A stretch of DNA of 32,356 nucleotides from Pseudomonadales bacterium (GTDB lineage Bacteria > Pseudomonadota > Gammaproteobacteria > Pseudomonadales > Azotimanducaceae). Position numbers and translations under genes: made by a program. The notes beneath the pieces are model-generated. The model was given only the letters and a program-made list of their open reading frames with translations. It was not told the DNA's origin and made no database searches. The stretch is from NCBI GenBank assembly GCA_016779385.1, contig JADHNT010000022.1:1-32356 (forward strand), read 5' to 3'. Positions 1 through 32,356 of this stretch are shown here, piece by piece; position 1 is the stretch's first letter; each line of letters opens with the position of its first letter.

Positions 1-269
1 CGGTGCTGAGCTTGGAGGCCCTTCCCCCGCCGGAGAACGAGGATCTTTTGCTGCTCGCGGACGTCCTTTACGACCCCGCCAACCGCCCCCTCGTGGACGG
101 CCTTCAAGCCACGGGGCGGGAGCTGCTCATCGCCGATGCCCGGGTGGCGCCGGAGAAACTGCCCGCCTGGGAATCCCTGTGGGCGCGAGAGGCCGCTACC
201 CTGCCGGACCTCGACGAATCCCCGCTCTTTCGCACCGTGCGCTTCTACCGCGCAGCACGCCCGACCTAG
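1..269 (+). CDS. C-terminal part of a small methyltransferase (Nnt1/METTL-like), 5' truncated
   Basis: Only the last 89 or so codons are in the window; the reading frame is open to base 1 and the gene begins upstream. The segment LLLADVLYDPANRPLV resembles the region after the SAM-binding core of the COG3897 (Nnt1/METTL-like) class I methyltransferases. It is followed by a beta strand (RELLIADARV) and a C-terminal strand pair ending in TVRFYRAA, as usual for that fold. The SAM-binding glycine motif is outside the window, so activity cannot be judged. The stop is TAG, and a strong hairpin (296-324) follows 27 bases later. Family call is moderate because only the tail is visible; the substrate is unknown and could be a protein lysine or a small molecule. 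Confidence 0.6.
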   Translation, partial: VLSLEALPPPENEDLLLLADVLYDPANRPLVDGLQATGRELLIADARVAPEKLPAWESLWAREAATLPDLDESPLFRTVRFYRAARPT

Positions 270-295
270 GACTTCGCCCCCTGCCCGGCCGCGCC

Positions 296-324
296 CCTTG
301 CCAGGGCCCAAGCCCTGCGCAAGG
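296..324 (+). terminator. Strong hairpin after the methyltransferase gene
   Basis: CCTTGC-CAGGGC (296-307) pairs with GCCCTG-C-GCAAGG (312-324): a 12-bp stem with one bulged C and a four-base CCAA loop. It lies 27 bases after a stop codon and about 38 bases before the GST start. There is no T-run after it on either strand, so it is not a textbook intrinsic terminator. It could end transcription with Rho, protect the upstream mRNA, or shape the GST leader. Confidence 0.45.
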
Positions 325-361
325 ATGCATCCTCTCTAGCTGAAGCTTTGCGAGGCAAACC

Positions 362-1054
362 GTGGCCGACATCGTGCTCTATGGCAGCCCCCTATCCCCC
401 TTCTTCCGCAAGGCGGAGTTTCTTCTTCGCACTAAGGGCGTCGCCTTCGACACGGAGAACGTGCCGGTACTCGGCATGCCGGACTGGTACGCGGCCTTAA
501 ATCCCGGGCGCCGCATCCCCACGCTGCGGGACCGTACCATCGCTGAGGAAGGCCCGCCGGGCACCATCCCCGATTCCTCCGCCATGTGCGCCTTCATTGA
601 CAAGAAATATCTCGGGCCCAGCTTCTACCCGGAGGACCCCTACGCCCTGGGCCGGGCCCTGTGGTTTGAGGAATATGCGGATACGGACCTGGCCGGGGTC
701 GTGGGTAGTGGCATCTTCCGTCCCATCATGTTCCCGCGCTTCCAGGGTAAGGAATCGGACCTCGCCACGGCGAAGGCCACGGCGGCAGAAAAGCTCCCGG
801 AGAAGCTGGCCTACCTCGACGGCGTGCTTGAAGCCGGTCCCTTCCTCGGCGGCGAGACCCTCACCATCGGCGATGTTGCCGTGGCGTCGGTCTTTGCTCA
901 GTACGCCTTGGTGGCCCAGCTGCCCGAGGGCTTCCCCCATTTCCGCGCTTTCTATGAGCGCATGGCCGCCCTGCCGGCCCTTGCGGAGAACCTCGCCCTA
1001 TGCCGAAAAATGCTCAGCAAAGCCCTCCCTGCGCCGCTGGAGCTCAGCGCGTGA
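362..1054 (+). CDS. Glutathione S-transferase family protein
   Basis: A 230-residue cytoplasmic protein starting at GTG. Residues 1-80 form the thioredoxin-like glutathione domain: the start LYGSPLSPFFRK places the usual catalytic Ser/Pro segment at S12-P13-F14, LNPGRRIPTL carries the cis-Pro preceding strand, and PDSSAM occupies the place of the gamma-glutamyl-binding E/DS motif. Residues 95-230 form the all-helical domain, with FLGGETLTIGDVAVAS near 160-175 matching the conserved N-capping box and hydrophobic staple. Such enzymes conjugate glutathione to electrophiles or act as peroxidases or isomerases; the substrate cannot be read. Its TGA stop overlaps the GTG start of the next gene (GTGA), so it is probably co-translated with the peroxiredoxin. 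Both could serve oxidative or electrophile defence. Confidence 0.85.
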   Translation: MADIVLYGSPLSPFFRKAEFLLRTKGVAFDTENVPVLGMPDWYAALNPGRRIPTLRDRTIAEEGPPGTIPDSSAMCAFIDKKYLGPSFYPEDPYALGRALWFEEYADTDLAGVVGSGIFRPIMFPRFQGKESDLATAKATAAEKLPEKLAYLDGVLEAGPFLGGETLTIGDVAVASVFAQYALVAQLPEGFPHFRAFYERMAALPALAENLALCRKMLSKALPAPLELSA

Positions 1055-1590
1055 GGGCCTTCCTTCGAAGCGCCGCCGGCGCCCTTCTTGCCCTCCTGAC
1101 GCTTGCCACGCTGCCGGCACTCGGGGAAACGGAAGCTCTCCGCACAGGCGATGCGGCGCCCCCCTTCACGCTCCCGGGCACGGACGGCAACACCCATCGC
1201 CTGAGCGATTACGCCGGGCGCTGGGTCGTGCTCGCCTTTTTCCCCAAGGCTTACACCGGGGGCTGCACCATTGAGTGCAAGGCCCTACGCGATGCCAGCC
1301 GGGAGCTCGGCGCCTTCGAGGTCGCCTACTTCATGGCGAGCACCGATAACCTCGAGGACAACCGGGGCTTCGCGGCGCAGAATAACGCGAACTTCCCCCT
1401 CCTTTCGGACGCGAGCAAGACCGTGGCGGCGGCCTACGGCGTACTCCGGGACAACGGCCTCGCTCGCCGCTGGACCTTCTACATCGATCCGGAGGGCATC
1501 ATCCAACGGGTAGACCGCACCGTCGATCCCGCGAGCGCCGGGGTCACGCTGGTCAAGAACCTCCGGAGCCTCGGCGCCCCGGAAAGCTAG
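1051..1590 (+). CDS. Exported peroxiredoxin (AhpC/TSA, BCP-like)
   Basis: A 179-residue thioredoxin-fold peroxidase. I place the start at GTG 1051, not the in-frame ATG at 1000: the GTG overlaps the GST stop, GGAG lies about ten bases before it, and the protein then begins with a clean signal peptide (MRAFLRS, a run of Leu/Ala, ending about ALG-ETEA near residue 25). Without the signal it has the length of a bacterioferritin-comigratory-type peroxiredoxin. FFPKAYTGGCTIEC carries the PxxxTxxC active site: P65, T69 and peroxidatic C72. A second Cys, C76, is four residues on; in E. coli BCP I recall a spacing of five. It probably removes peroxides in the periplasm. Its TAG stop shares the bases CTAG with the stop of the convergent AraC gene. 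Confidence 0.85.
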   Translation: MRAFLRSAAGALLALLTLATLPALGETEALRTGDAAPPFTLPGTDGNTHRLSDYAGRWVVLAFFPKAYTGGCTIECKALRDASRELGAFEVAYFMASTDNLEDNRGFAAQNNANFPLLSDASKTVAAAYGVLRDNGLARRWTFYIDPEGIIQRVDRTVDPASAGVTLVKNLRSLGAPES

Positions 1591-2639
1591 CGGCGCCCTC
1601 CCTGGGCCTCGGCGCGCCACCGGGAGGGAGGCGCGCCGAACCACTTATGAAAGGCCCGGCTAAACGCCGCCGGGTCAGCGTAGCCCAGCCGTTCGCTGAT
1701 CTGAGCAATGGAATCGTCCGTTTGGCGAAGATAGGCCTGGGCCCGCTCCCGGAGGATCTGCTCGAGCAGCTGCTGGAAGCCCGTCCCCTCCTGGCGCAGG
1801 CGCCGGGCCAGGGTGCGGGGTTCGAGTTCGAGCATGGCGGCCACCTCCTCCCGCCGGGGCGGCGGCAGATAGGCCCAGAGCAGGCGCCGCACCCGCTCCC
1901 CGACCCCCACCGAGTCCCCCAGCTGGCGGGCGAAGCGCCGGGCCAGGGCGTCGTAGCGCTTAAAGGGTAAGGGAGAGGCTAAGCGAGGCGCCTGGTCCAG
2001 GTCCCGGGGGCCAAAGACCAGCTGAGCCTCCGCCGTGCCGAAGCGCAGGGGCGCGGGAAGGGGGCCCAGCTCGCCGAGGGGCGGGCCGGGCAAGCCGATC
2101 TCCTGGGGTCGGCCCGCGGGACCCAGCACATCCAGGATCACCCGAAGGACCGAAAAGAGATCTTTCCAAAGGCAGTAGTTTGAGAGGGCGCTGTCCCCCC
2201 CGGGCAAGATCGGCGGCTCGAACTGCACGACGGCCCCCGCGGGATAGGAAAGCACGGTGATGCGGCAGTGCCCCCAGCTGAGCTCGGGAAGGGCGAGCAA
2301 GCGCTCAAGGGCCACCAGCAGGGTCGGCGCATGCTGCATGGCCAGCCCGAGCACGCCATAATGATTTACCCCGATAAGGGAAAAGGCCTGGATGATCTCC
2401 GCCGGAGCTCGGGGCACCTGGCGCAGCATGGCCTGGAGAGCCCCCAGCTCCTGGTCGAGGGTCAGGGGAAAGTCAGGATCCTCGGCGGCGCGCCGGGGTA
2501 GGCCCTGGGCTTCGAGGAAGCGGGCCGCGGCCTCATCGCTGATGCCGGCCATGCCCAGCTGCCCCATCAGCCCCGCGAGGGTTCGGGGCGCAGCTGAAAG
2601 ATCCCCCGCGGCCCGTACCCGCGCTTCCGGTACCCGCAT
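1587..2639 (-). CDS. AraC family transcriptional regulator
   Basis: About 350 residues; I use ATG 2639 (an in-frame TTG lies two codons upstream; neither has a good ribosome site). Residues 20-210 match the 'arabinose-binding' type N-terminal domain of OruR/ArgR-like regulators (LMGQLGMAG near the start, GVLGLAMQHAPTL, LSWGHCRITVLS). The last 100 residues are a double helix-turn-helix: first helix pair around LELEPRTLARRLRQEG, second around SIAQISERLGYADPAAFSRA and KWFGAPPSRWR, the family signature. It is divergent from the flavin monooxygenase gene across about 116 bases, so it likely activates that gene in response to a substrate; this arrangement is common for EthA/FMO-type genes. The stop TAG is shared base for base with the peroxiredoxin stop. 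Confidence 0.9.
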   Translation of the reverse strand: MRVPEARVRAAGDLSAAPRTLAGLMGQLGMAGISDEAAARFLEAQGLPRRAAEDPDFPLTLDQELGALQAMLRQVPRAPAEIIQAFSLIGVNHYGVLGLAMQHAPTLLVALERLLALPELSWGHCRITVLSYPAGAVVQFEPPILPGGDSALSNYCLWKDLFSVLRVILDVLGPAGRPQEIGLPGPPLGELGPLPAPLRFGTAEAQLVFGPRDLDQAPRLASPLPFKRYDALARRFARQLGDSVGVGERVRRLLWAYLPPPRREEVAAMLELEPRTLARRLRQEGTGFQQLLEQILRERAQAYLRQTDDSIAQISERLGYADPAAFSRAFHKWFGAPPSRWRAEAQGGRR

Positions 2640-2755
2640 AATCAAACTCTGTCGGTCGACTATTGTCCTAAATTATCAAGTCCATGACCCCGGGAGCAAT
2701 GGCGCCCTCGCCCCGTTCGTCGCAAGCTTGGAACATCAGCAATGGAGGAACCCTC
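2640..2755. promoter_or_regulatory. Divergent promoter region between araC-type regulator and monooxygenase
   Basis: A 116-base gap between two divergent starts. Bases 2637-2690 are clearly AT-richer than their surroundings (for example TTGTCCTAAATTATCAAG), as expected for promoters in GC-rich DNA. I could not assign a convincing -35/-10 pair or a direct repeat for AraC binding, so the call rests on position and base composition. Confidence 0.4.
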
Positions 2756-4288
2756 ATGTCTGCAGCAAATCAATTCTCTAGCGCGGCCTCGGAAACGGAA
2801 CATTTCGACGTTCTCATCGTGGGCGCGGGCATCTCTGGCGTGGGCGGTGCAGTCCATCTTCAGCAGCAGTGCCCCGACAAGCGCTTTGTGATCCTAGAAA
2901 CGCAAAGCAGCTTCGGCGGCACCTGGCTCACCCACAAATACCCAGGTATTCGCTCCGACAGCGATCTCTACACCTTTGGCTATCGCTTCAAGCCCTGGTC
3001 CGGGAAGCCCATCGCCACGGCGGAAGCCATCCGGGAATACATGGGCGAGGTGATCGAGGAAAACCACCTCACGCCCCATATCCGCTACCACCATCGGGTG
3101 GAAACGGCGCGTTGGGATAGCGATAGCGCGCTCTGGACCCTTGAGGTCCGGAACAGCGTGGACGGCAGCCTAACGACCTTTACGGGCCGCTTCCTCTGGA
3201 TGTGCCAGGGCTACTACCGCCACAGCAAGGGCTACACCCCCGAATGGCCTGGGATGGAGAGCTTTAAGGGCGACATCATCCACCCCCAGGAATGGAAGGA
3301 AGACTACGACTACACGGGCAAGCGCGTGGTGGTCATCGGCTCTGGGGCCACGGCAGCCACCGTAGTGCCGGCGATGGCGGACCGGGCGGCCCATGTCACC
3401 ATGCTTCAGCGCTCCCCAACCTACTTCGCCCCGGGGGAGAACCGCAATGAGCTGGCGGACTCGCTCCGGGAGCTCGAAATCCCGGAAGAGTGGGTGCACG
3501 AGATCGTCCGGCGCCGGATCCTGAAGGATGGGCAGGAGATTACACGGCGCTCCTTCGAGGAACCCGAGGCCCTCCGAGACGAGCTAATTGGCGCTGCAAA
3601 GGCCTACCTTGGTCCCGACTACGAGGTGGATAAGCATTTCAATCCGAGCTATCGCCCTTGGCGCCAGCGCCTCGCCTTCATCCCCGATGGGGACCTATTC
3701 AAGGGCATCGCTGAAGGCAAAGCCTCCGTGGTTACCGATGAAATTGACTGTTTTACGGAAAATGGCATCAAAACCCGTTCCGGCGAAGTCATCGAAGCGG
3801 ATCTCATCCTCACGGCCACGGGCTTTAACCTGTGCATCCTCGGAGACATCGACTTCACCATCGATGGGGAGCCCCTGCGCTTCGAGGACAGCTACACCTG
3901 GCTGGGCATGCTCTACTCGAACGTGCCCAACATGTGCTGGGTCTTCGGTTACCTGCGGACGAGCTGGACCATGCGGTCCGACTTGATCGGCGATTTCGTC
4001 TGCCGGCTTTTAAAGCACATGGATGAGAGCGGAGTTCAGATCGTCACCCCCACTCTTCGGGACGAAGACAAGGCCGCGCCTCCGGCGCCCTTTGTGGATC
4101 CGGAAAATTTCAACGCGGGCTACCTGCTCCGCAGCATGGATCAGCTACCCAATCAGGGTCCCACCCTGCCCTGGCAGTTCCCCCAAGACTACTATCGGGA
4201 GCGAGAGCTGATCCCCGCCGCTAAGCTGGACGATGAAACCCTCGTCTACCGCCACGCCAAGGCGGCGGTCAAAACCGCCGCAGGCTAG
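2756..4288 (+). CDS. EthA-like flavin-containing (Baeyer-Villiger) monooxygenase
   Basis: A 510-residue FAD/NADPH monooxygenase, near the usual 490-510 for EthA-type enzymes. ATG 2756 is chosen because GGAGG sits seven bases upstream; the frame is open further 5' but the extra residues are not family-like. FAD site: VLIVGAGISG (19-28), then GGTWLTHKYPGIRSDSD (54-70), typical of EthA and ketone monooxygenases. The Baeyer-Villiger fingerprint FxGxxxHxxxW is present at F170-W180, but K181 stands where Pro or Asp is usual. NADPH site: VVVIGSGATA (191-200). The C-terminal half (CWVFGYLRTSWTMRSDLI, GYLLRSMDQLPNQG) also follows EthA closely. It likely inserts oxygen next to a carbonyl or oxidises a sulfur; the natural substrate is unknown. 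Probably controlled by the divergent AraC protein. Its stop shares CTAG with the nitroreductase stop. Confidence 0.9.
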   Translation: MSAANQFSSAASETEHFDVLIVGAGISGVGGAVHLQQQCPDKRFVILETQSSFGGTWLTHKYPGIRSDSDLYTFGYRFKPWSGKPIATAEAIREYMGEVIEENHLTPHIRYHHRVETARWDSDSALWTLEVRNSVDGSLTTFTGRFLWMCQGYYRHSKGYTPEWPGMESFKGDIIHPQEWKEDYDYTGKRVVVIGSGATAATVVPAMADRAAHVTMLQRSPTYFAPGENRNELADSLRELEIPEEWVHEIVRRRILKDGQEITRRSFEEPEALRDELIGAAKAYLGPDYEVDKHFNPSYRPWRQRLAFIPDGDLFKGIAEGKASVVTDEIDCFTENGIKTRSGEVIEADLILTATGFNLCILGDIDFTIDGEPLRFEDSYTWLGMLYSNVPNMCWVFGYLRTSWTMRSDLIGDFVCRLLKHMDESGVQIVTPTLRDEDKAAPPAPFVDPENFNAGYLLRSMDQLPNQGPTLPWQFPQDYYRERELIPAAKLDDETLVYRHAKAAVKTAAG

Positions 4289-4965
4289 CCCTTCCGGCGG
4301 GGGATCCCCTCCGCCTTATCAAAGAACAGCACCTCATCCACGGGACGCCGCGGCGGCGTCCCGTACTTTCCTTCGGGCCAGCCAATGGGAATGAGCGCGC
4401 AGCTCGGCGTTTCTGGAGATAGGCCTAGGTAGGCGTCGATCTCATCTCCGTGGGCCCGATGCGTGGTGGTGAGACTGGCGCCCAACCCCACGGCCCGGCA
4501 GGCCAGCAGAACGTTCTGGATGCAGGGGTACAGGGCTTGGTACTGGGGCTCGTTTCGACGGGTCCAGCCCGCCACGAACAGATGCACGGGGGCTTCCGCC
4601 AGATGTTCCGCGAGGTGAATCGCCGCGCGCATGTTCCGGCGCTTGCGCTCCGGGTAGGCGGGATCCTTCGCCGCTTCCACCGCCGGAGCAATGTAGGGAA
4701 AAAAAGCAGCCTGGTAACGCTCGGCGATAAAGGCCCGGCGCTCCGAGTCGGTGACGGCCACAAAGAACCAGGGCTGGCGGTTGCCGCCGCTCGGCGCAAA
4801 GGTACCCGCCTCGCAGATTTTGCGAATGAGGGAGCGTGGCACGGGGTCGGGCCTTAGGCGCCGGATCGCCCGAGTGCTACGGATCCCCTCCAGAAGGGGG
4901 AGATCCTCACCGAGGGCCGCAACAGCGGCATCGTCAAGGGCGCTGAGATCGGGCGCGTCGCTCAT
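4285..4965 (-). CDS. Nitroreductase family FMN-dependent oxidoreductase
   Basis: 226 residues. The start is ATG 4965, with GGAG/GAGG a few bases upstream; in-frame TTG and GTG codons further out lack such a site. RSTRAIRRLRPDPVP (about 29-43) and FAPSGGNRQPWFFV (about 57-70) are the FMN phosphate- and ring-binding segments of the nitroreductase fold, and IQNVLLACRAVGLGASLTT (about 148-166) is the conserved core helix. The C-terminal IPIGWPEGKYGTPPRRPVDEV is also typical. Members reduce nitro groups, quinones, enones or act as dehalogenases; the substrate is not evident. The TAG stop occupies the same CTAG as the stop of the convergent monooxygenase. Confidence 0.88.
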   Translation of the reverse strand: MSDAPDLSALDDAAVAALGEDLPLLEGIRSTRAIRRLRPDPVPRSLIRKICEAGTFAPSGGNRQPWFFVAVTDSERRAFIAERYQAAFFPYIAPAVEAAKDPAYPERKRRNMRAAIHLAEHLAEAPVHLFVAGWTRRNEPQYQALYPCIQNVLLACRAVGLGASLTTTHRAHGDEIDAYLGLSPETPSCALIPIGWPEGKYGTPPRRPVDEVLFFDKAEGIPRRKG

Positions 4966-4996
4966 GGTCCTCTCCACCAAAAAGAGGCCATTGTGC

Positions 4997-5017
4997 CGCG
5001 CTCGCTAGGCAAGCGCG
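4997..5017 (-). terminator. Hairpin between small ORF and nitroreductase gene
   Basis: On the minus strand CGCGCTTGC-CTA-GCGAGCGCG forms a nine-base-pair stem (one G-U pair in RNA) with a three-base loop, 28 bases after the stop of the small gene at 5045. A run of five T's follows only 14 bases later, too far for a standard intrinsic terminator. It may be a weak terminator or an mRNA end-stabilising stem. Confidence 0.35.
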
Positions 5018-5044
5018 ACGGCTAGGCGCCAGACTGACCTCGCT

Positions 5045-5248
5045 TTAGGCTGCGGCCTCTGCTGCGCAGTCGTCGTTGGCGGCCATGGGGCCAGCCGCGG
5101 GGGCCGGCGCTTCCGGGGCCGTCGCAACAGGCACCACCTCTGCGTAACGCCAAGACGCCACAGGATAGGCAAGCTCGGGAAGAAGCCCTGCGGACAGCAA
5201 CATGGGCTGGTTAAGGTAGAGTTCAGCAAGGCGCTTCAGCAATGACAT
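5045..5248 (-). CDS. Small protein of unknown function (67 residues)
   Basis: I do not recognise a family. The ATG at 5248 is preceded by CGGAG with nine bases of spacing, which supports real translation. Residues 1-40 look folded or amphipathic (MSLLKRLAELYLNQP then LLPELAYPVASWRYAEVV), whereas residues 41-67 are a low-complexity Ala/Pro tail (ATAPEAPAPAAG, ending in CAAEAAA) with one Cys. There is no clear signal peptide or full membrane segment. It lies between dacB and the nitroreductase gene on the same strand, with 96 and 79 bases on either side, so it could have its own promoter. The TAA stop is one of few in this window. A short, accidental ORF in GC-rich DNA remains possible. Confidence 0.5.
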   Translation of the reverse strand: MSLLKRLAELYLNQPMLLSAGLLPELAYPVASWRYAEVVPVATAPEAPAPAAGPMAANDDCAAEAAA

Positions 5249-5344
5249 GGGGGATTACTCCGAAGTGGGGATTCGGGAAGCGCGCGACCTTACTCCTTTT
5301 TTTCCCCCTGGCAAGAAGAAGTTGACGAACGGTCAGAAATCTTC

Positions 5345-6925
5345 CTAATCCGCCCAAAGCGCCTGCAATACGGCCTCATGAAGGGAGGGCCCCAGGCCCC
5401 GCTCCGCCTCCTCGGCTTCCAGCATCAGCACCACCGCAAGGCGCCGCCCCTGGCGGGTTTGCAAAACCCCCGCAACATTCGACACCCCGGCAAGGGTGCC
5501 CGTTTTCAGGTGCGCTTGAGCCGCGAGGGGCGTGTCCTCGAAGCGGCTCCGGAGCGTGCCGTCGACTCCCGCAATGGGAAGCGCGTGCAAAAACTCCGGC
5601 ATGCGCGGAGATTGCCAAAGAAGCCGAAGCACGGCCCCCACCTGCGCCGGGCGCAGTCGATCCTCCCGAGCTAGCCCCGCGGGATGGGTGAGCACGGCAT
5701 CGCTAAGATCGACCCCGGCTGCTCCGTAGATTGTCCGTAGGGCCTGCCACCCTGCCTCTTCCGTACCGGCGCCTTCCTGCACCCGCCCGAGCGTAAGGAG
5801 CAATTGGGTGGTCATCACGTTGTTACTGCTCTTGCCTAAACGCCAAACAATTTCATCGAGGGACGGGGAAGGCTGGCGCAGCAGGCGGCCCGTTGGCGCG
5901 GGCGTTTTCTCACGCGCGCGGGGCGGAAGACGATCGAAGCTATCCGCCTCGGCCCGGGCCTCCGCCGTAAGCGCGCCCGGCGCCACATCCCCCTGCCATT
6001 GCCCCCCCAGCGCTTCGAAGAGCACGCGGAAGCGATCTCCAAGGTATCGCTCCGGAGTGAGCACGCTACGCGTGAGGGCGTAGCGCTGGCAGCCCTCGGG
6101 GAAGGTGCCCTCAAGGCGCAGCGTATCCCGGGCGGACCCCAGCACGTTGATCGCCACCCCGCGCTGGTAACCCCGGCAGGGCCCAGGCACGAGCTTCAGC
6201 CGGTTTTCGACGCGTAGGGATGGCAGCAGCGGAGACACCTGCGCCTCCACGGCGTCGGTCCCGGGGCGAAGGGCGACGGTAGCCGCGGTGAAGTTGGGCA
6301 GGAGGGCGTGAGCGGGCAGGTTGTAGAGCCTATCCCCTTGCCCATCAAAGGCATCCCGGGGTCGAGCGGTGGGAGACAGGGCACGCCCATCCACCCGCAG
6401 GGCACCCTCGATTCGGGACACTCCAGCGGCGCGAAGCGCGGAAACCAAGCGATAGAGCGCTTCGTCATTGAAGAACGGATCGCCCTCGCCCCACAGCAAT
6501 AGATCCCCCAGCAGGACTCCATCCCGTAGCGATCCTTCCGCCCAGGCCTCCGTGTGCCAGCGGAACGCCGGGCCCAGAGAAAGCAGGGCCGCGCCCATGG
6601 GGAGGAGCTTCACAAGGGACGCCGGGGGGCGCGGTCGCTCCGCCGCTTCCGCGGTCAGCACCTCGTCTCGGTCGAAATCAAACACCCAAAGGGAGGCGCT
6701 GTCCTCGGGCAGGCGCAGGCTTTTTAGGGCCCGTCGAAGGGCCTCGACCCCCGGTGCTGCGACGGCAGGCGCTTCCGGAGGCGCCGCCCCTTGAACCTCC
6801 GCGGCAAAAATGCCACTTACCAGGGAACCCTGGAGCGCAAGGAGCGTCCCTAGGATGCGGCCCCCCCACCGGCGCCGGCGCCGGAGAGCCATGCTAAACT
6901 TTTTTTCTTGATCTCGAACGGCCAT
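5345..6925 (-). CDS. dacB: D-alanyl-D-alanine carboxypeptidase/endopeptidase, PBP4 type
   Basis: 526 residues, somewhat longer than E. coli PBP4 (about 477). The start at ATG 6925 is chosen for the strong GGGAGGAG nine bases upstream; the inner ATG at 6892 lacks any ribosome site. This gives a signal peptide with a long basic N-region (ALRRRRRW) and hydrophobic core to about residue 40-45 (GIFAAEVQG). The penicillin-binding motifs of peptidase family S13 are intact: S103-x-x-K106 (PASLVK), S367-N-N369 and K474-T-G476 (HLKTGTLAG). Between the first two lies the large insert typical of PBP4. It cuts the terminal D-Ala or D,D cross-links in periplasmic peptidoglycan. It is divergent from the ABC/HlyD/TolC operon across 152 bases. 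Confidence 0.92.
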   Translation of the reverse strand: MAVRDQEKKFSMALRRRRRWGGRILGTLLALQGSLVSGIFAAEVQGAAPPEAPAVAAPGVEALRRALKSLRLPEDSASLWVFDFDRDEVLTAEAAERPRPPASLVKLLPMGAALLSLGPAFRWHTEAWAEGSLRDGVLLGDLLLWGEGDPFFNDEALYRLVSALRAAGVSRIEGALRVDGRALSPTARPRDAFDGQGDRLYNLPAHALLPNFTAATVALRPGTDAVEAQVSPLLPSLRVENRLKLVPGPCRGYQRGVAINVLGSARDTLRLEGTFPEGCQRYALTRSVLTPERYLGDRFRVLFEALGGQWQGDVAPGALTAEARAEADSFDRLPPRAREKTPAPTGRLLRQPSPSLDEIVWRLGKSSNNVMTTQLLLTLGRVQEGAGTEEAGWQALRTIYGAAGVDLSDAVLTHPAGLAREDRLRPAQVGAVLRLLWQSPRMPEFLHALPIAGVDGTLRSRFEDTPLAAQAHLKTGTLAGVSNVAGVLQTRQGRRLAVVLMLEAEEAERGLGPSLHEAVLQALWAD

Positions 6926-7077
6926 CGTTCGACGCTCCTCCCATTACCGCAACGGGCCTATGCCCGATGCGTTCGCGTCCTCCAGCGGCGCATCACAGAT
7001 TTTTACGGGGCCGCCGAGTCACCTCGCCCCCCATGCCATGGGTAGCCCCCAAAAACGGCACCCCCAAAGGAGTGATC
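6926..7077. promoter_or_regulatory. Divergent region between dacB and the exporter operon
   Basis: A 152-base gap that must hold promoters for dacB (-) and the exporter operon (+). I see no strong -35/-10 pair. A ribosome site (AGGAG, 7068-7072) precedes the exporter start. An upstream in-frame ATG at 6967 would extend the ABC protein by 37 residues that are basic and Pro-rich and unlike the family, so I treat that stretch as leader. Confidence 0.35.
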
Positions 7078-8781
7078 ATGGCACGGCAAGCGCCCTCCCT
7101 GCTGAGCGCCTTTCGCCTCGTAATCGGCGGCGAATCCGCCTTCTTCAACATGGCCGTTCTCTTCGGCGTGGTACTGAGCGGCCTTACCCTCGGCGTACCC
7201 GTGGCGGTGCAGCTTCTCATCGATTCCATTGCTAATCTTGGGTCGCTCCAGCCCGTGCTGATTTTGTCCTGCGTGCTCTTTGTGGTGCTGCTTATCGCAG
7301 GGAGCCTCGTCGCTCTGCAGAACTTCGTGCTCGAGCGCTTCGAACGGCGCTTTTATGCGCGCACGGCGAAGGAGATCACCCTGCGGACCCGCTATGCGGA
7401 CACGGAAGCCCTGGAAGGCAGTCACCGAGAAGACCTCTACAATCGCTTTTTTGAGATCGACGCCATCAAGGGCCAGGTGCCCGTACTGCTCACGACGGGC
7501 CTCAACCTCGTGCTTCAGGCCCTGGTTGGTTACGTGGTGGTGGCCTTCTACCATCCCTATTTTCTGATCGTCGGCGTTGTGCACGCGGCCTTGATCTACC
7601 TCATTTGGCGCAGCACGGACGCCGGCGCCGTGCGCGGTGTGAAGGGCCTCTCGAACGCCAAATACCGCATGGGCGCCTGGCTTGAGTCCCTGGCCCTTCG
7701 CCATCGTCTGTTTAAGTCGGAGCGAGGCCTCGGCTGGGCCACAGCGCGGACCAACGCCTTGACGGAAGACTATCTCAGCGCCCACCGAGAACACTTTCGC
7801 TACAGCTTTACCCAGGTACTTGCCTATCAATTCCTCATGGCGGCGGGCAGCGCCCTACTCCTAGGAATTGGGGGCTGGCTGGTGGTGCGAGGCCAGCTCA
7901 CCGTGGGCCAGCTCGTGGCCGCAGAACTGATCTTGGGCACGATCTTTTTGAACATGGGAAGCTTCGCCTCCGTGCTTGAAGGCTGGTACAGCCTGCGCCC
8001 CGCGGTGGAAAAGCTTGCCCAGCTCTATTTGTTGCCCCCCGAAGAACCTCACGGTACCCCTACCTTAGAAATGGCGAGCTGGGCACCTACGCTCACCTTC
8101 GAGGGGGCAAAGCTTCGCCACCGTCAGCGCACGCTCACCCTGTCGGCCCACTTCCCGGAAGCCAGCACCACCCTCGTGGCGCCGGAAACGGTGAGCGTCA
8201 CGGAAGCCTTCTGCGCCGGTGCCACCCAACTCCAGCTGCCCACCGGCGGCGCCTTGCGCTTCGGCAGCATCGACGGTGAGCGCCTACCCGCTGGGACGCT
8301 CCGAGACGAAGTCCTGGTGGTCAGCGATACCCTGCTTCTGGCCTGCTCCATTGCGGACTTCCTCCGGATCGGTAATCCCGCCCTTCCCCGGAGCGAAATG
8401 ATGAAGGCCCTGGCGGTAGTGGGGCTGGCGGAAATTGTTGAAGGGTTTCCGGAGAGGCTCGACACCCTTCTTACGCCCAGCGGCGGGCCGTTTACGACCA
8501 GTGAAGCCCTGCGCCTTAAGATCGCCCGGGCCATCGCTTACGATCCGAAGATCCTCATTCTGAGCCCCACCTGTGACCTCCTCCGGGTGGAACGGCGCCG
8601 CGCCATCGTAAAGGCCTTTAAGGATCGGAACCGCACGCTCATCGTGCTTTCTAATCGCCTAGACCTCGAGGGCTTTGATCAGTATCTCCGCCTGGGGGAC
8701 GGCTACGGACAGCGCTATGACACCCTGGAAGCCCTGCTCGACGCGGAGCACGCCGCTCACCCCGCTGGAGCCCTGCTATGA
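7078..8781 (+). CDS. ABC exporter-like membrane protein with degenerate, probably ATPase-dead nucleotide-binding domain
   Basis: 567 residues with the half-transporter layout of type I secretion exporters: six predicted membrane helices in residues 20-300 (for example FNMAVLFGVVLSGLTLGV and LAYQFLMAAGSALLLGIG), then a full-length nucleotide-binding-domain fold at about 335-545. No N-terminal peptidase domain. Every catalytic motif is replaced: the Walker A place reads VAPETVSVTE (367-376) with no GxGKS/T; the Q-loop position is S416; the LSGGQ place reads FTTSE (472-476); Walker B LLLDE reads ILILSP (S496, P497); the H-loop His is N526. Yet neighbouring fold segments remain (RLKIARAIAYDPKILIL), and there is no frameshift or stop, so it is a maintained pseudo-ATPase, not decay. 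ATG 7078 has AGGAG upstream. Its end overlaps the HlyD gene (ATGA). Confidence 0.85.
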   Translation: MARQAPSLLSAFRLVIGGESAFFNMAVLFGVVLSGLTLGVPVAVQLLIDSIANLGSLQPVLILSCVLFVVLLIAGSLVALQNFVLERFERRFYARTAKEITLRTRYADTEALEGSHREDLYNRFFEIDAIKGQVPVLLTTGLNLVLQALVGYVVVAFYHPYFLIVGVVHAALIYLIWRSTDAGAVRGVKGLSNAKYRMGAWLESLALRHRLFKSERGLGWATARTNALTEDYLSAHREHFRYSFTQVLAYQFLMAAGSALLLGIGGWLVVRGQLTVGQLVAAELILGTIFLNMGSFASVLEGWYSLRPAVEKLAQLYLLPPEEPHGTPTLEMASWAPTLTFEGAKLRHRQRTLTLSAHFPEASTTLVAPETVSVTEAFCAGATQLQLPTGGALRFGSIDGERLPAGTLRDEVLVVSDTLLLACSIADFLRIGNPALPRSEMMKALAVVGLAEIVEGFPERLDTLLTPSGGPFTTSEALRLKIARAIAYDPKILILSPTCDLLRVERRRAIVKAFKDRNRTLIVLSNRLDLEGFDQYLRLGDGYGQRYDTLEALLDAEHAAHPAGALL

Positions 8782-9848
8782 CGTCGGAATCGAGAAGGGG
8801 ATCCCTCGGCGCCGCGCCGCTGGAAGCATTCGTTGCCGAGCGCCATCGCGCAGCCTTCACGGCCCTTGCCGCTCAGCAGCTGCCCCGCCCCCTAAAAACC
8901 CTTCGCCTTTTGATCCTCGGGGCCTTGCTGCTTCTGGTCGCCTTCCTGTCCTATACCCCCTGGGTGCAAAACGCCGCTGGGGATGGCCGGGTCACGACCC
9001 TAAACCCTGCGGAGCGCAGCCAAACGCTCACCAGCTTCGCTTCCGGGCGCCTGGCCCGCTGGCACGTCCGGGACGGCAGCTACGTCAGCCAGGGCGACCC
9101 CATCGTCGACATTGTGGACATCGATCCCCAGCTCGTGGAGCGCCTCACGGCGGAGCAGCGCGCGGTCCAAGCGGCCTTCAAGGCAGCCCAGGAAGCCACG
9201 CGCACGGCGCGCCTGAATTTGGAGCGGCAGCGGCGCTTGCTGGAGCAGGGGCTCACCTCCCAGGTCGCCTTCGAACGGGCGCAAATCCTGGTTAACGAAT
9301 TGAGCGCCAAGGAAAGCGAGGCGGAGGCCTCCTTAAATCAGGCGCGGGTGGCGGTCACCCGGCAAACCACGCAGCAGGTGGTCGCGCCCCGGGATGGCAC
9401 TATCCTCGGCATTAGGGCTGGAGACATGGGTACCTTGGTCCGCGCCGGGGACGTGATCGCCGAATTCGTTCCCAAGGTCTCAAACCCCGCTATTGAGCTC
9501 TACATCTCAGGACTCGATGCCTCCCTCGTCACCCCCGGGCGCAAGGCTCGGGTGATGTTCGAGGGCTGGCCCGCGGTGCAGTTTGGAGGCTGGCCCGAGG
9601 TGGCCGTAGGCACCTTCGGCGCCGTGGTGAGCACGGTGGATCCCGTGGTCTCCCCCAATGGCCGCTTCCGCGTGCTCCTGGTCCCCGATCCCGGCGACGC
9701 GCCCTGGCCCTCCAACGCCTACCTGCGCTTCGGGGCCCAAGCCCGGGGCTGGATCCTGCTAGACACGGTGTCCGTGGGCTATGAGCTTTGGCGACGGCTG
9801 AACGGCTTCCCCCCGGAAAACAGCGTCGGGGCGGCGCCTCGTGCTTAG
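8778..9848 (+). CDS. HlyD family periplasmic adaptor (membrane fusion protein)
   Basis: 356 residues. A cytoplasmic N-terminus of about 40 residues precedes one membrane helix (LRLLILGALLLLVAFLSY, 42-59). In the periplasm come the first lipoyl half (ASGRLARWHVRDGSYVSQGD, 88-107), a coiled-coil hairpin of roughly 85 residues (RLTAEQRAVQAAFKAAQEAT onward to about 200), the second lipoyl half (VVAPRDGTILGIRAGDMGTL) and a beta-barrel region. This is the architecture of type I secretion and tripartite adaptors, with a rather short coiled coil. The ATG overlaps the stop of the ABC gene, and its 3' end overlaps the next start by eight bases, so the three proteins are translationally coupled and probably form one complex across both membranes. 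Confidence 0.9.
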   Translation: MTSESRRGSLGAAPLEAFVAERHRAAFTALAAQQLPRPLKTLRLLILGALLLLVAFLSYTPWVQNAAGDGRVTTLNPAERSQTLTSFASGRLARWHVRDGSYVSQGDPIVDIVDIDPQLVERLTAEQRAVQAAFKAAQEATRTARLNLERQRRLLEQGLTSQVAFERAQILVNELSAKESEAEASLNQARVAVTRQTTQQVVAPRDGTILGIRAGDMGTLVRAGDVIAEFVPKVSNPAIELYISGLDASLVTPGRKARVMFEGWPAVQFGGWPEVAVGTFGAVVSTVDPVVSPNGRFRVLLVPDPGDAPWPSNAYLRFGAQARGWILLDTVSVGYELWRRLNGFPPENSVGAAPRA

Positions 9849-11280
9849 ACCCCTGCTTTTTGCCCTGAGCCTAGCCTTTGCCGCGAGTGGCCCGGTCGCA
9901 GCCGCGCAGGCCACGAAGGTCCTTACCGCGCAGACCGTGCTGGCGGCTTCGGCCCGGGCCGTCCCTACAATCCTTGAAGCCCGATCCCTGCGCACCGCCG
10001 TGGTGGCCCAGCGCTTAGCTGCGGAGGGGGGGTTCGACCGCACCCTCTCCCAGGGCGCGCGACAGTGGGTATTCGGGGACTACGACGGCTTCGACGCCGA
10101 TCTAAAGCTGACCCAGCCCCTCGCCACCCTTGGTGGCGATCTCACGGCGGCCTACCGCATCAGCGACGGCAGCTTTCCCCGTTACGAAACGGAGCGCCAA
10201 ACCCTGGGCGGCGGGGAGCTTAGCCTGGGCCTCACCATTCCCCTACTCCAGGATCGCACCCTGGATGACCGGCGCTTCGCGCGGCAGGACGCTACCCTGG
10301 CTATTGCCGAGGCCGACGCCTCCCTGCTTCAAACCCAGCTCGACGTGCAGCACGATGCCCTCATCGCCTACTGGCGCTGGGTGGCCGCGGGGCGGAAGCT
10401 CGCCATCTTCGAGAAGCTTCTCGCCATTGCCGAAGAGCGAGACCAGGCCTTTCGGGCCCAGTCCGCAGTGGGGGATATCGCGGAAATCGCCGTGGTGGAA
10501 AACCAGCAAAACCTCCTGAAGCGGCGCCAGCTGGCCCGCCGGGCAGCCCGGGATTTCACCCTGGCAGCCACGGATTTGAGCTTCTTTCTGCGAGACGACA
10601 ACGGAGCCATGCAGCCCGTGGAGGCGGCCGCCCTCCCCCCGGCTTTCCCTCCCATCGCAGGAACGGAGGCTCAGCTGGCACCAGCGCGCCTTGCCGCCAT
10701 CATCGAGGCGACGCCCACGCTCCAGGCCCTGACGCAGAAGGCCCAGCGCCTGCGTCTGAAGCGAAACCTCGCCCGGAACGATCTGCGCCCGGAGCTCGAT
10801 TTTTCCCTGAAGCTGGCGAAGGATCTGGGGCAGGGACCTCGAACCTTAAATGGCAACGACGTGATTACGGGCCTCGAATTCTCCCTGCCCCTGCAGCGAC
10901 GAAAGGCCCGGGGCGCCCAGGAGGAAGCGGAAGCGGCGCTGCAGGCCGTCACCTTTCGGCAGGCACGGGAAACGGATGGACTTCGCCTAGCAATCCTTCG
11001 TCTTCAGGAGACGGTCGCCGCCGCGGCGGACTTTGCGGCCCTCGCCGATCAGGAGGCGGACGCTGCGGAAACGCTCGAGGCAGCGGAATGGGTGAAGTTT
11101 CGCGAAGGCGCAAGCAGCTTTTTTATTTTAAACGCTCGGGAAGAAAACACCGCCGATGCCAGAGTGCGAGCCCTCGATGCCCAGCTGGCCTTCCAGCAGG
11201 CCGTGGCGGACTTCGCCCTGGTCACGGCGGATCGGGGCCGCCTGGGCCTTGCTTCCCCAACCCCACCGGAGGCGCCCTAA
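9841..11280 (+). CDS. TolC family outer membrane channel protein
   Basis: 479 residues starting with GTG inside the end of the HlyD gene. A signal peptide (LRPLLFALSLAFAASGPVAAA) is followed by two similar halves rich in long amphipathic helices with Ala/Gln/Arg-rich heptads (for example DASLLQTQLDVQHDALIAYWRW and the 320-460 region with QEEAEAALQAV and LADQEADAAETLEAAE), separated by beta segments, as in the outer membrane efflux protein (OEP) repeat. It would provide the outer membrane exit duct for the ABC/HlyD complex. No lipobox is seen. Position directly after the adaptor gene makes it a dedicated channel rather than the shared housekeeping TolC. Three bases separate it from phhB. Confidence 0.88.
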   Translation: MLRPLLFALSLAFAASGPVAAAQATKVLTAQTVLAASARAVPTILEARSLRTAVVAQRLAAEGGFDRTLSQGARQWVFGDYDGFDADLKLTQPLATLGGDLTAAYRISDGSFPRYETERQTLGGGELSLGLTIPLLQDRTLDDRRFARQDATLAIAEADASLLQTQLDVQHDALIAYWRWVAAGRKLAIFEKLLAIAEERDQAFRAQSAVGDIAEIAVVENQQNLLKRRQLARRAARDFTLAATDLSFFLRDDNGAMQPVEAAALPPAFPPIAGTEAQLAPARLAAIIEATPTLQALTQKAQRLRLKRNLARNDLRPELDFSLKLAKDLGQGPRTLNGNDVITGLEFSLPLQRRKARGAQEEAEAALQAVTFRQARETDGLRLAILRLQETVAAAADFAALADQEADAAETLEAAEWVKFREGASSFFILNAREENTADARVRALDAQLAFQQAVADFALVTADRGRLGLASPTPPEAP

Positions 11281-11283
11281 GCC

Positions 11284-11574
11284 ATGCCCCTACTCAGCGA
11301 CGAAGCCCGCAACGCAGCCCTGGCGGAGCTACCCACCTGGACCCTCGAAGGCGATGGCACGGTGATCAGCCAGCGCTTTACCTTCCCGGACTTCCCCAGC
11401 GCCATGGCCGCCATGGTCCGCGTTGCCTTTGAGGCGGAAGCCCTCGGCCATCACCCGGACTGGGCGAACAGCTACAACCGCCTGGAGGTGCGCCTCACCA
11501 CCCATGACGCCGGGGGCCTCACGGAGAAGGACATCGCCCTGGCTAAGGTCTTCGAGGCGCTCTGCGCCCCCTAG
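11284..11574 (+). CDS. phhB: 4a-hydroxytetrahydrobiopterin dehydratase (pterin-4a-carbinolamine dehydratase)
   Basis: 96 residues, the normal size. The signature EALGHHPDW (52-60), with active-site H56-H57-P58, and LTTHDAGGLTEKD (71-83), with H74-D75, are unmistakable for the PCD/DCoH family. The enzyme dehydrates 4a-hydroxy-tetrahydropterin made by phenylalanine hydroxylase, a step in pterin cofactor recycling in the cytoplasm. Start ATG 11284 lies three bases after the TolC-like gene stop, so it is probably transcribed with the exporter operon although no functional link is known; a phenylalanine hydroxylase gene is not in this window. Confidence 0.93.
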   Translation: MPLLSDEARNAALAELPTWTLEGDGTVISQRFTFPDFPSAMAAMVRVAFEAEALGHHPDWANSYNRLEVRLTTHDAGGLTEKDIALAKVFEALCAP

Positions 11575-11579
11575 GCGCG

Positions 11580-11585
11580 TATACT
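11580..11585 (+). promoter_or_regulatory. Possible -10 element for the cinA-like gene
   Basis: TATACT lies 25 bases before the ATG of the cinA-like gene, immediately after the phhB stop. I find no matching -35 hexamer 15-18 bases upstream, so this is a weak call based on the hexamer and its position. Confidence 0.3.
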
Positions 11586-11610
11586 GGCGTCACGTACTCA
11601 GGGAGGTGTC

Positions 11611-12369
11611 ATGAGCTTTCAACCCGTTACCGCTTGCGTCCTTTTGATCGGCAATGAGCTCCTTTCCGGTCGAACGCAGGATGCGAACCTTGCGCACCTG
11701 GCCACGACGCTTAACGAGGTGGGCGTTTCCGTGCGCGAAGCCCGAGTCATCCCCGATGACCCCAAGGTCATCATCGAGACCTTAAACAGTGTACGGGCCT
11801 GCTTTGACTACGTGTTTACCACCGGAGGCATTGGACCCACCCACGACGACATCACCGCGGAATGCGTCGCCGAAGCCTTTGCCGTACCCCTGGTGATGAA
11901 TGAGGAGATCGCCGAGACCATTCGCGGCTACGCCAAGGTCCGAGGCATGAGCGACACTGTGCTCGCTGCCAGCCTGCGCATGGCGCGCGTGCCCCAGGGG
12001 GCACGGCTATTGCCCACGGACGTCGGCGCCCCGGGGTTTGCCATCGACAACGTTCACGTGATGGCGGGAATCCCCGCGGTGATGCAGTCCATGATCAGCA
12101 AGCTCGCCCCCACCCTCAGGGGCGCTCGCCCGGTCCGGAGCCGCAGCGTCGGTGCCTACCTCGGGGAGAGCATCATCGCCGATGCGCTGACGGCGCTACA
12201 AAACCGCTTCGACGACATCGACCTTGGGTCCTACCCCTTCAACGATGAGGGCCGCTACGGCACCACCCTCGTAGCCCGGGGCACGGATGAAGCGCGCCTG
12301 GATACGGTGCTCGATGCGCTTCGCCAGCTCATCATCGACCACGGGGCCGAGCCCCTGGCGCGAAGCTAG
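11611..12369 (+). CDS. CinA/MoaB-like molybdopterin-binding domain protein (stand-alone CinA N-terminal domain)
   Basis: 252 residues; GGGAGG four bases before ATG 11611 fixes the start. The N-terminal 170 residues are a MoCF-type domain: LIGNELLSGRTQDANL (about 11-26), then TTGGIGPTHDDIT (about 71-83), the conserved motif of MoaB/CinA, and GAPGFAIDNVHVMAGIP. The C-terminal PncC nicotinamide-nucleotide amidase domain of full CinA (total about 410) is absent; the last 80 residues (YLGESIIADALTALQNRF, YGTTLVARG) form the small middle domain. CinA-type domains hydrolyse pyrophosphate in ADP-ribose or NMN-related compounds, but for this short form the role is not settled. Its TAG stop shares CTAG with the convergent gene. 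Confidence 0.85.
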   Translation: MSFQPVTACVLLIGNELLSGRTQDANLAHLATTLNEVGVSVREARVIPDDPKVIIETLNSVRACFDYVFTTGGIGPTHDDITAECVAEAFAVPLVMNEEIAETIRGYAKVRGMSDTVLAASLRMARVPQGARLLPTDVGAPGFAIDNVHVMAGIPAVMQSMISKLAPTLRGARPVRSRSVGAYLGESIIADALTALQNRFDDIDLGSYPFNDEGRYGTTLVARGTDEARLDTVLDALRQLIIDHGAEPLARS

Positions 12370-12920
12370 CGACCCTCAAAGGCCGGCAAGCCGTCGAGGC
12401 TTCGCCGGTTATTCTTCTGCCGATAGACCGCCAGGCCTTCCGGCCCCCGCTTCTCCGCCCAGCGATCGAGCACGTCCCGCGGTTCCACCAGCGCCATCTT
12501 CGGCACGGAGTAGCCGCAGGAATCATTGATACGAGAGATCTTCAGAGTCATGACGGCCCGAGCCCCGGGACCCGGGAGGAGTCCCAGACGGGCGATATCC
12601 TCATCGAAGGCCGCCGTGCCCACCTGCGTCGCCGTTCCCTTGCCATAGAGCCGTAGTATGCGCGCCGGCCCTTCGAAGGCGCAAAACATGATAGTCATGC
12701 GCCCATTTTCCCCGAGGTGCGCAAGGGTTTCCGCGCCGCTGCCGGTGTAATCGAGGTAGGCCACGGTCAGGGGGTCGAGGACGCGAAAGCTATCGAGCCC
12801 CTTGGGGGACAGGTTCACGTGCCCCTCGGCGGACAGGGGCGCCGTCGCCACGAAGAACAGGGGCTGCTTTTCAATCCAGCGCGCAAGCTCCGGGGTCAGC
12901 TCGGGAATGCTTTTGGCCAT
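12366..12920 (-). CDS. Pyridoxamine 5'-phosphate oxidase-like (PNPOx-fold) flavoprotein
   Basis: 184 residues. ATG 12920 has GGAGG three bases upstream; the longer frame to 13028 would run into the start of the divergent dehydrogenase and is rejected. FFVATAPLSAEGHVNLSPKGLDSFRV (about 22-47) and VAYLDYTGSGAETLAHLGENGRMTIMF (about 53-79) are the FMN-binding split-barrel segments of the COG3576-type PNPOx-like family, followed by RILRLYGKGTA. The C-terminus (SRINDSCGYSVPKM) is typical of this branch. It is not the vitamin B6 enzyme PdxH itself; members bind FMN or other flavins and their substrates are mostly unknown. The stop shares CTAG with the cinA-like gene. Confidence 0.85.
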   Translation of the reverse strand: MAKSIPELTPELARWIEKQPLFFVATAPLSAEGHVNLSPKGLDSFRVLDPLTVAYLDYTGSGAETLAHLGENGRMTIMFCAFEGPARILRLYGKGTATQVGTAAFDEDIARLGLLPGPGARAVMTLKISRINDSCGYSVPKMALVEPRDVLDRWAEKRGPEGLAVYRQKNNRRSLDGLPAFEGR

Positions 12921-12971
12921 GGGTCCTCCGCGGGGGACGATGGGGAACGATTGGGCTACTCTGGCCCTCCT

Positions 12972-12990
12972 GTCTTGGGGGATGCAAGAC
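12972..12990. promoter_or_regulatory. Small inverted repeat in the PNPOx/SDR divergent gap
   Basis: GTCTTG and CAAGAC are perfect inverted copies separated by seven bases, 26 bases before the dehydrogenase start and in the 96-base gap between two divergent genes. It could be an operator half-site pair, or chance; six-base arms are short. Confidence 0.25.
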
Positions 12991-13016
12991 CTCGATTGCC
13001 TAGGGAGACGCGCAGC

Positions 13017-13775
13017 ATGAAAGATCACTTCGATTTAACGGGAAAGGTGGCCGTGATCACAGGCGGCAGCCGGGGCCTGGGGCGCGCCATGGCCTTCGCC
13101 TTCGCCGAACGCGGGGCGCGCCTAGTAATCGCCAGCCGGAAGCTCGAGCAGGTGGAGGAAACGGCAGAGGCCCTCCGAGCCACCGGCGCCGAGGTGCTCG
13201 GCCTCGCCTGCCACGTCGCCGACTGGGATCAATGCGATGCGCTCTTCGATGCCGCCATCACCCACTATGGCCGGGTCGACATCCTGGTGAACAACGCGGG
13301 CATGTCCCCCCTCTACCCCGATTTAGAGTCCGTTTCCGAAGCGCTTTTTGACAAAGTGGTGGGGGTGAACCTAAAGGGCCCCTTCCGCCTGATGGCTCGA
13401 GCCGGTACGCACATGGCTGCCGGGGACGGGGGCAGCATCATCAACATCTCGTCCATTGCGTCCCTTCAGCCGTCGCCCCACGCCGAGCCCTACGGCGCCG
13501 CGAAGGCCGGGCTGAATGCCCTTACCGAGTCCTTCGCCTGGGCCTTCGGGCCGAAGGTGCGGGTGAACGCCATTGCCGCCGGACCCTTCCTCACGGATAT
13601 CTCCAAGGCCTGGGATATGGAGGCCTTCTCGGCCCGGGCGGCCAGCACCATTCCCCTTCAGCGCGGCGGGGAACCGGAGGAAATCGTGGGCGCAGCGCTC
13701 TACTTTGCGTCCGCCGCTTCCAGCTACACCACGGGCACGGTGCTCCGGGTCGACGGCGGCTCCCGCACAGGCTGA
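13017..13775 (+). CDS. Short-chain dehydrogenase/reductase (classical SDR)
   Basis: 252 residues, the usual classical SDR size. ATG 13017 follows GGGAG by nine bases; the frame extends far upstream but that part is not SDR-like. Motifs: cofactor loop TGGSRGLG (15-22), NNAG (92-95), catalytic S146 in NISSIAS, Y159 and K163 (YGAAK), and a C-terminal VDGG. The Arg/Ser residues after strand 2 (ASRK, 39-42) suggest NADP(H) rather than NAD(H). Comparable SDRs often act on 3-hydroxyacyl or alcohol substrates; this one cannot be assigned. It ends with TGA, the only TGA in the window that is not part of a start/stop overlap, and converges on the N-acyl-D-amino-acid deacylase gene. Confidence 0.9.
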   Translation: MKDHFDLTGKVAVITGGSRGLGRAMAFAFAERGARLVIASRKLEQVEETAEALRATGAEVLGLACHVADWDQCDALFDAAITHYGRVDILVNNAGMSPLYPDLESVSEALFDKVVGVNLKGPFRLMARAGTHMAAGDGGSIINISSIASLQPSPHAEPYGAAKAGLNALTESFAWAFGPKVRVNAIAAGPFLTDISKAWDMEAFSARAASTIPLQRGGEPEEIVGAALYFASAASSYTTGTVLRVDGGSRTG

Positions 13776-13784
13776 GAGCGCGCG

Positions 13785-13796
13785 CCCTAGCTAGGG
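13785..13796. repeat. Perfect 12-bp palindrome CCCTAGCTAGGG at a convergent gene end
   Basis: The palindrome contains two CTAG tetramers and includes the TAG stop (minus strand, 13791-13793) of the deacylase gene; it lies ten bases after the TGA of the dehydrogenase. With no loop it makes a poor RNA hairpin by itself, although outer GCGCCC/GGGCGC arms (13782-13787 and 13801-13806) could help. Its role is unknown. Confidence 0.4.
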
Positions 13797-15332
13797 ACCC
13801 GGGCGCAGCACCCGGCCCCCGGCGGCTCCGGTGAAGGCGCCACCGCTTCGCAGCTGCACCCCGTTCACCCAGAGCGCGTCGAAGCCCTCGGCCAGGCGGT
13901 GGGGCTCGGCGTAGGTGGCCCGGGCCCGCACGGCGGCGGGATCAAACACCACAATATCCGCCGCCAGGCCCGGGGCAAGCTGACCCCGATCCCTGATACC
14001 AAGCTGCGCCGCCGGCAGTGTGGTCATCAGGCGCACCGCTTCCGGCAAGGCCAGGGATCCTTCTTCCAGAACGTATTGCTCAATGATCTTGGCGAAGGTC
14101 CCATGGCCCCGGGGATGGAAACCCGTGGGACTGCCGTCGGAAGAGATGGACACCCGGGGATCCTGGATAAAGCGGCGCTGCAAATCCTCATCCATGATGA
14201 AGTAGGCGGCGGACCCGCCCTGGGGCCCAAGGTCTTCCACGAGCACCGTTTCGAAGGACTTTTCGAGGCGCTCGGCAAGCTCCGCGAGGGTGAGGCCGGC
14301 ATGGGGCGCCGAGCCCAGAAGGGTGGCTTCCGGGCCATTCCGGGACAAGACGCGGACCTTGAGATAGGCCTCGAGCTCGTCGCGCCGCGTAGCTTTTGCC
14401 TCCGCAAACTGCTCCGGGGCCTTCGCCCAGGGAGGAAAGAGCAAGGCCAAACCCGTGTAGCTCGCGCTGTAGGGATAGACATCTGCGCTTACCCTAAGAC
14501 CCGAGCGCTGCGCCGCCGTCAGCTTATCGAGGATCGCATCGCCCCGAGCGGCCCCGCGGCCATAAACGGATTTCAGATGAGCGATGTGCACGCGAGTGTG
14601 CTGACCCTGAGCGAGCAGCTCATCAATCGCTTCGAAAAGCGCATCGTCATCCTCCGAGCGCAGGTGGCTCATGATCACTCGATCCCGGCGCCCCACCACC
14701 TCGGCCAGGGCCAGGAGCTCGGCCTCCGGGGCCCAAAGCCCCGGGTTGTATTCAAGACCAGAGCTCAGCCCAAAGGTGTGATCGAGGGCATCATCAAGCA
14801 GGGCCTGCATGCGCGCGATCGCCTCCGGGCTTGGGGCCGGATCGCGGCCGATGCCCGCCAGAGTCCTCAGCGTCCCATGGCCCACAAAGAGCGCGAGATT
14901 AGGCCCCAGGGGCAGCGCATCGAGCTCCGCCAGCAGCGGTGCCAGGGGCGCCACCTCCGGGCTCGAGCCGTCCTGGCCGAGGGTGATGGTGGTCACTCCC
15001 ATGGCCAAAAAGTTTTCAAAGGCCGGCGTTTCCTGGGGATCGCCGTGGCTGTGGGGGTCGATAAAGCCCGGGGCTACCACGCGCCCAGCGGCGTCAAAGC
15101 GCCGGGCCGCTTTAAAGGGCGCGGCCCCGGCCTCCGTGATGGCGTGGATACGCCCGTCCTTAAGCCACAGCGTCCCGGAGCGCGGCGGGGTCCCCGTGCC
15201 GTCAATGAGCTGGCCACCGTGGATTTCCCAATCCACGGTGGCCTGTTCCGGGGCGGCGTCGCAGCCCAAAAGGGCAAGGCTCAAGAGCCCAAGCAGGCAG
15301 AGGCGTGGGATGCCGCGTCGCCCCGAAGCCAC
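13791..15332 (-). CDS. N-acyl-D-amino-acid deacylase (D-aminoacylase family), lipoprotein
   Basis: 513 residues. I place the start at GTG 15332: it shares a base with the TAG stop of the upstream dehydrogenase (TAGTG), and the protein then starts with a lipoprotein signal, RRGIPRLCLLGLLSLALLGC, with the lipobox Cys at residue 24. Asp at +2 would, by the E. coli rule, keep it in the inner membrane. The amidohydrolase core is clear: GFIDPHSHGD (89-98; metal ligands H94 and H96), FGLSSGLEYNPG, SHLRSEDD, HIAHLKS, DVYPYSAS, and SSDGSPTGFHPRGHGTF. At the position of the metal-bridging Cys of Alcaligenes D-aminoacylase this protein has D121 (GQDGSSP). It should release free D-amino acids from N-acyl derivatives on the periplasmic side. 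Confidence 0.88.
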   Translation of the reverse strand: MASGRRGIPRLCLLGLLSLALLGCDAAPEQATVDWEIHGGQLIDGTGTPPRSGTLWLKDGRIHAITEAGAAPFKAARRFDAAGRVVAPGFIDPHSHGDPQETPAFENFLAMGVTTITLGQDGSSPEVAPLAPLLAELDALPLGPNLALFVGHGTLRTLAGIGRDPAPSPEAIARMQALLDDALDHTFGLSSGLEYNPGLWAPEAELLALAEVVGRRDRVIMSHLRSEDDDALFEAIDELLAQGQHTRVHIAHLKSVYGRGAARGDAILDKLTAAQRSGLRVSADVYPYSASYTGLALLFPPWAKAPEQFAEAKATRRDELEAYLKVRVLSRNGPEATLLGSAPHAGLTLAELAERLEKSFETVLVEDLGPQGGSAAYFIMDEDLQRRFIQDPRVSISSDGSPTGFHPRGHGTFAKIIEQYVLEEGSLALPEAVRLMTTLPAAQLGIRDRGQLAPGLAADIVVFDPAAVRARATYAEPHRLAEGFDALWVNGVQLRSGGAFTGAAGGRVLRPGP

Positions 15333-16108
15333 TAGCGCGGGCCCTGGCCGTCGTCGATTTTGATGACCGTGCCGGTGACCGCTTCCGAGGCCGGGCTCAC
15401 GAGATAGAGCAGGGTCGAATCCATGAGCGGCGAGGGGCACACCCGGCCCCGGGGGAAGTACTTGGCGATATCCCCCATGCGCTCGAGCATGCCGTCCATC
15501 ATTTCCGACTCAAAAGCGCCGGGGGCGATGCCGTTCACGTTGATCCCGAACTTCGCCCACTCCACGGCCAGGGCTTCGGTCATGCGCACCACCGCGGCCT
15601 TGGTGACGGAATAGAGGGCCGCCCCGTTGCCGCTGTAGTTGTAGGCGGCCACGGAGGCGATGTTCACCATGCGGCCCTTCTCCCCAGCGTCGATGAGGCG
15701 GCGGGCCACTTCACAGGACAGCACCCAGGGGGCAATGAGGTTCGTATTGAAGACCCGATCGATCAGCTCATCACCCATCTTGTGCGCCCGCTGCGCATCG
15801 GGGATGCCCGCGTTGTTGACCAGAATCTGCACCCGCCCGAAAACCGCCTCTGCCTGATCGAGCCCCGCTCGAAGGCTGGCCCGGTCTGTCATGTCCATGG
15901 CCACGGGAAGCACTTCCGCGCCCTTGGCCCGCAGCTGCTCGGCCAGGGCTTCGAGGCGTTCCACGCGCCGACCGGAAATGACCACCCGAGCCCCAGCGGC
16001 CGCCAGCACCTCCGCAAAGCGCCAGCCCAGGCCCGACGTCGCGCCGGTCACCAAAGCCACCTGGCCACCCAGATCGTGCCCCGCATTGGGTAACGGATAT
16101 TCGCTCAT
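15332..16108 (-). CDS. Short-chain dehydrogenase/reductase (classical SDR)
   Basis: 258 residues; ATG 16108 follows GAGGAGGGG closely, better than the in-frame ATG at 16126. Motifs: TGATSGLG cofactor loop near the N-terminus, SGRR after strand 2 (pointing to NADPH), NNAG, a catalytic Ser in NIASVAA, and YSVTK with Tyr and Lys. The Ser-Tyr spacing is 14, one more than the common 13. The C-terminal VTGTVIKIDDGQGPR replaces the standard VDGG ending. It overlaps the deacylase start by one base, so the two form an operon. Perhaps it oxidises or reduces a product of the deacylase pathway; substrate unknown. Confidence 0.88.
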   Translation of the reverse strand: MSEYPLPNAGHDLGGQVALVTGATSGLGWRFAEVLAAAGARVVISGRRVERLEALAEQLRAKGAEVLPVAMDMTDRASLRAGLDQAEAVFGRVQILVNNAGIPDAQRAHKMGDELIDRVFNTNLIAPWVLSCEVARRLIDAGEKGRMVNIASVAAYNYSGNGAALYSVTKAAVVRMTEALAVEWAKFGINVNGIAPGAFESEMMDGMLERMGDIAKYFPRGRVCPSPLMDSTLLYLVSPASEAVTGTVIKIDDGQGPR

Positions 16109-16119
16109 ACTCCCCTCCT

Positions 16120-16146
16120 CTGACATGGAACTTCCCGCGCTATGCT
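16120..16146 (+). promoter_or_regulatory. Candidate promoter for the penicillin-acylase-type gene
   Basis: CTGACA (16120-16125) and TATGCT (16141-16146) are separated by 15 bases, shorter than the ideal 17. Transcription would start near 16153, leaving a 40-base leader with AGAAGAG six bases before the ATG at 16194. It lies in the 85-base divergent gap with the dehydrogenase. Confidence 0.35.
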
Positions 16147-16193
16147 AGCGAGCTTTACCGCCGCCGTCCCGCGCCCAAAAAGAAGAGCCTGCC

Positions 16194-18338
16194 ATGCGAC
16201 AACGCCTCCTCCTTCTCTCCATCGTCCTAGGTTTTAGCCTCATCGCCCTGGACCTCGCGGTGCGGGCCCAGCAGCGCGCCGCCTTCGACCCGGCGGCCTT
16301 TGAAGCGGCTGCTGCGGGCTATGAGGCAGAAATCCTTCGCGACGCCCTCGGCGTTCCCTACATCTACGGCGCCCGGGATCGGGACGTGGCCTTCGGCCTG
16401 GCCTACGCCCACATGGAAGATGACCGCGCCACCTTCGAGGAAATCCTCCCCCTCTATCGAGGAGAGGCGGCCCTCTTTTCCGGGCGCGAAGCGATCCCCG
16501 TGGACTATCTCATCGCCTGGACCGGCGCCCGGGAAGCGGTGGAAGCGGGCTATGAGCGCCGCCTCTCTCCGGAAGTTCGCGCCGTCTTCGAGGGCTATGC
16601 CGCGGGGCTAAACCTCTACGCCGCCCGCCACCCCGGAGAGGTGGATCATCGCCTTTATCCCGTTTCCGCAAAGGATCTGGTCACGGGCTTCTCAATCCAG
16701 CACCTTTTCTTCTACGGCTTTGATGGCGCAGTTAAGCGGGTCATGGCGGGCCCCGAAGCCGTGGCGGAGGCCCCCCCGGTCCTGGCCGAGCGCTACCTGG
16801 GCGGGGACCTGCCCATCGGCTCGAACGCCTTCGCCGTGGGGCCCGGGCGAAGCACGGACGGCGCCACCCGGGTGCTGGGCAATTCCCACCAGCCCCTGAG
16901 CGGCCCAGTCGCTTGGTATGAGGTGCATCTGGAAAGCGAGGAGGGCTGGCGCATGCATGGCGGGCTCTTCCCCGGCTCCCCCATTGCGACCATCGGCGCC
17001 ACGCCGAACCTGGCCTGGGGCGTAACGGTCAACCAGCCAGACCTGGTGGATGAATTCGTGCTCACTACGGATACGGCCCATCCCGACCACTACCAGCTTG
17101 ATGGGGCCTGGGTGCCCTTCGAGACCCGATCCATCACTCTGAAGGTGCCCCTGATCGGATCCCTCTACTGGCCCCTCACGCGCACCGTGCTAAGCACGGT
17201 CCACGGTCCAGTGCTGGAAACGGACCATGGCCTCTACGCCCTACGCTTTGCAGGCCACAGGGAAATCCGCCAACCCGAGCAGTGGTACGCCATGAACCGA
17301 GCCACGGATCTCGAAGGCTGGCAGGCCGCCATGGATCTGAATGCCATTGCCAGCTTTAACTTTGTTTATGGCGACCGCGCCGGGAATATCGCCTTCGTCC
17401 ACAACAGCCGAAGCCCGCTGCGGACCCCGGGCTGGGACTGGAAAAAGCGCCTCCCCGGGGACCGAAGCGATCTGATCTGGGAGCAGACCCAAGGCTTCCG
17501 GGCCAATCCCCAGGTGCTGAACCCCGCCAGCGGCTTCGTGCTTAGCGCCAACCAGTCACCCTTCGCCGTGACCGCGGAAGGGGACAACCCGGATCCCGCG
17601 GCCTACCCGCAGGCGCTTGGCCTGCCTACGCGCATGACCAATCGGGCGGACCGGGGCCTAGAGCTGTTCACCAATCTCCCCAGGGTGAGCGCCAGGGACT
17701 TCGAAGCCATCAAGTTTGATAAGGCCTATGCGGCGCACAGCCGATCCATGGCCTACGTGAATAGCGCCCAGGCCCTGGACGCCGAGGCAGGATCGCTTCT
17801 TGCCGAAGCGCAGGCCGTCCTCGCTGCCTGGGATCGGAACACCGACCTCGACAACCCCGGGGCCGCCCTTGGGGTCTGCGTGCTCTCGGAGGAATGGCTC
17901 GCGGAACGCGCCCCTCGCTCTCCGGCCCCCATCGAAGAGCAGGTGCTCACCTGCGCAGAGAAGCTCCAGACCCATTTTGGCCGCCTCGATCCCCCCTGGG
18001 GATCGGTCAATCGGCTACGTCGGGGCGCCATCGATATCCCCATCGCCGGCGGCCCGGACGTGCTTAGGGCCATCTATGGCCGGGAACAAACGAACGACGG
18101 GCGGCTCACGGCGGTGGCTGGGGACGGCCTGATGATTTTTGCGGAGTGGGCGGCCGACGGCACGCCGCGGCTGCGAACGCGTCACAATTTCGGTAGCGCA
18201 AGCACGCGCCCGAAAAGCCCGCACTATGCGGACCAGGCCGAGGCCTTCGCCGGGGAGACGCTGCGCACGGTCACCTGGGATCCAGCCATCCTCGAGGCTC
18301 AGACCACGGCGCGCACCCATCTTAGAGCCACACCGTAA
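16194..18338 (+). CDS. Penicillin acylase family (Ntn-hydrolase) N-acyl amide hydrolase
   Basis: 714 residues, typical of single-chain precursors that self-cleave into alpha and beta subunits. A hydrophobic N-terminus (LLLLSIVLGFSLIALDLAVRA) exports it; cleavage near residue 25 is possible. The alpha part has RDALGVPYIYG (49-59), FGLAYAHMEDD and FEGYAAGLN. The self-cleavage and nucleophile site is G209-S210 in DLPIGSNAFAVGP: Ser as the new N-terminal residue. Downstream, GNSHQP, WYEVHLE, GSPIATIGATPNLAWGVTVN, FNFVYGD and SANQSP match the family. Members cut acyl side chains from beta-lactams, acyl-homoserine lactones or lipopeptides; the true substrate is unknown. It is divergent from the SDR/deacylase operon, which also handles N-acyl amides. 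The last 17 bases overlap the convergent UPF0016 gene. Confidence 0.88.
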   Translation: MRQRLLLLSIVLGFSLIALDLAVRAQQRAAFDPAAFEAAAAGYEAEILRDALGVPYIYGARDRDVAFGLAYAHMEDDRATFEEILPLYRGEAALFSGREAIPVDYLIAWTGAREAVEAGYERRLSPEVRAVFEGYAAGLNLYAARHPGEVDHRLYPVSAKDLVTGFSIQHLFFYGFDGAVKRVMAGPEAVAEAPPVLAERYLGGDLPIGSNAFAVGPGRSTDGATRVLGNSHQPLSGPVAWYEVHLESEEGWRMHGGLFPGSPIATIGATPNLAWGVTVNQPDLVDEFVLTTDTAHPDHYQLDGAWVPFETRSITLKVPLIGSLYWPLTRTVLSTVHGPVLETDHGLYALRFAGHREIRQPEQWYAMNRATDLEGWQAAMDLNAIASFNFVYGDRAGNIAFVHNSRSPLRTPGWDWKKRLPGDRSDLIWEQTQGFRANPQVLNPASGFVLSANQSPFAVTAEGDNPDPAAYPQALGLPTRMTNRADRGLELFTNLPRVSARDFEAIKFDKAYAAHSRSMAYVNSAQALDAEAGSLLAEAQAVLAAWDRNTDLDNPGAALGVCVLSEEWLAERAPRSPAPIEEQVLTCAEKLQTHFGRLDPPWGSVNRLRRGAIDIPIAGGPDVLRAIYGREQTNDGRLTAVAGDGLMIFAEWAADGTPRLRTRHNFGSASTRPKSPHYADQAEAFAGETLRTVTWDPAILEAQTTARTHLRATP

Positions 18339-18897
18339 GGGCCGCGAGGGCTAGGCAAAGGGCGGCCGCGCCGCGGCGCGCCCAATCCATAGAAACCCGG
18401 GCCGCGAGCCACTGCCCGCCCCAAAATAGCGGGGCATTGACGAGGAGCACGCCGGTCACGCTGCCCAGAACCACGGACACTAAGCTTTCAAAGCGGGCGC
18501 CAAGACCAAGGGTCAGAAGCTGAGTCTTATCGCCCATTTCCGCCAGGAAGAAGAGTCCCGCGGCGGCCGTGAAGGCGCCCAGCCAACCGGCACCAAGGGG
18601 GCCCTCCTCACCCTCCGCGGTAGCCCCTTCCTCTTCGTCGCCCTCCCAGAGGAGCCAAAGGGCCATGGCCAGGAACGCCGCTGCAAGCCCATAGCGCGTG
18701 CCCTCCGCCGGCAACCAGACCAGAACGGAGGCGCCGAGCCAAGCCGCGAGGCCATGATTGGCAAGGATCCCCGCCGCCATGCCCAGGGTCAGAACCCCGG
18801 GCCTTTGGTAGCGCGTGGCCAGCATAAGGGCTAGCACCTGAGACTTATCGCCCAATTCTGCAAGGGCGACGAGGAGCACGGCCCAAAGGCTAGCCAC
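18322..18897 (-). CDS. UPF0016/GDT1 (TMEM165) family cation exporter
   Basis: 191 residues with two inverted-like repeats, each carrying the family signature: ALAELGDKSQ (11-20; E14, D16) and FLAEMGDKTQ (117-126; E120, D123). Six predicted membrane helices; a hydrophilic acidic loop (EGDEEEGATAEGEEG, 85-99) separates the two halves. GDT1/MneA-type proteins export Mn2+ (and Ca2+ in eukaryotes) in exchange for protons, here from the cytoplasm. The start is GTG 18897 without a strong ribosome site. A 26-base inverted repeat begins 16 bases upstream and may regulate it. It is divergent from DUF454 and the Nramp-like gene, which suggests a metal homeostasis neighbourhood. The stop is TAA and overlaps the acylase gene. 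Confidence 0.9.
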   Translation of the reverse strand: MASLWAVLLVALAELGDKSQVLALMLATRYQRPGVLTLGMAAGILANHGLAAWLGASVLVWLPAEGTRYGLAAAFLAMALWLLWEGDEEEGATAEGEEGPLGAGWLGAFTAAAGLFFLAEMGDKTQLLTLGLGARFESLVSVVLGSVTGVLLVNAPLFWGGQWLAARVSMDWARRGAAALCLALAALTVWL

Positions 18898-18912
18898 GGA
18901 GCCAATTCCGCC

Positions 18913-18938
18913 GGAAGGTGGTGAACCTCACCACTTCC
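18913..18938. promoter_or_regulatory. Inverted repeat (candidate operator) between UPF0016 and Nramp-like operons
   Basis: GGAAG-G-TGGTGA (18913-18924), then ACC, then TCACCACTTCC (18928-18938): 11-bp arms, perfect apart from one inserted G, in the gap between the divergent metal-transport genes. It could be an operator for a metal-sensing repressor, or a leader hairpin of the UPF0016 mRNA. It does not resemble the Mn-sensing yybP-ykoY riboswitch, which is longer. Confidence 0.4.
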
Positions 18939-19066
18939 GCCAGCCATGAACACGAAAACCCCTGCCCTTTCGCGCTATGCTCCCTGGCATGACCCTTGCT
19001 GACGCTCTTCATAGACCTTTCCCCCAAGGTCCCCGGCCCCAAGTCGGCGGATCCGAGGAGCGTAGC

Positions 19067-19387
19067 ATGGCCCTTCGACTCATCTGGGCAGGCGCTGGCC
19101 TGTTCTGCCTTTTTCTCGCGGCCCTTGGGGTCCTTTTGCCCTTCTGGCCAGCCCCACCCTTCGCGGTGCTTGCGGCCCTGTGCCTCACCGCGGCGTGGCC
19201 AGCGCTTCGTCGCCCCCTGCTTCGTTGGCCCTTCTTTGAGCGCCTCTTCCGCCGCTGGGATCGAAGCGCCGGCGCGCCTCCGAGCCTGCGCCTGCGCACC
19301 GCCCTGGCCCTGGCCGTCGACGCCATGCTTGAGGCCGTGCACGCCGTGAGCCAAGGCCTTCGCCGCTGGTGGCGAGGACGCCGATGA
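19067..19387 (+). CDS. DUF454 (YbaN-like) inner membrane protein
   Basis: 106 residues. GAGGAG six bases before ATG 19067 fixes the start; longer frames upstream lack such support. Residues 4-44 carry two hydrophobic segments around GVLLPFWPAPPFAVLAALCLT, a divergent version of the LPLLPTTPF motif of DUF454. They are followed by the basic RRPLLRWPFFERLFRRWD segment, also typical, and another weak hydrophobic helix. The function of the family is not established. Its TGA overlaps the ATG of the Nramp-like gene (ATGA), so it may assist that transporter. Confidence 0.7.
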   Translation: MALRLIWAGAGLFCLFLAALGVLLPFWPAPPFAVLAALCLTAAWPALRRPLLRWPFFERLFRRWDRSAGAPPSLRLRTALALAVDAMLEAVHAVSQGLRRWWRGRR

Positions 19388-20556
19388 GGCGAGGCCCAGC
19401 TTGGCTCGTCACCGCGGCCTTTCTCGGTCCAGGGACGCTCACCACGGCAACCCTAGCGGGGCAGGCGACGGGGCTCGGCCTGCTCTGGGCCTTGGTCCTA
19501 TCCCTCGCTCTCACCGCCGGGCTCCAGCTGCTGCTGGTGCAGCTGGTGATCGATCGGCGGCGGGATCTCGGCGCCCTGATTCGGGAGACCCTTGAGCCGC
19601 CGGGGCTTCGCTGGTTTAGCGTGATCCTCACGGCCCTGGCCATCGGCTTTGGGAATGCGGCCTACCAGGCGGGGAACCTGACCGGTGCAGCCCTTGGCCT
19701 CGGGGCCTGGCTGCCCCTGCCCCCTTCCCTGCTGGGGGCCGGGCTCGCGGCCCTGGCGGCACTCCTGCTGCTGACGCCCCTGCGGGCGCGCTTAGAAGGG
19801 CTCCTGCTTGGGCTGATTGCCGTGATGGCGGCGGTGTTCTGCCTTGCGGCGCTGGCCTCCCTCGGCGCGGGCATGCCGCCCCTGACCCTCGCCGCCCCCG
19901 CAGGGCAAGTCGGCGCCCTCGCCCTGGCCCTCATTGGCACCACCGTGGTCCCCTATAACCTCTTTCTCCATGGCCGGGCCCTGCTCGATCGTCTTCCCCC
20001 CGCGGAAGAGCCGGGCGCCCGCGCCGACGCGGCGCTTCACCAGGACGCACGGCGGGATACGCTGCGTGCAATCGCCGTGGGAGGCCTCGTTACCGGGGCA
20101 ATTTTGCTGCTGGCGGCGGGGAGCAGCGCAGACGGATCGAGCGTGGAGCGCCTGGCCGCGCCGCTAGAACCTCTGCTGGGCGCGGGGGCCAAACCCTTTC
20201 TCGCCCTGGGGCTCTTTGCCGCAGGGCTGAGCAGCGCGCTCACCGCGCCCCTCGCCGCTGCCTGGGCCCTCGCCGGGCTCTTTCGCTGGGTCCCCACCCT
20301 GGAGGACCCTCGCACGCGCCTGGCGGCCTTTGTGGTGCTGGCCGTGGGCGCCCTCGGCGCGGCCCTCGGGGGCCAGCCCCTGCAGATGATTCTCCTGGCC
20401 CAGGGGGCTAATGCGCTGGCCCTCCCTTGGTTTGCCTTTCTCCTGCTGCGCCTTGCGACCCTACGCAGCCAGAATACGCTGCTGCGCCTCGGCCCCTGGT
20501 TCGTGCTCGCCGGTGCCCTGGGCCTTGGCAGCGCCCGCTTCTTCGCGTTGCTCTAG
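19384..20556 (+). CDS. Nramp-related divalent cation transporter with non-canonical metal site
   Basis: 390 residues, about 11 predicted membrane helices, almost no polar loops. ATG 19384 overlaps the DUF454 stop and has GAGGA upstream. The beginning, FLGPGTLTTATLAG (13-26), and LIGTTVVPYNLFLHGRALLD (183-202) align with helices 1 and 6 of the Nramp family. However, the canonical DPGN of helix 1 is absent, and the helix 6 MPHN reads VPYN (V189-N192). In classic Nramps those residues bind Mn2+/Fe2+, so this protein belongs to an Nramp-related branch with different ion choice, or is not a transition-metal importer. Being coupled to DUF454 and divergent from a Mn exporter supports a cation role. 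It ends in TAG, 16 bases from the convergent thioesterase gene. Confidence 0.78.
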   Translation: MRRGPAWLVTAAFLGPGTLTTATLAGQATGLGLLWALVLSLALTAGLQLLLVQLVIDRRRDLGALIRETLEPPGLRWFSVILTALAIGFGNAAYQAGNLTGAALGLGAWLPLPPSLLGAGLAALAALLLLTPLRARLEGLLLGLIAVMAAVFCLAALASLGAGMPPLTLAAPAGQVGALALALIGTTVVPYNLFLHGRALLDRLPPAEEPGARADAALHQDARRDTLRAIAVGGLVTGAILLLAAGSSADGSSVERLAAPLEPLLGAGAKPFLALGLFAAGLSSALTAPLAAAWALAGLFRWVPTLEDPRTRLAAFVVLAVGALGAALGGQPLQMILLAQGANALALPWFAFLLLRLATLRSQNTLLRLGPWFVLAGALGLGSARFFALL

Positions 20557-20572
20557 GCTGGCAGCCAATAGC

Positions 20573-21064
20573 TTAGGCCTCTGGCGCCTTGCCCCAGCGA
20601 TCCAATCCTGGCGCCCGGCGCGGCCCATCCGCATCGCCCATGAGCCGCACCAGCCCGCTGACGCGCATCACCTGCCGATCTTCCCCGTGCCAATGCCCCT
20701 CGAGGAACGCCGTGGAGCGCGTCGCCCGAAGCAGCCGAGCCTCCCCCTGAAGCACCGTGCCCGCCGGGGCCGCATCGAGAAAATCCGCATCCACGTGCAT
20801 GGTCATGCCGGCACGGCCTGTCAGCAGGCGGCTGCTCATGGCGATCAGCTGATCGCTTAGGGCCAGCAGCATGCCGCCGTGGATAGAGCCAAAGCTGTTG
20901 CAGTGGGGATCCTGAATGCGCACGGCGGCGAAGGCGCGATCGTCCTCCACCTTGCACCAGAGGCCCCCAATAAAGTGGATAAAGGGCGAGGGCGTTTCGT
21001 AGGGCTCAAAGCCCGCTGCCCGAAGCGCCGCATCGTCCTGCTGCGCAATGCCTACCGCTGCCAT
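20573..21064 (-). CDS. PaaI-like hotdog-fold thioesterase
   Basis: 163 residues. GGGGGAGAGGAG directly upstream of ATG 21064 is a strong ribosome site. NSFGSIHGGMLLALSDQLIAM (about 56-76) is the central hotdog helix region: the N...HGG...D pattern of PaaI/YdiI-type acyl-CoA thioesterases, with the Asp as probable catalytic or water-activating residue. Then MHVDADFLDAAPAGTVLQGEARLL gives the next strands. It would hydrolyse an acyl- or aryl-CoA in the cytoplasm; the substrate is unknown. It is divergent from the EamA gene and convergent with the Nramp-like gene. Confidence 0.87.
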   Translation of the reverse strand: MAAVGIAQQDDAALRAAGFEPYETPSPFIHFIGGLWCKVEDDRAFAAVRIQDPHCNSFGSIHGGMLLALSDQLIAMSSRLLTGRAGMTMHVDADFLDAAPAGTVLQGEARLLRATRSTAFLEGHWHGEDRQVMRVSGLVRLMGDADGPRRAPGLDRWGKAPEA

Positions 21065-21154
21065 GCTCCTCTCCCCCTTGCCCTTCCCGTGAACCGTTGC
21101 CGTGAACCGCTGCCGAAAGCCTCGCCGCGCTCCAGCGCCGCTCCGTGAGCAGAG

Positions 21155-21160
21155 TATACT
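21155..21160 (+). promoter_or_regulatory. Possible -10 element for the EamA permease gene
   Basis: TATACT lies 27 bases before ATG 21187. No -35 hexamer is clear. If real, transcription starts near 21167, which argues against the upstream in-frame start at 21145 and supports ATG 21187. Confidence 0.3.
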
Positions 21161-21186
21161 TCGCCCCCACCCTAAGGACCCTTGGC

Positions 21187-22041
21187 ATGAAAGCGCTGTC
21201 CTCCCCCACGCTTCAGGGCATGACCTGGATGCTCCTGGCGAGCCTTGCGGGCACCCTCATCGACACCGGGGTGAAGGCCCTATCGAGCCACTACGATACG
21301 CCGCAGATCGTGCTTGGGCGCCTGCTCTTTGGCCTGCCCTTCGTGCTGCTGATTGCGGGGTTTCGGGGCGATCTGAAGAATCTAAAGCCCAAGCGCTGGC
21401 CAGGCTATGGGCTCCGGGCCGTGCTCTCCTGCGGCGCCACCTTTGGCTTCTTTTTCGCCCTCGGGGAGCTTCCTCTCACCCTGCTCGTGGCCCTCTCCTT
21501 CACCGCGCCCCTGCTCATTGCGGTGCTGGCCTGGCCCCTCCTTGGCGAGCCCCTGGGCTGGCGCCGGGGCCTCGCAATTTTGGTGGGCCTGGCGGGAGTG
21601 TGGGTCATGATTAACCCAGGCAGGGCGCCCTGGAATCCCGCTTACCTCGCCGTGGCCGGGTCCGTGCTGTGCTGGGCCGGCCTATCCCTCAGTGCCCGAC
21701 GCATGGCCGATGAACCGGCGGGGGCCATGGTGCTCTCCACCATGCCCGTCTCCCTCGTGCTCGCGGGCACGCTGACGGTCTCGAGCTGGGTGCCCTTGGA
21801 GGCCTGGTCCCTGGCAATCTTCCTGGGCGTGGGGGCCGCCGGCGCCACGCTCCACTTCAGTGTGATCATGGCCTATCGCCTGGCCCAGGCGGCGACCGTT
21901 GCCCCCGTGGAATATGCCGCCGTGCTCTGGGCCAGCCTCTTTGGGGCCCTATTTTTCGGAGAGGTGCCCAACGGCCCCATGATCGCGGGCGCCGGGCTCA
22001 TCATTGCAGCGGGGCTGATCGTGCTGCGGGCCCGGGAGTAG
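21187..22041 (+). CDS. EamA/DMT family permease
   Basis: 284 residues with ten predicted membrane helices in two EamA halves of about 140 residues each. The first half has LIDTGVKALSSHYDTPQIVLGRLLFGLPFV and LPLTLLVALSFTAPLLIAVLAWPLLGEPLGWRR. The second has VLCWAGLSLSARRM and AQAATVAPVEYAAVLWASLFGALFFGEVP. The paired E-P motifs at the ends of helices 4 and 9 are typical of drug/metabolite transporters (RhaT/YdcZ class). Substrate unknown; members export amino acids, purines or similar metabolites. The start is chosen from AGGA upstream and the TATACT position. The last 93 bases run antisense to the end of the acyltransferase gene. Confidence 0.88.
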   Translation: MKALSSPTLQGMTWMLLASLAGTLIDTGVKALSSHYDTPQIVLGRLLFGLPFVLLIAGFRGDLKNLKPKRWPGYGLRAVLSCGATFGFFFALGELPLTLLVALSFTAPLLIAVLAWPLLGEPLGWRRGLAILVGLAGVWVMINPGRAPWNPAYLAVAGSVLCWAGLSLSARRMADEPAGAMVLSTMPVSLVLAGTLTVSSWVPLEAWSLAIFLGVGAAGATLHFSVIMAYRLAQAATVAPVEYAAVLWASLFGALFFGEVPNGPMIAGAGLIIAAGLIVLRARE

Positions 22042-22875
22042 GTTCGGGCGCGGCGCACGAAAGGCGGAGCCCACGTAGGCCGCCAGGGCCTCCGTCGCAG
22101 GACCGAGCTCAGTACTTTCCGTAAGCCAAGGCGTTGGCGCCAGGGGCGGTGCGAGGGTCATGCGATAGGTGCGGCCCTTTTTATTCATCACCTCATAAAA
22201 CAAAGTGATATCCCGAAGCTGGTCGGAGAGGCGCGCGGCGCCGTAGAACACCGGGGAATTCTGCGCCCCAATGTGCATGGGAATGATGGGCACCTGATGG
22301 CGCCGGGCCAGGCTTAGGGCCGTGCTCTGCCAGGGCCGCTCCCGAAGCTGCCCCCGGTCCCGGTAAGCCAGGCGCCCGGAGGGAAAGACCACCACGAGGC
22401 GCCCCTCGGAAAAGGCTCGCTGCGTACCCCGAAGCGTTTCCCGCATGCGCGCCCGGGAGCGCTCCGCCACCCGCCATTCCACGGGTATGATCACGTCTTC
22501 CAGGGCCGGAGCAATGCGCCCCGCATCGCGATTGGCGAAGATCATGAAATCGGGACGGAGCGCCTTCAAAAGGTCGAACACGGCAATCCCGTCGGCAATC
22601 CCCGTGGGATGGTTTGCCACCAACAGCGCCGGCCCGGTTCGGGGGACATGTTCGACTCCTGTGACTTCGAGGGCGAGGCGCAGGGTTTCGCTCACCACCG
22701 CGAGCGCCTCGAAGCCTGAGCGCCCCTGCATCGCATCTGCCAGCGCCACGGCTTGGCGATAGCCGAGAAAGGGATAGAGCAGGCGCCTGGCGACGCGCCC
22801 CCCCAGGGAGGGGCCAAAGAGCCGGGGGGCGCGCTCCGCGATGAGCGTATCAATCATGTGCACTGGGGCGGTCAT
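21949..22875 (-). CDS. PlsC-like lysophospholipid acyltransferase family protein
   Basis: 308 residues. LLVANHPTGIADGIAVFDLL (84-103) holds the acyltransferase block I as NH89-x5-D95, a spaced variant of NHx4D seen in hemolysin/OlsA-like branches. VVVFPSGRLAYRDRG corresponds to block III with Ser in place of the usual Glu. PIIPMHIGAQNSPVFYGAARL is the block IV region. It likely transfers an acyl chain to a lyso-lipid at the inner membrane face; the exact acceptor is unknown. The final 31 residues or so (rich in Pro, His, Gln) are read from the strand opposite the last helix of the EamA gene, and do not look like part of the fold. Fourteen bases separate it from the upstream hydrolase gene, so they are probably one operon. 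Confidence 0.82.
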   Translation of the reverse strand: MTAPVHMIDTLIAERAPRLFGPSLGGRVARRLLYPFLGYRQAVALADAMQGRSGFEALAVVSETLRLALEVTGVEHVPRTGPALLVANHPTGIADGIAVFDLLKALRPDFMIFANRDAGRIAPALEDVIIPVEWRVAERSRARMRETLRGTQRAFSEGRLVVVFPSGRLAYRDRGQLRERPWQSTALSLARRHQVPIIPMHIGAQNSPVFYGAARLSDQLRDITLFYEVMNKKGRTYRMTLAPPLAPTPWLTESTELGPATEALAAYVGSAFRAPRPNLLPGPQHDQPRCNDEPGARDHGAVGHLSEK

Positions 22876-22889
22876 GGCACGAACCCTGC

Positions 22890-23810
22890 CTAGGGCCCAG
22901 CCTCGCCCAGGGCCGACAGCACCACCCGGGCCAGACCAAGGCGAACGCTCGAGAAGGCGTGATCCCCAGGGAGGGTTTTCAGCGCCGCCGGGCTGTGCGC
23001 CGCCACGAGGGCCCCCTGCAGCGCCTCGAGGCGCTCCCGGGACACATAGTTATCCTCCGCCCCGGCCACCAGGGTGACCCGTTGGCCGACGAAGTGCCCG
23101 GCCCGGGCGGCGAGAGAGAAAAAGCTCGGGTCTTCCGTGAGCTCCGCCACGAGGGCGGCGCCACTGGTGCCCGCGAGGGGACCGGCGACCCAGTTCTCAA
23201 AGCGCTCGGCGGTGGCCCGAGCGGAGGCTTCATCGGCTTCCAGGGCCTCAGCCATGATCCCAAAGTCCGGGCCAGCGAGACTCACCAGCGTACTCACCCG
23301 AGGGTGCCCTGCGCCGGCTCGAAGGGCCAAATAGCCCCCCATGGAGTGGCCGACGAGACGCCGGGGCTGAGTGTCAAGGGAAAAGCGCGCTCGCACCGCC
23401 GGGTCGTCCAGCCAGCGCAGCATGGCATCGATGTCCTCTAGGCAGTGGCGGAAGCTGAAGGTGCCGGCGCTGCCCCAGGCCCCCCGGTAATGGGGAAGGA
23501 GCACCGCGTAGCCGGCACGACGCAGCACCTGGGCGAGGTCCTGATTTCGCTCCTCCCCGGGCAGCCCATGAAGCAGCACCACCACCGGCGCTGGGGCCTT
23601 TCCTCCAGGGAGGTAAAACACCACATTCATGACGGCATCGCCGCTGGGAATGGCGGCGGACTCGAGGCTCGGCCCGGGCACTCGCGGGGGCGGGTCTTGG
23701 GTCACGGGATCAAAGCTCATGGCAGCTCCCGCTTGGGCCCAGAAAAGGCTCACGCCCATCGCGATCCCTAGGATTCTTCGCCGTCCCCATTGCCAGCTCC
23801 ATCGCCCCAT
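22890..23810 (-). CDS. Exported alpha/beta hydrolase (prolyl-oligopeptidase/dienelactone-hydrolase-like)
   Basis: 306 residues. GGGAG precedes ATG 23810. A signal peptide (basic RRRILG, then IAMGVSLFWAQAGAA, cleavage near residue 30) sends it to the periplasm. The fold is clear: HGLPG oxyanion loop (81-85), PHYRGAWGS, nucleophile elbow GHSMGG with S156, acid D253 in VAGAEDNYV, and catalytic H284 in GDHAFS. It is a serine hydrolase of esters or short peptides; the substrate is unknown. It is upstream of the acyltransferase gene in the same direction with a gap of 14 bases, so the pair may act on membrane or exported lipids. Confidence 0.85.
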   Translation of the reverse strand: MGRWSWQWGRRRILGIAMGVSLFWAQAGAAMSFDPVTQDPPPRVPGPSLESAAIPSGDAVMNVVFYLPGGKAPAPVVVLLHGLPGEERNQDLAQVLRRAGYAVLLPHYRGAWGSAGTFSFRHCLEDIDAMLRWLDDPAVRARFSLDTQPRRLVGHSMGGYLALRAGAGHPRVSTLVSLAGPDFGIMAEALEADEASARATAERFENWVAGPLAGTSGAALVAELTEDPSFFSLAARAGHFVGQRVTLVAGAEDNYVSRERLEALQGALVAAHSPAALKTLPGDHAFSSVRLGLARVVLSALGEAGP

Positions 23811-23844
23811 ATTTCGTCTCCCTAGGCCCGGGGCGCACCATGGC

Positions 23845-25656
23845 CTAGGGCGCCACAGACCACAAGCGCCGGGCGAGACCCGAGCGGCGCAGGGGCGCCT
23901 GCACCAGACAGCTGTCGACCGCCGCCGGCGCTGCGAAAAGGCGCACGCGCGTCTGTGCTCGGGTGACGGCGGTGTACAGGAGCGCGCGATTCAGCAGCTG
24001 CTGCCCCCCCTCCCCGAGCCCCGGGGGTAACGCCACGGAAACCTCTCCAAACTCCGACCCCTGACTCTTATGAATTGTGCACGCGTAGGCAGGCTCAAAA
24101 GCCGGGAGACGATCGAGCGGCAGGCGCTTGGGGGCGGCCCCGGCACTGGGGAAAACGGCGACGAGGCCCCCCTCCCCGGCCCTGACCATGCCGAGATCCC
24201 CGTTAAACACCCCGAGGCTGGGATCATTCCGGAGCACCATGAGGGGCATGCCCGGGAAGGGGCCCTCCGAAGGCACCGGCGCTCCGGCCGCCCGAAGCGC
24301 CGCGGCCACCTGGGCATTTAAGCCCGAAACGCCTAGGGGGCCCTGGCGCGTCGGCGTCAGGAGGGTGAAGGCGCTCAGCTGGGCGAGAAGGGCCTCGTCC
24401 TCAACCCCGGCGGCTTCCTGCCGCCACAGCGTGAGGTAGGCCTCCTGGGCCTCCTCCAAAGCCGCCTCGGGCACCTCCGAGTAACGAAGCGCATCGTCCC
24501 CCTGGGTCAGGGCCGCCCAGGCATCCTCGCGCCGCCCTTCGTTCACCGCCGCCGCAAAACGGGCGACGGCGCCGGAGGGATCGAAGCGGTAGCTGCGCTG
24601 CAGGTGGCAGAGGCAATCCGCCATCGGGGGCACGGTGGCCTTCTCATAGGGACCGAGATCATCGCCGGTGAGCGCTTCCAAGGCCCGGCAGCGCGCGCGG
24701 GAGAGGGCCGGCTGGCCAATCTCCGCGGTGAGGTCCCCCAGTACCTGTCCCGTTTCCACGGAGGCGAGCTGGTCCTTGTCCCCGAGAAGAATGACGCGCG
24801 TTTCCGGCGCCAGGGCTGAGAACAGCTGCGCCATGAGGCGCAAATCCACCATGGACGCCTCATCCACCAGCACCACATCGGCAGCCAGGGGCGCATCGCC
24901 CCCCCGGGAAAAGCGATTGCCGTAGGGCTGGTAGCCCAAGAGCCGATGCAAGGTCACGGCCTCGTCGGGGATGGCTGCGAGCCCCGCTTCCAATGCCGGA
25001 GGCAAAGCGGTGTTCGTCAGGGACGCCTTGGCCCCGGCCACGGCCTGGGCCAGGCGCGCCGCCGCCTTCCCCGTGGGGGCGGCCAGGGCGATGCGCACTG
25101 GCCCCGCCTGCCCCGGCTCCTGCTGCAGGGCCGTCGCCAAGAGGGTCAGGGCCCGGGTGACCGTGGAGGTCTTCCCCGTTCCCGGGCCGCCGGTGAGCAC
25201 GAGGAGACTCCGCTCTAATAGCATGGCGGCCCCGAGCCGTTGCCAGTCAATGATCTCCCCCGGAGCGCCGAAGAGCGCCTCGAGCCACGTCTTCAGTTGT
25301 GCCGGGGCCGCAGCCAAGCGCGCGGGCTGCGCTGCGCGGGAGCGGAGGGCGTCGGCAAGGTACGCTTCGTAGCGCGCATCCTTGGCAAGGTAGAGGGCGT
25401 TCTCCCAAAGCACGAGGGGCGCCGGGCCTGCTTCCGCCCCGAGGAGCCCCGATTCCTCGAGCAGCGGGGCCCAGGCCAGCCCAGGCGGGGGCGGCACCTG
25501 CTCCAGGGGCAGGCAACTGTGCTGCGCCGCCACCCCCGTCTCTAGCTGCTGAAGCAGCGACGCCAGCGCGCTGTGAGCCTTTGTCCCCGGCGCATAGCGG
25601 CACCAGCGCAGCAGCGCTTGACCAAGAGGCCCAAGGGATTCGGGGCGAAGCGCCAT
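23845..25656 (-). CDS. recD: Exodeoxyribonuclease V alpha subunit RecD
   Basis: 603 residues, matching E. coli RecD (608). An N-terminal RecB-binding region precedes a superfamily 1B helicase: Walker A GGPGTGKT (156-163), APTGKAAARL (193-202), Walker B VDEAS (264-268), GDKDQLASVE (292-301), QRSYRF, and the C-terminal TIHKSQGSEF (527-536) and YTAVTRA (561-567). RecD is the fast 5'-3' helicase of the RecBCD complex, which unwinds and degrades DNA from double-strand ends and loads RecA after Chi. The ATG shares a base with the recB stop (TGATG), so synthesis is coupled. The stop is TAG. Confidence 0.95.
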   Translation of the reverse strand: MALRPESLGPLGQALLRWCRYAPGTKAHSALASLLQQLETGVAAQHSCLPLEQVPPPPGLAWAPLLEESGLLGAEAGPAPLVLWENALYLAKDARYEAYLADALRSRAAQPARLAAAPAQLKTWLEALFGAPGEIIDWQRLGAAMLLERSLLVLTGGPGTGKTSTVTRALTLLATALQQEPGQAGPVRIALAAPTGKAAARLAQAVAGAKASLTNTALPPALEAGLAAIPDEAVTLHRLLGYQPYGNRFSRGGDAPLAADVVLVDEASMVDLRLMAQLFSALAPETRVILLGDKDQLASVETGQVLGDLTAEIGQPALSRARCRALEALTGDDLGPYEKATVPPMADCLCHLQRSYRFDPSGAVARFAAAVNEGRREDAWAALTQGDDALRYSEVPEAALEEAQEAYLTLWRQEAAGVEDEALLAQLSAFTLLTPTRQGPLGVSGLNAQVAAALRAAGAPVPSEGPFPGMPLMVLRNDPSLGVFNGDLGMVRAGEGGLVAVFPSAGAAPKRLPLDRLPAFEPAYACTIHKSQGSEFGEVSVALPPGLGEGGQQLLNRALLYTAVTRAQTRVRLFAAPAAVDSCLVQAPLRRSGLARRLWSVAP

Positions 25657-28600
25657 CAGCGCACCTCCCGGGAAAAGCAGCGATCAAGCGCATCGAGGAG
25701 CGCAGGGTCGGGATCATCAGCGAAAATGCCCAGGGTCGAATCGGGCGCCATGCCCCGCAAAAAGAGATAGCGCGCGCCGCCGAAGGCCGCTGCTCCCCCA
25801 GGGCCGAGGCGCTGGCGCAGAAGCCGGCGCAGCGCCACGGCATAGATGAGGTATTGGAAGGCGTAGTGATGGCTCTCCATGGCCGCCCGAAGGCCGCCCT
25901 CGTCGTAGGCCTCCCGGTGCAGGCCAAGGCGATTCGATTTGTAATCCACCACGTAGTAGCGCCCCGCCACGGCGAGCACCACGTCGATGAAGCCCCTTAG
26001 GAAGCCCGTGAGCGTCTGCTCTGGAAGGGACGGCATGGGATAGCCCGCCTCTCGAATGAGCCCCTCAAGCGTCGGGAGTGCGAAAGCGTCGAGCCGCAGA
26101 TCAAACGCCAGCTCGGCGCGCTGCTGGGGAATATCCGCAAGGGCGCGGCCCTCGATGATGGGCGTGGCACGCACGGCACGAAGCCAGGTTTCAACGCCTT
26201 CCACGCCGACCCCCGGCGCCCCCCAAAGCCCATGGCGCCGCAGGCATCGCTCAAGGTGACCCGGGACGGCCTCCGGCACTCCGGGCCAGCTTTCCAGCAT
26301 GTCGTGCAGGCATACCCCGGGAATGGCCCCGGCGGGAAACTGGGCCGCCGGGGGGCTGAGGGGCGTGGGACTCTCGAGCACCGGCGCGTCCCGTCCCTCA
26401 TCCCCAAAGCCCGCAGGCTCGGCACCGGCCTGCAAATCCTGGCGCAGCAGGCTGGAATAGCTCACCCGCGCCTCCCGGGCAAAGCTTCGCGGCGCGATAG
26501 CCTTCGCCGGCGCGAGGGCCCCGCCCTTCCCCGCGGCCGCTCGGTTCTGAGCACTAAACGCCTCGGCGGGATCGAAAACCTCAAGAGGCCAGCCCGCGGC
26601 GGTGATGGCCTCGGCCCAGGCTTTCGGAGCCAGACCCTGGAGTCCGAGGGCATGGGCTAGGGCCGAGCCCTGCTGGGCCGCTTCGCTTTTCTCCCCCTTC
26701 GCTTCGGGCACGCCCACGTACACGGCGTGGCAGGCCCGGGTGAGAGCCACATAGAGCAGACGCAGGCTTTCCCCAAGCTTCTCCCGCGCCGAGGCGGCCC
26801 GGGACCGGGGCGCCTTGCGCAGATCTACGGCCATGGCCCCCGTCGCGGGATCATGGAACAGGGGGAAGGTCTCCTCCTGCTCTACCCGGGGGAAAGGCAG
26901 AAGCACTACGTCGTACTCCAGCCCCTTGGCGCCGTGCACGGTGATGATCTTCACCAAATTCTCATCGCTCTCGAGGCGCTGCTGATGCGCCTCGTTGTCA
27001 TCGTCGGCCTGGCGCGCCTGGGTAAAGGCCCGGAGCGTTTCCGCCGCCCCCCCGCCGGTGCGGTCAAAGCGCTCTAGGCACTCCCCGAGGTGTCGGAGGT
27101 CTGTGAGAACTCGGGGGCCCTCCGGTTCCTCGAGGCAGCGGGCCGGCACGGCATAAGCCTCGAGCAGGGCAAAGAGCGCCGTCAGCACCCCCTGCCGTTC
27201 CCAGCGTTCCCGGAAGCTGCGGAAGCGCGCCTGGTGCGCAGCCAGCGCATCGGCCTCCACCAGCGCCGTCGGCGGCACTGCCAAAAGGGGCGTCAAAAGC
27301 GCATCGCGCAGGCCGCCCCCGTCCTCCGGGGCCGCCATGGCACGAAGCACGCGAAACACATCCTCCGCGGTTTCCGTGGCAAAGACGCTTTGCTTGGAGG
27401 CGAAGGCCGAGCCCAGCCCGACGGCGCGAAGGCAGCGCTGAAGCCGAGCGCCCTCGTTGTGGGTGTTCACCAGCAAGGCGCACTGCTGGGGCTTGAGGGG
27501 TTTCCCTTCAATCGTTGCCTCCGCCAGCAGGCGCTGCAGCAGGGTCACGGTGGCTTGGGCTTGCGCTTCGTCGCTGCCCGCGGCAGCGCTTCGGTAGAAC
27601 CCCAGGGCCGGCGCCGGGGCGCCGTCCCGAGCCCAGGGCGCGGCGGGGGTCTGATGCGCCGCGCTCACCGGGTCAAAGCCCATGCCTTGGCTGAGGAAGG
27701 GATCCGGCTGCTGCTCATAAAAGCCGTTGAGCGCCTCGATGACCGGGGGCGAAGAGCGCCAGTTTTGATCCATGCGCAACCGATCGCCGTCGGGAAGGGC
27801 CTGCCGCGCCCGCAGGTAGGCGAAGAGATCGGCACCCCGAAAGCCGTAGATGGCCTGTTTGGGATCGCCGATGAGCACGAGCGTACCCGCCCCCCCGACG
27901 GGATAGAGGGCCTCGAAGATCTCCAGCTGCACCGGATCCGTGTCCTGGAACTCGTCGATAAAGGCCAGGGGATAGCGGGCAGCCAGGCGTTCCGCTAACG
28001 CCTTGCCGCTGGCGCCACGGAGGCTCGCCGCGAGCTGACGCAGCGCATCCTCCGGGCCCCGAAGCTGCCGCTGGTCCTTGTGCGCGGCCAGGGCCTGCTG
28101 GAAGGCCTTAAAGAGCGTGTGGGTGAGTCCGGCTTCGAAGGCCTCCGCAGCGTTCACGAGCGCTTCCGCAGCGGAGGCCAGCGCGCCCCCGCTGCCGGCG
28201 CTGCGGCCCTTTTTGACCGGGGTTTCGACAAAAGCTTCCGGAGTGAAGGCCCCTAGCAGCATGGAATCCTTCTTTTTTTTGCCCTCCCCTAGGAGCGCCT
28301 TAAGGGCCTCGGGCAGCGGCATCTCCGTTCCAAGCACCGCATCGAGGTCGCTCTGAAGGCTCGGCTTGCCGGGCCCCCGAGACCGCGCGTTGTAGCGCTC
28401 AGTTAGTGCCCCCCAGCCCGTCCCGGCCTTGCCGAAGTCCGCCAGCCCAAGCACGGCGGGGTCCTCATTCCGCCCCGCCCAGGCGACGCGCAGCTCAGCG
28501 AGGGCCTGCGCAAGGGCCGCGCCCAGGGCGTCGAGATCGTCCTCAGGCACGCCCCGAAAGGTCAGGGCCCCTGGGGCCAGCCAGCTGCTGAAAAGCCGCT

Positions 28601-29174
28601 CGCACTTCTTAGGTTCGGCCCAAATCCGTAGCCAAAGGGCCTGCACGGACGCCGATGCGGAGTAAAACCCCTGCCGCCACGCCGTGCGCAGAGCCTCCCG
28701 CTGCAGGGCCTTGTCGTCCTCAAGGTTTTCGAAGGAAAAGGGCGTCGCCTGCTCTAGAGCGCCTTCGAGCAGGGCGCGATGACAGAAGCCGTGAATGGTG
28801 AACACCGAGGCCTCGTCAAGCTGCCCGAGAGCAGCCCGAAGCCGCGCCTGATCCCGGAGGCGATCGGCGCTTTGGCTCCAAAGCTCGGCGAGGAAGGCCT
28901 CCGTCGGAGGCTCGGGATCAAGGAAGGCGTGAAGGGCGCCCCGAAGCCGCTGTCCGAGGCGATCCCGGAGCTCCGCCGTCGCCGCCCGGGTGAAGGTCAC
29001 CATGAGAATTTCGTCGATGCGCAGGGCTAGCGCATCTAAGGCATGGGGCGCCTGCTGCCCCAGCACGGCGCGAAGGACCAGAGAGCCCAGGGCGAAGGTC
29101 TTTCCCGTGCCAGCGCTGGCTTCCAGGAGCTTGCGCCCCGCCAGGGGCATGCGGTGGGCATCAAAGAGGGTCAT
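25656..29174 (-). CDS. recB: Exodeoxyribonuclease V beta subunit RecB
   Basis: 1172 residues (E. coli 1180). UvrD-type helicase: Walker A EASAGTGKT (18-26), FTIHGFC (125-131), IDEFQDTDP (406-414), GDPKQAIYGFRGAD, VHGAKGLEYD and LYVALTRA. The C-terminal RecB nuclease domain is intact: D1064 (GFIDVV), D1077 and K1079 (VVDYKSN), corresponding to D1067, D1080 and K1082 of E. coli, plus the following HHYAFQYLIYAVAL helix. RecB is the 3'-5' motor and the only nuclease of the complex. Its ATG overlaps the recC stop (ATGA). The helicase linker is rich in Ala, Gln and Arg but otherwise ordinary. No ptrA-like protease gene is inserted between recC and recB as in E. coli. Confidence 0.96.
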   Translation of the reverse strand: MTLFDAHRMPLAGRKLLEASAGTGKTFALGSLVLRAVLGQQAPHALDALALRIDEILMVTFTRAATAELRDRLGQRLRGALHAFLDPEPPTEAFLAELWSQSADRLRDQARLRAALGQLDEASVFTIHGFCHRALLEGALEQATPFSFENLEDDKALQREALRTAWRQGFYSASASVQALWLRIWAEPKKCERLFSSWLAPGALTFRGVPEDDLDALGAALAQALAELRVAWAGRNEDPAVLGLADFGKAGTGWGALTERYNARSRGPGKPSLQSDLDAVLGTEMPLPEALKALLGEGKKKKDSMLLGAFTPEAFVETPVKKGRSAGSGGALASAAEALVNAAEAFEAGLTHTLFKAFQQALAAHKDQRQLRGPEDALRQLAASLRGASGKALAERLAARYPLAFIDEFQDTDPVQLEIFEALYPVGGAGTLVLIGDPKQAIYGFRGADLFAYLRARQALPDGDRLRMDQNWRSSPPVIEALNGFYEQQPDPFLSQGMGFDPVSAAHQTPAAPWARDGAPAPALGFYRSAAAGSDEAQAQATVTLLQRLLAEATIEGKPLKPQQCALLVNTHNEGARLQRCLRAVGLGSAFASKQSVFATETAEDVFRVLRAMAAPEDGGGLRDALLTPLLAVPPTALVEADALAAHQARFRSFRERWERQGVLTALFALLEAYAVPARCLEEPEGPRVLTDLRHLGECLERFDRTGGGAAETLRAFTQARQADDDNEAHQQRLESDENLVKIITVHGAKGLEYDVVLLPFPRVEQEETFPLFHDPATGAMAVDLRKAPRSRAASAREKLGESLRLLYVALTRACHAVYVGVPEAKGEKSEAAQQGSALAHALGLQGLAPKAWAEAITAAGWPLEVFDPAEAFSAQNRAAAGKGGALAPAKAIAPRSFAREARVSYSSLLRQDLQAGAEPAGFGDEGRDAPVLESPTPLSPPAAQFPAGAIPGVCLHDMLESWPGVPEAVPGHLERCLRRHGLWGAPGVGVEGVETWLRAVRATPIIEGRALADIPQQRAELAFDLRLDAFALPTLEGLIREAGYPMPSLPEQTLTGFLRGFIDVVLAVAGRYYVVDYKSNRLGLHREAYDEGGLRAAMESHHYAFQYLIYAVALRRLLRQRLGPGGAAAFGGARYLFLRGMAPDSTLGIFADDPDPALLDALDRCFSREVR

Positions 29175-32100
29175 GGAAGGGCCCCCCGAGCCTCGAGCGT
29201 TTCCTCCGCCTTTCCCAGGGAAATCAGGCTTTCCGCCGCCAGCGGGGGGAGAAATACTTGCTCCGCGAGGGCGCAGAACCGGTCCCGGATCGGTGCAAGG
29301 CCCTGGGGAAAGGCTTGACGCGCGGCGAGCGTCAGCCCTTCCGGCGGGCGACCCGGGGACCGCTCAGGACGCCAATGGGACTCTAGAGTGGCGAATTTTT
29401 CATCCCCGGCCTTGTCCCCGCGGACCGCTTCGGCCCAGGTGCAGGAGGCTTCGGGGAACAGGGGGAGAGGTTCCCTAAGCCCCGCCTGAAACAGAGCGAG
29501 GAGGGTCTCCAGCGCCGCCTCGGGAGCCTCCGGCGCCGTCACCACCGCGGCCTTTTCCGGCCCCAGCAGTACCCCATGGCGTCCCCATCCCGCTGCCGCA
29601 TATATCAGCACCTTAATCCACAGCCCCAGGCGATCCTGGGCGCGAAGGGCGCCAAAGCGCTGCGCCCGCACGAGCCCATCGGACCAGCGCAGGCAGGGCC
29701 CCAGAAGACGCCCCGATGGCAGCGCAAGATCAAGGGGCGCCTCGGCCGCTGTGGCCGCCCAAAAGGCCTCCGGGAGTGCCCGCCTAAGGGCCTGGGTGGT
29801 GGCCCGGGCCTCGGCCAGGGCCCCATCCCCAGCGGCGCCCAGGGGCAGGCGCCCCCGAGCCCGCAGCATCGCGTCGTTCCCGGCCAGGGCAAAGCTGTCC
29901 TCGAGCAGCCGGTAGCGGCCGAGGGGGTCTAGGGTAAAGGGCTCGTCATCTTCAACGCTCTCGGGCAGGCGCCGAAGCGCAGCGCCAAGGCCTTCCCGGA
30001 AGTAGGTGCCCAGGGGATCGCGATAGAAGGTGAGCAGCAACGCCGGCGCCACCGGGGCCCGGGCATCGCGAGGGATTAGGTGAGGGACTTCGGCTTCCAA
30101 GGACCCCTCGTCGCGGGGACGCCAGAGACTCTGGTAGGTTTCTAGCCCCGCCTCCCCATAGCGGGAGGAAAAGGGCTGCAGGGGCGGGGCGACGGTAATG
30201 GGCTCGAGGGCCGTTTCCATCGCCTTGCTCTCAACCTCGCCGGTGAGCGCAGCCTGCAGCTCCGTCACCAAGACAGACGGCGGCAGGGGCCGGTAGTTTC
30301 GATCCCGCGCGGTCCAGCTGAGGAGAACCCGGTCCCGGGCTGAAAGCAGGGCCTCGAGGAAGAGGTAGCGATCTTCGCTTCGCCGCAGCCGGTCCCCGGG
30401 GCGAGGCGCCTGCGCCATGAGATCAAAGGGCAGCGGCTGCTCAAGGCGGGGATAGGCGTCCTCGTTCATTCCCACTAGGCCTACGATACGGAAAGGCAAA
30501 ACGCGCATGGGCATGAGCGTGCAGAAGGTCACGCCGCCCGCAAAGAAGCGATGGGCCGTTCCCGGGCCCTCGAGGGCGCCCTTCAGCGCCTCAAGCAGCG
30601 CCAGGCGCGGCAGGGGGCGACTCGCCACCGCCTCCGGCAAGGTCAGCAATTCGGCGAGGGCCTCCCGGAGGGGTGCCAGCACCAGCTCGTCCTCTGGAGA
30701 CAAATCGAGGCAGCTCTCCAGCGCATCGTCTAGCACCGCGGCCCATTTCGCGGGGAGGCAGGGCCCGGCAAGGCGCTCCCGGAAGCGAGCGAGGGTTTCC
30801 ACGGCGGCGTGCAGGGCGCTCAGGCGCGCCCCCTCCCCCTCCGCGAGGGCCACGGGCGCGAGGCCAGCAAAGACCCCCTCGACGTCGCCGGTCATGGCGC
30901 CAAGGAGTAAGCGATCCAGCCCCCGGCGCCAGCTGTGAAGGGCGTCCTCCTCCGCAAGCCCCGTGGCCGCCCAATCTTGCCCATCCCAGCCCCAGCGCAC
31001 CTCCGCCCCCTCAAGCCATCGTTCAAAAAGGGAGAGGTCCTCTGCAGCAAGGCCAAAGGCGCGCTGGCATTGGGGCAGAGCCAGGAGCGCCAGCACCGTA
31101 CTGCGCTCGAAGCGGCTCACGGGCAAGGCCAGCAGGCGCGAAAGCCAGGCGAGGAGCGGCGCCTCCTCCTGCCCCTGGCGATCGGCGATGCTGTAGGGCA
31201 GCGCCAGGGGGACCTCGGGCCGGCCGAAGACCGCTTCGATGAGGGGCGCGTAGTGGTCGATATCCGGAATCATCACGACCACGTCCTGGGGCCGAAGGTT
31301 GGCATCGGCCTCGAAGGCGTCCACCAAGGCGTCGTAAAGGGCCTCAATTTCCCGGAGTGGACTGGGGCATGGCAAAAAGCGAAGGGACCGGTCCTCGGGG
31401 GTCAGCAGGAGGGGCGCATCGTCCCCGAAAAGCACGGCCTGCTGGAGCTGGGCCAGCGCCGTCTCCTCCTCCCGCTCCCCAAAGTGGTCGAGCACCTCCG
31501 CCGCCCCATCAAGGGCGAGGAGCTGGTTCAGAAACTGGCGCCCCAGAGCACCGTTCTGCGCGAGCAAGGGGTGCGCCGGGAGATAGGCCAGGGCCGCCGC
31601 CTCGTAAGCCTCCAGCGCCTCCGCATCGCTGTCCTTCAGGGCCTCGGCCTGGCGCCGCGCCACCACGGTGGGGCGCAGCACCTCGGCCCAGTAATCCGCA
31701 GAAGGGTTCAAGAAATACAGCGTGACCGGGCGATGGCGGGCCAGGGCCGTGAAGAGGGCGAGCTGCCCCGGGGGCAGGGCCGACAGGCCAAAGAGGGCTA
31801 CCCGGGGCGCCACGGGCTCGAGGAGGTCGTCGAGGGATCCCGGGGGGCTACGCGCCAGCCGTTCGAGGGCCGCGGTCAGAAGCGCTGCGCGATCCGGTAC
31901 AGCGCCCAGGGCCGCCACGGACTGGGCCCAAAGGGCGCTTTGCCAGGCCTCATGAGGTCCAGGCAAGCCCAGCCCTTGCCCCCGCCCCCAGGCAGCGAGC
32001 CAGGACGGGCGATACACCAGGTACTGATCGAAGAGATCGGCAATATGTTCCGCCAGCTGGAAGCGCTTTAGGGCTTGCTCTCCACCCTCGAGGTAATGAT

Positions 32101-32356
32101 GCAACGGGGCGAACTCCGGAGCGTCTTTTGGCAGGGCCGCCAGCAGTCCAAAGAGGGTCCAGCGAAGGTTGCGCTTCGCGTAGGGATCATCCACCGGCGC
32201 GGGCACGAGGGTTCGGATCAGGCGCCAGGCGAAGAGGGATGGCAAGGGATAGGCTACCCCCGCGGCAATGCCAAAGGCCTTCGCCTGCTCCGTGCGCAGC
32301 CACAGGGCCATGCCCGGGCTTTGCACCACCACCACCTCCTCCGCGAGGGGATCGGC
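29171..32356 (-). CDS. recC: Exodeoxyribonuclease V gamma subunit RecC, 5' end beyond the window
   Basis: At least 1061 residues are present (E. coli RecC is 1122). The frame stays open to base 32356, with seven more codons before the first in-window GTG, so the true start is outside. VVVQSPGMALWLRTEQAKAFG, PLPSLFAWRLIRTLVP and YRPSWLAAWGRG near the N-terminus, and PDIDHYAPLIEAVFG, VGLVGMNEDAYPR and RDRVLLSWTARDRNYRPLPPSVL further on, are characteristic RecC segments. RecC is an inactivated helicase/nuclease-fold subunit that splits the duplex and recognises Chi. The gene leads a recC-recB-recD operon with one- to four-base overlaps. Confidence 0.95.
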   Translation of the reverse strand, partial: ADPLAEEVVVVQSPGMALWLRTEQAKAFGIAAGVAYPLPSLFAWRLIRTLVPAPVDDPYAKRNLRWTLFGLLAALPKDAPEFAPLHHYLEGGEQALKRFQLAEHIADLFDQYLVYRPSWLAAWGRGQGLGLPGPHEAWQSALWAQSVAALGAVPDRAALLTAALERLARSPPGSLDDLLEPVAPRVALFGLSALPPGQLALFTALARHRPVTLYFLNPSADYWAEVLRPTVVARRQAEALKDSDAEALEAYEAAALAYLPAHPLLAQNGALGRQFLNQLLALDGAAEVLDHFGEREEETALAQLQQAVLFGDDAPLLLTPEDRSLRFLPCPSPLREIEALYDALVDAFEADANLRPQDVVVMIPDIDHYAPLIEAVFGRPEVPLALPYSIADRQGQEEAPLLAWLSRLLALPVSRFERSTVLALLALPQCQRAFGLAAEDLSLFERWLEGAEVRWGWDGQDWAATGLAEEDALHSWRRGLDRLLLGAMTGDVEGVFAGLAPVALAEGEGARLSALHAAVETLARFRERLAGPCLPAKWAAVLDDALESCLDLSPEDELVLAPLREALAELLTLPEAVASRPLPRLALLEALKGALEGPGTAHRFFAGGVTFCTLMPMRVLPFRIVGLVGMNEDAYPRLEQPLPFDLMAQAPRPGDRLRRSEDRYLFLEALLSARDRVLLSWTARDRNYRPLPPSVLVTELQAALTGEVESKAMETALEPITVAPPLQPFSSRYGEAGLETYQSLWRPRDEGSLEAEVPHLIPRDARAPVAPALLLTFYRDPLGTYFREGLGAALRRLPESVEDDEPFTLDPLGRYRLLEDSFALAGNDAMLRARGRLPLGAAGDGALAEARATTQALRRALPEAFWAATAAEAPLDLALPSGRLLGPCLRWSDGLVRAQRFGALRAQDRLGLWIKVLIYAAAGWGRHGVLLGPEKAAVVTAPEAPEAALETLLALFQAGLREPLPLFPEASCTWAEAVRGDKAGDEKFATLESHWRPERSPGRPPEGLTLAARQAFPQGLAPIRDRFCALAEQVFLPPLAAESLISLGKAEETLEARGALP

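Follow-up and report, generated by a model that had tools for sequence, protein, structure and literature searches.

A tripartite exporter-like operon of Pseudomonadota and Bacteroidota whose ABC subunit lacks a complete set of ATPase motifs

Introduction

Among ATP-driven pumps, ABC exporters are the textbook example, and ATP hydrolysis is held to be required for type I secretion. Each ATP site requires the Walker A motif of one half and the signature motif of the other; in the heterodimers TmrAB and TM287/288, one composite site remains complete and the two halves are encoded by paired genes. Tripartite pumps driven by protons are known as well, with an MFS protein as the inner-membrane part in those of the EmrAB-TolC type. 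SbmA has, to our knowledge, no HlyD or TolC partners. A report on SbmA describes a transporter that is driven by protons and has an ABC-like membrane domain, namely an importer that lacks a nucleotide-binding domain (NBD) and coupling helices and carries a ladder of several glutamates (PMC13316013).

Here, we analysed a three-gene operon in a 32,356-nucleotide stretch of Pseudomonadales DNA (contig JADHNT010000022.1, positions 1 to 32,356; the window), in which an ABC exporter-like subunit with a dead ATPase domain is encoded next to HlyD- and TolC-type partners. No description of an ATPase-dead, HlyD/TolC-linked ABC family was found among the matches listed in the open-licence literature (titles and abstract openings).

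Results and discussion

The ABC subunit (567 aa) is encoded by an intact reading frame at 7078..8781 on the forward strand, as are all features below, and was recognised with Pfam, NCBIfam and a family profile. A Shine-Dalgarno-like AAAGGAG (7066..7072), read directly in the sequence, lies five bases 5′ of its ATG. The first-pass annotation had described a six-helix ABC protein with all ATPase motifs substituted, and alignment to intact exporters bore out the residues. Walker A reads APETVSVTE (Ala368 to Glu376; 8179..8205), Ser416 stands in place of the Q-loop Gln (8323..8325), the signature motif is FTTSE (Phe472 to Glu476; 8491..8505), Ser496-Pro497 replace the Walker B Asp and Glu (8563..8568), and Asn526 occupies the H-loop position (8653..8655). 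Of the 13 scored canonical positions a single one was kept: at the Q/E position of the signature the protein has Glu. Its hydropathy shows five main segments, one of them with room for two helices, and is compatible with six membrane helices.

In Pfam, ABC_membrane matched this protein at 34.3 bits, above its cut-off of 28, and ABC_tran gave no match at E values up to 10. The NCBIfam HlyB and PrtD models aligned over residues 23-530 and 23-553, and the scores against TIGR01846 and TIGR03375 (HlyB/LssB type) were 78 and 75 bits, with cut-offs of 726 and 693. Positions 22-559 of a 23-member family profile aligned with residues 146-690 of PDB HlyB chains (∼4e-38). Judged from these profile matches, the ABC/NBD fold is still recognisable despite the motif loss. 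Pairwise dN/dS values against four same-genus orthologues lay between 0.05 and 0.09 in the membrane domain and between 0.08 and 0.22 in the NBD; the low values in both domains, together with the intact frame, indicate that the gene is kept as a protein, as had been proposed. The predicted structure of the subunit had a mean pLDDT of 37 from an input alignment of five near-identical rows. The top-ranked PDB rows for the 23-member profile were P-glycoproteins, which matched part of the profile only. Rfam gave no match in the window, and a promoter/terminator scan yielded no clear excess over shuffled sequence.

Downstream, the operon continues with an HlyD-type periplasmic adaptor of 356 aa (8778..9848; Pfam and sequence comparison) and a TolC-type outer membrane factor of 479 aa that starts with GTG at 9841 (9841..11280; PF02321). 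The end of the ABC gene shares 4 bases with the start of HlyD, and the TolC start in turn overlaps the HlyD stop. Both partners had initially been called normal and translationally overlapping; the overlaps stood, while the adaptor, ordinary in kind, proved to be a member of a separate and well conserved adaptor group that accompanies these ABC proteins.

To place the locus, we compared 45 family proteins from Pseudomonadota and Bacteroidota, the window's included; same-genus rows among them are near-duplicates, one genome contributed both L070 and L076, L092 is truncated at a contig end, and 4 of 15 Sphingomonadales plasmid records and 4 of 7 Bacteroidota records were used. None of the 45 has a complete ATPase motif set. 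Motif positions were counted in 42: the Q-loop Gln was found in none, the H-loop His in two, the Walker A Lys in seven, every one of them basal (7 of 8 basal members), and the Walker B Asp in four, again all basal. The three further members likewise lack the ATPase motifs. Thirty-six of the 42, the window's protein among them, have both Walker A and signature incomplete. All four scored Walker A positions persist in three basal members (L084, L103, L115), which may therefore bind nucleotide, and all four scored positions of an LSVGE-like signature in three relatives (L064, L096, L097), where some signature function may persist; both exceptions weigh against an ATP-independent reading. L064 is the copy on pNL2 of Novosphingobium aromaticivorans DSM 12444. 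In the membrane-domain tree the 34 fully dead members by themselves form a weakly supported group (0.45-0.47); in the NBD tree, support was 0.99 for these 34 and only 0.71 for the whole family. A screen of viral contigs gave 103 pattern-matching stretches, none of them a relative; in phages, the membrane domain had no match at all.

Gene order was conserved along with the motif loss. HlyD lies directly downstream of the ABC gene in 42/42 loci with at least 1 kb of downstream DNA (of 45 in total; 12 are seeds of the HlyD profile), and TolC follows in 28 of the 32 loci whose downstream DNA reaches 2.8 kb or more (7 being seeds of the TolC profile). TolC is thus not invariably adjacent: L076, L136, L137 and L138 have no neighbouring TolC. 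The first-pass annotation had held that a degenerate gene of a single strain would be indicated if homologues with this gene order had kept both Walker motifs, and we found the opposite. ATPase loss is a family-wide trait that reaches distant bacteria and no single-strain accident. Decay in one strain, or a frameshift hiding a normal domain, is refuted by the breadth of the family, same-genus dN/dS values far below 1 and the conserved gene order; nothing was found in its favour, and we put its probability close to nil.

Might the NBD remnant be a docking site or sensor in a complex that recruits another ATPase, soluble or membrane-bound, as its energy source? Purifying selection on the NBD (dN/dS 0.08-0.22) is in line with such a role, as are its family-typical residues Asp500 (37/39) and Pro471 (36/39). 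Clustering in 31 loci, several with short flanks, found no fourth conserved gene: beyond ABC, HlyD and TolC, no cluster was common to more than five loci, and neighbouring genes differ from locus to locus. Moreover, in the most eroded branch (L136-L138) the protein is shortened to 513-515 aa, but Gln45, Gln147, Tyr158-His159, Gln278, Glu283 and the HlyD gene are kept. We therefore consider a recruited ATPase unlikely.

Pairing with an active ABC half encoded elsewhere had been the first option of the first-pass annotation; the partner would then supply the ATPase. There is ample precedent for heterodimeric exporters in which a site is degenerate, such as TmrAB (PMC8277102). Possible partners exist: all 25 family genomes searched contain more ABC_membrane matches (3 to 10) than the family member alone accounts for, and in 13 of them an intact type I exporter exceeds the curated cut-off (PrtD in 7, LssB in 6, disjoint sets). 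Thirteen is a minimum, because the count comes from the PrtD and LssB models and the C39-type exporter of the window's own genome scores 211 bits against the LssB cut-off of 693. The suggested genome search did show that contigs C76 and C127 of the window's own genome encode intact halves, and the LSVGE-like signature of 3/42 members could be used by a partner. However, the C39-type exporter of this genome adjoins an HlyD gene of its own. No linked intact half occurs in 35 loci (509 kb; the flank scan passed over L095-L103 and L136-L138, and L039 and L040 are second copies of L090 and L089), where FtsE, an ABC-F protein and a truncated ATPase fragment accounted for all further NBD matches. Likewise, ABC_tran was absent from the matches listed on the window's contig. 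Apart from the family member, the ABC_membrane frames of G226, G352 and G817 measure 588-616 aa, none being of the 700-aa type (G352 has in addition a 218-aa PrtD-like fragment). Finally, the window's subunit has neither Walker A nor signature and thus could form no complete composite ATP site with an intact half; the same holds for all 36 members with both motifs incomplete, whereas the three LSVGE-like relatives and the three basal Walker A keepers fall outside this argument. Pairing is a poor fit, and we rate it as quite improbable. Among the options raised at first, another energy source is the better supported one, though an inference.

The membrane domain told a different story from the NBD. 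Mean pairwise identity among 23 family members was 48% in the membrane domain and 32% in the NBD, compared with 23% and 44% among 25 intact exporters; conservation is inverted in the family, the membrane domain being more conserved than the ATPase domain. Gln45 near the end of TM1 (codon 7210..7212), Gln147 in TM3 (7516..7518), both placed by hydropathy, as well as Tyr158 and Glu283 (7924..7926), are invariant in 45/45 proteins, and Lys195 (42/45) and Trp201 (44/45) are nearly so, neither being universal. Of the six positions within residues 1-330 that are acidic in at least 80% of members, Glu283 is the sole one placed in a membrane helix, TM6; given the poor predicted structure, this placement is derived from alignment and hydropathy. 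Glu is absent from this position in all 38 intact exporters, although it may occur in others beyond those compared. The 38 comprise 32 plus six from a membrane-domain search; the 32 are 25 frames from the family-profile search and own-genome loci, unfiltered by motif, and seven that came from the ten loci L104-L113 and matched a pattern for Walker A and signature, while the six others were kept by a Walker A pattern, all six loci yielding one. In that membrane-domain-only search of 289 genomes, six family genomes, the window's own included, scored at least 383 bits, and the six other matches, at most 80 bits, had intact NBD motifs and no Glu283. No family member with a working ATPase was met among these 289 genomes.

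These residues bear on a further reading, in which the subunit is a gated passive conduit or a scaffold that joins HlyD and TolC to the inner membrane with no active transport. Loss of the ATPase motifs with retention of the adaptor linkage would suit it, and Glu283 could act in gating or in contact with HlyD. Against it stand the conserved polar and acidic residues in predicted membrane helices, which the intact exporters compared rarely or never have and which suggest a role specific to transport; we regard a passive role as improbable.

Since relatives from distant bacteria share the same ATPase loss, these pumps probably use an energy source other than ATP. Our best explanation, which we hold tentatively and at slightly less than an even chance, is a homodimeric, ATP-independent tripartite exporter, probably driven by protons through Glu283 and loosely resembling SbmA. 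The operon would span inner membrane, periplasm and outer membrane. Its inner-membrane part would descend from type I secretion-like ABC exporters and have become an ATP-independent transporter, with two copies of the ABC-like subunit forming a channel that docks to the HlyD adaptor and the TolC duct. The proton gradient would drive transport via Glu283 in helix 6, together with the polar residues Gln45, Gln147 and Gln278, and the leftover NBD may have turned into a structural or regulatory module. It is possible, though we advance this with more reserve, that we are dealing with an undescribed exporter family of Pseudomonadota and Bacteroidota in which an ABC exporter became a proton-coupled secondary transporter by losing its ATPase and gaining a helix-6 Glu while keeping the dead domain, a second independent case of the transition proposed for SbmA.

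If this explanation is right, channel, adaptor and outer duct have been kept without a working ATPase, and the energy source of the architecture would be exchangeable. Basal members that keep the P-loop and have lost other motifs would form a natural series in which the origin of the switch could be studied. In public annotation several family proteins are called 'ABC transporter ATP-binding protein', a misleading name; others are called 'ABC transporter transmembrane domain-containing protein'.

Comparison with known systems

Type I secretion exporters (HlyB/LssB type; TIGR01846, TIGR03375) share with the family the ABC-like membrane and NBD-like domains, the HlyD-type adaptor in the operon and, mostly, the adjacent TolC-type factor. 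Unlike them, the family has no full set of ATPase motifs (0/45) and has residues of its own, Gln147, Lys195, Trp201 and Glu283. TmrAB and TM287/288 are alike in their substituted catalytic positions, but here no partner gene is linked, and the window's protein lacks both Walker A and signature. With SbmA/BacA (SLiPT) the family shares an ABC-type membrane domain proposed to work without ATP and a conserved membrane glutamate; it differs in that an NBD-like domain is retained under selection, and in having one conserved membrane candidate, Glu283, rather than a glutamate ladder; these differences count against the proton-driven reading. EmrAB-TolC offers the parallel of a three-part exporter spanning the envelope and energised by protons, as proposed here, with the difference that a putative ABC descendant takes the place of the MFS protein.

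Results

The ABC exporter-like subunit of the window (567 aa) is encoded by an open reading frame at 7078-8781 on the forward strand, with a Shine-Dalgarno-like AAAGGAG ahead of it (7066-7072, same strand). The HlyD gene (8778-9848; HlyD_3 in Pfam) and the TolC gene (9841-11280; OEP in Pfam) follow on the forward strand, and the ABC/HlyD and HlyD/TolC gene ends overlap. ABC_membrane was the sole Pfam match in the ABC protein, and ABC_tran was not found in it at E-values up to 10. Alignment with intact exporters confirmed the first-pass annotation, which had the catalytic motifs substituted at residues 367-376, Ser416, 472-476, Ser496/Pro497 and Asn526; 1 of the 13 canonical motif positions scored survives. 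The nucleotide-binding domain (NBD) fold is still detectable: NCBIfam exporter models align as far as residue 530-553, a family profile matches PDB chains of HlyB across profile positions 22-559 (E about 4e-38), and the same-genus orthologues L039 and L040 are matched by an intact-NBD profile at 4e-19 and 1e-19 respectively.

The reading frame is kept as protein, the NBD being held somewhat less strictly. Pairwise Nei-Gojobori dN/dS with four same-genus orthologues (78-97% identical to the window protein) ranged from 0.049 to 0.090 in the membrane domain and from 0.084 to 0.217 in the NBD; the top NBD value stems from the closest pair, with just 26 changes, and dS is high (> 1.2) for the most distant orthologue. 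For HlyD, dN/dS was 0.084 and 0.086.

Relatives that were ≥ 34% identical and spanned the query wholly or for the most part occurred, among the matches listed, in 7 of 97 genomes, including that of the window; the remaining listed matches were 19-34% identical, mostly with partial coverage, and were ordinary exporters as far as aligned (25 ORFs, some from the window's own genome). Profile searches found the family in 9/390 genomes of the order, 11/369 of the class and 11/398 of the phylum, draws that overlap and each include the window's genome. Plasmids of Sphingomonadales (15 records) and Bacteroidota (7 records) likewise bear the family or close relatives. The analysed set comprised 42 family proteins, and later three more (45). 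In a membrane-domain tree of 71 leaves, 39 family members split from 32 intact exporters with a support of 1.0, or 0.95 when three Bacteroidota members were added (42 family members of 74 leaves); whole-family support in the NBD tree was 0.71. Within the family, eight basal members (L084, L103, L085, L086, L066, L116, L114 and L115), which mostly retain more motifs, stand beside the 34 most degenerate ones; support for grouping the 34 alone was low with the membrane domain (0.45-0.47) and high with the NBD (0.99). Basal members L084, L066 and L116 are extended at the N-terminus by roughly 130-150 residues, and in L066 and L084 Pfam matched no domain in this extension. The member from genome G867 lies within a 978-codon open frame (L098:1402-4335), far longer than the others, which may reflect either a fused domain or a long upstream region that happens to be open.

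None of the 42 family members has the full motif set, and the best preserved, L084 and L103, retain 8 of 13 positions. Specifically, the Walker A Lys is present in 7/42 family members versus 32/32 intact exporters (seven of which were picked by a Walker A plus signature pattern), the Q-loop Gln in 0/42 versus 32/32, the second signature Gly in 5/42 versus 32/32, the Walker B Asp in 4/42 versus 32/32, the catalytic Glu in 7/42 versus 30/32, and the H-loop His in 2/42 (L092 stops short of this loop) versus 32/32. Among the 34, L064, L096 and L097 keep all four scored signature positions (SVGE preceded by Leu or Phe) without Walker A, Q-loop, Walker B or H-loop; L063 and L067, with three of the four, do likewise in part. 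These three signature-retaining members speak against uniform motif loss, and their LSVGE-like signature may be a relic or still be in use.

Domain conservation in the family is inverted relative to intact exporters. Mean pairwise identity was 48% in the membrane domain and 32% in the NBD for 23 family members, versus 23% and 44% for 25 intact exporters, a set covering several subfamilies, so that domains are to be compared inside each set and not across sets. Gln45, Gln147, Tyr158 and Glu283 are invariant in 45/45 family members; His159, Trp201, Gln278 and Tyr304 are each found in 44, Ser192 and Gln246 in 43, and Lys195 in 42. Glu283, His159, Ser192, Lys195, Trp201, Gln246 and Tyr304 each occur in 0/32 intact exporters, Gln147 in two, Gln278 in three, Gln45 in six and Tyr158 in seven. 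Six positions within residues 1-330 are at least 80% acidic, and hydropathy and alignment place Glu283 alone inside a membrane helix. A membrane-domain-only search of 289 genomes returned six family genomes (the window's included) at 383-428 bits and six non-family genomes at 48-80 bits; in all six of the latter the NBD motifs are intact and Glu283 is absent. A family membrane domain joined to a working ATPase in one protein was not met in this search.

HlyD lies directly 3′ of the ABC gene at 42/42 loci with at least 1 kb there (3 of the 45 loci finish at or near a contig edge). Where 2.8 kb or more is present, HlyD and TolC both follow in 28/32 loci, and L076 and L136-L138 are the four without TolC in place; profile seeds included 12 of the HlyD and 7 of the TolC proteins. 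Outside the genus, HlyD relatives share 36-51% identity with the window HlyD, which marks a well conserved family. A HlyD-only search of 369 class genomes gave matches in 14, namely the eleven ABC-positive genomes and three others (G483, G621 and G725), in which the adjoining ABC relative, at 513-515 aa, is eroded still further.

Neighbour clustering revealed no broadly recurring fourth gene: clusters beyond ABC, HlyD and TolC, some of them short, occur in at most 5/31 loci. In 5/31 loci (L063, L064, L068, L069 and L070, cluster c3; assigned by similarity only in L069 and L070), and also in L114, the exporter has a TonB-dependent receptor gene no more than a few kilobases away, which might hint at a substrate. 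GatA-like amidase and GatB genes follow HlyD in L136 (3543-9410), with no TolC found alongside; the same place in L137 and L138 holds frames equal in length to those of L136, again with no TolC found alongside. In basal locus L085 (5522-13024), genes for an SRP54-type GTPase, an FtsE-like ATPase and an FtsX-like protein precede ABC-HlyD-TolC on the same strand, probably an ftsYEX operon with the exporter downstream. The window operon is flanked by a divergent D-Ala-D-Ala carboxypeptidase (S13) gene (5345-6925) and, downstream (11284-12369), by a pterin-4a-carbinolamine dehydratase and a molybdopterin-binding/FAD synthase middle-domain protein, neighbours with no evident tie to export.

The first-pass annotation had considered pairing with an active ABC half encoded elsewhere, and this found poor support. 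Scanning 35 loci (509 kb) for NBD frames outside the family yielded FtsE (L085), an ABC-F protein (L076) and a truncated ABC ATPase fragment (L082 edge), hence no linked intact half; ABC_tran was absent from the window's contig among the matches listed. The window's genome has seven ABC_membrane matches, the best six of which are listed: a C39-type exporter, an adjacent pair on contig C85, and halves on C31 (close to a contig end), C76 and C127; the remaining match is presumably the window ABC protein itself. The C39-peptidase exporter (L117:2405-5695, contig C120) has ABC_tran and its own HlyD gene and is a separate system. A PrtD- or LssB-type exporter exceeded the curated cut-off in 13/25 family genomes; intact type I exporters are thus frequently, though not demonstrably always, encoded elsewhere.

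Each ATP site is shared between two NBDs: one contributes Walker A, Walker B and H-loop, its partner the signature. By motif count, Walker A and signature are both incomplete in 36/42 members, the window's included, which could then complete neither composite site. Since the window subunit lacks both, it would complete neither ATP site with an intact partner. For these 36 members this counts against a catalytic heterodimer. The argument does not extend to the three members with an LSVGE-like signature and three basal members with Walker A, and it leaves a structural heterodimer untouched.

Discussion

The operon parts are of known kinds. What is undescribed, as far as we found, is their combination into an exporter family that is HlyD-linked and ATPase-dead, no description appearing among the matches listed from the open-licence literature. 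The most economical account would be a homodimeric ABC-like channel that joins with HlyD and TolC and no longer uses ATP. Proton coupling via Glu283 would be the likeliest substitute for ATP as energy source, for two reasons: the group that lost its ATPase is exactly the one in which a charged residue has become fixed in a predicted membrane helix, and SbmA shows that proton drive is possible for an ABC-type membrane domain. PMC13316013 describes SbmA as proton-driven, with a glutamate ladder, and proposes that its NBDs were lost from an ABC ancestor. In contrast to SbmA, which has several conserved glutamates, the window family has one, retains an NBD remnant, and has HlyD and TolC as partners.
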